This document shows positions 1-52,003 of a stretch of DNA of 52,003 nucleotides, in pieces; within the stretch, counting starts at the first letter, position 1; the number at the start of each line of letters is the position of its first letter. The stretch comes from Nitrososphaerota archaeon (GTDB lineage Archaea; Thermoproteota; Nitrososphaeria_A; Caldarchaeales; JAVZCJ01). Below the pieces are notes generated by a model that saw only the letters and a program-made list of their open reading frames with translations, ran no database searches and was not told the origin of the DNA. Both the position numbers and the translations under genes were made by a program. The DNA lies in NCBI GenBank assembly GCA_038817485.1, contig JAWAZL010000008.1:1-52003 (forward strand). Direction: 5' to 3'.

Positions 1-692
1 TCGTACAAACAGTTTATTAAACTTCTATAAATACATAGGATTTACAATAAAACGAAAAAAACAAAGATTAATCAAAGCAGTCCAACAATAAATTTCCCCC
101 TCTTTTTTCTTCTAGCTTAATAATTCTTAAAGCTTTATCATTTATTTTAAATTGTGGAGAAAAAGAAAGAGAAGTAAAAGTTAAAACTATATTTCAAGTT
201 TTTATTAAAAATAGGAAACTCTATACAAAATTAAATCCTGAAGTATCAAAATTAATTTAAATAAATTTTGGAAATTAAAAAATCCATTATTAAGGAAGCT
301 TATATTTAGATTAACAGAAGTATTTTCTGCACCAATAGTAGAGGGAAGATTTCTTCCTGGAGAAAAATATTTCTTTAAATATGAAAATTTAATTTTAAAA
401 TTTCTTCCAGAAAATGAGGAAGCTGCATATAATATAGGACATAAAATTATTAATTTAGCTTTAAGTATTCCACAAGTATCTCCTAAACTATTTTGGTCTT
501 GGTGTAAAGCAAATCTAAACATATTTTAAAGAAATCTTTTTTAATGTTTTTTGTATTGTACGAATTTGCATATCCAATATATTAAGAGAAATTCCTATTA
601 TAAATTTTTCTAAAATATTTTTAAAATTTATAAAGCTAAAAAAATAAATATTTTTTAAATAATTAATGACATCTTAAATTAAGTGATAAAAA
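1..692. other. gene-poor left edge
   Basis: No intact gene is visible in these 692 bases. The middle part holds a probable broken reading frame on the plus strand (72-529, listed separately). The remainder is A/T-rich spacer. A GTGAT ribosome-binding motif at the right end, followed by AAAAA, belongs to the next gene. The long minus-strand frame over 205-522 looks like the antisense of the decayed frame. Confidence 0.5.
72..529 (+). pseudogene. decayed coding remnant, product unknown
   Basis: Two overlapping plus-strand frames read as ordinary protein and appear to be one gene split by a frameshift. Frame A is open from 72 to a stop at 258-260 and contains KTIFQVFIKNRKLYTKLNPE. Frame B is open from 242 to a stop at 527-529; it contains SAPIVEGRFLPGEKYFF and ends in SPKLFWSWCKANLNIF. 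Joining the two near 250 gives about 150 residues with no ATG at the front. A stop also lies just upstream of frame A, so the 5' part is missing or further shifted. I do not recognise the family. The composition (Trp, Pro, Gly, charged clusters) argues against random AT-rich spacer, but this is inference. Confidence 0.35.
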
Positions 693-1265
693 ATGTCTGA
701 AACTATAAGGGCTTTTATTGCAATAGATATTAAGAAGAGTGAAATAATTGATAAAATGCTTAAGGTTCAAGAAGAATTATTATCAACTGGAGGAGATATA
801 AAATTAGTTGAAAAAGAAAATCTTCATATAACATTATGGTTTTTAGGGGAAATCTCATCTCAAATGATTAGAAAAATTATTGAAAATACTAATAAAATAA
901 GTTTTGAACCATTTAAATTAACTATTTCTAAAATAGGTTATTTTCCAGGTGGAAATAGAATAAATGTAATATGGGCTGGAATAAAAAATGGATCATATGA
1001 TTTAAGAAAAATATTTTATCAATTATCTGAAATACTTAATCCATTAGGTTTTAAATTAGAAGAAAGAGAATTTACTCCACATGTAACACTTTGTAGAGTT
1101 AAATCTTCTAGAAATAAAGATAGATTGTTAGATAAAATAAAAGAATTATCAAATATAGAATTTGGAGTTGAAGAAGTATCAGAAATATTTATTAAAAAAA
1201 GCACATTAACTCCTAAAGGTCCTATATATTCAAATATTCATGCTATACAAGGAAGGAAAATATAA
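693..1265 (+). CDS. thpR: RNA 2',3'-cyclic phosphodiesterase / 2'-5' RNA ligase-like (ThpR)
   Basis: A 190-residue protein of the 2H phosphoesterase superfamily. Both HxTx catalytic motifs are visible, HITLWFLG in the first half and HVTLCRV in the second, and the length is normal for ThpR/LigT. The family opens 2',3'-cyclic phosphates on RNA ends and can act on 2'-5' linkages of tRNA halves. A clean GTGAT motif lies 5 nt before the ATG. The stop codon overlaps the start of the CCA-adding enzyme by one base (TAATG), so the two are probably translationally coupled. The neighbourhood (CCA addition, kinase) suggests a role in tRNA end processing. The family call is firm; the physiological substrate is not known from sequence. 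Confidence 0.93.
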   Translation: MSETIRAFIAIDIKKSEIIDKMLKVQEELLSTGGDIKLVEKENLHITLWFLGEISSQMIRKIIENTNKISFEPFKLTISKIGYFPGGNRINVIWAGIKNGSYDLRKIFYQLSEILNPLGFKLEEREFTPHVTLCRVKSSRNKDRLLDKIKELSNIEFGVEEVSEIFIKKSTLTPKGPIYSNIHAIQGRKI

Positions 1266-2665
1266 TGGAAATGAATGAAGCACTTATAGAATATGTTTTA
1301 AAAAAAATTAAACCATCTGAAAAAGATATAAAAGAAGTAAATTCTTTAGCATCCAAGATAATTAATGAATGTAAAGAAAAATGTATTAAAAATAATTTAG
1401 AAACAGAAGTAATTCTTAGTGGTTCAACTGCAAAAAATACTTGGCTTAAGAATTTAGGAGAAATAGACGTATTTGTTTTATTCAATAAATCCCTGGGTGA
1501 GAAGGAAATTGAAGAATATATTATTAAAATAGGTAAAGAAGTTATAAAAGATTTAAATGGTACTTATAGATTAAGGTATGCAGAACATCCTTATGTTGAA
1601 GGATTTATAGATAAATATAGAGTAAACATTGTAGCAGCTTATAAAGTTCCTAAAGGAGAATGGAAAAGTTCTGCTGATAGAACGCCATATCATACAGAAT
1701 ATGTTAATTCTAAAATTAATGATTATTTAAGAGATCAAATAAGAATTTTAAAAGCTTTCTTAATAGGTTGTAAATTATACGGAGCAGAAATAAGAATTGG
1801 AGGATTTAGTGGATATTTAGCAGAATTGCTTATAATAAATTTTGGTAGTTTCATGAAAGTTATAGAAGAAGTAGCAAAATGGAAACCACAAGTATATATA
1901 GATATTGAAAAATTATTAAATGAAAAAGAAGCTTTTAAAAAATTTCCTTATAATCCATTAATAGTAATAGATCCAGTAGATAAAAATAGGAATGTAGCAG
2001 CTGCTGTTACAAAAACAAAATTTTCTGAATTCATTATTTCTTCTAAATTATTTTTAAAAAATCCATCAAAGAAATTCTTTTTCCAAAAAAAATATAAGCC
2101 AAGAACAATTAAACAAATAATTAAAGAAATTAAAAAAGAAGAAAGGAATATTTTAGCAATTTCATTTATAGATAAGGAAATTAAACCTCCAGATATTTTA
2201 TGGGGAGAATTATTAAAAACTCTTAATGGAATAGAAAAATTAATGAATAGAGAAGGGTTTAAAGTAATTAAATGTGATGCATGGAGTAATAATAAAGAGT
2301 GCTTACTTTTATATGAATTACAAACTCTTCAATTACCAAGGAATTATAAACATATAGGTCCACCAGTATATATAAAAAATGCTTTAGATTTTATTGAAAA
2401 AAATTTAAAAAATAAAGATACTATTTCAGGTCCTTGGATAAAAGGTTATAGAATATATGTAGAAAAGAAAAGAAATATACAAAATGCGAGAGAATTTTTA
2501 ATTGAAAAAATTAAAAGAAATGAAGTATCAATAGCAAAAAGATTATTACCTAAAATATTAAGAGGAGAAATAATCGAAGGGATAGGAATAGCAAAATTAT
2601 GTAAAAATATTGAAATAAGAGAATTTATAGATAATTTTTTAAAAGGAAGAGTACCATATATATGA
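1265..2665 (+). CDS. cca: archaeal class I CCA-adding tRNA nucleotidyltransferase
   Basis: A 466-residue archaeal CCA-adding enzyme, which builds the 3' CCA end of tRNAs from CTP and ATP without a template. The nucleotidyltransferase motif is GSTAKNTWL at residues 53-61, followed by E66-I-D68, the first two catalytic carboxylates as in the Archaeoglobus enzyme. The SADRTPYHTEY segment matches the family. The strand that normally carries the third carboxylate (VDVV in homologues) reads VNIV here, with Asn121. The first ATG at 1265 is used because it overlaps the upstream stop; an internal ATG follows two codons later. The gene overlaps the following kinase by 4 nt (ATGA). The tRNA gene in this window does not encode CCA, so an active enzyme is needed somewhere in the genome. 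Confidence 0.95.
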   Translation: MEMNEALIEYVLKKIKPSEKDIKEVNSLASKIINECKEKCIKNNLETEVILSGSTAKNTWLKNLGEIDVFVLFNKSLGEKEIEEYIIKIGKEVIKDLNGTYRLRYAEHPYVEGFIDKYRVNIVAAYKVPKGEWKSSADRTPYHTEYVNSKINDYLRDQIRILKAFLIGCKLYGAEIRIGGFSGYLAELLIINFGSFMKVIEEVAKWKPQVYIDIEKLLNEKEAFKKFPYNPLIVIDPVDKNRNVAAAVTKTKFSEFIISSKLFLKNPSKKFFFQKKYKPRTIKQIIKEIKKEERNILAISFIDKEIKPPDILWGELLKTLNGIEKLMNREGFKVIKCDAWSNNKECLLLYELQTLQLPRNYKHIGPPVYIKNALDFIEKNLKNKDTISGPWIKGYRIYVEKKRNIQNAREFLIEKIKRNEVSIAKRLLPKILRGEIIEGIGIAKLCKNIEIREFIDNFLKGRVPYI

Positions 2666-3444
2666 GTTATATATCAATAAGTTTAAATGAATTATTAGAA
2701 TGCAAAGATAATCGTTTCTTAAATATTATATGCTATCCCATAGTATCGAATGAATGCTTTCAATATAGAATAAAAAAATTAGAAGAACTTGAAATTGAGG
2801 AGATAATTTTTAATCAAAAAGATAAAAATATATTTCCAATCGGAAAAGGATGTAAATCAATAGTTGTTTTAGTAAAAAGAAAAGGGGAATTATTAGCTGC
2901 AAAAATATTAAGAGTTGATTCTTCAAAAAAAGATTTATTGTATGAAGCTGAAATGCTAAAATATGTAAATAAAATTGGTATAGGGCCATTATTTATAGCA
3001 GCAAATGAATTAATCATTTTAATGGAATATATAAAAGGTTTAGAAATGAGAGAATGGATTCTTAATCTTGAAGAGGATAAAATAGAATTATTAAAAAATG
3101 TTTTAAAAAAATTACTAATAGATTGTTTTAAGCTTGATAAAGCAGGAATAGATCATGGAGAATTAAGTAATGCGAAAAAGCATATTATAATAAAGGATAA
3201 TCTTGATCCAAAACCAGTAATAATAGATTTTGGAAAAGCTAGTTTAAATAGAAAACCATCAAATGTATCATCTATAGTTAATTACTTATTTTTCTCAGGA
3301 AATCTTTCATTAAAAATTTGTAAAATGCTTTCTATTAATAAACCTCCGATAGGATTTATTAAAGAATATAAAAAGGATTATTCTAAAGAAAAATTTTTAA
3401 AAATATTGAAAGAAATTATTGGAGAAGAAATAACTTTTATTTAA
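2662..3444 (+). CDS. predicted archaeal Ser/Thr protein kinase (COG2112 type)
   Basis: A 260-residue atypical kinase related to the RIO/Bud32 group. Visible are a glycine-rich GKGCKSIVVLV, a candidate ATP-binding lysine in AAKILRVD, a glutamate in YEAEML, a catalytic-loop equivalent DHGELSNAKKH and a metal-binding IIDFGKAS. In canonical RIO/Bud32 kinases the loop reads HGD; here it is HGE, so the catalytic Asp is replaced by Glu. I recall variation at this position in the COG2112 family but could not check it. The start codon overlaps the stop of cca (ATGA), placing the gene third in a thpR-cca-kinase operon. Substrate unknown. It converges on the FrhB-like gene with an 8-nt overlap of the 3' ends. 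Confidence 0.8.
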   Translation: MSYISISLNELLECKDNRFLNIICYPIVSNECFQYRIKKLEELEIEEIIFNQKDKNIFPIGKGCKSIVVLVKRKGELLAAKILRVDSSKKDLLYEAEMLKYVNKIGIGPLFIAANELIILMEYIKGLEMREWILNLEEDKIELLKNVLKKLLIDCFKLDKAGIDHGELSNAKKHIIIKDNLDPKPVIIDFGKASLNRKPSNVSSIVNYLFFSGNLSLKICKMLSINKPPIGFIKEYKKDYSKEKFLKILKEIIGEEITFI

Positions 3445-4492
3445 TTTCAACTTTAATTTTTTTAGTTTTCTTTTTATTTGATATTTTTATAATTGAAGAT
3501 AAATCTTCTGAACTTATTTGTTTTAATTCGATATATTTATTCCTCTCAGCTTCTAATATTATTTTTTCACCTTTTTCAGTTCTAGCTATTACTGTTGACC
3601 ATCCTTCAGGAGAACCTACTCCTCCAATAGATATGTCTGCAAATTCGGCTGTAAAATCTGTACATATTGAACATGCAGATCTAACATATTTTTCTATATT
3701 TTTTATAGGTTCATTTAATAAAATTTCTCCGTTACTACTTACAATGAATTTATTCTTTTTTATAGCAAATTTACTAATTTTATTTAAATCTATATTTTTT
3801 TCACGTAAATAATTCATAAGTTCCTTATATCCATATATTTCCATACAAAATAAGCCTATAGCTAATTCAAGATTATCAATCATTTTATGTTTTAAAGGAG
3901 TTGTTTGCATTCTTCTAATAGCTTGAATTTGACATGGCGTTCCAACAAAACCAATTTTCTTTTTTGCATATTCAAAATATGCAGACATTAAGCCTAATAC
4001 ATTAGGACTAACAGTATATCTTGTTCCAGCAGATTTTAATAAATCTTCATAAGATAATGCTACAAAAGGTTCAGCTTTCCATGTTTCTTCTTTGCTTATA
4101 CCACTAACTACAGCAGAATCAATAATCCCATTTTCAAGACAATAAGCTAAAATTGAAGTTACAGCACCACCATCTTGACATTTATTTAGTATATCACTTT
4201 TCAATGATCTAGCTGAATATATGGATTTATATATTCCGATAGGTTCATTATCAGAACGCTTCCTTCCAAAAATACTTTCTTCTATATAATCTATTGGAAG
4301 CTCTATTCTAGGACATTGATAATAGCATAATTGACAAAGAATGCATTTGCCTTTAATAGTTGGTTTTTCATCTTCTATGGATAATATATCTACTGGACAT
4401 ACAGAAACGCATGCTCCACAAGCAACACATATTCCTTTATTAATAACATTTGTTAAAAGCATTCCAAAGATTTTTGGTTTTTCAATACTCAT
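3437..4492 (-). CDS. FrhB/FdhB-family iron-sulfur flavoprotein (F420 hydrogenase/dehydrogenase beta-like)
   Basis: A 351-residue protein with two N-terminal 4Fe-4S clusters (Cys22, 25, 28, 32 and Cys50, 53, 56, 60), followed by the FrhB N and C domains. Typical family segments are QDGGAVTSILAYCLENG and FVGTPCQIQAIRRMQ, and there is a late cysteine pair in SACSICTDFTAEFADISIGG. The family binds FAD and passes electrons between iron-sulfur clusters and F420, ferredoxin or other partners. No partner hydrogenase or dehydrogenase subunit is adjacent, so this is a stand-alone copy and its redox partner cannot be told. It is monocistronic, convergent with the kinase. Confidence 0.85.
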   Translation of the reverse strand: MSIEKPKIFGMLLTNVINKGICVACGACVSVCPVDILSIEDEKPTIKGKCILCQLCYYQCPRIELPIDYIEESIFGRKRSDNEPIGIYKSIYSARSLKSDILNKCQDGGAVTSILAYCLENGIIDSAVVSGISKEETWKAEPFVALSYEDLLKSAGTRYTVSPNVLGLMSAYFEYAKKKIGFVGTPCQIQAIRRMQTTPLKHKMIDNLELAIGLFCMEIYGYKELMNYLREKNIDLNKISKFAIKKNKFIVSSNGEILLNEPIKNIEKYVRSACSICTDFTAEFADISIGGVGSPEGWSTVIARTEKGEKIILEAERNKYIELKQISSEDLSSIIKISNKKKTKKIKVEIK

Positions 4493-4599
4493 GACAAAAC
4501 ACCATTTAAAGATAATAAAATTTTAAAATTTAAAATTTTCTATATTAAAATTTTTCAATCATAGAAAAATCAACTAATATCATAAATAAAAAATTATTA

Positions 4600-4621
4600 A
4601 ATATTTTCATGGGAAAATATT
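4600..4621 (-). terminator. 9-bp hairpin after the ABC exporter operon
   Basis: AATATTTTC at 4600-4608 and GAAAATATT at 4613-4621 form a perfect 9-bp inverted repeat with a 4-base loop. Read on the minus strand, it lies downstream of the ABC permease stop and is followed by a T-rich tract (about 4580-4596). It could be a transcription terminator for the exporter operon or an operator for the FrhB-like gene that starts at 4492. A/T-only stems are weak, so confidence is limited. Confidence 0.35.
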
Positions 4622-4727
4622 AATTTTTTAGCTTTTTAATAAATTGAATAATACATTTTTTAACTTAAAAAATAAATTATTAAAAATATTTTAAATTTTT
4701 TATTTTTATTCTTAAAACTTTTTGATC

Positions 4728-5681
4728 TTATTTTGTTAAATATCTCCACGAAAGAGCTATGCCTATAATGGATAAAGTTATTGCAAATATACTGAGGAAT
4801 ATAAAGTCTATTATTAATGCTGAAATATCTAATGATAATATAATTAATTGTCTAATAGCATCTGTTAAATATGTAAGCGGATTTACACGAGCTATTACTT
4901 GGATCCATTCTGGCATTAGAGATATTGGAAAGAAAGTATTACTTGCAAACATTAATGGCATAGTAATTAAGCTTACAAATTGCATAGGTCTCTCCATTCT
5001 AGTCGACCTTATAGAAAATGCAAGAAATACTGATGAAAAACCAACACTAAGCAAAAATATTGCAGCATAAACCCCAAGTATGTTAAATAAAGTAAATGTT
5101 TGACTTACCTGCAATCCAAGTAGATATGCAAGTATTAAAATTACAGTTGCTTGAAACATTGCTCTAAAAGTAGCATTAAGAATTTTTGCAAATATTATTG
5201 CTGAACGCGGCACCGGAGTACTAAGAACTTTATCTAAGAAACCTAAGCGTCTATCCCAAACTATGGACATGCCACTAAACATCGTTGTAGTCATAACAAT
5301 CATAGAAATCATGCCAATAGCCATATAGCTAAAATAGTCGGTAACACCAAAAGTATTTTGCATAACAGTCGTACTTATGTTAGAAAATATTTGCTGGAAT
5401 GCTTGCGATATTACTGTACCAGGAATAATAACTTTATCTACAGGAAGATTTAGAAGTTTTCCTGGTATTTCTATATCATGTATTTGTATTCTACTTAAGC
5501 TACCAGATGAAAATATTCCTTGTATATTCATGGATTTTCCTAAAAGCCCCATCCATATTAATGGTTGAAGTATAAACATTAAAAGCATTATTGGATCATT
5601 AAGCCATTTTTTAAGCTCTCTAAGTGTTAAAGCCCATAAACCACGAAGTAAGCTTGGACGATATTCATTTATGTTACTCAT
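4728..5681 (-). CDS. ABC-2 type exporter permease (DrrB-like)
   Basis: A 317-residue integral membrane protein of the ABC-2 family, the permease half of a drug or lipid exporter. It has about six hydrophobic segments: one near the N-terminus (MLLMFILQPLIWMGLLG), a cluster in the middle, and a last one before the C-terminal SWRYLTK. The typical ABC-2 motif region MERPMQFVSLITMPLMFASN is present between the later segments. The ATG overlaps the stop of the ATPase gene by 4 nt (ATGA), so the pair is co-translated. The PadR-ATPase-permease order is the classic arrangement of self-regulated efflux systems. Substrate unknown. Confidence 0.9.
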   Translation of the reverse strand: MSNINEYRPSLLRGLWALTLRELKKWLNDPIMLLMFILQPLIWMGLLGKSMNIQGIFSSGSLSRIQIHDIEIPGKLLNLPVDKVIIPGTVISQAFQQIFSNISTTVMQNTFGVTDYFSYMAIGMISMIVMTTTMFSGMSIVWDRRLGFLDKVLSTPVPRSAIIFAKILNATFRAMFQATVILILAYLLGLQVSQTFTLFNILGVYAAIFLLSVGFSSVFLAFSIRSTRMERPMQFVSLITMPLMFASNTFFPISLMPEWIQVIARVNPLTYLTDAIRQLIILSLDISALIIDFIFLSIFAITLSIIGIALSWRYLTK

Positions 5682-6676
5682 GCTCTTGCCCTCCTTAGAG
5701 TTATTCTACGTATCCTGAAATTCTCTTTAGATTCTTCTATATCACGCATTGATCTACCAGTATATTCCAAGTAAACTTCATTTAAAGTTGGTTTTGTAAG
5801 TGAAAGCTTTGTTACAGTATAGCCTCTTTCTCGTAAAGCTTCAATTATAAGCGGGGCTGTCACTTCTCCATAAATAGCTTTAATATAATATGAACCATTT
5901 TCATTTTTAACATCCTTAACATTTTCAACATTACGAATAATTTCGCTTACATCTGTATTCTCTTTAATGTTTATGGTTATTATATCACCACCTATACTAT
6001 CTTTAAGTTCTCTAGGAGTTCCTGTTATAATTATTTTGCCACGGTCAATTATAGAAATACGGTCGCAAAGTGCATCTGCCTCCTCTAAATAATGTGTAGT
6101 CATAAAAATTGTCATATTGTATTCTTCCTTAAGCTTTTTAATATACTCCCATGTTGCAGTTCTTGTTTGAACATCTAAACCCAATGTAGGTTCATCTAAG
6201 AAAAGAACCTTTGGTCTGTTAATTAATCCACATGCAAGTTCAAGTCTGCGACGCATACCTCCAGAGTATGTTTCAACTTTTTTATCTTTAAATTCTATTA
6301 ATTCAACAAGTTCCAAAAGTTCAATAGCGCGCTTCTTAGAAATTTCACGAGGAATTCCATATAAATCTGCACAAAGCATTATGTTTTCATATCCTGTTAA
6401 ATCTTCATCTGCAGTATATTCTTGTGGTACAACACCTATTATTTTTCTCACTTCATGTGCCTGTTTCACAATATCATATCCTAGGATAGATGCTTTACCT
6501 TCAGTTGGTTTTAAGATTGTTATTAACATATTAATGGTTGTAGTTTTCCCTGCTCCATTTGGACCTAAAAATCCAAAAATTTCTCCCTCTTTTACACTAA
6601 AACTAATATGGTCTACTGCTATCAAATTTTTATTAAAAACTTTAGTTAATCCTTCAGCTTTTATTATTTCATTCAT
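5678..6676 (-). CDS. ABC exporter ATPase (DrrA-like)
   Basis: A 332-residue ATPase of the daunorubicin-resistance (DrrA) type. Walker A GPNGAGKTT is near residues 38-46; the signature is YSGGMRRRLELACG; Walker B is VLFLDEPTLGLD; the H-loop is TTHYLEEAD. A C-terminal accessory domain (about 220-310) is typical of the family. A GTG codon 9 nt upstream also gives an open frame (start 6685), but GTGA sits 5 nt before the ATG at 6676, so I prefer the ATG. The start overlaps the PadR gene by 8 nt and the stop overlaps the permease start. It powers export by the adjacent permease. Confidence 0.93.
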   Translation of the reverse strand: MNEIIKAEGLTKVFNKNLIAVDHISFSVKEGEIFGFLGPNGAGKTTTINMLITILKPTEGKASILGYDIVKQAHEVRKIIGVVPQEYTADEDLTGYENIMLCADLYGIPREISKKRAIELLELVELIEFKDKKVETYSGGMRRRLELACGLINRPKVLFLDEPTLGLDVQTRTATWEYIKKLKEEYNMTIFMTTHYLEEADALCDRISIIDRGKIIITGTPRELKDSIGGDIITINIKENTDVSEIIRNVENVKDVKNENGSYYIKAIYGEVTAPLIIEALRERGYTVTKLSLTKPTLNEVYLEYTGRSMRDIEESKENFRIRRITLRRARA

Positions 6677-7220
6677 TTTTCTCACTTTTTAATTTCTTAT
6701 TTATTTCTTCAATTTTTTCTGAAGTTTCATCTATAATTTTTTGAATTTCTTTAATAATTTCCTCTGAAAACTTTTTTTCCAAATTATTTCCAAGGTCAAA
6801 AAATGCTATCATAAGCCTTCTTATAGATTTTTGTATTCCAGCAATTTTTTCAAAAGGAACTTTAAATAATAAAGGCTCTAAAAATGGTGGTCCTAAAAAT
6901 TTCGCTTCTTCTCTAAGTTTTTCTTTTACTTTTCTTTGTTCTTCTAAAAGTTTTTTACCTTTATCTGTAAGTGCATAATATTTTACTCCACTTTCTTCAA
7001 CTGGTAACTCTTTTATATATCCATTATCTTGCAACCATGCTAAAAGAGGATAAACTGATCCTGGACTTGGTCTCCAACAACCATTAGTTCTTTTATCGAT
7101 TTCATCCATTATTTCTGCTCCTGACATAGGTTTTTCATTTAATAATTCAAGTACATAATGTCTTAGAAATCCTTTTGGAACAATAGCTGTATGTCTCATC
7201 CATTTTCTAAATGGAAACAT
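6669..7220 (-). CDS. PadR-family transcriptional regulator
   Basis: A 183-residue regulator. The N-terminal winged helix is clear: LRHYVLELLNEKPMSGAEIM, then SPGSVYPLLAWLQDNGYI, then a wing with VKYYALTDKGKKLLEE. The C-terminal half is a long charged helical region, as in PadR subfamilies with a Vir_act_alpha_C-type dimerisation part. GGTGAT precedes the ATG by 3 nt. It is the first gene of the operon with the ABC exporter, so it most likely represses that operon and is relieved by the exported compound or a related one (inference from known PadR-ABC pairs). A direct repeat in its promoter is listed separately. Confidence 0.9.
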   Translation of the reverse strand: MFPFRKWMRHTAIVPKGFLRHYVLELLNEKPMSGAEIMDEIDKRTNGCWRPSPGSVYPLLAWLQDNGYIKELPVEESGVKYYALTDKGKKLLEEQRKVKEKLREEAKFLGPPFLEPLLFKVPFEKIAGIQKSIRRLMIAFFDLGNNLEKKFSEEIIKEIQKIIDETSEKIEEINKKLKSEKNE

Positions 7221-7230
7221 TTTATCACCA

Positions 7231-7252
7231 TTGATATTAATTTTGATATTAA
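7231..7252 (-). promoter_or_regulatory. probable PadR operator: direct repeat in the exporter promoter
   Basis: The 10-mer TTGATATTAA occurs at 7231-7240 and again at 7243-7252, separated by 2 bp. On the minus strand it sits just downstream of a TATA-like element (GTTTATATATCGC, about 7254-7266) and just upstream of the GGTGAT ribosome-binding site of the PadR gene (7224-7229). A repeat placed over the expected transcription start fits a repressor site. The half-site carries the partial palindrome AATATT-like core. The binding protein is inferred, not shown. Confidence 0.5.
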
Positions 7253-7359
7253 AAGCGATATATAAACTTTTCCATTTATCAATAGTTTATTATCTTTAAA
7301 ATTCAATATTATATTTAAAAAATAAAGTTAAAGTAGGATTTTTAAATTAATAAAGATTA

Positions 7360-7938
7360 TTAAACTTTTCTAAAAGCTCCACAATTAGGACATTTTGTTT
7401 CATTTTCAGGAAATAATGTTCCACAATATTCACATGGAATCATTTTTGGAGCTTGCGCTACTTGAGCTAATGGTGCTTGGGAAAATTGTAATTCTATTGT
7501 TTTGCTTGTTGCATCTGGTCTGCCATTTACTGCAATAACTCCCTTTAATAACCAACTTACTTTCCTATCTATGCTTTTATATGTAGGCGGCAATCCTATA
7601 GGTGTTTGAATTTTGAATGGAAAATTTCCTTTAAAACCCTCATAAAGATGAATTGGTCCACTTAATCGTGGTTTAATTGAAAAAAGCTTTGTTGTTTCCC
7701 AAATTTCTCTATCTTCATATCTTTTTGATATTTCATTATAAACTCTTTTTATTCTACGTATAGATTCTAAACATTCAAATTCGCATCTTATTTCATTAGA
7801 ATCGAATTCTTCTTGCGATTCAATGTAAAGAATTCCTTCTACATCATCACCAGGTGTAAATACTTGTTTTTTAAGAGATATAGAAATATTTGCTTTAGGA
7901 GGAGTTATTTTTTCTTTTAATTTTTTGAATATACTCAT
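7360..7938 (-). CDS. arrestin-fold (SpoOM-like) protein with C-terminal zinc ribbon
   Basis: A 192-residue protein. Residues 15-150 look like an N-terminal arrestin domain: KANISISLKKQVFTPGDDVEG, a GNFPFKI strand and the WLLKGVIAV strand are typical of archaeal/bacterial arrestin-like proteins. The end is a treble-clef/zinc-ribbon with CEYCGTLF and CPNCGAFRKV. Arrestin-fold proteins of prokaryotes are generally assembly or sorting adaptors; no specific partner is visible. It lies between the exporter operon and a divergent CBS gene and seems monocistronic. Function unknown; the two-domain architecture is the main clue. Confidence 0.65.
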   Translation of the reverse strand: MSIFKKLKEKITPPKANISISLKKQVFTPGDDVEGILYIESQEEFDSNEIRCEFECLESIRRIKRVYNEISKRYEDREIWETTKLFSIKPRLSGPIHLYEGFKGNFPFKIQTPIGLPPTYKSIDRKVSWLLKGVIAVNGRPDATSKTIELQFSQAPLAQVAQAPKMIPCEYCGTLFPENETKCPNCGAFRKV

Positions 7939-8199
7939 TCCATTTTATTTTTTATATTTAGAAGAATATTTAACTTTTATTAATAGTTAAGGATTGAAAT
8001 TATTTTTAAAAATTTAAAAAAGTAGCATCAATTATTTAAAATCTTTTAAATTCATAATTCTTTATATTAATTCTTTGAATTTTAGATTTTTATAAAAAAG
8101 ATTGAAAAATTTTAATATTTTATTTTAGAAAGATTTATTAAGAAGAGATAGGAAGAGCTTAAATTCTCATAATGTATAATAATATAATGGGTGATGATA

Positions 8200-8805
8200 G
8201 TGGAGCTTTCCTCAATAATTGAAGACGTTAAAGTTAGAGAAATTATGTCAAGTCCAGTAATTGAAGCAAATGAGGAAGATAGTATTCAAACTATTGCTGA
8301 GAAAATGAAAAAATATCATATAGGAAGCATAGTTATAATGAGAAATGGAAAACCTGTTGGAATAATTACTAAAAGAGATTTAATAGATAAAGTTATTGCA
8401 GAAAATAAACTTCCAAGTCAAGTAAAAGCTAAAGAAATAATGTCTTCTCCAGTTTATGAAGCTTCACCAGATGATGAAATAAGTAAAATTGTTAGAAAAA
8501 TGAATGAATTAAAAGTTAGTAGATTAATAGTTACTTATAAAGGCAAACTTGTTGGAATAGTTAGTTTAAAAGATGTGCTTCAAGTAACTCCTGAAATAAT
8601 AGATTTAATAAGAGAAAAAATAAAATTAGCTGAAAGTGCTATTGCTGAAAGGAAAAAAGAATTAATGGAAGGATATTGTGATTCTTGTGGAGAATGGTCA
8701 GATTCTCTTTCAGTAATTGATGGACAATTTTTATGTGAAGAATGTAGAATTGAAATTGAAAAAGGTAAGAGAGGAGTAGGAATAGAAGAGGAAGAGTCGG
8801 AATAA
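8200..8805 (+). CDS. CBS-domain pair protein with C-terminal zinc ribbon
   Basis: About 201 residues: two CBS motifs, each starting at an EIMSSPV segment and ending with GIITKRDL or GIVSLKDV, then a short helix and a zinc-ribbon-like tail (CDSCGEWSDSL...FLCEEC). CBS pairs sense adenine nucleotides or related ligands. GGTGAT at 8190-8195 precedes the GTG at 8200 by 4 nt, the spacing seen at many starts here; GTG 8191 and ATG 8194 in the same frame overlap that motif and are less likely. First gene of an operon with the Mut7-C and AMMECR1 genes. The ligand and target are unknown. Confidence 0.85.
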   Translation: MELSSIIEDVKVREIMSSPVIEANEEDSIQTIAEKMKKYHIGSIVIMRNGKPVGIITKRDLIDKVIAENKLPSQVKAKEIMSSPVYEASPDDEISKIVRKMNELKVSRLIVTYKGKLVGIVSLKDVLQVTPEIIDLIREKIKLAESAIAERKKELMEGYCDSCGEWSDSLSVIDGQFLCEECRIEIEKGKRGVGIEEEESE

Positions 8806-8820
8806 AATTAGATGATTTTA

Positions 8821-9264
8821 ATGGAGAATGAGAAAAAATTTTTAGTTAATTCTATGTTAGGAAGCTTAGCTAGATGGCTTAGAATAATTGGATATGATAC
8901 TATTTATTGGATAGGTGAAGATAAAAATTTATTAGAAAAAGCCTCTTTAGAAAATAGAATAATTTTAACAAAAGATAAAAATTTATATTCTCAAGCAATA
9001 AAAAATAATATTAAAGCAATTTTAATTAAAAGCAATGATATAATAAGTATGTTTAAACAATTAATATTGGAAATTGGAATAAATGTAAAAATAAATTTTG
9101 AAAAAACAAGATGCCCATTATGCAATAGCTTACTTATTTTGAATGAAAATTCTATAAAAAAAGTTTGGAATTGCCCTTCATGTGGAAAAAAATATTGGAT
9201 TGGAAAACATTGGAAAGAAATAAATAGAAAAATTAATTTAATTAAAGAGAGTGTTAAGGAATGA
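8821..9264 (+). CDS. Mut7-C RNase-fold domain protein with zinc ribbon
   Basis: A 147-residue protein of the Mut7-C (DUF82) family, a PIN-like nuclease fold fused to a zinc ribbon (CPLC...CPSCGKKYW). The family signature [15 protein letters not shown] is at residues 12-26, and the second acidic site is in ILTKDKNL (Asp52). The residue before the signature, normally Asp (vDsML), is Asn10, so the first catalytic acid seems lost. GATGAT at 8811-8816 followed by TTTA precedes the ATG at 8821; the in-frame ATG at 8812 lies inside that motif. The stop overlaps the AMMECR1 start by 4 nt. It may bind RNA rather than cut it (inference). Confidence 0.8.
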
Positions 9265-9881
9265 AAAATATGAAGCTTTCATTAGAAGAAGGGAAAATAT
9301 TAGTTAAAATTGCTAGAAAAGCAATAATAGAATATCTTGAAAAAGGAATTATTATTTCCCCTCCTGAAGTATCTAAAAAATTACTTGAGAAAATGGGTGT
9401 GTTTGTAACATTGAATGCTATAAAAGAATATGGTAAAGAATTAAGAGGATGTATAGGTTATCCTCAACCAATTTTCCCATTAATTGAAGCAACTATAAGA
9501 GCTGCAATAAGTGCAGCTACTGAAGACCCTAGATTTCCACCAGTAGAAATTGATGAAATGGATAGTATAGTAATTGAAGTTAGTGTTTTAACAGTTCCAC
9601 AATTAATAGAAGTTAATGATCCAAAAGAATATCCTAAAAAAATAAAAATTGGAGAAGATGGTTTAATTGTTGAGAAAGGATTTTATAGAGGTTTACTTTT
9701 GCCACAAGTTGCTATTGAATGGAATTGGGATGAAGAAGAATTTTTATGTCAAACATGCATTAAAGCTGGCTTAGATCCATCTTCTTGGCTTAATAAAAAA
9801 GTTAAAATATACAAATTTCAAGCACAAATATTTGAAGAAGAAGAACCAAATGGAGAAATTTTCGAAAGAAAAATTGCTTAA
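9261..9881 (+). CDS. AMMECR1-domain protein
   Basis: A 206-residue AMMECR1 family protein (AmmeMemoRadiSam system protein A type). The hallmark [14 protein letters not shown] is present, followed by [11 protein letters not shown] and a late segment with [16 protein letters not shown]; length and order match archaeal homologues. The start ATG overlaps the preceding stop (ATGA). The Memo and radical-SAM partners of the AmmeMemoRadiSam set are not in this window. Biochemical function is not established for the family. It converges on the glycosyltransferase gene with a 2-nt gap. Confidence 0.9.
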
Positions 9882-9883
9882 AT

Positions 9884-10600
9884 TCATCTATAAGAGATAT
9901 ATTCTTTTAATGTTCTACCTGTAAGAATATATTGTGCATAAGCTTTCATCCAATATTTTATCCACTTTCTATATCCGCCTTTTTCATATCTTCTGAAAGA
10001 ACTATATGTTTTTGCATTAGTGTTTATAATTATTTTACCGTAATTACTTACTTTATAGAAAAAATCTGTATCTTCTGCAACATTTAATTTTTCATAAAAA
10101 CCTCCTATTTTTTCAAAAATTTCTCTTTTTACAGCAAAACCTATTGCACATACTCCTACTGCTGGAAGTTTCAAAGAATTAAAAATTTTTAATAAAAATG
10201 CAAGCTTACACATTTTTTCAGCTTTGCGAGAACCTTCTAAAGGAAATGGATAACCCATTACACCAACTATTTTATTTGAAATTTTAAATGATTTAACAAT
10301 TTCTTTAATCCAATTAGTTGAAAGAATAGCATCAGCATCTATAAATACGAAAATTTCTCCATTTGCTATTTTTGCTCCAAGATTTCTTCCAGCAGCAATA
10401 TTTGTATTTTCTATAATTATTTTATTAGTATATTTTTTTGCAATTTCTACTGTTTTATCTATTGAACATGAATCGCTTAAAATAATCTCTATATTTTTAT
10501 ATGTTTGATTTTTAAGAGATTTTAAACAATTTTCTATATATTTTTCTTCATTTTTTGTAGTTATAATTATCGAAACTAATGGGTTTAACATGAATGACAC
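9884..10600 (-). CDS. family 2 glycosyltransferase
   Basis: A 238-residue GT-A glycosyltransferase. The N-terminus shows the GT2 nucleotide-binding start VSIIITTKNEEKYIENCL, then ADAILSTNW with a DxD-like FIDADA, and a catalytic-region aspartate pair in VAEDTDFFYKV. There are no clear membrane segments, so it is probably cytosolic or peripheral. The GTG at 10600 is preceded by GGAG 4 nt upstream; an in-frame ATG three codons on is an alternative. The target sugar or acceptor is not evident; nearby genes do not form a polysaccharide cluster. Confidence 0.87.
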   Translation of the reverse strand: MSFMLNPLVSIIITTKNEEKYIENCLKSLKNQTYKNIEIILSDSCSIDKTVEIAKKYTNKIIIENTNIAAGRNLGAKIANGEIFVFIDADAILSTNWIKEIVKSFKISNKIVGVMGYPFPLEGSRKAEKMCKLAFLLKIFNSLKLPAVGVCAIGFAVKREIFEKIGGFYEKLNVAEDTDFFYKVSNYGKIIINTNAKTYSSFRRYEKGGYRKWIKYWMKAYAQYILTGRTLKEYISYR

Positions 10601-10626
10601 ATCTCTCCTTAAATTTATAAATCATA

Positions 10627-11421
10627 TTACTTTTTAATAAGTGACTCCCACCTTTTTGTAATCATATCTAATAACTCAGGTTGTAATTGATATAAAGTTT
10701 TTGCCTCACCTTTTGGAATAAATATACGAATTCTAAAAGATTTACTAAGATGGGTTAAAGATTCAAAATAGTATTCTGGTTTTCTAAGTTGCTTATCACT
10801 ATATTTTTTATGAAATTCTTCAATTGCAGGTTCTATGCATTTTTTTATAATTTCTTCATTTGAAAGACCATGTGGAAAACTTAAAGAGAAAACATATCTT
10901 ATAAAGCCTTCATGAGTGCAATTTGTAATTCTACTATTCATTACTTGCGTATTTGGTATCAATAGAATATTAAAAGCTGGAGTATATAATTTTGTATAAT
11001 TTATTGTAATCTCTTCTACTTGACCTTCTATATTATCACCTATTTTTATATAATCTTTTACTTTAAAAGGCCTACTTAAAATCACATAGAAACCTGCAAT
11101 TATGTTATTTATTGTTTGAGATGAGCCAAATCCAAGAGCTGCTCCAATAAGAGCTGAGCTACCAAGAAACCAAGTTGCCGGTACTTCATATATAGTAGAT
11201 ATAATGGCAATAGCACTAACTATCACTAATACACGAAGAATAAGAAAAAGAGAATTTGTTATATGAGGCTCAAGTTCAAGTTGCTTACTAACACGTGTAA
11301 GAGTGCGACTTAAAAATTTGTATATTATTAACACTATTATTATAACAATTAAGCTTATGATTAAACGTGTCGTTTCTATATTAAATTGATTAATAAAGTT
11401 TATTATATTTTCAACGATCAT
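10627..11421 (-). CDS. MscS-family mechanosensitive channel
   Basis: A 264-residue small-conductance mechanosensitive channel. Three N-terminal hydrophobic segments are visible, the third containing the pore-lining pattern of small residues (GSSALIGAALGFGSSQTINNI). It is followed by the beta domain (GDNIEGQVEEITINYTKL) and the C-terminal alpha/beta domain. It releases osmolytes under hypo-osmotic stress. Length and motif order are standard for a minimal MscS. It lies upstream of the glycosyltransferase on the same strand with a 26-nt gap and may share its transcript. Confidence 0.92.
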   Translation of the reverse strand: MIVENIINFINQFNIETTRLIISLIVIIIVLIIYKFLSRTLTRVSKQLELEPHITNSLFLILRVLVIVSAIAIISTIYEVPATWFLGSSALIGAALGFGSSQTINNIIAGFYVILSRPFKVKDYIKIGDNIEGQVEEITINYTKLYTPAFNILLIPNTQVMNSRITNCTHEGFIRYVFSLSFPHGLSNEEIIKKCIEPAIEEFHKKYSDKQLRKPEYYFESLTHLSKSFRIRIFIPKGEAKTLYQLQPELLDMITKRWESLIKK

Positions 11422-11520
11422 TTTATTTACGAAATTATTCTAAGACTATTTAAATTTTTCATTAATTTAGAAGAAAAAAATAAAATTCCTTAAAACCACA
11501 ATGAATAATTGAGAGAAAAC

Positions 11521-11952
11521 TTAAAAGGTTATTGGTGGTCGTTTAAGCTCCATCGCAAGTAATACTATAAAACCACCTATAAGTATTATAAGGCCTGCTA
11601 TTGGAGCTGTAACTAAAAGAATTGCACCCATCGTTACTGCTATAATGCCTGCATGACGGAATTTCTTTTCACCGAAACGTCGCTCTGCTAATATGCTTAC
11701 AATTCCCATGCATATGAATGTAATTAATGAATGTATCAGCATATTAAAAGTTTGTCCACTACCTAAAATAAATGGTTTACCTTCCACTATCATCATGAAA
11801 AGTTTTATGGCATAATATATACCATAGACTAAAGTTGCAAATATACCTATTCTTATTAGAATATCACCAAATTGTAATAATAGATTAGCACTATCCTTCC
11901 AGTAATCCCTTACTCTTTTTTCTTCAGTTTTCTTTTCTCCCAAAGTAATCAT
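11521..11952 (-). CDS. small multi-pass membrane protein, unknown
   Basis: A 143-residue protein with an acidic/basic N-terminal stretch (about residues 1-20) and four hydrophobic segments: around residues 27-52, 65-85, 98-115 and 117-135. It ends in LKRPPITF. I recognise no family. The ATG at 11952 has no strong GTGAT motif. It lies about 100 nt upstream of the mscS gene, with spacer of A/T between, so joint transcription is possible. A role in membrane or ion homeostasis is only a guess from the MscS and permease neighbours. Confidence 0.7.
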   Translation of the reverse strand: MITLGEKKTEEKRVRDYWKDSANLLLQFGDILIRIGIFATLVYGIYYAIKLFMMIVEGKPFILGSGQTFNMLIHSLITFICMGIVSILAERRFGEKKFRHAGIIAVTMGAILLVTAPIAGLIILIGGFIVLLAMELKRPPITF

Positions 11953-12071
11953 TAATCTATTTTAATTAATGATATATAAATTTTTTCTTAATTTTAAAAA
12001 TTTTCATTCTCCACTTTAAAATAAGGTTTAATCTACTAATACAATTTTTTATATATTCATACTTCTATTTA

Positions 12072-13511
12072 TTAATAAGGGAAAAGAATAATATTGCCTA
12101 GTAGCCATAAACAACCTAAAGTTATAGTTATTAAAACTATAGGTACTCCGATCTTTAACCAATAACTTAAACTTATGCTTTGGCGAAATTCTTTATCAAG
12201 CATTCCTAAAGAAACGATATTCGCTGTTGATGCCACCATTGTAAGGTTACCACCATATGTTCCAGCATATAATAAAGCCCACCAGAAAGGATAAGGATTT
12301 ATTCCATATTCACTAATGTTTTTTACAACTGGGATTAAAGTTGCAACTACTGGCACATTATCGATAAAGCCAGAAAGTATAGTAGTAGAATAAAGCGTAG
12401 CTATAAGTAAAAGTAAATAATTCCCTCCTGTAATTGAATAAAGTTCTTCAGCAAAAATTTTTGTTAATCCAACATAAGAAAGAGCGCCAGCTTTTGCAAA
12501 TAAAAGCATGAAAAATAGTAAAGTTCTCCATTCTATATGTTTTTCAACATACTCAGCTATTTCTTCAGGTGACAACAAAAAAACAATTCCGGCAAAAAGA
12601 AAGGATGCTATTAATAGCATTGCGTTCTTTTCAAGGTCTAAAAGTGTTTCAATTATAGAATGAGTTGCTATAAGACTTATTACACTAATGAAAAGAACTA
12701 CGCTTATTTTAAGCTTTTTCTTATCTATAGTAAAAGAAAACTCTTTTTCCAATTCTGTAAGAGAAATACTTTTAATTTTCTCACGAAATTCTTCAATATG
12801 CAACTTAAAAAATTTTAAGCTAATAAAAATTGTTATCAAAACACATAGAATCGCGATTGGAGTAGCCCATCTTGCAAATTCCCAAAAGGTCAATCCTGCT
12901 TCGAATGCAATTAATATACCAACAGGGTTTCCAAGTAGAGTAGCTGAACTACCTATATTTGTTGCAAAAACTGCACTTATTATAAAAGGTACAGGATTTA
13001 ATTGAAAAAATTTGCATATTTCAAATATAAGAGTCATTATAATTAAAATAGATGTAACTTCATCAACCAAAGCTGCAAAAATTGCTGAAAGAAACATCAG
13101 TACGATCATCACTAACGTTGGTTCCCATTTTGTAAGCTTAAGTAGATTGATTGCTATCCAACGAAAAAAGCCCGATTCCTTAAGATACGCAACAACAACC
13201 ATCATACCTATTAGAAATAATATAACATCAAAATGCATGAATTCGAGCATATGTTTTACATCTAGCGTTTTAGTAGCAAGAAAAAGCGCAACCCCTATAG
13301 TTGCGATAATTAACCTATATCTCCAAAATAATAATGTTGCTAATACTGTTTCAAGGAATATAACTGATGCTACTATTTGAGTGAAATTAAAGCCAAAAAA
13401 ATACATAACTGCACCAAAGGCTACGCCCGCCAATATACTTAAAGTTAATTTTAGTCTGCCCTCAGTTGCATAAAGATATTTTATCCATGAAAAAGTGCTA
13501 GCTAATTTCAT
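12072..13511 (-). CDS. ion transporter superfamily permease (ArsB/NhaD/SLC13-like)
   Basis: A 479-residue permease with about 12 membrane segments in two repeats. Each repeat holds a family hairpin motif: TNIGSSATLLGNPVGI in the first and YGGNLTMVASTANIVS in the second, the sites that bind cation and anion in SLC13/NhaD/ArsB proteins. A hydrophilic connector (about residues 240-270) separates the halves. The N-terminal two segments before the core are extra relative to short ArsB proteins. A TTG start at 13577 would add 22 polar residues; the ATG at 13511 has GGTGAT and GTGAT just upstream, so I use it. The substrate (Na+/H+, arsenite, carboxylate) cannot be decided. Confidence 0.85.
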   Translation of the reverse strand: MKLASTFSWIKYLYATEGRLKLTLSILAGVAFGAVMYFFGFNFTQIVASVIFLETVLATLLFWRYRLIIATIGVALFLATKTLDVKHMLEFMHFDVILFLIGMMVVVAYLKESGFFRWIAINLLKLTKWEPTLVMIVLMFLSAIFAALVDEVTSILIIMTLIFEICKFFQLNPVPFIISAVFATNIGSSATLLGNPVGILIAFEAGLTFWEFARWATPIAILCVLITIFISLKFFKLHIEEFREKIKSISLTELEKEFSFTIDKKKLKISVVLFISVISLIATHSIIETLLDLEKNAMLLIASFLFAGIVFLLSPEEIAEYVEKHIEWRTLLFFMLLFAKAGALSYVGLTKIFAEELYSITGGNYLLLLIATLYSTTILSGFIDNVPVVATLIPVVKNISEYGINPYPFWWALLYAGTYGGNLTMVASTANIVSLGMLDKEFRQSISLSYWLKIGVPIVLITITLGCLWLLGNIILFPY

Positions 13512-13772
13512 ATCACTTTCATCACCAAATGAATGCCGCTTCTTTTTAATTGTTTTTAAAAAGTACTTGTTTATCAATTTTTATAATCTCTTCATCTCAT
13601 TATAACTGTCAAGAGTCATTCTATTTAATAATGTTTAAAATTCTTAAAGTGAAAGATAAAAAGTTTTCAAAAGTATTATAAGACATAGTATGTATCATTT
13701 TTTATTTTTCTGAAAAAAAGAGTAAAATCTTTATTTACCTAATCAGTACTGACTATAATAAGAGTGATGAGT

Positions 13773-14781
13773 ATGTTTTTAATCCCTCCTTGGGAAATTA
13801 AAAGGGAGCTTTTAATAAGATTTGAAGCTACTACTGATGAAAAATATGGAAAGAAACCTGAGGAAAGAAGCATTAATGAACTATTATCTTTAGGATTAAT
13901 AAATCTTGATAAACCTAGAGGCCCTACTAGCCATGATGTAACTGCAAATATTAGAAAAGTTTTAGAAAGAGAGCATATTGGTCAAGGCGGGACTCTAGAA
14001 AAATAGGAGAAATCCCGCTGTTTCAGGAGTATTACCAATAATGCTTGAAGAAGCTACTAAATGCTCTAGAATATTTATGCATAGTGGAAAACAATATGTT
14101 TGTTTAATGAGACTTCATGAAAAGCGTTCAGAGGAAGAAATAAGAAATGCATTAAAGTTTTTCACAGGTGATATTTATCAAGTCCCTCCAATAAGAGCAT
14201 CTGTAAGTAGAAGGGTTAGAGTACGTACTATATATAGGGTTGAGTTGCTTGAAATAGATGGAAAAGATGTTTTATTTATTATAGATTGCTCTGCTGGAAC
14301 ATATATTAGAAAATATTGTTACGATATAGGATTGTATTTAGGTTGTGGAGCTCATATGCAAGAATTACGTAGAACAAGAGTTGGATCATTAACTGAAGAT
14401 GAAGCAGTAACTTTACCTGAAATTTATAAAGCTTATATAGAATGGAAAGAAAATAAAGAAGAAAAATATATTAGAGAAATTGTTAAACCTATAGAATATT
14501 CTTTAAAAATCATACCTAAAGTATACGTTCTTGATTCAGCTGTTGATGCTATTTGTCATGGAGCAAGTGTAGCTGTAGGTGGAATTTCTATGCTTGAAAG
14601 TAATATAAATAAAGGGGATATGGTTGCAATATTAACTTTAAAAGGGGAACTTATTGCTTTAGGAATTGCTCTTATGACGAGTAATGAAATATTTGAGAAA
14701 AATTCAGGTTTAGCTATAAAAACAGATAGAGTAATAATGAAGCCAAATACTTATCCTCCTTTATGGAGAAAGAAACATTAA
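13773..14781 (+). CDS. cbf5: Cbf5 (archaeal dyskerin) tRNA/rRNA pseudouridine synthase, interrupted by a 13-nt intron
   Basis: The catalytic subunit of H/ACA ribonucleoproteins, also making tRNA Psi55. The genomic frame runs into TAG at 14004-14006. Removing 13999-14011 rejoins it and restores the catalytic motif GQGGTLDPAVSGVLP, with Asp76 as nucleophile, giving 331 residues, normal for archaeal Cbf5. Exon 1 carries the N-terminal DKP loop (INLDKPRGPTSHDV). Exon 2 carries the rest of the TruB domain (SAGTYIRKYCYDIGLYLG) and the C-terminal PUA domain (about 245-325, MKPNTYPPLW at the end). GTGAT lies 4 nt before ATG 13773; GTG 13764 and ATG 13767 are alternatives. cbf5 introns are known from Sulfolobales and Desulfurococcales. 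It is followed by a tRNA-Ser gene. Confidence 0.93.
13999..14011 (+). other. 13-nt archaeal BHB-type intron in cbf5
   Basis: The flanks fold as a bulge-helix-bulge. The exon helix is 13986-13992 with 14013-14019 (GGCGGGA/TCCCGCT, last pair G-T). The central 4-bp helix is CTCT 13993-13996 with GGAG 14006-14009. The 3-nt bulges are 13997-13999 and 14010-14012, with cuts after the second base of each. The excised RNA is AAAAATAGGAGAA. The inner stem is absent, so the central helix is closed directly by a short loop. Splicing gives GAT for the catalytic Asp. Splice sites were derived by hand from structure and frame, which agree. Confidence 0.85.
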
Positions 14782-14867
14782 AAACTTTTTATTTATGTTG
14801 AATATTAAGAAAATATTTAATTGATAAAGCCGGGGTACCAAAGATTGGTTAATGGGCCAGCCTGGAG

Positions 14868-14878
14868 TAATTTTAGTA
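14868..14878 (+). other. 11-nt intron at tRNA position 37/38
   Basis: The anticodon-loop region holds 18 bases instead of 7. CTGG (14862-14865, tRNA positions 32-35) pairs with TTAG (14873-14876) as the 4-bp central helix with two G-T pairs. The bulges are A-G|T (14866-14868) and T-A|A (14877-14879). Cuts after the second base of each bulge remove 11 nt and leave C-T-GGA-G-A as the loop. This is the canonical archaeal intron position. Confidence 0.85.
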
Positions 14879-14913
14879 AGCTGGTGGTCCATTTTGGACC
14901 GCGTGGGTTCGAG

Positions 14914-14940
14914 GCCAAGTATATTTATACTTGGCGAAAT
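14914..14940 (+). other. 27-nt intron at tRNA position 59/60 (T loop)
   Basis: The T loop region is 34 bases long. TTCG (14908-14911) pairs with CGAA (14935-14938) to form the central helix. The bulges are A-G|G (14912-14914) and A-T|T (14939-14941). An inner stem CCAAGTATA (14915-14923) pairs with TATACTTGG (14926-14934). Cuts after the second bulge base remove 27 nt and give a 7-base T loop TTCGAGT. This is a complete bulge-helix-bulge at a non-canonical site, as reported for multi-intron tRNAs of Thermoproteales. Confidence 0.88.
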
Positions 14941-14954
14941 TCCCACCCCCGGCG

Positions 14955-15417
14955 TAAACGAAATTCTTAAATAGGAAAATTAAAGAAATAAAACCAATCT
15001 ATTAATTCATGATTTTTAAAAAATTAGAAAAATCCTTGTTATTAAATTCTAAAATGAGTGCATAAGTAGCTTTCATCAATCAGTAGAAAAGGTATAAAAA
15101 ATGGAAGCTTTTAAGTTAATATCATATGCAATACTCAAAAGGAAGTAATAACTATTTTGGAATATCGTCCTTTATTCATAAGAATTTGTACTATGTCTTT
15201 CATTTTTAAGGATAAAACGTAGCTATAATGTTCTATTAGAAAAAGGAAAGGATATCGATGGTAATTACATTTAAAGTTAAAAAGAGCATTATAAAAGCAT
15301 AAGGTTAAAAATAGTGTGAGTAGAAGCTTTTGTATGATATTTTTATACGTTTAATCTTATGATAACTATATGACATCACAACGAAAAGTATATAAGTGAG
15401 TATGCTTTATTTATATT
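14955..15417. other. gene-poor stretch between tRNA-Ser and the orphan RHH gene
   Basis: No supported gene in these 463 bases. All frames are short; the longest readable stretches (for instance around 15150-15225, 15251-15301) are interrupted and resemble nothing known to me. It may hold a decayed gene or an unrecognised RNA. A TATA-like element at its right end (GTATATAAG, 15388-15396) most likely serves the small gene at 15418. Confidence 0.45.
15388..15396 (+). promoter_or_regulatory. TATA box of the small RHH gene
   Basis: GTATATAAG sits about 26 nt upstream of the GTG at 15418. That is the usual archaeal TATA-to-start distance and predicts a leaderless transcript beginning at or next to this GTG. 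Confidence 0.5.
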
Positions 15418-15534
15418 GTGAGTGATATGAAACAGATAAGAATAATCCTAAGTGAGAAAGAGTATAATAAATTGAAAAAGGTAAAAGGCAAAAGAACTTG
15501 GAGGGAATTGCTGCTTACATTAAGTGAAAAATAG
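15418..15534 (+). CDS. 38-residue ribbon-helix-helix-like mini protein
   Basis: A very short reading frame: GTG-AGT-GAT-ATG, then KQIRIILSEKEYNKLKKVKG and KRTWRELLLTLSEK, giving 38 residues (35 if the ATG at 15427 is used). The pattern of a short beta strand (QIRIIL), helix (SEKEYNKLKKVKG) and second helix (TWRELLLTL) matches the small ribbon-helix-helix DNA-binding proteins and antitoxin-like mini proteins of crenarchaea. A TATA box at the right distance and a T-run after the stop support a real transcription unit. No toxin gene is adjacent. It could repress its own promoter or be an orphan antitoxin. Confidence 0.65.
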   Translation: MSDMKQIRIILSEKEYNKLKKVKGKRTWRELLLTLSEK

Positions 15535-15540
15535 CTTAAA

Positions 15541-15553
15541 CCCTCCTTTTTTT
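15541..15553 (+). terminator. T-run terminator of the mini RHH gene
   Basis: CCCTCC followed by seven T (15547-15553) directly after the stop codon at 15532-15534 fits the short pyrimidine/T-tract terminators of archaea. It also separates this unit from the convergent rqcH gene, which ends at 15587. Confidence 0.45.
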
Positions 15554-15586
15554 ATTTATAAATATCTTAATAATATTGCAAATAAT

Positions 15587-17545
15587 TCATTTCTTAATAT
15601 CGCCAATTCCATAGGGTATATATCTTTTAATTTTTTGAATAAGTATTTCTTTTTCTTTATCTGAAATTTTTAAACCTGATTTTAATAAAAGTATTGAAAG
15701 TATTTCTTTAGAAAGTTTCTCAACTGGAGTTTTACCAGGAATAATCGTTATATAAGAATTAGTTTTTTTAGAAATACTTCCTTCTGGACCATAAATTACT
15801 TCTAAAGAATCATCACTTTTTATTAAACCTATTGATAGTGCTAATTCTACTTGAATATAGTTTTTCTTACCACTTATGTAAAAAGCACCTTTAGGAAGAT
15901 ATTCTCCAGAAGGTGGAGATTTAGAAACTTGATTTGGAAAAACATAATAAACGCTTATAGAATGTATATTTTCTTTCCATGCTTTACTCCAAGAAGCTGA
16001 AAATTGAGCTGCTTCGATTATTTCTTCGTTGCTACATTCTTTTCCAGATTTAAGAATTGTTAAAGGTGCACCTTTAATTTCAGCATGAAAAACAAGATCA
16101 TTATTTTCCATATATTTTCTATATAAAAGATTATTTGTTCCAATATCTTTTCCACTAATAATTAATTTACCGCTACTAGTATAACTCCATCTAAATTTAT
16201 TAAGCCAATTTTCTTTAATAATAGGCTTTATTTCTATTTTTTCTTTAGGAATTAAAGGTTTAGAAATTAATTTTTCAATTTCTTTTTTTAATTCATTTAC
16301 TTTTTTCAATAATTCATTTTCTTCTTTTTCATATTCTTTTGCTTCTTCAAATAATTTATTCAATTGTTTTGAAATAGGCTCTTTAATACTTAATGAAATA
16401 TCGCCATATGGAGTTGAAAAAACTATTTCTTTAGTATCTTTTTTAATTCCAGATATTTTTATTTCTTCATTTGAAAATTTTTTAAAACATTTTTCAATAA
16501 TATTTTCTTCATTTTCATTTTTTAATAATAAGATTTCAGCCTCTTTTCTAGCATTTTCAATTTCATTAAGAATAATGAATAATTTTTTTGCCAAAAATCT
16601 ATTTTTTAAAGCTTTTTTTGAAAGTGTTTCCATTGCTTTTTCTTTATCTTTTATTTCTTTTTCAATAAGAGCTTTCTTTTCATTTATTTCTTTTTCAATA
16701 GCTTGTTTTTGTTTTATTTCCACTTCATATTCCCAAGCTTTTTTTATCACATCATTAAAAGTTTTAAAAGATTCTATAGAATATTCTCTATTTTGAAAAA
16801 TATTGAATTTTATAGGGATAGGGATTGCTTCTCCATTTTTAATTATTAATTGTGGATTTGGATTATTTAATTCATTTAAAATTTCATTTATTTTTTCAAT
16901 TATTTTTAATAATTCTTCATTTGAAATATTTAAAGCAATTTTATTTTTATCTATATTTGCTCTATAAAGAATTTCTTCAGAATATTTTCCACCAAAATAT
17001 TTTGCTAAAATAGAAACAATTTTATCTTTAGAAGATAATATTTTCTTCATTTCTTCTAAGCTTGGAGTATACGTAATAGATTGTTTTAATGGAGGAGGAG
17101 AATATTTTGAACCTATTAATATATCTCTATCTTTCATTTTTTTATAATAAAAAGCACATAGAATTTCTTCATTTTCATCTACAAGTATTAAATTCCCTCT
17201 TGGAAAAAGCTCTAAGTATAGAAAATACTTTTTACCTCTATTATTAATAGTAAATTTAATTATTCTTTCAGAATTAACTTGTTCTATCGAATCTATTATT
17301 CCATTATTAATAAATTTCCTAAGTCTTTTAGCTAAATCGCTCGGAGTAGTAGGTTTTTTAACTTCTTCTTTTATATAAAAAATACAATTTCCAGGTATTA
17401 AAAATAATTCGATTTTATATTCTTTAGAAGAGATCTTCAACAAGATTATATCATCTAAATGATAAACATTTTTTATATTAAAACCTCTAATAATTGATTT
17501 TATTTCCTTTAATAAAACAAGTATATCCAAGGAAGATAAATTCAA
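15587..17545 (-). CDS. rqcH: RqcH / NFACT-family ribosome quality control protein
   Basis: A 652-residue NFACT protein, the archaeal counterpart of NEMF/Rqc2/RqcH, which binds stalled large ribosomal subunits and recruits tRNA to add C-terminal tails. In order there are an NFACT-N domain (1-230, starting LSSLDILVLLKEI), a long charged coiled-coil region (about 270-440, rich in Glu/Lys), and the NFACT-R domain (about 450-570) with KFRWSYTSSGKLIISGKD, NNDLVFHAEIKGAPLTIL and YLPKGAFYISGKKNYI. The only good start is TTG at 17545; no ATG lies nearby, and the protein begins where homologues do. It is monocistronic and convergent with the small RHH gene. Confidence 0.93.
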   Translation of the reverse strand: MNLSSLDILVLLKEIKSIIRGFNIKNVYHLDDIILLKISSKEYKIELFLIPGNCIFYIKEEVKKPTTPSDLAKRLRKFINNGIIDSIEQVNSERIIKFTINNRGKKYFLYLELFPRGNLILVDENEEILCAFYYKKMKDRDILIGSKYSPPPLKQSITYTPSLEEMKKILSSKDKIVSILAKYFGGKYSEEILYRANIDKNKIALNISNEELLKIIEKINEILNELNNPNPQLIIKNGEAIPIPIKFNIFQNREYSIESFKTFNDVIKKAWEYEVEIKQKQAIEKEINEKKALIEKEIKDKEKAMETLSKKALKNRFLAKKLFIILNEIENARKEAEILLLKNENEENIIEKCFKKFSNEEIKISGIKKDTKEIVFSTPYGDISLSIKEPISKQLNKLFEEAKEYEKEENELLKKVNELKKEIEKLISKPLIPKEKIEIKPIIKENWLNKFRWSYTSSGKLIISGKDIGTNNLLYRKYMENNDLVFHAEIKGAPLTILKSGKECSNEEIIEAAQFSASWSKAWKENIHSISVYYVFPNQVSKSPPSGEYLPKGAFYISGKKNYIQVELALSIGLIKSDDSLEVIYGPEGSISKKTNSYITIIPGKTPVEKLSKEILSILLLKSGLKISDKEKEILIQKIKRYIPYGIGDIKK

Positions 17546-17754
17546 TATGTTTCACTATAGAACAGTAAATTTTTAGGTAAAATTAAACTTTTTATCCAAA
17601 TTTAATATCTATTTAGGTTTTCTTTTTATTAAGTTTTAAATATGAATTTAAGAGCCTAAAGCTAAGATTTTAAGAATTATTTTTAATTTACTTTTGAGTA
17701 ATTAAAAAGAAAAGATATATATTAATAAAATGTGATCTTTATTATAAAAGTAAA

Positions 17755-19575
17755 ATGAAAAAATTTGAATATCAATATACTTTATTAACTATCTTAACAT
17801 GCATTTTATTAATAGGAATAGCAACAGGTATTCAAAGAACTATTTTATTACCTTATGGAGAAATGCTTTTCGGTTTAATTCCTCAATTCGGATTCTTAAT
17901 AGGTTTAGTTCTTTCAGCTTTTGGATTTATGAAAGCTAGCATGGGTATTGTAGGGGGAATAATTAGTAATATTATTAGAAGAAAAATAATTTTATTTTTT
18001 GGTACTTTAATTTATAGTATAGGAATATTAATAATTCTTTTTTCAGAAAACTATCTTTTTTTAATTATAGGTTATTTAATGATTGGAAGTGGGGAAGGAT
18101 TATGCTATACAATTTCAATGTTACTTCTTTCTGATATTAAATATGGTGAATATGGTTTTTCTTTTGGATTAATGGAATTTTCAGCTTATTTAGGCTATTC
18201 TATTGGTGGAATAATTGCTGGTTTTATAGTTGCTAATATTGGATTAAGATCAACTTTTATTTTTGCTTTTTTTCCAATTCTTCTTACTATAATTCTATCC
18301 ATTATAGGAATAAAAGAAATTGAATTTTTAAATACAAAAAGAGGTAAATCCTTTGAATTAAAAGAATTATATGTTAAATATTTTAAAAGTCCTACAATTT
18401 TAACTACTCATTTTATTGGACATTTATCAAAAATTTTTGATAGTTTGGTATGGATATTCATTCCACTTTATTTAAAAAGCATAATTGGATTTTCGATAGA
18501 AAAAATAGGATTAATAACAGGAATTTTTGTATTATCTTGGAGTTTCTCAATGCCATTATTTGGAAAATTATCAGATAAAATAGGTCGTAGAATTCCAATT
18601 TTATTTGGATTAATATTAAGTGCTTTCTCTCTTTTAGTAATTAGTTATTCAAATTCTTTCTTAATAATCTTTCTATTTTCATTATTAGCTGGAATTGGAA
18701 TTGGAATTTATTATCCAATCATGCCTGCAATTTTAATAGATACCATTCCTCTAGAAACTAAGGGAAAAGTACTTGGATTTTATAGATCAATTAAAGATTT
18801 TGGATATTTCACTGGTCCAATAATCCTTGGTATAATCATATATGTATATGGAATAAATTCAGCTTTTTATACGATAGCTGCTTTAGCATTTGTATGTTCT
18901 ATTTTAAGTTACGTTACTATTAAAGAAACAAAACCTTATTGGAGCATTCTTATTTTATCAAAAATTCATATTAAACAAGTTTTAGATTTAGCTAATGAGG
19001 TGAAAGAAAGTTTTAAAAGTTTTACTGAGAATAATTCAATTGAAATGAAGAAACATATGTTAATAGCAAGATCTATTGAAAATGAAGCAGATAAAATAAG
19101 AAGAGAAATTCTTGAAAAGCTTTCAAAAAGTGTTTTAAAGCCAAGAGATAAAGAAGATCTTGCATTATTAGCTGAAGAAATCGATAGAGTTGCTGGATTT
19201 TGTAATGGAGCTTGTGGAAGACTTGAATGGATTTCTCCAGAAGATGTACCATTACCTATAAAACAGAAAATACTTGAAATGATATCAAATGTTACTAAAA
19301 TGATTGAGAAAATTAAATTAGGAATAGAGATTTTAGATAAAAATTTAATGGAAACATCAATCATTGCAGATGAAGTAGAATTATTAGAAAAGGAAGTTGA
19401 CATTCAATATTTTGACATTCTTAAAAAAATTTTTACCGAATTTTATGAAATAAATCCAACTATAATATTAATGATAAAAGATATTGTAGATAGAATAGAA
19501 GAAGCGGCTGATGGAACTGAGCAAATATCAGATAGACTTAAAATGTTAACAATAAAGCATATTGCTTATACATAG
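17755..19575 (+). CDS. MFS transporter fused to a C-terminal DUF47 (PhoU-like) domain
   Basis: A 606-residue two-module protein. Residues 1-400 form a 12-segment major facilitator with the signature GKLSDKIGRRIPILFG near residue 270 between the halves. Residues about 403-606 are a soluble helical bundle: NEVKESFKSFTENNS, ARSIENEADKIRREILEKL, DLALLAEEIDRVAGFCNG and MIKDIVDRIEEAADGTEQI. This matches the DUF47/PhoU-like family, usually a separate protein next to PiT phosphate carriers, with the Glu/Asp-rich metal-binding ExxxD-type motifs. The fusion suggests an MFS carrier for phosphate or another anion with a built-in regulator (inference). The gene is monocistronic. No frameshift is needed to join the two parts. 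Confidence 0.85.
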   Translation: MKKFEYQYTLLTILTCILLIGIATGIQRTILLPYGEMLFGLIPQFGFLIGLVLSAFGFMKASMGIVGGIISNIIRRKIILFFGTLIYSIGILIILFSENYLFLIIGYLMIGSGEGLCYTISMLLLSDIKYGEYGFSFGLMEFSAYLGYSIGGIIAGFIVANIGLRSTFIFAFFPILLTIILSIIGIKEIEFLNTKRGKSFELKELYVKYFKSPTILTTHFIGHLSKIFDSLVWIFIPLYLKSIIGFSIEKIGLITGIFVLSWSFSMPLFGKLSDKIGRRIPILFGLILSAFSLLVISYSNSFLIIFLFSLLAGIGIGIYYPIMPAILIDTIPLETKGKVLGFYRSIKDFGYFTGPIILGIIIYVYGINSAFYTIAALAFVCSILSYVTIKETKPYWSILILSKIHIKQVLDLANEVKESFKSFTENNSIEMKKHMLIARSIENEADKIRREILEKLSKSVLKPRDKEDLALLAEEIDRVAGFCNGACGRLEWISPEDVPLPIKQKILEMISNVTKMIEKIKLGIEILDKNLMETSIIADEVELLEKEVDIQYFDILKKIFTEFYEINPTIILMIKDIVDRIEEAADGTEQISDRLKMLTIKHIAYT

Positions 19576-19700
19576 AAAAATTGTTATTTTATTCTTTCAA
19601 ATTCTCATAAAAATAGTAATAACATAATTATTCTCTATTTTTAAAATAAATATAATATTTCATAAATAAATAATATTTTAAAAGTTGCAGGAGTAAAAAA

Positions 19701-19734
19701 ACTTAAATACTCGCGTACTCTTTTTCAATACGAG
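19701..19734 (+). promoter_or_regulatory. promoter and imperfect inverted repeat of the sugar ABC operon
   Basis: A TATA-like ACTTAAATA (19701-19709) is followed by CTCGCGTA (19710-19717) and TACGAG (19729-19734), an imperfect inverted repeat with two extra bases in the left arm. The repeat covers the expected transcription start, about 25 nt after the TATA box, and ends just before GAGGG and the ATG at 19742. This placement suits a repressor such as a TrmB-type sugar regulator, but the regulator is not identified. Confidence 0.4.
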
Positions 19735-19741
19735 AGGGAAA

Positions 19742-21208
19742 ATGGTTAAAGAAGAGAAGAAGATTAATAGACGTGATTATTTGAAATATACAAGTGCTGG
19801 TATTGGTGGACTTATAATTGGGGGAGCTTTAGGTTATCTTTTAAAACCAACAGAGGTAGTAAAGGAAACAACAACTATTGTTGCTCCGGGAACTACAGTC
19901 ACTATCCCTGGCGCTACTGTTACTATCCCTGGAGTTACTGTTACAAAGACAGCCCCTGCTGAGACAGTAATAAGAACTATTACTGAAAGAGTAACTCAAA
20001 CTCCTGAATATAAAGGAAAATTAACAATACTTGGTAGAGATGGTTATCATCAAGAAGTTGCTATGAGTATAATAAAAGCTTATCAAGCTGAGAATCCAGG
20101 GGTACAAGTTGAATATATTCCTTTAGGATATTCTCCATTATATGATAAAATTGTCATATCTATGAAAGAAAAATCTGAAGCTTATGATGTTATAATGTTA
20201 GACGACCCTTGGGCTCCTGAATTTATGAGTTCAGGATGGTTAGAAAATATAGAAGATTTAGCTAAGACTTATGGTCTTAATTTAGATCTAGATGATTTTA
20301 TTAAACCAGCTCTTGATGTTTGTAGGTATCCATATCCTACAGGTACTCTTTATGCAGTTCCTTGGTTAGGTAATGTTCAAATGTTTGCTTATAGAAAAGA
20401 TATACTTGAACAGATTGGAGCTGCAGCACCAACAACTTGGACTGAAGTAAAGAATATTGCAAAGAAAATAAAAGAAAAAGTTTCAGGTATATATCCAATA
20501 GCTTTTAGAGGTACAAAAGGAAATCCAATAGTAACTAGTTTCTTACCTATACTTTATGCATTTGGAGGTAAAGTTATAAGTGATGATTTGAAATCTTCAG
20601 CTATAAATACAACAGAATCTATTAATGCTCTTAAATATTTTATAAGTCTTAAAACAGAAGGGCTTACTCCACCAGGAGTAGAAACTTGGGGCACACCAAA
20701 TGTTAGGGATGGTTTACTTAATGGAGAAGTTGCTATGGCAGTAGAAGTATGGCCTGGTTGGATAATGTATATGGATGATCCAGCAAAGAGTAAAGTTCCA
20801 GGTAAAATCGAAGTTATGTCTCATCCTAGAGAAGTAAAACCTGGAGCTCCAATGCTTGGTGTATGGTTATATGGCATATCTAAATTCTCAAAGAATAAAG
20901 AACTTGCAGTTCACTTTTTACAATACTCAACAAAGTTTTTAATTCAAAAATTTGCTACTTTAGAAAAGGTATTTCCACCAGTAAGAAAAAGTGTTTTCGA
21001 AGATGAAAGTGTAAAAGCACGCTATAGATGGTATCCTGCACAATATGAAGCATTAAAAAACTCAGTTCCAAGACCGAGAATAACAAAATGGGCTAAAGTA
21101 GAAGATGCATTAGGCACTATACTCCAACTTGCACTTGTAGGTCAAATGTCTCCAGAAGAAGCGATATCAACAGCTCATAAACAAATTAATGAAATCCTAG
21201 CATCTTAG
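19742..21208 (+). CDS. Tat-exported ABC sugar-binding protein
   Basis: A 488-residue family 1 extracellular solute-binding protein. The N-terminus has a twin-arginine signal (NRRDYLKYTSAGIGGL) and a hydrophobic segment that probably anchors it to the membrane. A Thr/Pro-rich stalk (about 40-90) follows, with the repeated phrases TVTIPGATVTIPGVTVT. The binding domain begins near residue 95 (GKLTILGRDGYHQEVA) and includes FRGTKGNPIVTSF and MLGVWLYGISKFSKN. It delivers a sugar or other polyol to the two permeases that follow. Ligand unknown. No ATPase gene is adjacent, so a shared MalK/MsmX-type ATPase must be encoded elsewhere. Confidence 0.9.
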   Translation: MVKEEKKINRRDYLKYTSAGIGGLIIGGALGYLLKPTEVVKETTTIVAPGTTVTIPGATVTIPGVTVTKTAPAETVIRTITERVTQTPEYKGKLTILGRDGYHQEVAMSIIKAYQAENPGVQVEYIPLGYSPLYDKIVISMKEKSEAYDVIMLDDPWAPEFMSSGWLENIEDLAKTYGLNLDLDDFIKPALDVCRYPYPTGTLYAVPWLGNVQMFAYRKDILEQIGAAAPTTWTEVKNIAKKIKEKVSGIYPIAFRGTKGNPIVTSFLPILYAFGGKVISDDLKSSAINTTESINALKYFISLKTEGLTPPGVETWGTPNVRDGLLNGEVAMAVEVWPGWIMYMDDPAKSKVPGKIEVMSHPREVKPGAPMLGVWLYGISKFSKNKELAVHFLQYSTKFLIQKFATLEKVFPPVRKSVFEDESVKARYRWYPAQYEALKNSVPRPRITKWAKVEDALGTILQLALVGQMSPEEAISTAHKQINEILAS

Positions 21209-22065
21209 TGAAAAAATTGGAAAAAACTCCTTATCTTTTTTTATCTTTAGCTATAATTTTATTTATTTTTTTAACTCTTTATCCCATAATTGATGTTATA
21301 TATCTTTCATTCCATAAATACGATTTCATAACTGGAGAAAAAGAATTTATAAGTTTAAAAGGATACATAAGTTGCATTGAAGACCCTATTTTTAGGACTT
21401 CAATAATTAACACTTTATATTTTTCTTTAACAGCAACATTTTCTCAAACCTTGCTTGGTTTAGGTATCGCAATTCTAGTTAATAGATTAAAACGAATTAG
21501 GAAATTTTTAATTCCAATCGTAATAGCACCTAATTTACTTCCAGTAGTAGTTGTAGTATCAGCATGGAAACTTTTAATGGACTATGACCATGGACTTTTA
21601 AACTATATTTTAAAATCTTTAGGATTTGAGAAAATTGGTTGGCTTTTTGATCCAAAAATTGTATGGCCATCAATAATACTTATTGATACTTGGCAATGGA
21701 CACCTATTTGTTTTTTAATATTATTAGCAGGTTTACAGTCTATACCGAAAGATCTTTATGAGGTTGCAATGATAGATGGAGCATCTTCAATCTCATTATT
21801 TTTCAATATTACATTGCCTTTACTTAAACCTCAATTATTCTTAACACTCCTCCTTCGAAGTATAGATACTTTTAGAATATTTGAGAAAGTATATTTATTA
21901 ACAGGAGGTGGACCTGGTATAGCAACGGAAACTATTTCAACTTATATATTTAAGAATGGATTAATTTTCTTTGAACTTGGTAAAGCTTCTGCAGCTTCTG
22001 TATTAATGACTTTAATAATAATAGTAGTTGGGATATTTTACATAATGAATATAATGAAAAGGTGA
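21208..22065 (+). CDS. ABC sugar transporter permease (MalF-like)
   Basis: A 285-residue permease of the MalFG type with six hydrophobic segments. The EAA loop contacting the ATPase reads EVAMIDGASSISLFFNITLP (about residues 187-206). The GTG start overlaps the TAG stop of the binding-protein gene by one base, indicating translational coupling. There is no extra periplasmic domain of the E. coli MalF kind. It pairs with the next permease to form the membrane channel. Confidence 0.92.
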   Translation: MKKLEKTPYLFLSLAIILFIFLTLYPIIDVIYLSFHKYDFITGEKEFISLKGYISCIEDPIFRTSIINTLYFSLTATFSQTLLGLGIAILVNRLKRIRKFLIPIVIAPNLLPVVVVVSAWKLLMDYDHGLLNYILKSLGFEKIGWLFDPKIVWPSIILIDTWQWTPICFLILLAGLQSIPKDLYEVAMIDGASSISLFFNITLPLLKPQLFLTLLLRSIDTFRIFEKVYLLTGGGPGIATETISTYIFKNGLIFFELGKASAASVLMTLIIIVVGIFYIMNIMKR

Positions 22066-22071
22066 TGTAAA

Positions 22072-22914
22072 ATGTCCCCTAAGAAGTTTATTTCTAATCT
22101 TTTTTTAAGTTTATCCACTATACTTTTATTGGTATATACATTGCTACCAATATATTGGTTATTTATTACTTCTTTTAAGATACCAATTGAATATTGGACT
22201 AAAACTCCAACTTTATTTCCTTCTAAATTTACTCTTGAACATTATTATGAAATATTCAAGAAAGGTTTCTTACTTAATATATCCAATACAGTTTTTGTTT
22301 GTGTTAGCGCTTCATTAATTGCTATAATAGTTGGATTACCAGCTTCTTATTCTCTTTCTCGATTAAAAATTGCTAACATACTTAAGAATGGGATGTTAAC
22401 TTGGATATTAATATCTAGAATAATACCACCAGTAGTAATAGTCCTTCCTTTATATACAACTTTTAAAATTTTTGGTTTAACTAACAATCTTTTAGGTTTA
22501 TCTATAGCTTATGAAATCTATGTATTACCATTTACTATATGGGCTTTAATAGGGTTTTTTAAAAATATTCCTAAAGAAGTAGAAGAAGCAGCTCTTGTAG
22601 ATGGTGCAAGTAGAATAACAATCCTAATAAGAATTTTTACTCCAATAATATTACCTGGAATTGTTGCAATATTAATAATGGGCATATTGACTATTTGGAA
22701 TGAATTTCTTTTTGCATACGTTTTTTTAAGCGAATCTAGTAAGCTTACTTTACCCGTAGTAATTGCTGGATTAGTAACAAGCGAATATGGTGAAATGTGG
22801 GGTCAACTTGCAGCTGCAGGATTAATTTCATCTATTCCAATGCTATTGTTTACTGGATATTTACAAAAGTATTTAGTTCTTGGATTTGCAACTAGAGAAA
22901 TTGGAAAAATATAG
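22072..22914 (+). CDS. ABC sugar transporter permease (MalG-like)
   Basis: A 280-residue second permease with six hydrophobic segments. The EAA loop is EEAALVDGASRITILIRIF. The N-terminal LPIYWLFITSFK and the later NEFLFAYVFL are typical of MalG-type partners. GGTGAT at 22061-22066 lies 5 nt before the ATG, one of the clearest ribosome-binding sites in the window. It is last in the binding protein-permease-permease operon. Confidence 0.92.
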   Translation: MSPKKFISNLFLSLSTILLLVYTLLPIYWLFITSFKIPIEYWTKTPTLFPSKFTLEHYYEIFKKGFLLNISNTVFVCVSASLIAIIVGLPASYSLSRLKIANILKNGMLTWILISRIIPPVVIVLPLYTTFKIFGLTNNLLGLSIAYEIYVLPFTIWALIGFFKNIPKEVEEAALVDGASRITILIRIFTPIILPGIVAILIMGILTIWNEFLFAYVFLSESSKLTLPVVIAGLVTSEYGEMWGQLAAAGLISSIPMLLFTGYLQKYLVLGFATREIGKI

Positions 22915-23268
22915 TTCTATTATAAAAAAAACTATTGCCATATTTCAAAAATAAGCTATTTATACTCATAAGATCTTAGAAAAGTTAAAATTAGCTAATT
23001 GTTTTTGAAAAATAATTATTTTATAGAATTTTAAAAAATTGTGTAGTATTTAAAAAATTTTAAAGAGAAAAATGAATAGTGTCCGGATAAGAGCCATATC
23101 AGAATTTAATAGGTCTCTCTCTTTCTATAACTTTTCAGTCTATGTTTAAGTATATTTAAAATCTTACTTCAACATATCGAAAAATAAAATGAAAAGCTTA
23201 AATAGTTTTAAAGTGACTTTACGATAAATTATTGTAAATAAACGTGCTACTTCAAAAGTGTATGAAAA
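22915..23268. other. 354-base spacer without a supported gene
   Basis: Mostly A/T spacer. Around 23078-23120 there is a short stretch of higher GC (GTGTCCGGATAAGAGCC and GGTCTCTCTCTTTC) that does not look like its surroundings. I could not assign it to a gene, tRNA or complete insertion element; it could be a remnant of a mobile element end. The right end serves the small membrane-protein gene at 23269. Confidence 0.4.
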
Positions 23269-23544
23269 ATGAAAATAAGCGAAAAAATTTATTGGAGTAA
23301 AGTATTTTTTGCTATAATAGTTGGATTTATTTGTTATTTATTAAAATTAAATGAGCCAACTCCATGGATAGGCACACTCTTTACAATAACTGTTTATATT
23401 CTTTTTTCAAGAATGTTAAAAAATATATTAAAAATAGATTTGAATAAATTTGATTATAAAAAGCTTTATACAATAGGTATAGGGAGCTTCTTTATTATAT
23501 GGCTTGTTGTATGGATATTATTAAACAGTTTATTTTATACTTGA
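23269..23544 (+). CDS. small three-segment membrane protein (EMC6-like?)
   Basis: A 91-residue protein with hydrophobic segments near residues 10-25, 32-50 and 68-88. The last one contains IGIGSFFIIWLVVWILLNSL, a G-x-G...W...W pattern that resembles the small archaeal EMC6-like/DUF5379 proteins; I could not confirm this by alignment. Those relatives are thought to take part in membrane-protein insertion. The short A-rich leader has no clear GTGAT motif. It is monocistronic. Confidence 0.6.
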   Translation: MKISEKIYWSKVFFAIIVGFICYLLKLNEPTPWIGTLFTITVYILFSRMLKNILKIDLNKFDYKKLYTIGIGSFFIIWLVVWILLNSLFYT

Positions 23545-23591
23545 AGATTAATTTTAGTTATTTTAAAAATACTTAAATTATTTTAATATTT

Positions 23592-23933
23592 TTATAAAGA
23601 TAAACCCAATAAAAATATTGCTATAGCTAAAAGTATCATTGATATTTCAAATATAATAAACAATGAAACATTTCTAATATAAAGGATAAAACAAAAACTT
23701 ATAATTGTTAAAATAGATACTATAATAAATTTTACTCTATGAATTTTTTTCTTTTCTTTAATTAATTTATTTAAATCTAAAACTATGTTTCCTATTCCAG
23801 AGAAAAATATAATTAATGATATAAGTTCTTCAATCGTAATTATTTTAAATCCATGAAGAGTTATAAGGAAAATAAGTATTCCTAATCCGATTATAGCTAT
23901 TATTAGTCTTGTTATTTCTTTATCTCTGGACAT
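23592..23933 (-). CDS. small four-segment membrane protein, unknown
   Basis: A 113-residue protein with four hydrophobic segments (about residues 8-26, 34-51, 66-86 and 90-111) joined by short charged loops such as KLIKEKKKIHRVK. No family recognised. It converges with the preceding membrane protein, with a 47-nt gap. Composition and start (ATG at 23933) look genuine, but nothing supports a function. Confidence 0.55.
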   Translation of the reverse strand: MSRDKEITRLIIAIIGLGILIFLITLHGFKIITIEELISLIIFFSGIGNIVLDLNKLIKEKKKIHRVKFIIVSILTIISFCFILYIRNVSLFIIFEISMILLAIAIFLLGLSL

Positions 23934-24071
23934 ATTATCCTTTTGATATAAAAACTCTAACTTTTTAAGTTTTAAATCTTAAAATCAATATAAAAATGAA
24001 AAAAGATTTAAGGAAATAAAAAATGAAAAATAATTAAAAAATTTAATAAAAAATTGCTATTGGTGATATTT

Positions 24072-24452
24072 ATGGTTATAAAAAAGAATATGATTAAAGA
24101 TTTTTATGAAAAATTATTTAATGGAAAAATAAGCGAAGCAGAAAGCATTTTATTAAATATAGAAAAATCTATTAAAACAGAAGATAATTTTGAAAAAGAA
24201 TACTTAAATGCTTTACGTGGAATATTTTATGTTTATTCTAATTGGGATGAAGATTCTTTTTTAGTAAGATTTTTAAAAAATGAAAAAAGGAAAAGATTAG
24301 AAATTATAAAAATAATTAAGGAAATATATAAAAATCCTATAAATAATGAAAAAGATGGTTTTTATGAAGCATGGATAGATTTACTTAATATGCTTCCGCA
24401 ATTACCAACTCCTCATAGAATTACTGAACAATTAGAAGGAGGAAAAACTTAA
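24072..24452 (+). CDS. conserved-looking helical protein, unknown
   Basis: About 126 residues, soluble and mostly helical by composition (FYEKLFNGKISEAESILLNI; FLKNEKRKRLEIIKIIKEIY), ending in a Pro-rich LPQLPTPHRITEQLEGGKT. GGTGAT at 24062-24067 lies 4 nt before ATG 24072, so this start is preferred over the in-frame TTG at 24054. The helical hairpins are reminiscent of TPR-like folds, but I do not recognise a family. It lies about 120 nt upstream of apgM on the same strand. Confidence 0.65.
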   Translation: MVIKKNMIKDFYEKLFNGKISEAESILLNIEKSIKTEDNFEKEYLNALRGIFYVYSNWDEDSFLVRFLKNEKRKRLEIIKIIKEIYKNPINNEKDGFYEAWIDLLNMLPQLPTPHRITEQLEGGKT

Positions 24453-24573
24453 TAAAATTATAAGATATATAGCTTTAAGATTTATGTAATTTTTAAAAAT
24501 ATTGCTAATGAAAATAGAAAAGTATTAATTAAGAACTTCATATTTAATATGAAGCTAATTTTAGGCGATAAGA

Positions 24574-25815
24574 ATGAAAACAATATTACTTATATGTGAT
24601 GGTATGGCTGATAGAAATTGTAAATTACTTGGAGGAGCGACACCTTTAGAAGTTGCAAGAGTTAAAAGTTTTGACATAATCGCAGAAAGAGGAGAGTGTG
24701 GAATAATGGATCCAATAGCACCTGGAGTAATTCCTGGAAGTGATACATCGCATTTAGCAATTTTTGGATATAATCCATACGAATACTATTCTGGTAGAGG
24801 AGCATATGAAGCATTAGGTGCTGGAATTACATTAAAAAAAGGAGATATAGCTTTTAGATGTAATTTTGCAACAGTAAATGATAATGATATTATAATAGAT
24901 AGAAGAGCTGGAAGAATAAGTGGAGAAGATGCAAAAGAACTTGCAAAAGCATTGAATGAAATAGATTTAAGTAGTTTTACAGATGCTAAAGTAGAATTTT
25001 ATCACACAGTTGAACATAGAGGAGTATTGATTTTAAGAGGAAAAAATTTATCACCATATGTTTCTGATATAGATATTCATAAAACAGGCGTTAGAGTTCC
25101 AGAAGCAAAACCACTTAAGAATACTGAGGAAGCAAAAAGAACTGCTGAAATATTAAATGAATATATTTCTAGAGCTAGAGTAGTATTAGAAGATCATGAA
25201 ATAAATGTAAAACGTAAAAGTGAAGGGTTATTGCCTGCAAATGTTATACTTCCTAGAGGAGCAGGAACATTGCCTAAAGTAAAATCTTTTAAAGAGAAGT
25301 ATGGATTAAAAGCAGTTGCAATAGCAGGAGGGACACTTTATAAAGGAATAGCTAAAGCATTAGGGTTTGATATTATAGAAGTAGAAGGTGCAACTGGAAC
25401 AGTAAATACGAATCTTAATGGAAAAATGGAAGCGACAATAAAAGCTTTGGATAATTATGATTTTGTATTTTTACATATTAAAGGGTGCGATTCAGCTAGT
25501 CATGATAAAAATATTAAATTAAAAATCTCTATGATTAGGAGAATAGGAACAGCTTTTGAATATGTATTAAAAAATATTGATATGGATCAAACATATTTGA
25601 TTATAACAAGTGATCATACAACTCCAGTAGAAATTGGAGAACATAGAGGAGATCCTGTTCCTATTGCTATTTATGGTCCTGATGTTAGAACAGATAATGT
25701 TAAATATTTTGATGAAAAATCCTGTGCAAAAGGAGGTTTAAATAGAATACGTGGTTTAGATATTATGCCAATTATAACAAATTACATGGGTGTGTCAAAA
25801 ATTTTTGGAGAATAA
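24574..25815 (+). CDS. apgM: cofactor-independent phosphoglycerate mutase, archaeal type (ApgM)
   Basis: A 413-residue alkaline-phosphatase-superfamily enzyme that interconverts 3- and 2-phosphoglycerate in glycolysis and gluconeogenesis. The N-terminal metal-binding Asp9 is in LLICDGMAD. A Ser-containing PGSDTSHLAIFGYNP follows at residues 54-68, then YYSGRGAYEALGAGI. Later metal ligands are in HIKGCDSASHDKN and ITSDHTTPVEIGEHRGDPVP. Length and motif order match archaeal ApgM rather than bacterial iPGM. It is probably monocistronic; an A/T spacer of 76 nt separates it from the glutamine synthetase gene. Confidence 0.95.
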   Translation: MKTILLICDGMADRNCKLLGGATPLEVARVKSFDIIAERGECGIMDPIAPGVIPGSDTSHLAIFGYNPYEYYSGRGAYEALGAGITLKKGDIAFRCNFATVNDNDIIIDRRAGRISGEDAKELAKALNEIDLSSFTDAKVEFYHTVEHRGVLILRGKNLSPYVSDIDIHKTGVRVPEAKPLKNTEEAKRTAEILNEYISRARVVLEDHEINVKRKSEGLLPANVILPRGAGTLPKVKSFKEKYGLKAVAIAGGTLYKGIAKALGFDIIEVEGATGTVNTNLNGKMEATIKALDNYDFVFLHIKGCDSASHDKNIKLKISMIRRIGTAFEYVLKNIDMDQTYLIITSDHTTPVEIGEHRGDPVPIAIYGPDVRTDNVKYFDEKSCAKGGLNRIRGLDIMPIITNYMGVSKIFGE

Positions 25816-25891
25816 AGTTTTTTTAATTATTTCATATATAAGGTAGGAGTAAAATTTAAATTGTTATTATTTAGAAAATTAAGGTATTAAT

Positions 25892-27172
25892 ATGAGACAA
25901 AGAATTGAACTTCATTTTACAACTTTATCTTATGGATTAAAATCTATTGAGATTAATTCAGGAAAATATGAAGAAATTTTAAAATATGGAAAAATAGTAG
26001 ATGGCTCATCATTAGAAATGGCTCCAATAGAAAAGAGCGATTTAATATTAAAACCTATAAATGAAACTTTAGTAACACTTCCATGGAATAATAATGTAAG
26101 TAGAGTTTTATGCGATATATATTCTCCAATAGGGAAATTGGAAGAATATGGAAAAGAAATAGAATGTAAATATAGTCCTAGGTATATATTAAAAAATAAT
26201 TTAAAAAAATTATATGAATTGGGTTATTTCCTAAATGCTAGTGCTGAAATGGAATTTTTTATAATGAAGAATGGAAAACCAATAGATGAAGCTGGATATT
26301 TATCTCCCCCTCCAATAGATAAATCATTAAAGATAAGAGAAGAAATATATAATGCACTTTCATTTTTTCAAATAGGAGTTGAGTATCTTCATCATGAAGT
26401 TTCAAAAGGACAATCTGAAATATGTTTAAATTATGATAATGCTCTTAATATGGCTGATAAAATTCAAACATTTAAATATGTTGCAAAAAATATTGTTGAA
26501 AATAATGGTTATGAAATAACGTTTATGCCAAAACCTTTTAAAGATATGAATGGAAATGGTATGCATATACATTTAAGCCTTTCAAATTTAAATGGAAAAA
26601 ATGCTTTTTATGATGAAAAAAATACATTATCAAAAATTGCTAAGAATTTTATTGGAGGAATATTAGAACATGCAAAATCTTTAGCTGCATTAGCTGCTCC
26701 TACGATAAATTCTTATAAGAGATTAGTACCAGGATATGAAGCTCCAGTAAATATTTGTTGGGGACCACTTAATAGAAGTGTATTGATTAGAATACCATAT
26801 TTCTTTAATGAAAAAAGTTCTAGAATAGAGCTTAGAATGCCAGATCCATGCTGTAATCCATATTTAATTTTTGCAGGAATAATTGCTGCTGGAATAGATG
26901 GAATAGAAAAGGAAAAGGATCCAGGAGAACCAACTTATGAAAATGTTTATGAAAAAAGTGGAATGTATGAAACATTGCCTAAAAATCTTAATGAAGCATT
27001 AAATGAATTAATTAAAGATAATGTTTTAAAAAATGCATTTGATAATGAAGTATTAAATAAATATATTGAAATTAAAAAGAAAGAATGGGATGAGTATGTA
27101 GAAATATATGGAGAATGGAATCCTTATGAAATTACTGAATGGGAAAAGAGAAAATATTTTAATTTTATATAA
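25892..27172 (+). CDS. glnA: glutamine synthetase, type I family
   Basis: A 426-residue glutamine synthetase. Visible motifs are VDGSSLEMAPIEKSDLIL (N-terminal active-site Asp region), AEMEFFIM, EYLHHEVSKGQSEICLN, GNGMHIHLSL, INSYKRLVPGYEAPVNICWG and RIELRMPDPCCNPYLIFAG. All major substrate and metal ligands can be found, so it is probably active, adding ammonia to glutamate. It is somewhat shorter than many GSI proteins (about 440-470) and the beta-grasp entry reads FTTLSYGLKS instead of the usual FTD-type sequence, so a GS-like ligase of another amine is possible. It stands alone, convergent with the dehydrogenase gene. Confidence 0.85.
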   Translation: MRQRIELHFTTLSYGLKSIEINSGKYEEILKYGKIVDGSSLEMAPIEKSDLILKPINETLVTLPWNNNVSRVLCDIYSPIGKLEEYGKEIECKYSPRYILKNNLKKLYELGYFLNASAEMEFFIMKNGKPIDEAGYLSPPPIDKSLKIREEIYNALSFFQIGVEYLHHEVSKGQSEICLNYDNALNMADKIQTFKYVAKNIVENNGYEITFMPKPFKDMNGNGMHIHLSLSNLNGKNAFYDEKNTLSKIAKNFIGGILEHAKSLAALAAPTINSYKRLVPGYEAPVNICWGPLNRSVLIRIPYFFNEKSSRIELRMPDPCCNPYLIFAGIIAAGIDGIEKEKDPGEPTYENVYEKSGMYETLPKNLNEALNELIKDNVLKNAFDNEVLNKYIEIKKKEWDEYVEIYGEWNPYEITEWEKRKYFNFI

Positions 27173-27182
27173 AAATTATTTT

Positions 27183-28229
27183 TCATTGTAATTTTGGTAA
27201 ATCGATTTTTAATTTTTCTGAAACTATTTTAAATTCATTCCATGTATCTTCAAATATAGGTATTCCCTCTTTAACCCTCTTTTTATAAGTCCTATATTCT
27301 AATTCTCCTGGTAATAAAATTTCATTAAAACCATTTAATAAAGGACAAGATTTTATTAAATTAACAATTTCTTCTAAATCTTTAATGTATTCTTTATATG
27401 GCCTAAAAGCTTCAATATTAATAGCTTCAATGAATAATCCTCCTTGAGCTGCTGGAGAATCTGCTATGTATATAGTATGTGGAGCACCTGAAAGAAGTGA
27501 TGAAAGAATTTCAACAGCAATAGCAAGACCATAACCTTTATACTCTCCGAATGGTAAAAGAGCTCCTCCATTAATATAATCCTTAGGATTAGTTGTTGGA
27601 TTTCCATTTTTATCTAAAATCATACCAATTGGAATTTTTTCTCCTCTCTCAGCCATTAATTTGACTTTAAAACTTGCAATAATGCTTGTTGCTATATCTA
27701 AAATTATTGGATTTTCATTTTTAAATGGAAAAGAAAAGCATATTGGATTAGTACCAAGTAACCTTTTCCTTCCACCCCATGGTACTACTCTTGAAGGACC
27801 ACTCGTACAGATAATTCCTATAAGATTTTTTTCAGAAATTTTTAATCCATAATAAGCAAGCATTCCAACATGACCTGTATTTTTTACACTTGCAATCCCA
27901 ATCCCTGTTTTTATAGCTTTTTCAATAGCAATATTTGTTGCTTTAAGTGCAGGTATTTGTCCAAGAGCATTATCTCCATCTATTAATACTATCGATTCTG
28001 TTTCTTTTAAAATTTTTATTTTTGGTTTTGGATTAACGATTCCCTTTTCTAATCCAATAACATATGGGAGGATACGAGTTATTCCATGAGAATCAACGCC
28101 TCTTAAGCTTGCAATAACTAAATGATTAGAAACTATTTCTGCATTTTCTTCAGAAAAGCCCATTTTTATAAAAACTCTTTTACAAAAATCATATGCCTCA
28201 TCTTTTGATATATATCCAATACATTCCAT
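27183..28229 (-). CDS. malate/L-lactate dehydrogenase family oxidoreductase (LDH2/ComC type)
   Basis: A 348-residue NAD(P)-dependent 2-hydroxyacid dehydrogenase of the LDH2/MDG2 family, unrelated to Rossmann-type MDH. Motifs are LRGVDSHGITRILPYV (catalytic His region), GIASVKNTGHVGMLAYYG and GTNPICFSFP. The C-terminal KEGIPIFEDTWNEF is also typical. Possible substrates include malate, lactate, sulfolactate and ureidoglycolate. GTGAT lies 4 nt before ATG 28229, so the GTG at 28238 is more likely part of the ribosome-binding site than the start. It is monocistronic. Confidence 0.87.
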   Translation of the reverse strand: MECIGYISKDEAYDFCKRVFIKMGFSEENAEIVSNHLVIASLRGVDSHGITRILPYVIGLEKGIVNPKPKIKILKETESIVLIDGDNALGQIPALKATNIAIEKAIKTGIGIASVKNTGHVGMLAYYGLKISEKNLIGIICTSGPSRVVPWGGRKRLLGTNPICFSFPFKNENPIILDIATSIIASFKVKLMAERGEKIPIGMILDKNGNPTTNPKDYINGGALLPFGEYKGYGLAIAVEILSSLLSGAPHTIYIADSPAAQGGLFIEAINIEAFRPYKEYIKDLEEIVNLIKSCPLLNGFNEILLPGELEYRTYKKRVKEGIPIFEDTWNEFKIVSEKLKIDLPKLQ

Positions 28230-28425
28230 TTTTATCACTTACAATAAAATTTTTCTATCTCTTTTTGTGTTATCCAAGAAAAATTGTAGTATATATGGAT
28301 TAAAAAGAAATTTTCGTTAATAACTCTTTTTTTAAAAAAAGAAAATAATTAATATAATAATAAAGATTAATTTTCAGTCTATTTTATAATAACAAAATTT
28401 TTATATTTAAGCTTATAATTAAAAA

Positions 28426-29250
28426 GTGCGAAAGTACATGAACAAAAAATATCTCATTTTAGGATTAATAGTTTTAGCTTTAATCGGGATTATTTTTTCT
28501 TGGTTAATTTTAACAAAAATGGAAGAAATTAAGAAAGGAACTCTTGAAGAATATACATATCAAACTACTCAACAAACTTCAGAGTATATGTACACCTATA
28601 CATATCCTTCTGAGTATACATATACTACTCAAGAGGTTTTACAAAATGTCTTAAAAGGAGTTGGTTTTAAGGAAGGGGCTTTTTCGATTTATAAATTAGA
28701 AGGTTGGGGAGTGGTGTTTATAGGAGAAACAGAATTTCCAAAGGAGGGTTATATGACTTTAAAAATGGTAAAATTTTCTTTTGAAGGTAAAGAACATTTT
28801 GGGTTTGAAATAGAAGTAGCAGAATTCCCAATAACATTATTACAACTTTTTGATAAGAAAACAAAAGAACCTACATGGTATTTTATAAAAAGTCCAAAAC
28901 AAGTAGTTGGTTCTCCAGGAACAGGCCCTACTATTTACATCGAATTAAGAGAAGAAAACTTAGAAGAAACCTATGAAGTTGATGAAACTTTAACTTTTGT
29001 AGGAGAAGACGTACTTCAAATAGAAACTGGAAAGAGAATAAAAGTGAAAAAATTTGAAAGAGTAGGTTATGGAGATGGCGTTTTAAAAGAAGAATTTTGG
29101 TTTAGTGAAGAAGTCCCATTTTACCTTGTTTATTATACTATGACTGGAAAGTCAGAAGGAGTAGAAGCTAAAGCCTCAATTACTTTAATCAATTTTGCTT
29201 TAAGTGGTGCTAGAACAATTTTTACTCCAGAAGATCTTGAAAAAATATAA
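28426..29250 (+). CDS. membrane-anchored extracellular protein, unknown
   Basis: A 274-residue protein with an N-terminal signal anchor (YLILGLIVLALIGIIFSWLI) followed by a Tyr/Thr/Gln-rich linker (about residues 40-68, TYQTTQQTSEYMYTYTYPS). A beta-rich outer domain of about 190 residues follows with no motif known to me. The linker resembles the stalks of archaeal surface proteins. Start: GTG at 28426 is about 25 nt after a TATA-like TTTATATTTAAG and may be leaderless; ATG at 28438 is the alternative. No operon partner. Possibly an S-layer-associated or ligand-binding surface protein. Confidence 0.65.
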   Translation: MRKYMNKKYLILGLIVLALIGIIFSWLILTKMEEIKKGTLEEYTYQTTQQTSEYMYTYTYPSEYTYTTQEVLQNVLKGVGFKEGAFSIYKLEGWGVVFIGETEFPKEGYMTLKMVKFSFEGKEHFGFEIEVAEFPITLLQLFDKKTKEPTWYFIKSPKQVVGSPGTGPTIYIELREENLEETYEVDETLTFVGEDVLQIETGKRIKVKKFERVGYGDGVLKEEFWFSEEVPFYLVYYTMTGKSEGVEAKASITLINFALSGARTIFTPEDLEKI

Positions 29251-29265
29251 GGAAGGAGAATAATC

Positions 29266-29367
29266 TTATGTTACACCAATTATAATAAATAAAATAGCAG
29301 CAATAACAGAAGGGCTTATGTAATATCTAGCGTTTAATTTTTTACTTTTTTTAGCTGAAAGAAAGTA
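29266..29367 (-). pseudogene. Sec61beta (SecG)-like tail without a start codon
   Basis: An open minus-strand frame bounded by a TAG at its 5' end reads AKKSKKLNARYYISPSVIAA followed by ILFIIIGVT and a stop. A lysine-rich start, an ISP motif and a single C-terminal membrane span ending at the stop are the build of archaeal Sec61beta, the small subunit of the SecYE translocon. There is no ATG, GTG or TTG in the frame: the codon before the Ala that would follow Met is TCA. A TATA-like element lies about 25 nt upstream on this strand. It is either a gene with a lost start, one with an unrecognised start or intron, or a chance resemblance. It is about 30 residues, shorter than the usual 50-60. Confidence 0.4.
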
Positions 29368-29375
29368 CTAATGCT

Positions 29376-29389
29376 CTTAAATATATAAG
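29376..29389. promoter_or_regulatory. palindromic TATA element between divergent frames
   Basis: CTTAAATATATAAG at 29376-29389 reads as a TATA box on both strands. Towards the plus strand it lies about 29 nt before the nitroreductase ATG, suggesting a leaderless transcript. Towards the minus strand it lies about 25 nt before the Sec61beta-like frame. Confidence 0.45.
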
Positions 29390-29411
29390 TAAGTTTAAGA
29401 ATATTACATCT

Positions 29412-29963
29412 ATGGAACTTATGGACGTTATTAAATTAAGGAGAAGTATTAGAAAATATAAGCCAGATCCAGTTTCTGATGAGGATATAGAATATATATT
29501 GAATGCTGCTCGTCTTGCCCCTTCATGGAAAAATTTACAATGTTGGAGATATGTAGTAGTAAAAAATGAAGAAATAAGAAAGAAAATTGCTGAATCTAGA
29601 CCACAATCTAAAGATTGGATTATGGAAGCACCAGTAATAATAGTAGCTTGCGCAGATCCAAGTAAATCAGGATATTATGATGGTAAAGAATATTATCTTG
29701 TAGATATTGGAATATCTTTTGAACATTTAATACTTGCTGCAAGAGAAAAAGGACTTGGAACATGCTGGATAGGAGAATTTGATGAAAAAATTGTTAAAGA
29801 AGCTATAAATGCTCCTGAAAATATTAGAATAGTAGCGTTTACTCCATTAGGTTATCCAGCTATAGAAAAGGGAGAAGTTAAAGATAGAAAAAATCTTGAA
29901 GAAATTTGCTTTTATGAAAAGTATGGATATAAAAAAGATGGTACATATATGTCTAGCAATTAA
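29412..29963 (+). CDS. nitroreductase-family FMN oxidoreductase
   Basis: A 183-residue nitroreductase-fold protein. The N-terminal FMN-binding motif LRRSIRKYKPDPVSDED, the RLAPSWKNLQCWRYVVV segment and the EKGLGTCWIG loop are typical of the family, as is the LGYPAIEKGE end. Members reduce nitro compounds, quinones or flavins with NAD(P)H, or modify cofactors, so the physiological substrate is open. It starts about 29 nt after a TATA box. Its 3' end overlaps the convergent small gene by 11 nt. Confidence 0.9.
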   Translation: MELMDVIKLRRSIRKYKPDPVSDEDIEYILNAARLAPSWKNLQCWRYVVVKNEEIRKKIAESRPQSKDWIMEAPVIIVACADPSKSGYYDGKEYYLVDIGISFEHLILAAREKGLGTCWIGEFDEKIVKEAINAPENIRIVAFTPLGYPAIEKGEVKDRKNLEEICFYEKYGYKKDGTYMSSN

Positions 29964-30174
29964 TTCTTCCCTTTTTTAAACCAATAAATTTAATCCTTGC
30001 TAATTCATTAGATAATTTACTATATTCTTTTTCTAAAATACATCTTTTATTAAAATATTCTTCTTTAGAAATTTGCTTCTCTTCATATTTTTTAATTAAA
30101 ATCTTTATTTGATTATCTAAATTTTTTAATTTTTCTTTAATATCTAAATCTAATATATCTTCTTCATTATTCAT
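29953..30174 (-). CDS. small charged helical protein, unknown
   Basis: A 73-residue protein, almost wholly helical and charged (KEKLKNLDNQIKILIKKYEE; KEEYFNKRCILEKEYSKL), suggesting a short coiled coil. The KQISKEEYFNKR phrase resembles the SHOCT-type K-G-x-I-T-E-E-E-F pattern, but I cannot assert the family. It overlaps the end of the nitroreductase gene by 11 nt in convergent orientation. Upstream, the sequence AAGGATGAAT is duplicated just before the ATG; one copy may be the ribosome-binding site. Confidence 0.5.
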   Translation of the reverse strand: MNNEEDILDLDIKEKLKNLDNQIKILIKKYEEKQISKEEYFNKRCILEKEYSKLSNELARIKFIGLKKGRINC

Positions 30175-30252
30175 CCTTATTCATCCTTATTTTAAAAAAG
30201 ATTAAAAAATTTATTAAGTTTATTTAAGATATTTTTTTAAGAAAATAAGAAA

Positions 30253-30618
30253 ATGCAAGCAAGGATTCCAATTAAAATAATTGTAGAAAAAATAGGAGAA
30301 TTTAATGGAGAATTTATAAGATTCTATGCACCAATAACAATAGAATATTTATTAAGGAATATGCCCCTTGAAGGATTTGCTGGAATAATGGAACATTGTA
30401 TATTTTTTGAAACGAAAATTTCAATAGGAGCTGAAAAAATTATTAATAAAGTTATTCCAGGAGATATATGTTATTGGCCACCCCGAAATGCTATATGTTT
30501 ATTTTTTAAAGAAGCAACTCCTCCTGTTCAATCAGTTAAAATTGGCAAATTCTTTAATAATATTAAAAATTTAGTAAATACTAAGCAAGGCTCAAGAATT
30601 AGAATTATAAAATTTTAA
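30253..30618 (+). CDS. cyclophilin-like domain protein (COG2164/DUF369 type)
   Basis: A 121-residue protein with the cyclophilin-like beta-barrel of the COG2164 family. IPIKIIVEKIGEFNGEF starts the domain, followed by PGDICYWPPRNAICLFF, the family's most typical segment, and PPVQSVKIGKF near the end. The catalytic arginine pattern of true peptidyl-prolyl isomerases is not evident, so enzymatic activity is doubtful. Cellular role unknown. It converges on the S25e gene with 28 nt between. Confidence 0.75.
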   Translation: MQARIPIKIIVEKIGEFNGEFIRFYAPITIEYLLRNMPLEGFAGIMEHCIFFETKISIGAEKIINKVIPGDICYWPPRNAICLFFKEATPPVQSVKIGKFFNNIKNLVNTKQGSRIRIIKF

Positions 30619-30646
30619 ATGATTATTGAATAATTTACTAAAAAAA

Positions 30647-31003
30647 TTACTTATGAGTTTTTTCTTTACTTGATGAAATAGCTTTAGTTACAGGAACATA
30701 AATTCTAATTCTGTTATCTCCACCAATAATACTTAATATTCCTTCATTTACTAAATCTTTTAAAATTTGTTTAGCTATACTAAGTTTTATATTGAATTTT
30801 TCAGCAACCATATATGGAGTGATTATTTTTGAAGAGGAAATAAATTTATTCAATTCTTCTTTTGGAGGAGGAATAATATCTTTAGGTCCTTTTTCAATAG
30901 TAGTTATTTTTTGTTGAGCTGCTTTTTGTTGAGCTGCTTTTTGCTTTTCAGCTTCTCTTTTTAATCTTTTTTCAAGTGCAGATAATGTTGGTTTCTTCCC
31001 CAT
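30647..31003 (-). CDS. rps25e: small-subunit ribosomal protein eS25 (S25e)
   Basis: A 118-residue eS25, a ribosomal protein shared by eukaryotes and the TACK archaea and usually absent from Euryarchaeota. Residues 1-50 are a charged tail (MGKKPTLSALEKRLKREAEK) with a duplicated AAQQK unit. The winged-helix core is SSSKIITPYMVAEKFNIKLS, then AKQILKDLVNEGILSIIGG and the wing NRIRIYVPV. The length is normal. GTGAG precedes the ATG. It supports a crenarchaeal-type origin of the DNA. Confidence 0.93.
   Translation of the reverse strand: MGKKPTLSALEKRLKREAEKQKAAQQKAAQQKITTIEKGPKDIIPPPKEELNKFISSSKIITPYMVAEKFNIKLSIAKQILKDLVNEGILSIIGGDNRIRIYVPVTKAISSSKEKTHK
30911..30940 (-). repeat. tandem 15-bp repeat inside rps25e
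   Basis: TTGTTGAGCTGCTTT occurs twice in direct tandem (30911-30925 and 30926-30940). On the coding strand it encodes the duplicated K-A-A-Q-Q unit in the flexible N-terminal tail, so a recent in-frame duplication is likely. Confidence 0.75.
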
Positions 31004-31091
31004 CTTAACTCACTTAAAATTTATCTTTTGTAGAATTTTAAGCTTTCTATAAATATTTATAGGTTTTTACTAAAAATATATAGTAATTAAA

Positions 31092-31937
31092 ATGAAAAAA
31101 AATTTAAAAAATATACTTTCTAAAGAATTACCATTCATAAAAAAAGAAGAATTACCAAGCAAAGTTAAATTTATAGGAAACATAGCTTTAATTCGTTGTT
31201 CAGAAAAACTTGATCCATATTTAAAAGAAATTGGAGAAATTATAATGAAACTATATCCATCTACTAAATCTGTATTAAAAATTGATAAAATTGAGGGTAT
31301 TTATAGAATTCCAAAAATTAAATTAATAGCTGGAAGTAATAATACAGAAACAATTCATAAAGAATATGGATGTAAATATAAACTAGATGTTTCAAAATTA
31401 ATGTTTTGTTTAGGAAATAGTTTTGAAAGAGTAAGAACAGCGATCCAAGTTAGAGAATGGGAAACAATAATAGATATGTTTGGAGGAATTGGACAATTTT
31501 CCATACCAGCTGCAAAAATTTCAAGACCTAAAAAAATATATGCTATAGAAATAAATCCTTTAGCATATCATTATTTAAAAGAAAATATTAAACTTAATGG
31601 AACCTATAATATTGAAGCAATTTTAGGGGATTCAAGAGAAGTTATACTAAATAAATTAAAAAGAGTAGCTGATAGAGTTTTTATGGGTTATTTTCCTGAA
31701 ACAATAAAATTTTTTGAATATAGTTTAGAAGCTATATCAGAAAGAGGTGGAATAATACATTTTCATGATCTTATTGAGAAAGAGAATGGTTTGGAAAAAA
31801 TTATTAAAGAAATTTTTAATATTGCAAATTTAAAAAATTATTATATAGATATAATAGATTCGCATATTGTGAAATCCTACTCTAAATACTTAGTACATAT
31901 GGCTATTCAAATTTTTGCTATTCCTAAAGGAAAATAA
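31092..31937 (+). CDS. Trm5/TYW2-family tRNA methyl- or aminocarboxypropyl-transferase
   Basis: A 281-residue class I SAM-dependent enzyme of the Trm5/TYW2 group, which acts on G37 of tRNA-Phe in wyosine synthesis (Trm5: m1G37; TYW2/Taw2: aminocarboxypropyl transfer). The SAM motif IIDMFGGIGQFSIPAAK is followed by YAIEINPLAYHYLKENI. The third motif is VADRVFMGYFPET; the M-G-Y form is closer to Taw2 than to the N-L-P type of Trm5, so Taw2 is slightly favoured. The N-terminal part (1-130) is the usual D2-like domain. A TATA-like ATATATAG lies near 31077. Assignment within the family is uncertain. Confidence 0.8.
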   Translation: MKKNLKNILSKELPFIKKEELPSKVKFIGNIALIRCSEKLDPYLKEIGEIIMKLYPSTKSVLKIDKIEGIYRIPKIKLIAGSNNTETIHKEYGCKYKLDVSKLMFCLGNSFERVRTAIQVREWETIIDMFGGIGQFSIPAAKISRPKKIYAIEINPLAYHYLKENIKLNGTYNIEAILGDSREVILNKLKRVADRVFMGYFPETIKFFEYSLEAISERGGIIHFHDLIEKENGLEKIIKEIFNIANLKNYYIDIIDSHIVKSYSKYLVHMAIQIFAIPKGK

Positions 31938-31964
31938 ATTGATCTTTCAAAAATGATTTTTAAC

Positions 31965-32669
31965 CTATTTTTTATTTTTAACTATTCTTACACCTGGCAT
32001 AATTATTTCATTTGAAAGTTTTAATCTATTTTCCATTAATTTATTTAATGGAATATCTGAAATAGATTTTAAAGCTTCTTCTTCTGGATAATCAAATGAT
32101 GTTAAAAAACTTTTTAGAACAATTGGGCTTCTTTGTTCATAAATATTTTCTGCACCACTAGAAAATATTAATGGTATATTATAATTTTTTGATATTTCTA
32201 GTATTTTCATTAAATTTTTAATTATTTTAAATAAATTTTCTTTATAATTAATAATCTCTTTAGCTTGAATTTCTATAATATTTTTTGATATAGATGCCAC
32301 TCCCTTATCGATTATTAAATCTTCTTTAAGAGATATAATATACGTATCTACTCTTCCATCTCTTGAAGCTAATAATGCTGCCTCTTTAGTTCTACATATG
32401 ATTGATATTATCTCAAATTTCCTTCTATTCTTTCTTAAAAAATTTAATATTTCTTTTTTATTATATGCTTCTAACTCAATTTTAGTAAAAGCATCTATTC
32501 CATTTTTTAAAGAATATTCTTTAATTTTTGAAAAATTTTCTTTATTAATTTCTTTATTTAAAACTATTCCAATATATTTATAATTTAAAAAAGCAGCTTT
32601 TTCGATCATTTTTTCTGCTTCAAAAATATTCTTAGGCTTTATACTAAAATCTACAAATTTTCTATTCAT
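31965..32669 (-). CDS. rnp3: RNase P protein component 3 (Rpp30)
   Basis: A 234-residue Rpp30/RNP3 protein, a TIM-barrel-like subunit that, with Pop5, activates RNase P RNA for 5' end maturation of tRNAs. Typical features are the N-terminal FVDFSIKPKNIFEAEKMIEK, ICRTKEAALLASRDGRVD in the middle and IPLIFSSGAENIYEQRSP near the C-terminus. ATG at 32669 is preferred, as GGATGA lies just upstream; ATG at 32678 adds three residues. It overlaps the upstream COG1325 gene, matching the archaeal exosome/RNase P superoperon order. The neighbouring pop5 gene is not here. Confidence 0.9.
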   Translation of the reverse strand: MNRKFVDFSIKPKNIFEAEKMIEKAAFLNYKYIGIVLNKEINKENFSKIKEYSLKNGIDAFTKIELEAYNKKEILNFLRKNRRKFEIISIICRTKEAALLASRDGRVDTYIISLKEDLIIDKGVASISKNIIEIQAKEIINYKENLFKIIKNLMKILEISKNYNIPLIFSSGAENIYEQRSPIVLKSFLTSFDYPEEEALKSISDIPLNKLMENRLKLSNEIIMPGVRIVKNKK

Positions 32670-33111
32670 TTTTTTCATCCATAATTATTTTTTGAAGAAA
32701 TTTATATAATTCTCCCTTTTTAAAAAATACTTCGATTCTAATAGGGTCTCCATCACATATTTTTAAAATATTTTCATAAGCTTTTTGTTTATCAAATCTT
32801 ATGTAAGCTTTTTCTTCTTTTTCAAGAAGTGAATTAAGATTGGATTCATAAAAATTTTTCATATCTTCTTTACTCATTTTTTTAAAAATATTTTCAAAAA
32901 TTTCATTTGCTTGTTTCTCATTTTTACTTTCAATTTTAATAAGTATTATTTTATCTCCATAATGTCCATTTAAAATATCTGTTGAAATTTTTAATGAATT
33001 AATGGAATATGGTGAAATAATATTATTAATAGCTTCTAATACCTTTTCTTTATCTTCAGTTGCATAACATAAGCTTTGTATTTTAATTTTTTTTATTATA
33101 TCACTACTCAA
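32662..33111 (-). CDS. COG1325-type RNA-binding protein (predicted exosome-associated)
   Basis: A 149-residue protein of the COG1325 family, described as an exosome-linked RNA-binding protein. Features are an N-terminal IKIQSLCYATEDKEKVLEAI, a middle LNGHYGDKIILIKIESKNEK and a C-terminal GDPIRIEVFFKKGEL. The start is TTG at 33111; no ATG lies near the expected start. The 3' end overlaps rnp3 (8 nt), as in the conserved archaeal superoperon. In many archaea rpl15e stands directly upstream; here it lies about 3.5 kb away on the other strand. Confidence 0.8.
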   Translation of the reverse strand: MSSDIIKKIKIQSLCYATEDKEKVLEAINNIISPYSINSLKISTDILNGHYGDKIILIKIESKNEKQANEIFENIFKKMSKEDMKNFYESNLNSLLEKEEKAYIRFDKQKAYENILKICDGDPIRIEVFFKKGELYKFLQKIIMDEKNE

Positions 33112-33258
33112 TTATTTTCAATATTTTTAAATAAATCTTTATATTTTAATTTAATTGTTTTTGACTTTCAATAGTTAATTATAAAAGAAAGAATTTTTAA
33201 CATAAATTGAAAAAATAGGAGAAAAAATTTAAGTATTAGGAAAAAACCAGAGTTTTTA

Positions 33259-35391
33259 ATGAGTTTATCTTACAATAAAAAAATAGAAATACTAAATAAT
33301 TTTTTTAATCCTTCTTCAATAGCTTTAATAGGGGCATCCCGCTTTCCCGGAAAAGTAGGATACGAAATATTAAAAAATATTTTAAATTCAGGTTTTAGAG
33401 GGAAAATTTATCCGATAAATCCAAATGCTGAAGATATACTTGGATTAAAATCTTTTAAAAGTATTTTAGATATTCCTGAAAAAATAGATTTATCAATAAT
33501 TGCTATTCCCTCTAAATTTGTTCCAGAAGTATTAAAAGAATGTGGAGAAATTGGTAATAAAGCTTCAATAATTATTTCAGCTGGATTTAAAGAAATTGGT
33601 CCTGAAGGATTATTTTTAGAAAAAAAATTAATAGATATAGCAAATGAATATGGTATACGCATACTTGGGCCAAATTGTTTAGGAATAATAGATACTTATA
33701 CCCCTTTAAATGCTAGTTTTTCAGCAAATATGCCTCCTAAAGGGAATATAGCTTTTATTTCTCAAAGTGGAGCATTATTAACAGCTGTGCTTGATTGGGC
33801 TATATTAAAAAATTTTGGATTTAGTAAAATTATTAGTATGGGAAATAAAGCAGATATAAATGAAATAGATTTATTAAATTTTTTAGGAAATGATCCATAT
33901 ACTAAAGCTATTCTTCTTTATATTGAAGGAATTGATAAAGGAAGAGAATTTTTAAAAATTGCAAAAGAAAATATTAAAAAGAAACCAATAATAATTATTA
34001 AAGCAGGAATTTCTGAAAAAGGTTCAAGAGCAGTTTCTTCTCATACTGGAGCACTTGCTGGAAGCAGTATTGCATATGATGTTGCTTTTAAACAAAGTGG
34101 AGTATTAAAAGCTTCAAGTATCGAAGAAATTTTTATAAAAGCTGAAGCATTATCTAAATTACCAATTCCTAAAAGCGAAGAAGTATTTATTATAACTAAT
34201 GCAGGTGGTCCTGGAGTATTAGCAACTGATGCATGTGAAAAATATGGATTAAAAATTAGTGAAGTAGATAGTGAAATAGCTAATCAACTTAGAAGTTTTC
34301 TTCCATCAGCAGCTAGTTTACATAATCCAATAGATATTTTAGGCGATGCAAAAGCTGAAACATATGAAAAAACAATTGAAATAATAATTAAAAATAAGAG
34401 AAATGCATCATTTATAATTATTTTAACTCCTCAAGCAATGACTGAGCCTGAAGAAACAGCTAAGAAAATAATTGAAATTTCTAAAAAGTATCCCTCAATA
34501 GCTATTGCAACAGTTTTTATGGGAGGAGTAACTGTTGAAAAAGCTAAACAATTATTATTAAATAATGGTATTCCATGTTTTGAATATCCTGAACAAGCAG
34601 TATTAGCTATTTCAACAATAATCGATTATAAAAGAATTCTTGATAAACCGTTTGAGAAGAAAATTGAAGAAATAAAAATAGATAAATCATATGCAGAAAA
34701 AATTATTAAAAAAGTTAGGGATGAAGGTAGAACAGTTTTATTAGGTGTAGAAGCAAATGAACTTATTAATTCTTATGGAATTCCAACTCCGCAAAGTTTT
34801 TTAGCAACAAACGTAGAAGAAGCAATAGAATTCGCTGAAAAAATAGGATTTCCAATTGTTATGAAAATTTCTTCTCCACAAATACTTCATAAAACAGATA
34901 TAGGTGGAGTAAAACTTAATATTAATTCTTTCTCTCAATTAAAAGAATCTTTTAATGAAATAATAAATAATGCTACAAGATTTTTCCCAGAAGCTGAAAT
35001 ATATGGTATAGAAATTTATAAACAATATCCTAGAGGTAAGGAAGTAATAATTGGTATGACAAAAGATCCACAATTTGGACCATTAATAATGTTTGGTGCA
35101 GGAGGAATATATGCAAATTTTATTAAGGACGTTTCTTTTAGATATCCTCCATTATCCAAAGAAGATATTTATGAAATGATTTCTGAAACTAAAATTTATA
35201 ATTTATTAAGAGGTGTTAGAGGAGAAAAACCAAGTGATATAAATGCTTTAATAGATATTATTTTAAGATTTTCTAAGTTTGTAATGGATTTTGAAAAAGA
35301 TTTAGCCGATATTGATATAAATCCAATTTTTGTTTATGAAAAAGGGAATGGATGTATTGCAATAGATGTAAAAATAAGTATAATTAAATAA
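33259..35391 (+). CDS. ADP-forming acetyl/acyl-CoA synthetase, fused alpha-beta
   Basis: A 710-residue fused acyl-CoA synthetase (NDP-forming), which converts acyl-CoA, ADP and phosphate to acid, ATP and CoA, the main archaeal route of substrate-level ATP formation from acetyl-CoA. The order is a CoA-binding domain (about 10-140, SIALIGASRFPGKVGYEIL), ligase domains with the phosphorylatable His262 in SSHTGALAGSS, and a C-terminal ATP-grasp domain (about 480-700) with FPIVMKISSPQILHKTDIGG and FGAGGIYANFIKDVSF. The fusion order alpha-beta is common in several archaea. It is followed 60 nt later by a BioD/DRTGG protein on the same strand. The acyl preference cannot be read from sequence. Confidence 0.93.
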   Translation: MSLSYNKKIEILNNFFNPSSIALIGASRFPGKVGYEILKNILNSGFRGKIYPINPNAEDILGLKSFKSILDIPEKIDLSIIAIPSKFVPEVLKECGEIGNKASIIISAGFKEIGPEGLFLEKKLIDIANEYGIRILGPNCLGIIDTYTPLNASFSANMPPKGNIAFISQSGALLTAVLDWAILKNFGFSKIISMGNKADINEIDLLNFLGNDPYTKAILLYIEGIDKGREFLKIAKENIKKKPIIIIKAGISEKGSRAVSSHTGALAGSSIAYDVAFKQSGVLKASSIEEIFIKAEALSKLPIPKSEEVFIITNAGGPGVLATDACEKYGLKISEVDSEIANQLRSFLPSAASLHNPIDILGDAKAETYEKTIEIIIKNKRNASFIIILTPQAMTEPEETAKKIIEISKKYPSIAIATVFMGGVTVEKAKQLLLNNGIPCFEYPEQAVLAISTIIDYKRILDKPFEKKIEEIKIDKSYAEKIIKKVRDEGRTVLLGVEANELINSYGIPTPQSFLATNVEEAIEFAEKIGFPIVMKISSPQILHKTDIGGVKLNINSFSQLKESFNEIINNATRFFPEAEIYGIEIYKQYPRGKEVIIGMTKDPQFGPLIMFGAGGIYANFIKDVSFRYPPLSKEDIYEMISETKIYNLLRGVRGEKPSDINALIDIILRFSKFVMDFEKDLADIDINPIFVYEKGNGCIAIDVKISIIK

Positions 35392-35451
35392 AACAAAAAT
35401 TAAAAACAATTATATACTTTAATGATTATTGAATAGTATGGGAGAAATGGT

Positions 35452-36525
35452 ATGAGTAAAATCCCTGGTATTATAGTTTCAGCAACAAGATGGTTCACTG
35501 GAAAAACAGCTTTTTGTTTAGGCTTAGCTTTAAATATGCAAAATCAAGGATATAAAATAGGATTTTTCAAACCTATTGTTCATATCGAATCTGGTTTTTT
35601 ACATGATATGGATGTTATAACTTTTAGGAAAATGCTTAATCTTAAAGAACCATATGAAGTTATTGCACCTATACAACTTGGACCAAATTTTCTAGAAGGA
35701 TATATTAATGCTGATTTAAATGGATTAAAAAAATTGGTTTTAAATGCATATGAGAAAATTTGTGAAGAAAAAGATTTTATTATAGTTGAAAGTTTGCATA
35801 CTTATAATACAGGTTGTCTAATAAATTTATCTGCTCCACTTTTATCAAAAATGCTTGATTTAAAAATTCTTTTATTATCAAAAATTGAAAGTGATTTTTC
35901 AATAGATGATATAATTTTAGCTAGTAATTATATTAAAAATAATGGAAAACTTCTTGGAGTAATTTTAAATAGAGTACCACGTTTATTATATAAACGTGCA
36001 AAGGAAATAATTGTTCCAGAACTTGAAAAAAGAGGATTAAAAGTTTTTGGTTTAATACCTGAAAATAAAACATTAATGGCTAGAACTGCAAGAGAAATTC
36101 ATGAAAGCTTAGGAGGAGAAATTCTTGCTTGTGAAGAATGTTTAGATAATCTTGTTGAAGAAGTATTAATTGGAGCAATGACGTATGAAAGTGCTTTAAA
36201 ATATTTTATGAGAGTCCCAAATAAAGCTGTTGTAACTGGAGGAGATAGAGCAGATATAGCTTTAGCTGCTCTTCAAACAGATACGTCTCTTTTAATTTTC
36301 ACAGGAAATCTCTATCCAAGCCAAAAAGTATTGAATGAAGCTGAGTCTAAAAAAGTACCTGTTATACTTGTTCCAACAGATACTTATACTACAATTAAGC
36401 ATTTAGAAAGAGTTACAGGTAGGATAGGCCCAGAAGATAAAAAGAGAGCTGAACTTGCTAAAGAAATTGTTGAAAAACATGTTGATTGGAAATCTTTAAT
36501 AGAAGAAGCTGGATTAAAGAAATAA
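35452..36525 (+). CDS. BioD-like P-loop plus DRTGG-domain protein (Pta N-domain type)
   Basis: A 357-residue protein. The N-terminal P-loop domain resembles dethiobiotin synthetase/CobQ (VSATRWFTGKTAFCLGLALN, then GVILNRVPRLLYKRA). The C-terminal DRTGG domain spans roughly 225-330 (KAVVTGGDRADIALAALQTD). This architecture equals the N-terminal half of large phosphotransacetylases without the catalytic Pta domain. In archaea it often sits beside ADP-forming acetyl-CoA synthetase, as here (60 nt downstream), so a regulatory role in acetyl-CoA/acetate metabolism is likely (inference). GGAG lies 7 nt before the ATG. Confidence 0.85.
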   Translation: MSKIPGIIVSATRWFTGKTAFCLGLALNMQNQGYKIGFFKPIVHIESGFLHDMDVITFRKMLNLKEPYEVIAPIQLGPNFLEGYINADLNGLKKLVLNAYEKICEEKDFIIVESLHTYNTGCLINLSAPLLSKMLDLKILLLSKIESDFSIDDIILASNYIKNNGKLLGVILNRVPRLLYKRAKEIIVPELEKRGLKVFGLIPENKTLMARTAREIHESLGGEILACEECLDNLVEEVLIGAMTYESALKYFMRVPNKAVVTGGDRADIALAALQTDTSLLIFTGNLYPSQKVLNEAESKKVPVILVPTDTYTTIKHLERVTGRIGPEDKKRAELAKEIVEKHVDWKSLIEEAGLKK

Positions 36526-36593
36526 TTATTTAAAAATTGTTAATATTTTTAAATAAGCTTTTTAATTTTATTTAAAAATTATTAGTGATGTAT

Positions 36594-37052
36594 ATGGTTT
36601 CAGTCTATTCTTTAATGAGAAAAATTTGGAGAGAAAGAAATGAAGAATTAATAAAAAATTTAAGGAAAAGAGCAATAGAATGGAGAAAAGAAAAATCTAT
36701 TGTAAGAGTAGATAGACCTTTAAGATTAGATAGAGCTAGAAGTTTAGGTTATAAAGCTAAGCAAGGTTTCATTGTAGTAAGGGTAAGAGTAAGAAAAGGA
36801 GGTTTTAGTAAACCTAGACCAAGATCTGGTAGAAGACCAAAAGCATTAGGTGTTATAAAACATAAAGTTAATGTATCCTTAAAGGAAGAAGCTATAAATA
36901 GAGTTTCTAAAAAATACGTAAATATGCATGTTTTAGGAGCTTATGAATTATTTAGAGATGCTAAGTATGCTTGGTATGAAGTTATTCTAGTTGATCCAAA
37001 TCATCCATCCATTAAAAGCTCAAGAAATATTTCTCTTCCAAAAAAGCTTTAA
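36594..37052 (+). CDS. rpl15e: large-subunit ribosomal protein eL15 (L15e)
   Basis: A 152-residue eL15, present in all archaea and eukaryotes. Typical segments are SLMRKIWRERNEELIKNLR, VRVDRPLRLDRARSLGYKAK, KPRPRSGRRPKALGV and LGAYELFRDAKYAWYEVIL. GTGAT lies 4 nt before ATG 36594; the GTG at 36585 and ATG at 36588 belong to that motif. It commonly heads the COG1325-rnp3 superoperon; here it stands apart from it with a transposed position and opposite strand. Confidence 0.95.
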   Translation: MVSVYSLMRKIWRERNEELIKNLRKRAIEWRKEKSIVRVDRPLRLDRARSLGYKAKQGFIVVRVRVRKGGFSKPRPRSGRRPKALGVIKHKVNVSLKEEAINRVSKKYVNMHVLGAYELFRDAKYAWYEVILVDPNHPSIKSSRNISLPKKL

Positions 37053-37389
37053 ACTATTAATTCTTATGCTTTAATTTCTAAATAATATCATTTTAAAAAT
37101 ATTTCAAGATGTACCATTTTAATACTGACTTATTTTCTCCACTAGCTTAAATAAGGGAAATGAGGCTATTGCTTAAACCGTCATTATTTCATCATAAACC
37201 ATGCTACCTTATTTATCAAATATACTTATTTCATCGTACCATAAAGGAAACAATAGAAAAATTCTTTTTATTGTTAAAAAAGATAAAAGCGATAGTAATA
37301 TTTGTTTCAATATTTTTTTAATTTTTAATATCAGAAAAATCAAAAGTAGTTTTAAAGATTTAAATAATACTTTATTTAAAGTATTAAAT
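37053..37389. other. spacer upstream of vapB
   Basis: 337 bases without a supported gene. The frame of the downstream antitoxin stays open back to about 37201, but that part is compositionally odd (FNIFLIFNIRKIKSSFKDLN) and a clean start lies at 37390. Two similar phrases, TTATTTCATCATAAACCAT (37185-37203) and TTATTTCATCGTACCAT (37227-37243), form an imperfect direct repeat. A TATA-like TTTAAATAA (about 37359) fits the vapB start. Confidence 0.4.
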
Positions 37390-37665
37390 ATGTCAGAAAA
37401 AATAACAAGTATAAAAATTAATCCTGAACTATGGAAAAAAGTAAAATTATTAGTTATTGAAAGAGGTTCCTCATTAAAATCCTTATTAGAAGAATTACTT
37501 ATTAATGAGATTGAAGCAGAAGAACTTGTAAAAGAAGAGTTCAAAACATCAGAAAGTTTGCTAAAAGTTTTAGAAGAAAGAAGGAAAGAGGGACAAATTC
37601 CATTTATTATTTCGATTCAAAAAAGTGCTACCGAACTTGTAAGGGAAGAAAGAGAAAATGTATAG
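37390..37665 (+). CDS. vapB: VapB-type ribbon-helix-helix antitoxin
   Basis: A 91-residue protein. The N-terminal 45 residues have the ribbon-helix-helix layout (SEKITSIKINPELWKKVKLL, then ERGSSLKSLLEELL). The C-terminal part (about 50-91) is a charged segment that would wrap the toxin. It overlaps the PIN-domain toxin gene by 8 nt, the usual coupling of type II toxin-antitoxin genes. The upstream extension of the open frame is rejected because the ATG at 37390 starts exactly at the RHH strand and has a TATA element about 30 nt upstream. It should repress the operon with VapC. Confidence 0.85.
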   Translation: MSEKITSIKINPELWKKVKLLVIERGSSLKSLLEELLINEIEAEELVKEEFKTSESLLKVLEERRKEGQIPFIISIQKSATELVREERENV

Positions 37666-38164
37666 TTATTATATCGATACCAGTGTTATAATTGCTAGAT
37701 ATAAACCAGAAGATGAATTGTATGAATATTCTGAAAGATTTTTTAAATCAAATAAAGCAAATTTTTATATTTCGCCATTAACACTAGTTGAACTTTACTC
37801 TATTCTTTCTAGAATTAAAAATAAAATAATTCTTCCTTTCCAAGAAGAAATTCTACTAGACACACTTATAACTTTCATAGTTAAAGATTGTAAATTAAGA
37901 GTAATATCAAAAACGTATTCTATTGAAAGACTTGTTGTAGGTTATAAAATTAGATTGCCAGTAGAATATTATTTAGCTATGAGGTTTGCTGAAAAATTAA
38001 AGCTAAAAACAATGGATTTACTTCATATTTTATACACATGGCTATTTAAAAGAAATTATCATATAGATTCATTTATAACTGGAGATTATGACATCATTAA
38101 TAAAGCTGATAAAATTAACGAGCTTTTTGGAATAAAAATTTTACATCCAAAACATGTAAATTAG
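37658..38164 (+). CDS. vapC: PIN-domain ribonuclease toxin (VapC family)
   Basis: A 168-residue PIN protein. The first acidic residue is Asp7 in YIDTSVI, the second Glu45 in LTLVELYSIL, and the third acidic cluster is MDLLHILYTW and ITGDYDIINKAD towards the C-terminus. It is longer than the usual 120-140 residue VapC because of a helical insertion (about 75-110). Overlap with the RHH gene and the PIN fold together make a type II toxin-antitoxin pair. VapC proteins cut tRNA or rRNA; the target here is unknown. Confidence 0.87.
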   Translation: MYSYYIDTSVIIARYKPEDELYEYSERFFKSNKANFYISPLTLVELYSILSRIKNKIILPFQEEILLDTLITFIVKDCKLRVISKTYSIERLVVGYKIRLPVEYYLAMRFAEKLKLKTMDLLHILYTWLFKRNYHIDSFITGDYDIINKADKINELFGIKILHPKHVN

Positions 38165-38307
38165 ATAAGGAAATATTATAAATAGATTCGAAAATTTAAT
38201 ATACTAATTTAAGAAAAGCTAATAAACAAGATTTGTAATTTAAGCTTTAAAAAATAAATTAAGATAAACATATATAATGCTTAAAGCTTTCTTAGATTGA
38301 AAATGGT

Positions 38308-39660
38308 ATGGTAAAGCATAGAAGATATATCTTCTTATTTTTATTCATAATTATAATTTTCCTTAATGATACTATAATCTTAACCTACTCAAGTTTTTCT
38401 AATGATTTATCATTAATAATACCTAAAGTATATTATTTTTATGAAGAAGGAATTATAGCAAACGCTGGAAATGATTATATAAAACTTAATCAAAGCGATA
38501 GATGCTATGAATTATTAATGAACTCTTCTTTTCAAAAAAGCTTTTTAGTAAATACCAGTCATAAAGTTATTAATTTTTTCTATGATGAAGATGGAATGCC
38601 TATGATAGAACTTGATATTCCTAGTGAATTGCCTCCTAAAAGTTATATTAAATATTATGTAACTCAAAAAATTGAAATTTATGGTTCTTTTTCAATACCT
38701 GAAGATCTTTCTTATGAAAAATCTGGAAGCCTTTCAGATATAAAAAATACTTATTATAAGCTTAAATTATTCTCTGAAACTACTGCTCCTACAGGAGTAT
38801 GGAAATACAACGATACTAATTGGGAATATTTAATTAAAAAAGCTGAAGAACTTAAAGGGAATGATGAAAATGTATTAAGAATAGTATGTTCTTTCATCGA
38901 TTGGATTGGAAAAAATATCGCATACCCTAAAGATGGAAGCGAATTGCCTAAGTATCCAAATGAAACAATTACTTTAGAAAATATAGAAATGAAAACTAAA
39001 GGAATTGGAGATTGTGATGATCAAGCTAATTTATTAATACTATTATGTAGAGCTATTGGAATTCCTGCTTATTTACAAGCAGGAGGTATAATTCTTTATA
39101 AAGAGAAATATAAAAATTCTGAAATTGCTTGGAATGGACATTTAAATTATTATTATGGATATGTTGGGTGGCATGGTTGGGCAATGGTTTATATTCCTCC
39201 TTGGGGTTGGCTTCCAGTAGATTTAACATGGGGATATTATGGTTTAGGTAAAAAAGATCCATTAACAGCTATAAAATATTCAGCCATAGCTATTCAAGAA
39301 ATAATGTATTTAAGAAATTATTATTCAATAGATTATGTTAAAGAAACTAGAGAATTTAAAAAAATGGTTGAAGATAAAAATTTGTATTTTTATATAAATT
39401 ATTTAGTTATTCCTGAAGGAAAATCCATAAGAGATGAAATCGATAATTTCCCAAAATACAATCTCTCATGGATGAATGTTACTACTCATGAAACAAAAAC
39501 TACAAGTACTTATATTATTAAGAAATACGAAGATAAATTAAATATTTATTTAATAATAGTTTTAACAATGCTTACAATTTTATCGATCATAATATTAATT
39601 AGTATTTTTAAACGTTTTAGAAGTAAAAGAATTTCTGAGAGATCATTATACTTATATTGA
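38308..39660 (+). CDS. membrane-anchored transglutaminase-like protein
   Basis: A 450-residue surface protein. The N-terminal signal segment is IFLFLFIIIIFLNDTIILTY. An outer beta domain (about 35-160) is followed by a transglutaminase/cysteine-protease-like core with the triad Cys236 (GIGDCDDQANLL), His289 (GWHGWAMVY) and Asp305 (WLPVDLTWGYYG). A C-terminal membrane segment (IYLIIVLTMLTILSIIILIS) and a basic tail follow. The core is therefore outside the cell. Archaeal members of this superfamily are thought to be proteases or peptide cross-linkers. It overlaps the convergent ECF gene by 9 nt. Confidence 0.85.
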   Translation: MVKHRRYIFLFLFIIIIFLNDTIILTYSSFSNDLSLIIPKVYYFYEEGIIANAGNDYIKLNQSDRCYELLMNSSFQKSFLVNTSHKVINFFYDEDGMPMIELDIPSELPPKSYIKYYVTQKIEIYGSFSIPEDLSYEKSGSLSDIKNTYYKLKLFSETTAPTGVWKYNDTNWEYLIKKAEELKGNDENVLRIVCSFIDWIGKNIAYPKDGSELPKYPNETITLENIEMKTKGIGDCDDQANLLILLCRAIGIPAYLQAGGIILYKEKYKNSEIAWNGHLNYYYGYVGWHGWAMVYIPPWGWLPVDLTWGYYGLGKKDPLTAIKYSAIAIQEIMYLRNYYSIDYVKETREFKKMVEDKNLYFYINYLVIPEGKSIRDEIDNFPKYNLSWMNVTTHETKTTSTYIIKKYEDKLNIYLIIVLTMLTILSIIILISIFKRFRSKRISERSLYLY

Positions 39661-40563
39661 AAATTTTATTACTCTTTCTAATATTTTACTTATAGGAATA
39701 GCTAATATAAGAGAAACTAAAGCTTGTCCAAATAAATCTCTTATAAATGATATTATTGCTGCAGGATAACCTTTAATAAATATATTAACATAGAAATATG
39801 TTGAAGCCATCACTAATCCTCCAAGAAAGCAAAATATTATTTTAATTACTATGTTTTTATTCTTTCCAAAACCAGCTATTATTCCTTCAAAACCATGTGC
39901 TGGAATTGAAACAAACCATCTAGGATATCCTACAATAAAATCAGCAACTAAGCTTCCAATTATTCCAACAAGCCCACCTATTTTTGAACCAAACAAGATG
40001 CCTGCTAAAAATATTATCGTATCACCTATATGTGTATAACCTCCAGTAGGTGATGGAAACATAGCACCAACATATGCAGTTAATATAGCTGTTAAAGCTG
40101 ATAAAGAAGCAATAAATGATACGTCCAAAGTTGTTAAAAAAGGCTTAGGAATAAATGTTTTTCTAGACTCAATGAATCCTCTATAACCTATAGAAAATAG
40201 AATAATGCTTGCTAACAAACTTAAACTTATATGAAGAAGGTTTATTTGAAAACCAAAATTTAATGGAATTATAATTCCTATTAATGCTATAATCCCTCCA
40301 ATAATGGAATACACACTTCCATTTGAAAATTTTTCTTTAATGAATTGTGAAATATTAAATAAAGCTAATAAAAAGCTACTAAATGGAAATAAAAGACAAA
40401 AAGCTATAATAATTTTTTCATTACTACCTATAGCTATTTCTGAAAAAATATTTTTTATTCCAAAATTTTCTAATAAATTTAATCCTTCTATGAATCCAGC
40501 TATTAATATTATGAAAGAAGATATAATTGTTAGGATTATTGCTAAAATCTTAAAATTTCTCAT
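39652..40563 (-). CDS. ECF transporter S-component with extra N-terminal membrane domain
   Basis: A 303-residue membrane protein. The C-terminal half (about 150-303) is an ECF-type substrate-binding S-component with six segments and TGGYTHIGDTIIFLAGILFG, ADFIVGYPRWFVSIPAHGFE and the terminal LGQALVSLILAIPISK-like region. The N-terminal 130 residues add about four hydrophobic segments (IIFLASIILFSIGYRGFI-like at the end) not found in standard 170-200 residue S-components. No ECF ATPase or T-component lies nearby, so a shared module elsewhere is implied. Divergent from the threonine-synthase/PadR gene across 63 bp. The transported vitamin or ion is unknown. Confidence 0.75.
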   Translation of the reverse strand: MRNFKILAIILTIISSFIILIAGFIEGLNLLENFGIKNIFSEIAIGSNEKIIIAFCLLFPFSSFLLALFNISQFIKEKFSNGSVYSIIGGIIALIGIIIPLNFGFQINLLHISLSLLASIILFSIGYRGFIESRKTFIPKPFLTTLDVSFIASLSALTAILTAYVGAMFPSPTGGYTHIGDTIIFLAGILFGSKIGGLVGIIGSLVADFIVGYPRWFVSIPAHGFEGIIAGFGKNKNIVIKIIFCFLGGLVMASTYFYVNIFIKGYPAAIISFIRDLFGQALVSLILAIPISKILERVIKFSI

Positions 40564-40580
40564 GCTTAATTTTATTATTT

Positions 40581-40612
40581 AAGTAATATATAAGTATTAG
40601 CCTATATATAGG
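40581..40612. promoter_or_regulatory. divergent promoter with the palindrome CCTATATATAGG
   Basis: The 63-bp gap between the ECF gene (minus) and the threonine-synthase-like/PadR gene (plus) holds a TATA-like AAGTAATATATAAG (40581-40594) and the perfect 12-bp palindrome CCTATATATAGG (40601-40612). For the plus gene the palindrome lies between TATA and start, or itself acts as the TATA box. Either way a protein bound there could control both genes. The PadR domain encoded next door is the obvious candidate (inference). Confidence 0.5.
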
Positions 40613-40626
40613 TCTATAATTAGAGT

Positions 40627-42051
40627 ATGAGAATGAGAAATATGCTACTAAAATGTACAAATTGCAATACAATTTATAATTTTGATATTAATAAAGAACT
40701 TTGTGAGAAATGTGGAAATGGTCTTTCTATAGAAATGTATAATCTTAATTTTTTCAAACCATTAAAAAATGAAATAGGAATATGGAAATATGCAAATATA
40801 TTGCCATATGTAGATGAAAAATTTAGATATTCTTTAGGAGAAGCTAATACAAATTTGCATAAAAGTATTTGGATTAAAAAAGATTTAAAAATAGATGAAA
40901 TTTGGTTTAAAGATGAAACAACAGAACCAACAGGATCATATTTAGATAGAAGCTCAGCATTATTTATATCTATGGTTTCAAGTTTAGGATATAAAAACAT
41001 AATCACATATTCTACGGGAAATCTTGGTGCTTCATTATCAGCATATTCATCTAAAGCTGGATTGAAAATGCAAGTTTATATAAGGCCTGGTATTGATCTT
41101 GGAAAACTTTATCAAATGATAGCATATGGAGCAGAAGTAAATATTATAAAAAATTTTAAAGAGGAAATAATAGAGAAAGAAGATACAGCAATAGCTATAG
41201 AGTATAACCCTATAATAAATGAAGCTAAAAAAACAATAATGTTAGAAATATTCTTTCAACTTAATCAAGATTTGCCAGATTATATTATTCTTCCAATGGG
41301 AGAAGGTGGTTTATTATATTCAACATTCAAAATGTTAATTGAAATTAGAAGTTTAATAAAATCTAAAATTAATAAAATGAAAATTATTGGGGTACAACCA
41401 GAAGGATGTGCACCAATAGTTAAAGCTTTTGAAAAAGGTTTAGATTCTATTGAAATGGAACATGAATCTAGAACTAAAATATTTGATCTTAGTGTAATGA
41501 ATCCAAAATTTGGAAATGCAGCATTAAAAGCAATAAGAGAAACAAATGGTTATGCTATCTCAGTAAGTGATAATGAAATATTTAATGCAACAATGATTTT
41601 AGCTAAAAAAGAAGGGATATTAGCTGAACCTGCTGCTAGTTTAACATTAGCAGGATTAATAAAATTAAGAAAAATTGGAGAAATAGAGAGAGACTCAAGA
41701 ATTGTTTGTGTTATAACTGGAAGTGGTCTTAAAGATCCAAAAATAATGAAAGAAATTGCATTAAAAGAGTCAAAATTAGGCTCTTTAATAGAAGAATTAA
41801 GTGGAAAAATACAATTAGGTAATACAAAAATAGCAATTTTAAAATTATTATCTGAAAAAGAAATGTATGGATATCAAATTTGGAAAGAATTAAAAGAAAA
41901 ATATAATTTGAATATTAAAATACCTACCATTTATCAACATTTATCTGAATTAATTGAAAAAGGATACGTAAAGAAAGTTATGTCAAAGCATATTTTTGGG
42001 AGAAAGAGAGAATATTATTCATTAACTGAGAAAGGAAAAAATATTGTTTAA
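40627..42051 (+). CDS. threonine-synthase-like protein lacking the PLP lysine, fused to a PadR DNA-binding domain
   Basis: A 474-residue protein. N-terminal zinc ribbon: CTNCNTIY...CEKCGNGL (about 10-35). Residues 60-375 match fold type II PLP enzymes of the threonine synthase family: WFKDETTEPTGSYLDR, YSTGNLGASLSAYSSKAGLK, PMGEGGLLYSTFK, VQPEGCAPIVKAFEKG and VITGSGLKDP. The Schiff-base lysine (GSFKDR in active enzymes) is Leu106 (TTA at 40942-40944), so normal catalysis is not expected. Residues 398-474 are a PadR winged helix: IAILKLLSEKEMYGYQIW, TIYQHLSELIEKGYVKK and REYYSLTEKGKNI. I infer a ligand-sensing transcription factor derived from an enzyme. It is divergent from an ECF S-component. 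Starts at 40627, 40633 and 40642 are possible. Confidence 0.85.
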   Translation: MRMRNMLLKCTNCNTIYNFDINKELCEKCGNGLSIEMYNLNFFKPLKNEIGIWKYANILPYVDEKFRYSLGEANTNLHKSIWIKKDLKIDEIWFKDETTEPTGSYLDRSSALFISMVSSLGYKNIITYSTGNLGASLSAYSSKAGLKMQVYIRPGIDLGKLYQMIAYGAEVNIIKNFKEEIIEKEDTAIAIEYNPIINEAKKTIMLEIFFQLNQDLPDYIILPMGEGGLLYSTFKMLIEIRSLIKSKINKMKIIGVQPEGCAPIVKAFEKGLDSIEMEHESRTKIFDLSVMNPKFGNAALKAIRETNGYAISVSDNEIFNATMILAKKEGILAEPAASLTLAGLIKLRKIGEIERDSRIVCVITGSGLKDPKIMKEIALKESKLGSLIEELSGKIQLGNTKIAILKLLSEKEMYGYQIWKELKEKYNLNIKIPTIYQHLSELIEKGYVKKVMSKHIFGRKREYYSLTEKGKNIV

Positions 42052-42144
42052 AAGATATCCTTAAATTTTTCTGTAACTATAAAAAAATATAAATTTCTAA
42101 CTTAATTAAGTATTTATAGCATTCATTAGTATAAGTGGAATAAA

Positions 42145-42843
42145 ATGTTTATCTCAGAAAAAGCTGTTATTAAAGCTTCCTTTGAAGGAAATGTAATAGT
42201 ACTAGGTCCAACAATAATAGAAAACAATACTTTAATTGGATTGAATGTATTAATTGGTTACCCATCTAAAGATAAAATAATTAAAATAATGAAAAATAAG
42301 AATTTAGAAATAAAGGATCTTGATGAAATTAGTAAAGGATCAAAAATAGGTAAAAATTGTATTGTAAGAAGCAATTCAATCATATATGAAAATGTTAAAA
42401 TAAGTGATAATGTTGAAATTGGACATAATACATTAATTCGTAGCAATTCAGAAATTGGAGAAAATAGTAAGATTGGATCGTATACGATATTAGACGGAAG
42501 TGTAAAAATTGGAAAAAATGCAAATATTCAATCTGGTGTTTATTTACCACATTTATCAATTGTTGGAAATAATGTTTTTATAGCTCCATATGTTTGTGTA
42601 ACAAATGATAAATATCCTCCAAGTGGTAAATTAAAAGGAGTAATAATATGCGATAATTCTATTATTGGAGCTAATTCAATTCTTATTTCAGGTATAGAAA
42701 TAGGTGAAAATTCTGTTATAGCAGCTGGATCAATAGTTACTAAAAATGTACCTCCAAATATTGTTGTATCTGGCATTCCTGCTAGGAAAATTATGGATAG
42801 AGAAGAATATGAGAAGAAAATGGAAGAATGGAGAAAAATATGA
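42145..42843 (+). CDS. left-handed beta-helix acyltransferase
   Basis: A 232-residue hexapeptide-repeat protein. Repeats with the I/V/L-G-x-N pattern run through most of the chain (IGKNCIVRSNS, IGHNTLIRSNSEIGENSKIG, IGKNANIQSGVYLPHLSIVG, IGANSILISGIEIGENSVIA). A loop with APYVCVTNDKYPP lies near residue 150. The end GIPARKIMDREEYEKK is typical of sugar O- or N-acetyltransferases such as WbpD/VioB-like enzymes. The acetyl donor site should lie between adjacent beta-helices of a trimer. The substrate is unknown; location next to galE suggests nucleotide-sugar modification. Its end faces the galE end with 15 nt between. Confidence 0.87.
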   Translation: MFISEKAVIKASFEGNVIVLGPTIIENNTLIGLNVLIGYPSKDKIIKIMKNKNLEIKDLDEISKGSKIGKNCIVRSNSIIYENVKISDNVEIGHNTLIRSNSEIGENSKIGSYTILDGSVKIGKNANIQSGVYLPHLSIVGNNVFIAPYVCVTNDKYPPSGKLKGVIICDNSIIGANSILISGIEIGENSVIAAGSIVTKNVPPNIVVSGIPARKIMDREEYEKKMEEWRKI

Positions 42844-42858
42844 TAATATCTTTATTTT

Positions 42859-43827
42859 TCACTTTATTTCTTTTAAAATTTGCTTTATTGCAATTTTAAC
42901 AGCTTCTTTACTATTATACTTTGGCTTCCAACCTAATTTTTTTATTTTTGAAATATCTAAAAGCATAGTTTTAACATCTCCTATCCATCCTCTTCCTCCA
43001 TTAATTCCTCCAGTATAAATAAATTCTACATTTTTCAAATTCATTTCATTTACTATAATTTCAGCTATTTCTTTTACTGTAATAAAATCTTCTGAACCTA
43101 TATTATAAATTTCAATTTTTTCATAAGTTTTTTCTAAACCAATAAGTATAGCTTCTATACATTCATCTACTAATAAATATGACTTTTTTTGAGTGCCATC
43201 ACCTAAAATTTCAAGTTTTCTTGGATTATTTTTAAGTTTATTTATAAAATCCCATATTACTCCATGTTTACATCTTGATCCAATTATATTTGCTAAACGA
43301 TAAATTATCCCTTTTAAATTAAACATATTACAATATGCTGAGATCAATGCTTCACATGCAAGTTTTGAGCTACCGTACATTGAAATTGGTATTAATGGAG
43401 CATAATCTTCAGGAGTAGGAATTTTTTTAGCTTCTCCATAAATTGTTGAACTTGATGTAAAAACAATTGTTTTAATCGTTTTACTTTTTCTTGCTTCTTC
43501 TAAAATATTGTATGTTGCAATAATATTTTGTTTAAAATCTATACTTGTATTAATTGCTCCAATTCTTACTTCAGGATTTGCTGCTAAATGAAAAATTATT
43601 TCACAATCTTTTATAGCTTTTCTTATATCTTCTTTATTTAAACAATCTCCTTTAATAAAATTGAATTTTTCATTACCGATCCATTTAGAAATATTCTCTA
43701 TGCAACCTTTACTAAGATTATCTATAACATTTATTATTGCGCCTTTTTCCATTAATTTATCTACTAAATGACTTCCAATAAATCCTGCTCCACCTGTAAT
43801 TGCAATTCTAATATTTTTATAATTCAT
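42859..43827 (-). CDS. galE: NAD-dependent nucleotide-sugar epimerase (GalE-like)
   Basis: A 322-residue extended short-chain dehydrogenase. The Rossmann motif ITGGAGFIGSHL is at the N-terminus. The AANPEVR segment, the serine/threonine site TSSSTIYGE and the catalytic MYGSSKLACE (Tyr-x3-Lys) are all present. The family covers UDP-glucose 4-epimerase and related nucleotide-sugar epimerases/dehydratases. Its place next to galK and galT, divergent across 140 bp, favours UDP-glucose/UDP-galactose interconversion in the Leloir pathway. The first ATG is used. Confidence 0.88.
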   Translation of the reverse strand: MNYKNIRIAITGGAGFIGSHLVDKLMEKGAIINVIDNLSKGCIENISKWIGNEKFNFIKGDCLNKEDIRKAIKDCEIIFHLAANPEVRIGAINTSIDFKQNIIATYNILEEARKSKTIKTIVFTSSSTIYGEAKKIPTPEDYAPLIPISMYGSSKLACEALISAYCNMFNLKGIIYRLANIIGSRCKHGVIWDFINKLKNNPRKLEILGDGTQKKSYLLVDECIEAILIGLEKTYEKIEIYNIGSEDFITVKEIAEIIVNEMNLKNVEFIYTGGINGGRGWIGDVKTMLLDISKIKKLGWKPKYNSKEAVKIAIKQILKEIK

Positions 43828-43967
43828 TTTCTTTTCTTTATTTAGTAGGTAGAATTTATTTAAATATTAATTTTTTTAATATATTAATATACTTATTTTT
43901 TAAAGAATTAAAATTTATTTTAAAATATAAACTTTATAAGCATTCCTTAAAATGATTTTGTTAAAAT

Positions 43968-45161
43968 ATGAAATATAATACTAAATATGAAATTGAAATG
44001 CTTAAAACTAATTCTTTTTTAATTTCTTCCGCACCTGCTAGGGCAGATTTTCTAAATACTCATCAAGATTATAAAGGCTTACCAGTAGTTCCGATTGCTG
44101 TAAATCTTAGAACATATTTTTTTGCAATAAATGAAATTAATGGAAAATTTAAAATAATTAGTTTAAATTTAAAAAGGCAAGGAGTAGATTATATCGATGT
44201 ATTCAGTATTCCTAAAGTAAATTTAAAACCTGGAAAATGGTTTGGAAATTATTTAAGAAGTGTGTTTATTTCTCTACAAAAATATGTTAAGAAAAAATTT
44301 AATAAAGGTCTTGAAGTGATAATTGAAAGTGAAGTCCCAGTAGCAAGTGGATTAGCAAGTAGTGCTGCTTTAGAAGTTGCTTTTACTAAATTATTAAGTG
44401 AATATTATAATTTAAATTTATCTCTTGAAGAAATTGCTGAAATTAGTTTTATAGCTGAAAATAAAATTTTTGGAATTCCTTGTGGAAGACTAGACCAATA
44501 TGGTTCATCTTTTGGTAAAGCTATAGTATTATATCCAAAACCTCCTATAAAAGTAGAGACATTACCAATAAGTGAGATGGATATAATAGTTGTAGATTCT
44601 GGTATTAGACATAGTGTAGCAGACATTCATCCTAAAAGACAAGAAGAAATCAATATTGGTTTAAAACAATTAATGAAGTCTTCTATTGTTCCTAAAAATC
44701 TTAAAGAAAAACTTGGATATAGATTTGATGAACCTAAATGGGATGAAATAAAAATAGAGGAAATTGAAAAATATTTAGAATTAATAAATAATATTTCAGC
44801 TAGGCGTATTCTATACACTATAAAAACTCATGAATCAACATTAAAAGCAATTGAAATAATTAAATCAAGTATGATAAAAAATAAATTAGATGAATTAGGA
44901 AAAATAATGAATGAACAACATGAATTTATGAGAGATTTATATGAGATAAGTCTTCCAAAAATAGAAGAAATAAGAAATGAAATGTTAAATGCTGGAGCAT
45001 TAGGAGTTAAAATAAGTGGTGCAGGCTTAGGAGGCTGTCTTATAGGAATTGTAAAAGAAAAAGAAGAAGGAAATAAAATAGTTGAATCAGCAATAAAGGC
45101 TGGTGCTAAAAATGGATGGGTATTAAAAATAGATGAAGGTGTTAAAGCAGAATGGAGGTAA
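43968..45161 (+). CDS. galK: galactokinase
   Basis: A 397-residue GHMP kinase that phosphorylates galactose at C1. The sugar-binding motif reads ARADFLNTHQDYKG at residues 24-37, the crenarchaeal form of the bacterial GR-x-N-x-IGEHTDY. The ATP loop is VASGLASSAALEVA and the third motif is VKISGAGLGGCLIGIV. The catalytic-base Asp region is GRLDQYGSSFGKA. Its 3' end carries the GGAGG ribosome-binding site of galT within its last codons, so the two are coupled. First gene of the plus-strand gal pair. Confidence 0.92.
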   Translation: MKYNTKYEIEMLKTNSFLISSAPARADFLNTHQDYKGLPVVPIAVNLRTYFFAINEINGKFKIISLNLKRQGVDYIDVFSIPKVNLKPGKWFGNYLRSVFISLQKYVKKKFNKGLEVIIESEVPVASGLASSAALEVAFTKLLSEYYNLNLSLEEIAEISFIAENKIFGIPCGRLDQYGSSFGKAIVLYPKPPIKVETLPISEMDIIVVDSGIRHSVADIHPKRQEEINIGLKQLMKSSIVPKNLKEKLGYRFDEPKWDEIKIEEIEKYLELINNISARRILYTIKTHESTLKAIEIIKSSMIKNKLDELGKIMNEQHEFMRDLYEISLPKIEEIRNEMLNAGALGVKISGAGLGGCLIGIVKEKEEGNKIVESAIKAGAKNGWVLKIDEGVKAEWR

Positions 45162-45167
45162 AGAATA

Positions 45168-46166
45168 TTGAGTAATGAATTAAGATGGAACCCTTTATTA
45201 AGTACATGGATAATAGTATCTAGTAAACGTAAAATTAGACCTTGGAGAATTGAAGAATGTCCTTTTTGTCCAGGGGCTCCTGAAACAGGATATAATTGGC
45301 AAACACTTATTTTAGATAATCTTTATCCAACATTAATAATAGATCCTAAAACTTCTAGAGAAAGCTTTGATATTTATAAAATTAAGCCTGGATATGGATA
45401 CTGTAAAATAGTTATAGAAACTCCTGAGCATACTGGTGATTTAGATAGTATTTCATTTGAAAATTTAGTTAAATATCTTAAAGATTTAAAAGAAGAAAAT
45501 ATTAAGCTTTGTAATGATAAAAAAATACGATATGTAGCTTGCTTTCGTAATAAAGGTGAAATAATAGGTGTATCACTTACACATCCTCACTCACAAATTT
45601 ATGCTCTTCCATTTATTCCTCCTAGAATAAAGATAGAATTAAAAAATGCAAGAAAATTTTATAAAGAAAAAAATAAATGCCTTTTTTGTCATATAATTGA
45701 ATTAGAGAAAAAGGAATTTAATCGATTATTATACTCAAATAAATCTTTCATAAGCTTTTTACCATTTTTTGCTATGTGGCCTTATGAAGTTCATGTATAT
45801 TCTAAAAAACATATAGGAAATATTATTGAATTAAATGATGAAGAGATAGAAGATTTAGCAGATATGATTAAAATAATTGTTGCAATGTATAATTCTCTTT
45901 TTGATTTTAGTTTACCATATATTATGTTTATTCATAATTCTCCATGTAGAAAAAATTATCCATATTATCATTTTCATATAGAATTTTATCCAATTCATAG
46001 GTCAAAAGATAAATTAAAATATGCTGCTGGAATAGAATGGGGTGCATGGGTATTTACATATGATGATATTCCAGAAAATAAAGCTAAAGAATTAAAAGAA
46101 GCTTTAAATAAAGCTTTAAAGAAATTAGAGAATGAAGGATATAAAGTTAAAGGCACTATTTTCTAA
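45168..46166 (+). CDS. galT: galactose-1-phosphate uridylyltransferase
   Basis: A 332-residue HIT-superfamily enzyme exchanging UMP between UDP-glucose and galactose 1-phosphate. Zinc-binding cysteines lie in CPFCPG (about residue 30-35) and CLFCHIIE (about 170). The catalytic His-Pro-His is at 139-141 in SLTHPHSQIYALPF. A second HIT-like PYYHFHIEFYPIHR lies near the C-terminus. The start is TTG at 45168, supported by GGAGGT (45154-45159) 8 nt upstream. galE, galK and galT together complete the Leloir pathway from galactose to glucose 1-phosphate. Confidence 0.93.
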   Translation: MSNELRWNPLLSTWIIVSSKRKIRPWRIEECPFCPGAPETGYNWQTLILDNLYPTLIIDPKTSRESFDIYKIKPGYGYCKIVIETPEHTGDLDSISFENLVKYLKDLKEENIKLCNDKKIRYVACFRNKGEIIGVSLTHPHSQIYALPFIPPRIKIELKNARKFYKEKNKCLFCHIIELEKKEFNRLLYSNKSFISFLPFFAMWPYEVHVYSKKHIGNIIELNDEEIEDLADMIKIIVAMYNSLFDFSLPYIMFIHNSPCRKNYPYYHFHIEFYPIHRSKDKLKYAAGIEWGAWVFTYDDIPENKAKELKEALNKALKKLENEGYKVKGTIF

Positions 46167-46294
46167 TTTTTTAATAATAGCAATGAGAAGGAGTTAAATA
46201 TTAGTTTTGCTATTATTTATTGGATATTTTCCGAATAAAAAGTTTATTCATATCTTAAGCTTTGAAATATGAAAATCCTTAGAAAGTGATAATC

Positions 46295-47620
46295 ATGACA
46301 AGAAATTATTTTAATAATAAATGGATTTCACAAATATTAGAAGATAAAAAAGTTTTATTTGATCTTAATATAAGTGAAGGATTAAGAATAGTAAAAAAAG
46401 ATTATTTATGCATTATATGTAGAGGAGCAAGACTTTTATGTGGAAAAACTAGATGCCCTATAATGGTTAAATTATATTCTCTTATAAAAACTAAAGTTCT
46501 TAATATAGAAAATTTTCTTGAAGGAAGCGCTCCTCCAGATATTTTTATTGGAAGAATAGGTTATCCCAAAGTATATATTGGACCATTAGTTCCTCCAATA
46601 ATTGGAGATACTAAAATTTTTTCAACTCCAGAAAAATGGATTGGTAAAAAAATTGATGAAATAATAGATATGCGTTCTCAACTTATTAGAGGAAAATATT
46701 TAGTAGATGTATATTCTCCATCAAAAGATTTAGATAAAATTTCTTTAATGATACAAGAGCTTAGTCTTTCATCTTCTTCAATAAATACTGAATTATTTTT
46801 TGAAAAAAAACCTAGTGGAGCAATAGTTTTAAGCAGTGAATTTGAACCTTTTGGCCCATCAGCTCCTATTAAATCATTAAAAATTGGAAATTATAAAACA
46901 AATAAAATAATAGAAAAAGCATATTATGATTATGATATGAAAGCTGAAGAAGCTGTTATAATGCTATATTTTTCTAATGTAAATATTTCAGCTATTCAAA
47001 GAGCTTTTAGTAGTGGATGTTTTGGTTTAAAGAAAAATAGGAGATTTGTTCCTACTAGATGGAGTATAACAGCTGTTGATAGTATAATATCGAATAATTT
47101 AATAAGAGAAATAAAGAATTTTCCTATAATTAATGAATATCAAGTATATTCTTTTAATAATATTGGAAATAAATTTGTTATATTAATGATTCCTACAAAA
47201 TGGAAATATGAATCAATGGAAGCATGGTGGCCTGGAACATTTTGGAATCCACAAAGAAATATAATAATATATGGAGATTATGAATATTTTTCAGGTAGAA
47301 CAACGTATGCAGAAATTGGCGGATGTTATTATGCTGCAAGACTTGCAGTAACTGAAAAACTTTATGAAATGAAAAGACAAGCAGGAGTTATAATTTTTAG
47401 AGAAATATACCCTGAGTATATTTTACCAATAGGAGTATGGAATGTTAGAGAAAGTGTTAGAGCGTCATTAAAGAATAAATCTATGAATTTTAATAATTTA
47501 AAAGATGCATTAAATTATATTTCTTCAATATTAAAAATTCCTCTTAAAAAATGGTTTGAAGCAAGCACATTATTAAAAGAAGAGCTTTATCAAAAAAAGA
47601 TTTTAGATTTTATTTCATAA
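46295..47620 (+). CDS. nreA: Nre-family DNA repair protein (NreA)
   Basis: A 441-residue archaeal Nre protein, implicated in repair of DNA damage through interaction with PCNA. The zinc-ribbon CIICRGARLLCGKTRCP is near residues 33-49, followed by SAPPDIFIGRIGYPKVYIGPL and DMRSQLIRGKYLVDVYSP, the family's best-conserved parts. The C-terminus YQKKILDFIS carries a Q-x2-I-x2-F-I pattern that is a near match to a PCNA-interacting (PIP) box. GTGAT lies 4 nt before ATG 46295; the GTG at 46286 is inside that motif and is not the start. Monocistronic. Confidence 0.88.
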   Translation: MTRNYFNNKWISQILEDKKVLFDLNISEGLRIVKKDYLCIICRGARLLCGKTRCPIMVKLYSLIKTKVLNIENFLEGSAPPDIFIGRIGYPKVYIGPLVPPIIGDTKIFSTPEKWIGKKIDEIIDMRSQLIRGKYLVDVYSPSKDLDKISLMIQELSLSSSSINTELFFEKKPSGAIVLSSEFEPFGPSAPIKSLKIGNYKTNKIIEKAYYDYDMKAEEAVIMLYFSNVNISAIQRAFSSGCFGLKKNRRFVPTRWSITAVDSIISNNLIREIKNFPIINEYQVYSFNNIGNKFVILMIPTKWKYESMEAWWPGTFWNPQRNIIIYGDYEYFSGRTTYAEIGGCYYAARLAVTEKLYEMKRQAGVIIFREIYPEYILPIGVWNVRESVRASLKNKSMNFNNLKDALNYISSILKIPLKKWFEASTLLKEELYQKKILDFIS

Positions 47621-47633
47621 TGTATTAGTATTA

Positions 47634-48929
47634 CTACACAGATAAACCAAGCATACTTAATAAATCTATATGGATTTTTGATTTTACAGGAAACCAATAG
47701 AAAAACCAGAAAGATTGCATTGTAATAAGCATTAATAAAGAAGTTTTAGATTTATCCCCTTTAATTAAATAATATGGAGTCGCTATGCATAATGCAGGGA
47801 TTACTATATAAAAGTAAAATGAATAAACCCATCTATGCAAAAGATATGCCATAGGAATATATGGAAAGAAATTTAATGCAATCCATGAAAAAATAAATAA
47901 TGGTATATCAAGTTCTTTCTCATATCTTCCTTTTCTTAAATAATATATTATTTCATAAATTGATATAGGAAAAATAACCCATATAGTCCACCATATTGGA
48001 CTATAAACTCCATAATATGCTATAGTATGATATTCCCTAACAACCATTTCACCAACTTTTTCTTGAACTGTAACTACATAATATGGTGCTGGTGGAAAAA
48101 CTGTAATCCATTGATGAGGAAAAACAACTTCTTTAGCTTGTGTTGAGTTAAATGTTAAAGATGAATGATAATTGAACATAAAATCTATATGCTCGAATGG
48201 TGTTGTAAAAGCTTTATAATGTATATCATATATTGTTAATCCAATTATACTAACAATGAAGGCTATTATAAATATTTTCTCAAAAACTTTAAACCACTCA
48301 TTTAATATTTCAAAGATATTTCTCTTTTCATAAAAAATTTTTAATAAAAAAAATAATAATATACTTGCAATAATAAAAAGAGAAGTTATTTTACATAAAA
48401 AGCTTAATCCAAAGGCTATAGCACTTAAAGAATACTTTTTTCTTAAAAATAAGAAAAATCCTAAAAGAGAGAAAGTTAAAGTTGGAGCATCAAGTATAGC
48501 CATTGAACCTATATTAAAAGCCATAATATCTGTTGCAAATAAATATGAGGCAGAAATAGAAACTATTCTATCATTAGTTAATTCAAATGCAATTTTATAT
48601 ATTAAATATATTGAGAATACACTTAAAATTACTATAAAAATACGCCATCCAAATGGATTATCTCCAAAAAACATTATTCCATACATCATAAGAGCCTTAG
48701 CTAATGGAGGGTGCTCATTATTTGCTGCTTCACCTGATAACATTTTACGAACAGCTGGAATATAATGTGCTTCATCAAAAATGAAACTATCAGGAGTATT
48801 AATTATCATAAGTTTAAAAATAAGAAATATTACTGGTATTAGGAAAGGGAGCTGATTCATAAAATCTTTTTCTAAATATTCTTTAAAATGCGAGATATAT
48901 TTTAAAAATTTTTCTTTAAGAATAAACAT
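47634..48929 (-). CDS. PMT-family (GT39) membrane glycosyltransferase
   Basis: A 431-residue GT-C glycosyltransferase with 9-11 hydrophobic segments. The first loop carries the catalytic-type acidic motif FDEAHYIPAVRKMLSGE followed by NNEHPPLAKALMMYG, typical of protein O-mannosyltransferases (GT39). A large outer loop (about 235-300) contains FPHQWITVFPPAPYYVV. It should transfer a sugar from a dolichol-linked donor to proteins on the outer face of the membrane. It overlaps the upstream glycosyltransferase gene by 14 nt, so the two are co-expressed. Confidence 0.88.
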   Translation of the reverse strand: MFILKEKFLKYISHFKEYLEKDFMNQLPFLIPVIFLIFKLMIINTPDSFIFDEAHYIPAVRKMLSGEAANNEHPPLAKALMMYGIMFFGDNPFGWRIFIVILSVFSIYLIYKIAFELTNDRIVSISASYLFATDIMAFNIGSMAILDAPTLTFSLLGFFLFLRKKYSLSAIAFGLSFLCKITSLFIIASILLFFLLKIFYEKRNIFEILNEWFKVFEKIFIIAFIVSIIGLTIYDIHYKAFTTPFEHIDFMFNYHSSLTFNSTQAKEVVFPHQWITVFPPAPYYVVTVQEKVGEMVVREYHTIAYYGVYSPIWWTIWVIFPISIYEIIYYLRKGRYEKELDIPLFIFSWIALNFFPYIPMAYLLHRWVYSFYFYIVIPALCIATPYYLIKGDKSKTSLLMLITMQSFWFFYWFPVKSKIHIDLLSMLGLSV

Positions 48930-50034
48930 ATCCTTTCCCTCTTAATAATTTATTAATAATTGTTTTTAATAAACCTATTCTATCAAGTAAAATTATAAAT
49001 AAAAGGATGGAACGTGTAGTTGCAAAATATTGTGTAGTTGAAAAAGCTTGAGTAGGATTTGGTGTTACAAACCAGAAAAGTATGATACATGCATTAAATA
49101 ATTCGAATGGATAAAAAAGATAAAAACTTTTATCACTAAAAACAAAGAAAGGTAAAAGGAATAAATTCATTTGAGGAGTATAAACATAATTTGTTAAAAG
49201 GAAAACAGATAGCATAGCAAAACACTTTTCAATAATATTTTCCTCTTTCCAAATATAAACTTTGAAAGCTCCATAAATTAATAATAATTCACTTAAAAGT
49301 TTAGCAGTATTCCAAGAAGATGGGTTTATAAAAAGGAAAACGAGCCAACTATTTTCTAAGCCCCATTCCATATGATGTTTATATGTTTCAAACCATACAG
49401 GATAATTATAAATAGCTGGTAATAAATTTGCTATAAATGGAATGATTATTGCTGGAATAAGAAATGACAATTTTTTTCTAAAGCCTTTTATTTCTAATAA
49501 AAATATTGGAATTAAAAGTATTGGTACTAATTTAGAAATTATTCCAAATCCAATAGATAAACCAGCTAAGGAAAATTTTTCCTTAAAATAGAAGAAAATT
49601 GCTAATAATATGAAAAAAACAACTAAAATATCATAATTATAAACTAAAAATATAAGCATTGATGGAGTAAGTAGAAAATATCTATATATTCTATTAATTT
49701 CATAATTTTTTAATTTAATTATTTTGTAAGTTAATAAAACTGAGCCTAGAGTAAAGAATAATAAATGAATACTCATTAATATATAGTATTTAAAAAGGTC
49801 GTTTCCTAAAATAACAGAAATATATGTAATTAAACCAGCTAATTGTGGATATTCAAATTTAACTTGAAAATATGGTATTCCTCTACTTCTAATTTCTTCT
49901 CTGTACCAAATGCTTACTATATCAGAGTAATAATTTGGTTCTATGAATGGACAATGTATAATAGCAGATAAAGCAAATATTATAAGAGAAGCTATTAATA
50001 TTTCTAATAATTCTTTCTCAATTTTTCTCTTCAA
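48916..50034 (-). CDS. GT-C type multi-pass glycosyltransferase
   Basis: A 372-residue membrane protein with about ten hydrophobic segments. A first-loop acidic motif follows the first segment (IEPNYYSDIVSIWYREEIRS), as in PIG-M/ALG-type mannosyltransferases, and FSLAGLSIGFGIISKLVPIL is typical of such proteins. The start is TTG at 50034. It lies between elp3 (11 nt upstream) and the PMT gene (14-nt overlap). A dolichol-phosphate sugar donor is likely. The exact linkage cannot be told. Confidence 0.8.
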   Translation of the reverse strand: MKRKIEKELLEILIASLIIFALSAIIHCPFIEPNYYSDIVSIWYREEIRSRGIPYFQVKFEYPQLAGLITYISVILGNDLFKYYILMSIHLLFFTLGSVLLTYKIIKLKNYEINRIYRYFLLTPSMLIFLVYNYDILVVFFILLAIFFYFKEKFSLAGLSIGFGIISKLVPILLIPIFLLEIKGFRKKLSFLIPAIIIPFIANLLPAIYNYPVWFETYKHHMEWGLENSWLVFLFINPSSWNTAKLLSELLLIYGAFKVYIWKEENIIEKCFAMLSVFLLTNYVYTPQMNLFLLPFFVFSDKSFYLFYPFELFNACIILFWFVTPNPTQAFSTTQYFATTRSILLFIILLDRIGLLKTIINKLLRGKGYVYS

Positions 50035-50045
50035 ATTTCTTCACG

Positions 50046-51647
50046 TTATATTTTTTTAGATACATATGGTCCATCTTTAATATATCCTTTTCTTAAGAAG
50101 TATTCTTTTACTCCAATACCGCTAATCACAACAATTTTTTTAGCATCAAATTTTTCTTTTGAAATTCTTTCAGCTTCATTTAATAATTTTGAACCAAAAC
50201 CAAGATGTTGCCAAGCATCTTTATTTTTCAATTTCTCACCAACTGGAACCATACTTCCATAAACATGTATTTCTCTTACAATCGTAGAATTTTCTAATTC
50301 TTTTCTTAAAAATTTTGAAGGATATCTTAATCTTAAGAAACCTATTAATATATCATTTTTAACATCTTCAAAAGATAAAAATATATCTATTCCATTTGAA
50401 GATTGATATTCCATTTTAATTAATTTTATATTTTCAAGATCAGGAATAATTCCTTCTTTTAAAAATTTATGACCAACTTCTCTACATCTTATACATTTAC
50501 ATTCTAAATTTTTTTCCTTCATTTTTTTCTCTACTATTTCTCTTAAATTGCTTTTCTTTATTCCAGCAATTATAAGTTGAGAAGGGACATCTCTTTGAAG
50601 TCTAAGTATTCTAACATATCTAGGAGTTAATTTAAGCCATTCTATTAATAGATTAATTAGTTCTTCTTCGGAATATGGTTTATATTTCCCTTCTTTCCAC
50701 CATTCATAAAGCTTTGTGCCTTCGATTACTAATGTAGGATATATTTTTAGCATATCTGGCCTAAAAGCTTGATTATTAAAACATTCTTTAAACATTTCAA
50801 TATCTTTTTCAATTGATGATCCTGGAAGATTTGGCATTAAATGATAAGCAACTTTAAAACCTAAATCTTTTGCTATTTCAGTAGCTTCTATAACATCTTG
50901 CACGGTATGTTTTCTTTCAATAATTTCATATATTTCATTACTTAAAGCTTGAACACCCAATTCTATACGTGTAACACCCATTTCAAGTAATTCATTAAGA
51001 TGATTTAATTTTGCCCAATCAGGCCTTGTTTCAACAGTAATTCCTGAAATTCTTCTTTTAGAAAATTCTGCTATTCTTATTGCTTCATTTAAATTTTCTG
51101 AATTATAACCAGTTATAGCATCTATGCAATTTTTAATAAAATATTTTTGATATTCTAATGGTGTTGCTGGAAAAGTTCCACCCATTATTATTAATTCAAT
51201 TTTATCAACTTTATGTCCAATAGCTTCATATTGTTTTATCCTATTAAAAACCTGCAAATAAGGATCATAATTATATTGAGCTCCCCTCATTGCAGCTGGT
51301 TCAAAACCAGTATAGCTTTGAGGAGTACCCTGATCTATTCCACCAGGACAATATATGCATTTTCCATGAGGGCATTTATATGGTTTAGTCATTACAGCTA
51401 TAACTGTAACTCCTGAAATAATTCTAGTTTTTTTCCTAATAAGTAAATTACCAAAAGCTTCTTTTTCTTTATCATTCATATAAGCTAAAATATCTGCATT
51501 AGAAGGTATGCTTTCTAATTTTAATTGAGAAGCTACTTTAATTTTTAATTTATTTATTTCATCTATTGATTTAGCTTCTCCACTAACTATTTTCTCAATT
51601 ATTATCTTACAAGCTTTTTTTAGGGATTCTTCCACTAGAGAATTCAT
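50046..51647 (-). CDS. elp3: Elp3, tRNA U34 carboxymethyl synthase
   Basis: A 533-residue radical-SAM/GNAT enzyme that installs the 5-carboxymethyl group on wobble uridine of tRNA from acetyl-CoA. The iron-sulfur cysteines are Cys92, Cys97 and Cys100 in KCPHGKCIYCPGG, followed by the SAM region GGTFPATPLEYQKYF and the ITVETRPDWAK segment. The zinc-binding cysteines are CKCIRCREVGH near residue 395. A C-terminal acetyltransferase fold contains WQHLGFGSKLLNEAE. This is the archaeal one-subunit form; no other Elongator genes are needed. It heads an operon with the two glycosyltransferases. An inverted-repeat cluster lies in its promoter. Confidence 0.95.
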   Translation of the reverse strand: MNSLVEESLKKACKIIIEKIVSGEAKSIDEINKLKIKVASQLKLESIPSNADILAYMNDKEKEAFGNLLIRKKTRIISGVTVIAVMTKPYKCPHGKCIYCPGGIDQGTPQSYTGFEPAAMRGAQYNYDPYLQVFNRIKQYEAIGHKVDKIELIIMGGTFPATPLEYQKYFIKNCIDAITGYNSENLNEAIRIAEFSKRRISGITVETRPDWAKLNHLNELLEMGVTRIELGVQALSNEIYEIIERKHTVQDVIEATEIAKDLGFKVAYHLMPNLPGSSIEKDIEMFKECFNNQAFRPDMLKIYPTLVIEGTKLYEWWKEGKYKPYSEEELINLLIEWLKLTPRYVRILRLQRDVPSQLIIAGIKKSNLREIVEKKMKEKNLECKCIRCREVGHKFLKEGIIPDLENIKLIKMEYQSSNGIDIFLSFEDVKNDILIGFLRLRYPSKFLRKELENSTIVREIHVYGSMVPVGEKLKNKDAWQHLGFGSKLLNEAERISKEKFDAKKIVVISGIGVKEYFLRKGYIKDGPYVSKKI

Positions 51648-51703
51648 ATATTGGTCCCAATCAAAGCATAGTTAATACTCTTCTTACATAAAAAGTATTG
51701 TAT

Positions 51704-51733
51704 TTAAGTATTAATAAAAAGACTAATACTTAA
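51704..51733. promoter_or_regulatory. 10-bp inverted repeat upstream of elp3
   Basis: TTAAGTATTA (51704-51713) and TAATACTTAA (51724-51733) form a perfect 10-bp inverted repeat with a 10-base spacer. Further copies of the core occur nearby: TTAATACT at 51672-51679 and AGTATT at 51694-51699. The cluster lies between the oxidoreductase stop and the elp3 start and overlaps a TATA-like TACTTAAATAC on the minus strand. It may be a multi-site operator, or a terminator stem for the upstream gene. Confidence 0.5.
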
Positions 51734-51773
51734 CTTTTTAATTAATAACATTTAATAAAAAATAGAATATTTC

Positions 51774-52003
51774 TTAAGATGTAATAATTTTTAAAGCAGC
51801 ATCCCTAATAGCTTCAGCAATTGTTGGATGTGCATGAAAAGTTTCAACTATATCTTTTGGAGATACGCCATACTTAATAACTAATGTGGCTTCTCCTGCA
51901 ACTTCTGTAACAAGTGGTCCAAGCATGTGTATTCCAATTATTTTTCCAGTATACGCATTTACTAAAGTAACTATTTTTATCATTCCTTCAGTTTCACCCA
52001 TAC
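51774..52003 (-). CDS. pyridine nucleotide-disulfide oxidoreductase, C-terminal part (cut by window edge)
   Basis: Only the last roughly 76 residues are inside the window; the gene continues past the right end. They are the dimerisation domain of dihydrolipoamide dehydrogenase/mercuric reductase-type flavoproteins: YTGKIIGIHMLGPLVTEVAG and VETFHAHPTIAEAIRDAAL. The His-Pro (HPT) and its following Glu are the active-site base pair contributed by this domain, so the enzyme looks functional. The exact substrate (dihydrolipoamide or other) needs the missing N-terminal part. It ends 126 nt before elp3 begins. Confidence 0.85.
   Translation of the reverse strand, partial: MGETEGMIKIVTLVNAYTGKIIGIHMLGPLVTEVAGEATLVIKYGVSPKDIVETFHAHPTIAEAIRDAALKIITS

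Follow-up and report, generated by a model that had tools for sequence, protein, structure and literature searches.

Why should one archaeal reading frame join a membrane carrier to a domain that normally is encoded as a separate gene beside a different carrier? The question arises from a 52,003-nucleotide stretch of DNA (hereafter, the window) from a Nitrososphaerota archaeon. A preliminary description, made from the letters alone, read one frame as a 12-segment MFS transporter running into a DUF47 helical bundle; proposed that it carries phosphate or another oxyanion; and knew of no description of the architecture. The host, whose genome is 1.44 Mb in size and 98% complete, is a member of the Thermoproteota, and its relatives at the level of phylum include the Thermofilaceae.

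The frame itself is as first read. It is uninterrupted on the forward strand (17755..19575), runs from an ATG start to a TAG stop, and encodes 606 residues. Two Pfam domains score far above their curated cut-offs: MFS_1 (PF07690; 2.1e-46, 158.9 bits versus 33.4), and PhoU_div/DUF47 (PF01865; 1.2e-23, 84 bits versus 24.4). The DUF47 match spans residues 405-600, inside the 403-606 interval to which the bundle had been assigned, and covers model positions 16-213 of 214. By sequence alone, the tail also matches the solved PhoU-like proteins 3l39 and 2iiu. By eye, no start codon at the domain junction is accompanied by a convincing ribosome site, and a TATA-like, A+T-rich run that precedes the ATG by about 25-40 bases (17715..17730, forward strand) is a possible leaderless promoter.

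Structural models agree with this division. An AlphaFold2 model of the full-length protein, for which eight fusion proteins served as input (mean pLDDT 88.7, pTM 0.84), contains the twelve MFS helices (residues 2-388; 17758..18918) followed by six more (399-603). In the alignments, TM12 is linked to the first helix of DUF47 by a short junction (about residues 389-398, IKETKPYWSI; 18919..18948); the DUF47/PitR-type, PhoU-like domain occupies residues 399-606 (18949..19572). Folded alone, this domain reaches a pLDDT of 94.1, and its best matches in the PDB are all DUF47 or PhoU-like: 2iiu and 2olt (TM about 0.82), together with 3l39 and PhoU structures (TM 0.64-0.83 overall). The tail is therefore a PhoU-like six-helix bundle by both model and PDB matches, and the significant MFS_1 match and twelve modelled helices place the remainder in the MFS superfamily. 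MFS structures in the PDB align with the model at Z of about 38-44; OxlT and the glucose-6-phosphate:phosphate antiporter SLC37A4 head these alignments but lie within MFS-wide noise, and inform on fold, not substrate.

Is the fusion peculiar to this genome? Within the host class (44 genomes), DUF47 occurs in a long frame (625 aa) only in the window genome; the remaining frames with DUF47 measure 171-339 aa. Across the phylum (398 genomes), full-length homologues are found in only one other family, the Thermofilaceae, where they align over residues ~9-604 (E 1e-62 to 1e-95, 25-34% identity). The census of the architecture that the preliminary description had proposed showed that, besides the window genome, 11 of 17 Thermofilaceae genomes carry the fusion (12 genes in all), among them all seven of the genus (g56) that contains Thermofilum. 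Strict peptide patterns, applied in two scans to 84,980 species genomes, retrieved seven loci only, six labelled Thermofilaceae or Thermofilum and one labelled Thermoprotei archaeon; a plasmid search returned only unfused MFS proteins. A search of the open-access literature found no description of the MFS-DUF47 architecture, so that part of the original claim stands, but the architecture is conserved in the Thermofilaceae and not unique to this genome. Because the same domain order and a near-gapless junction recur in these 12 genes, a chance or assembly join is ruled out.

The window protein shares with the Thermofilaceae family its domain order, its conserved junction, and its MFS clade. The MFS parts of all these fusions form one clade (support 95/93), with the window protein outside the Thermofilaceae set. 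A single clade of DUF47 parts is not rejected (p-AU 0.24); the free tree does not recover it, and places the long-branched window domain elsewhere. The simplest reading is one old fusion event, and two events are also compatible with these trees. (Recent transfer from the Thermofilaceae is unsupported: the window protein branches outside all of their fusions, and the base composition of its gene resembles its surroundings.)

The residues conserved among the fusions bear on what the carrier might transport. Nine residues in predicted membrane helices are invariant in all fusions: R28, K60, E141, Y145, K226, D229, Y320, R344, and D348. The charged or polar residues that do not vary within the fusion family lie as follows: R28 in TM1, K60 in TM2, E114 in TM4, E141 in TM5, H223, K226, and D229 in TM7, Y320 in TM10, and R344 and D348 in TM11. 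The set of nine is kept in unfused Sulfolobaceae relatives but not in more distant MFS proteins, from which the positive residues R28, K60, K226, and R344 are also, as a set, missing. By comparison with both groups, only the fusions have Q27, E114, and H223. Several arginines and lysines along the carrier path would fit an anion. Exact equivalence of R28, K60, and K226 to GlpT R45, K80, and R269 is rejected, and the resemblance is analogy only: K60 appears to lie one turn off GlpT K80, and the profile alignment with Escherichia coli GlpT, UhpT, UhpC, and DgoT paired the C-terminal half with their N-terminal halves only.

Conservation extends into the junction and the tail. Junction residues E391, T392, P394, and W396 are invariant in all fusions, within a nearly gap-free [K/R]ET[K/R]PxW motif. 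Three acidic ExxxD pairs in the DUF47 part (E442/D446, E545/D549, and E582/D586) are invariant in 11 fusions, and are present also in the host's own PiT-linked DUF47. In Thermotoga PhoU, the E(D)xxxD motif is tied to iron clusters (PMC5686610); the pairs in the fusion are of this PhoU type, and are putative metal ligands.

Profile searches exclude several familiar families. The fusion has no Pfam match, at E up to 1, to the PiT domain PHO4 (PF01384) or to the NptA/Na-Pi cotransporter domain (PF02690), and TIGR00887, the PHS phosphate:H+ symporter model (equivalog cut-off 610 bits), is not among its 25 best NCBIfam matches. Among the matches listed, the best reaches no more than 88.6 bits. Judged by these matches, the protein is a member of the MFS with a DUF47 domain, outside the PHS, PiT, and NptA families. 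Nor does it stand beside a PiT carrier: the host's PiT has its own neighbouring DUF47. The fusion carries a DUF47 domain, yet by context is not a PitA accessory.

What other phosphate systems accompany it? The host encodes three DUF47 domains: one beside PiT, one beside a glycyl-tRNA synthetase gene, and one in the fusion. Its only PiT gene, on contig C19, is divergent from its DUF47 neighbour. In the search for PiT and Pst suggested at the outset, PiT is present, but neither PstC nor PstB was found above cut-off in the window genome. Elsewhere, Thermofilum (g56) has no PiT but does have PstC/PstA-like genes, and genera g132 and g142 have the fusion together with PiT. Since PiT or Pst is present in most fusion-bearing genomes, the fusion is not simply a replacement phosphate importer; obligate replacement of PiT is rejected as a rule, because PiT persists in three fusion genomes and Pst-like genes occur in Thermofilum.

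The gene neighbourhood can be compared with that of a sister species (G021) that has no fusion. There, the sequences flanking window block 17593..23178 are adjacent, leaving a clean empty site. Besides the fusion gene, the absent 5.6 kb encode two permeases and an ABC substrate-binding protein of sugar type. A single gene separates the empty site from a complete PstB-PstA-PstC-PstS operon with an AbrB-domain PhoU gene, next to NFACT (L110, 11610-16442). This arrangement is suggestive of gain or loss of the fusion, in the host genus, at a spot that adjoins the Pst operon in the sister. Neither in the window nor in Thermofilum does a phosphate gene adjoin the fusion. Several Thermofilum genomes (L069, L071, L072, and L074) share a conserved neighbourhood in which a radical-SAM gene and FeoB are convergent to the fusion; it carries little weight as a proof of iron transport, the genes being convergent and the window having no such neighbours. 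Two further features of the host genome may be recorded here: an E1/E2 ubiquitin-like gene cluster on another contig (L005), which suggests that the host belongs to the Caldarchaeales, and a Cbf5/TruB-like pseudouridine synthase in the window that appears as two frames (13764-14006 and 14041-14781). As this gene is essential, the break is probably a frameshift introduced by sequencing or assembly.

The partners of unfused DUF47 offer a second line of evidence. PiT adjoins DUF47 at 16 of the 40 standalone loci examined, some of them short. The starting premise, that DUF47 normally is a separate partner gene of PiT, therefore holds in the host's own genome and at 15 other loci, and accords with bacterial PitR, a PiT-linked PhoU-like protein that co-occurs with PitA in 97.8% of cases (PMC13170248). 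(PitR is equated here with DUF47 on the basis of PiT linkage and PhoU-like fold.) PiT is not the only partner. In fusion-less Thermofilaceae and in family f14, DUF47 shares an operon with a pair of ABC ATPases and a double permease that is best matched by models of molybdate, tungstate, and sulfate permeases (L117, 3210-8864; L118, 987-6601; L119, 748-5362; L120, 3314-8954; L121, 851-5475); the Thermofilaceae operons also include an SBP_bac_11 binding protein. DUF47 in these operons may be read as an accessory of the ABC importer. Two genomes of family f24 have closely spaced genes for DUF47, a HAD-like hydrolase, and an MFS protein on one strand (L146, 3918-6832; L147, 4666-7613), and this MFS protein scores best as an aromatic acid/sugar/phosphate symporter type. 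Oxyanion carriers are the thread common to these DUF47 partners.

The best single clue to function is regarded as a second fusion. A scan of the class that contains Thermofilum (81 genomes) found one more long DUF47 frame, in genome G299 of family f47 (L125, 3519-5452). Its carrier half matches TIGR00887 at 2.1e-68, but below that model's strict cut-off; its closest PDB entry is the plant phosphate transporter PHT1;11 (6e-50), with other phosphate transporters also close; and its tail matches DUF47 at 8.7e-10. The junction between carrier and DUF47 is in frame; the first ~100 carrier residues, the N-terminal third, lie in another frame, and this copy, from a metagenome-assembled genome, is either damaged or mis-sequenced. 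No other PHS carrier extending into DUF47 was seen in the 398-genome search. DUF47 has thus been joined separately to an MFS carrier of another subfamily, for which phosphate transport is known. This lends independent support to the original reading of the window protein as a carrier of phosphate or another oxyanion.

Together, these observations suggest a model to which we give slightly better than even credence: the fusion is a self-regulated carrier of MFS fold for phosphate or a similar oxyanion, regulated in cis by a cytosolic, carboxyl-terminal DUF47 domain of the PitR type. Its substrate, direction, metal binding, and gating we infer as follows. MFS carriers normally have both termini in the cytosol, so DUF47 would hang below the carrier. 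The substrate, most likely inorganic phosphate or a closely similar oxyanion, would cross through a charge-lined central pathway (Arg28, Lys60, Lys226, and Arg344, with Glu141, Asp229, and Asp348). The DUF47 bundle would bind metal, phosphate, or both through its ExxxD acidic pairs, sense the internal load of phosphate or metal-phosphate, and open or damp the carrier in cis, much as PitR is thought to act on PiT and the PhoU-like tail on NptA. Transport could be low-affinity uptake, or overflow exchange or export; the missing Pst system of the window genome slightly favours uptake.

The strongest alternative is a variant of this model: the carrier would serve as an exporter or overflow valve for phosphate, opened by DUF47 when cytosolic phosphate is high. 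In its favour, most fusion genomes also have PiT or Pst importers, general efflux-type MFS models are the best-scoring NCBIfam models for the fusion, and a precedent exists in the role proposed for YjbB, as cited in PMC13170248. However, direction cannot be read from MFS model scores; a further exporter would be costly to a genome without Pst; and the PHS-type member of the architecture, in G299, belongs to an import family. Export of phosphate is rather unlikely.

Unfused relatives of the carrier suggest another oxyanion, because the nearest of them adjoin sulfur-type MBL/TusA genes or an arsenic cluster. Among the closest are Sulfolobaceae MFS proteins (L048, L050, L052, L054, and L056). At three Sulfolobaceae loci (L105, 5112-7702; L106, 5125-7678; L107, 6156-8736) the carrier is divergent from a TrmB-type regulator, behind which comes an ETHE1-like MBL hydrolase; L105 has a gene for a TusA-domain protein nearby. 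A Bacillota homologue has ArsR, MBL, rhodanese, TusA, and TauE genes as neighbours. A Nitrososphaeria relative (L108, 3099-8226) is accompanied by an LMW-phosphatase-type ArsC, an aquaporin, two ArsM-like methyltransferases, and an HxlR regulator, in what looks like an arsenic cluster. All three settings would suit a detoxification pump that removes from the cell an oxyanion of sulfur or arsenic (sulfite, thiosulfate, arsenate, or an arsenical), with DUF47 as its sensor of metal or anion load. Yet the fusion has no such neighbours, either in the window or in Thermofilum; elsewhere DUF47 goes with PiT, with oxyanion importers, and with a PHS carrier; and the fusion residues E114 and H223 differ from those of the Sulfolobaceae carriers, so the substrates may differ. 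This alternative seems less probable again than phosphate export.

Least probable is an ordinary drug or metabolite carrier with DUF47 as a dimerising or stabilising tail that has no part in phosphate-linked regulation: drug carriers such as NorA are the best structure matches of the MFS part by sequence, and phosphate genes are not adjacent, but no match reaches an NCBIfam drug-carrier cut-off, the DUF47 part retains its ExxxD pairs and PhoU fold across deep divergence, and DUF47 recurs with oxyanion carriers.

The proposed self-regulated phosphate or oxyanion carrier has implications beyond this locus. A natural single-chain fusion, in which carrier and regulator are held in fixed stoichiometry and position, bears on how PhoU and PitR proteins sense phosphate and signal to carriers, and its thermophile origin may suit structural work. 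Moreover, the recurrence of DUF47 with PiT, with a PHS-type MFS carrier, with another MFS type, and with molybdate/sulfate-like ABC importers suggests that it is a general regulator of archaeal oxyanion carriers, not only a PiT accessory. Such a role could help assign substrates to many unnamed archaeal transporters.

How does the fusion compare with known systems? The unfused Sulfolobaceae carriers share its nine invariant membrane residues, but have neither DUF47 nor Q27, E114, and H223, and adjoin a TrmB regulator and an MBL hydrolase. The PHS family (TIGR00887; Pho84, PHT1) shares the MFS fold, and its G299 member was joined to DUF47 independently; however, the window carrier lacks the GGDYPLS signature and scores nowhere near the TIGR00887 cut-off. 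Plant SPX-MFS proteins bear their SPX domain, which has no relation to PhoU, at the N-terminus. These vacuolar phosphate transporters (PHT5/VPT; PMC4821872) likewise pair an MFS phosphate carrier with a helical regulatory domain, but their eukaryotic MFS subfamily differs from that of the fusion. PitA-PitR has the same regulator family (PF01865, PhoU fold, ExxxD pairs) and the same carrier-plus-regulator logic; its regulator, however, is a separate gene beside PiT, whereas that of the fusion forms one chain with an MFS carrier, and PiT is absent from Thermofilum, which has the fusion. NptA Na/phosphate carriers resemble the fusion in placing an N-terminal carrier and a C-terminal PhoU-like bundle on one chain, as in 258 of 306 NptA genomes (PMC13170248); the carrier there is of the NptA/Na-Pi type and the tail is described as PhoU-like, in contrast to MFS and DUF47/PitR. 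Carrier-regulator fusion as such therefore has precedents, in NptA-PhoU and in plant SPX-MFS, and MFS-DUF47 is real, conserved, and recurrent. Tentatively, and with a little less than even confidence, it may be counted as a fourth layout of regulated phosphate or oxyanion carrier, after Pst-PhoU, PitA-PitR, and NptA-PhoU: one in which the PitR sensor is covalently joined to an MFS carrier, which would have arisen at least twice in the Thermoproteota, and which in some lineages without PiT would provide the only clear DUF47.

Follow-up and report, generated by a model that had tools for sequence, protein, structure and literature searches.

The gene at 40627-42051 of the window, by which we mean the whole 52,003-nucleotide stretch of DNA analysed here, raises the question of what a relative of threonine synthase (ThrC) does once it has lost the lysine that holds PLP and acquired a DNA-binding domain at its C-terminus. 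Judging from sequence, linkage and modelling, we think it very likely that the protein is a transcription factor responsive to PLP (vitamin B6) and derived from a fold-type-II pseudoenzyme. The features on which the argument turns are as follows.

39652-40563, minus strand: ECF transporter S-component, PF07155 (PdxU/HmpT family), 303 aa, the divergent candidate target
40587-40594, plus strand: TATA box of the fusion gene (TATATAAG), 6 nt before the candidate operator
40601-40612, no strand assigned: candidate operator palindrome CCTATATATAGG, sole exact copy in the 1.44-Mb genome
40627-42051, plus strand: ThrC-like pseudoenzyme-PadR fusion gene, ORF of 474 aa
40654-40713, plus strand: zinc-ribbon cysteines Cys10, 13, 26 and 29, each conserved in 93-97 of the 99 fusions and 16/16 ThrC
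40831-41721, plus strand: PALP domain (fold type II PLP enzyme), residues 69-365, from Pfam and Foldseek
40942-40944, plus strand: codon of Leu106, the Schiff-base lysine column, from alignments
41836-42042, plus strand: PadR winged helix, residues 404-472, from Pfam and the AlphaFold model

Both halves of the protein described in the initial annotation, a ThrC-like domain with an N-terminal zinc ribbon and a complete PadR domain at the C-terminus, were recovered. The PALP match (E 8e-57, Pfam) follows a ribbon in which all four cysteines are present, and a Foldseek comparison of the AlphaFold model (mean pLDDT 88, built from 40 homologues) with the PDB hits threonine synthases (E 2e-27), which are the nearest solved structures. 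The window protein thus has the threonine synthase fold together with its zinc ribbon. The PadR profile PF03551 is matched over 71 of its 75 positions (E 6e-15; 55.5 bits against a curated cut-off of 27), which places the protein in that family, and in the model this part forms helices 399-410, 415-426 and 432-444 plus a beta wing. PadR proteins normally bear just a short helical dimerisation tail; the fusion shares their winged helix but has it appended to a 390-aa enzyme-like sensor. The NCBIfam model NF004170/PRK05638, named 'threonine synthase', spans the full length of the window protein, with a score under the model's cut-off.

The proposal that Leu106 replaces the PLP lysine was borne out by all three displayed alignments to solved threonine synthases, in which it falls on the lysine of GSF-K-DR, and by 16 stand-alone ThrC proteins, every one of which has Lys in this column. 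Among the 99 aligned fusions the Schiff-base position is Arg in 50, Leu in 28, Thr in 7, Ile in 5, Met in 4 and Val, Ala or Phe in one each. The idea that the lysine might be gone from every ThrC-PadR fusion therefore holds for 97 of the 99, the window protein included, which lack the residue expected of an active threonine synthase, while two keep it. These two, the sister fusions L110 (genome G347) and L117 (G214), are nested in the Arg clade and may represent either reversions or regulators in which PLP is still covalently held. No replacement lysine is conserved elsewhere in the family alignment.

The remainder of the pocket has been retained selectively. In the columns that we take to contact PLP, the fusions keep Asn132 (98/99), Thr364 (94/99), Gly225 (97/99) and Gly227 (99/99, as against Ala in 15 of the 16 ThrC proteins), and the GNAGN loop that binds the PLP phosphate in ThrC has become GSGG-like, reading GEGGL in the window protein. 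At columns 191, 192 and 197, presumably the substrate contacts, change is general: the Arg197 found in 15 of 16 ThrC proteins is Val, Ser, Phe, Leu or Ile in the fusions, Asn191 and Ser192 of the substrate-binding stretch are altered as well, and the residues that we assume hold the phosphate of O-phosphohomoserine are missing. The initial annotation had considered all other threonine synthase motifs intact, which is true of the zinc ribbon but not of the GNAGN loop or of these three positions. Retention of the PLP site with neither catalysis nor substrate contacts is more in keeping with a sensor of PLP than with one of threonine or phosphohomoserine.

The fusion is not particular to the window organism; it is a family spread across the phylum. 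When a profile built from 40 fusions was run on 398 genomes sampled from one phylum, many of them MAGs and with start codons picked mechanically, the search for further ThrC-PadR fusions suggested at the outset found them in 100 genomes, and 99 copies were aligned. Among 14 control genomes from outside the phylum none scored above the NF004170 cut-off, and a separate scan of genome contigs returned a single relative, a Brockarchaeota MAG. The tree, in which roots and deep order are weak and the split between ThrC and the fusions has a support of 68, contains a clade A with aliphatic residues or Thr at the Schiff-base position, to which the window protein belongs, and a clade B with mainly Arg, which includes the two Lys proteins. 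A separate ThrC, the other thing to be looked for, is encoded in the window genome, where two clear Lys-containing ThrC genes lie apart from the fusion on contigs C5 and C2 of G000. The ThrC-like paralogue L002 (G000:C2:9776-11011) keeps the lysine (NPTNSFKDRP), has no PadR domain, sits on a long branch and may be a different PALP enzyme. In family f14 a Lys-containing thrC lies upstream of the fusion in opposite orientation (L081, L082, L089, L096, L097, L100, L101, L057 and L159), either as its direct neighbour or with a small ORF or two between, and with no operator in between; this thrC is possibly a relic of the duplication that gave rise to the regulator.

The distribution also bears on nomenclature. 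Two proteins of fusion architecture with Arg at the Schiff-base position take the top NF004170 scores of the phylum sample (703 and 700 bits), and it is thus lysine-less fusions (L066 and L067) that score highest on this equivalog model. 'Threonine synthase' is probably the wrong name for the NF004170/PRK05638 family, so that automatic annotation would be off, and the present reading would correct it at the level of the database.

The gene divergent from the window fusion encodes an ECF S-component that matches PF07155 at 77.5 bits (Pfam cut-off 26.7) and has an extra N-terminal membrane part. An S-component of this family adjoins the fusion in 66 of the 99 loci, downstream on the same strand in 40, divergent in 24 (window included) and otherwise placed in 2; the other 33 have none alongside. 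The named B6 S-components, PdxU and PdxU2/HmpT, belong to PF07155/COG4720 (PMC9997740). HmpT, whose substrate was identified as pyridoxamine (PMC4860826), is the sole credible PDB relative (4hzu chain S). The candidate target belongs to this family. Of the HmpT pocket columns, Tyr120 is present in 63/63 aligned S-components, Gln143 in 62/63 and Asn140 in 57; similarity to HmpT is only about 39 bits, and the window protein, which has His at the His84 column, carries Leu for Asn140. In three genomes, G071, G105 (Brockarchaeota-type) and G180 (another family), pdxS-pdxT, encoding PLP synthase, is divergent from the fusion. Beyond the S-component, the Staphylothermus-type operon holds an ABC ATPase, which is duplicated, along with a membrane protein that has no Pfam match; by their position these would complete an ECF transporter. 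A gene of the AIR-synthase superfamily follows the S-component in 19 fusion loci (L083, L074, L103 and others). Its best NCBIfam matches are HypE (122 bits) and ThiL (98 bits), both under cut-off, and it could encode an unrecognised B6-vitamer kinase or other salvage enzyme.

A candidate operator lies between the window's two divergent genes. The genome's only exact CCTATATATAGG is located at -49 to -38 of the S-component start codon, within the region 40564-40626 first proposed to contain the operator, and the genome of the sister species G001 likewise has a single exact copy. The TATA box at 40587-40594 may serve the S-component gene as well, when read on the opposite strand (CTTATATA). Among 99 fusion promoters CCTATATATAGG is exact at 14 (about 0 in shuffles) and present with at most one mismatch at 19 (0.17 expected), counts that overstate the surprise because the consensus was derived from the same promoters. 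Independent tests are provided by the fixed TATA spacing and by unlinked sites. In clade A the arrangement TATAAG-N6-palindrome is identical in 24 of 24, and the palindrome stands at -48 to -54 of most S-component or pdxS start codons. Scanning 44 genomes with CCTAYATATAGG turned up seven occurrences that are not at fusion promoters; in G085 one begins 49 bp ahead of pdxS, and two, in G085 and G019, begin 52 bp ahead of S-component genes. The other four were set aside as chance occurrences, L175, L182 and L183 being inside coding sequence and L181 at the edge of an unrelated gene.

In clade B promoters the CCTATATATAGG site was not found, and phylogenetic footprinting of the DNA that precedes the fusion genes of this clade gave no site. 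At these loci a different palindrome, with the consensus TAGTATAGTTAYAACTATACTA, came to light only between fusion and S-component. Across 36 clade B genomes a scan with AGTAWAGTTNNAACTWTACT gave about one site per genome, nearly always in that same position. Outside the fusion locus it found four sites with no more than one mismatch (G351, G363, G383 and G264), each of them ahead of an S-component gene. In G351 the S-component in question is related to that of the window (blastp E 1.5e-55), and this ties clades A and B to one regulon. A site with 2 mismatches to AGTAWAGTTNNAACTWTACT precedes pdxS in G088. In the Staphylothermus-type family, CTTAAAG...CTTTAA palindromes between fusion and S-component were spotted by eye, without statistics, and for some fusion subgroups no operator was found. 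Taken together, gene linkage, palindromes and their targets give good support to a B6 regulon, a target that the initial annotation did not name, resembling that of PdxR, with linkage or candidate operators at pdxST and at B6-type S-component genes, and we infer PLP as the ligand, binding to DNA and the direction of control.

A regulator of some other vitamin, the thiamine precursor HMP or riboflavin, acting on an S-component likewise from PF07155, is unlikely but has points in its favour, as Pfam names PF07155 'riboflavin', the family includes S-components for other substrates, and ThiL/HypE-like genes lie beside the S-component. The pattern of auxotrophy could suit it as well. PdxS was not found in the window genome; it is absent from 89 of 100 genomes that carry the fusion and from 122 of the 298 that do not (Fisher P 4e-18), an association that is partly phylogeny since it weakens within taxonomic families (Mantel-Haenszel odds ratio 0.36, from 0.09 unstratified); many genomes lack both PdxS and the fusion. 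Since RibB and ThiC, which served as controls for the vitamin, are also missing in 74 of 80 and 50 of 80 fusion genomes respectively, auxotrophy alone does not single out B6, and we count the absence of PdxS as supporting evidence only. What speaks for B6 over these vitamins is that pdxS-pdxT, which makes PLP only, is linked to the fusion in three genomes, that the palindrome recurs at the unlinked pdxS of G085 and, with 2 mismatches, of G088, and that the sensor has a PLP-binding fold whose PLP contacts are kept.

It is quite improbable that the protein regulates threonine (or serine/threonine family) metabolism by sensing threonine or O-phosphohomoserine and controlling thrC. Its domain does descend from ThrC and several f14 fusions are divergent from a Lys-containing thrC, but the positions that would contact phosphohomoserine are lost, the f14 sites lie downstream, ahead of the S-component, and pdxS and ECF S-component genes would be senseless in a threonine regulon. 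Regulation of thrC was rejected, as no palindrome is present there even where thrC is the divergent neighbour. The ligands initially listed were threonine, an O-phosphohomoserine-like compound, PLP or a related metabolite. They narrow to PLP, because the neighbours are B6-type S-components and pdxST, the palindromes are at these genes and not at thrC, and the phosphohomoserine residues are gone. Finally, an active enzyme of unusual mechanism (a lysine-free PLP enzyme, or a threonine synthase using another lysine) with an incidental DNA-binding domain is hardly credible, for although the fold is mostly kept and two family members retain Lys, no new lysine is conserved, the residue in its place varies (R, L, T, I, M, V, A, F), the contacts to the substrate have gone, the same genome also has intact ThrC genes, and the palindromes point to a regulator.

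We therefore return to the PLP-responsive regulator and suggest how it could work. In this scheme a threonine synthase paralogue dropped its Schiff-base lysine and substrate-phosphate site, retained the PLP pocket and carries a PadR winged helix at its C-terminus. Without the lysine, PLP binding may be reversible and non-covalent, so that occupancy would report free PLP and alter DNA binding. As a dimer, the protein would bind the palindrome at its own promoter, at those of B6 supply genes, or at both, the target being an ECF S-component in B6 importers and pdxS-pdxT in PLP makers, and low PLP would switch B6 supply on in both clades. In clade A the site stands 6 nt from the TATA box of either gene. 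It lies downstream of that of the regulator, so that a dimer bound there could block initiation and repress the regulator's own gene, and upstream of that of the target, from where the protein may act as an activator in the manner of PdxR. The clade B palindrome directly adjoins the target TATA box on its downstream side, a position that would favour repression with PLP as co-repressor.

The MocR/PdxR regulators of Bacteria join a GntR-type winged helix to a fold type I aminotransferase-like domain, have a regulon of pdxST and pdxU, and are reported absent from Archaea (PMC5320631). From a single intergenic region apo-PdxR is described as activating pdxST while repressing pdxR, and PLP as acting as the anti-activator (PMC5320631). 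The likenesses are an enzyme-derived, presumably PLP-binding sensor joined to a winged helix, a regulon of the pdxST/pdxU type, a divergent pairing with pdxST, and one intergenic site serving both target and regulator; the clade A layout parallels PdxR closely, though the direction of control is our inference. The differences are equally plain, since the PdxR sensor is of fold type I and that of the fusion of fold type II (PALP), with no common ancestry of the sensor domains, and the DNA-binding domain is an N-terminal GntR in one and a C-terminal PadR in the other. The view of the protein in the initial annotation, as an enzyme-derived DNA-binding sensor analogous to MocR/PdxR but independent of it, gains support. 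Compared with ThrC itself, the fusion has the full-length NF004170 match, the same fold and the zinc ribbon, but its Schiff-base lysine is replaced and its substrate residues are lost. The archaeal vitamin regulators RbkR and ThiR combine a riboflavin kinase or a ThiN domain with an HTH; they are likewise transcription factors built from vitamin-pathway enzymes, but concern other vitamins and folds, and the domain of the fusion comes from a cofactor-using rather than a cofactor-making enzyme.

The principle of an enzyme-derived PLP sensor is thus known, and it is the protein family, fold, DNA-binding domain, domain order and lineage that differ here. In the open-access literature we found no paper on a ThrC-PadR fusion or an archaeal PLP regulator. 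We consider it likely that these proteins are phylum-wide archaeal PLP-sensing factors, made from a lysine-less fold-type-II enzyme, that control B6 import and PLP synthesis, the MocR/PdxR principle having evolved independently, and the geometry at the target being that of an activator in one clade and of a repressor in the second. They would be a second independent case of a PLP enzyme turned PLP sensor, in which loss of the lysine would make a near-permanent covalent binding reversible. PLP is a reactive cofactor that cells cannot do without, and control of its archaeal supply is not described in the open-access papers that we found. The analysis offers a candidate PLP regulator with DNA sites and targets for much of one archaeal phylum, and for a large number of unassigned ECF S-components it yields a predicted substrate.

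Two further gene arrangements were observed. At L226 and L155 an S-component of a further subtype (PPPLGVWHIGDIASF) lies beside a predicted amidohydrolase-like gene, with the clade B palindrome present in L226; the substrate of this subtype may differ from that of the main S-component type. In the window itself, at 37201-38164, a small protein is followed with a few-base overlap by a PIN-domain protein (PF01850), and the pair looks like a VapBC-type toxin-antitoxin system.
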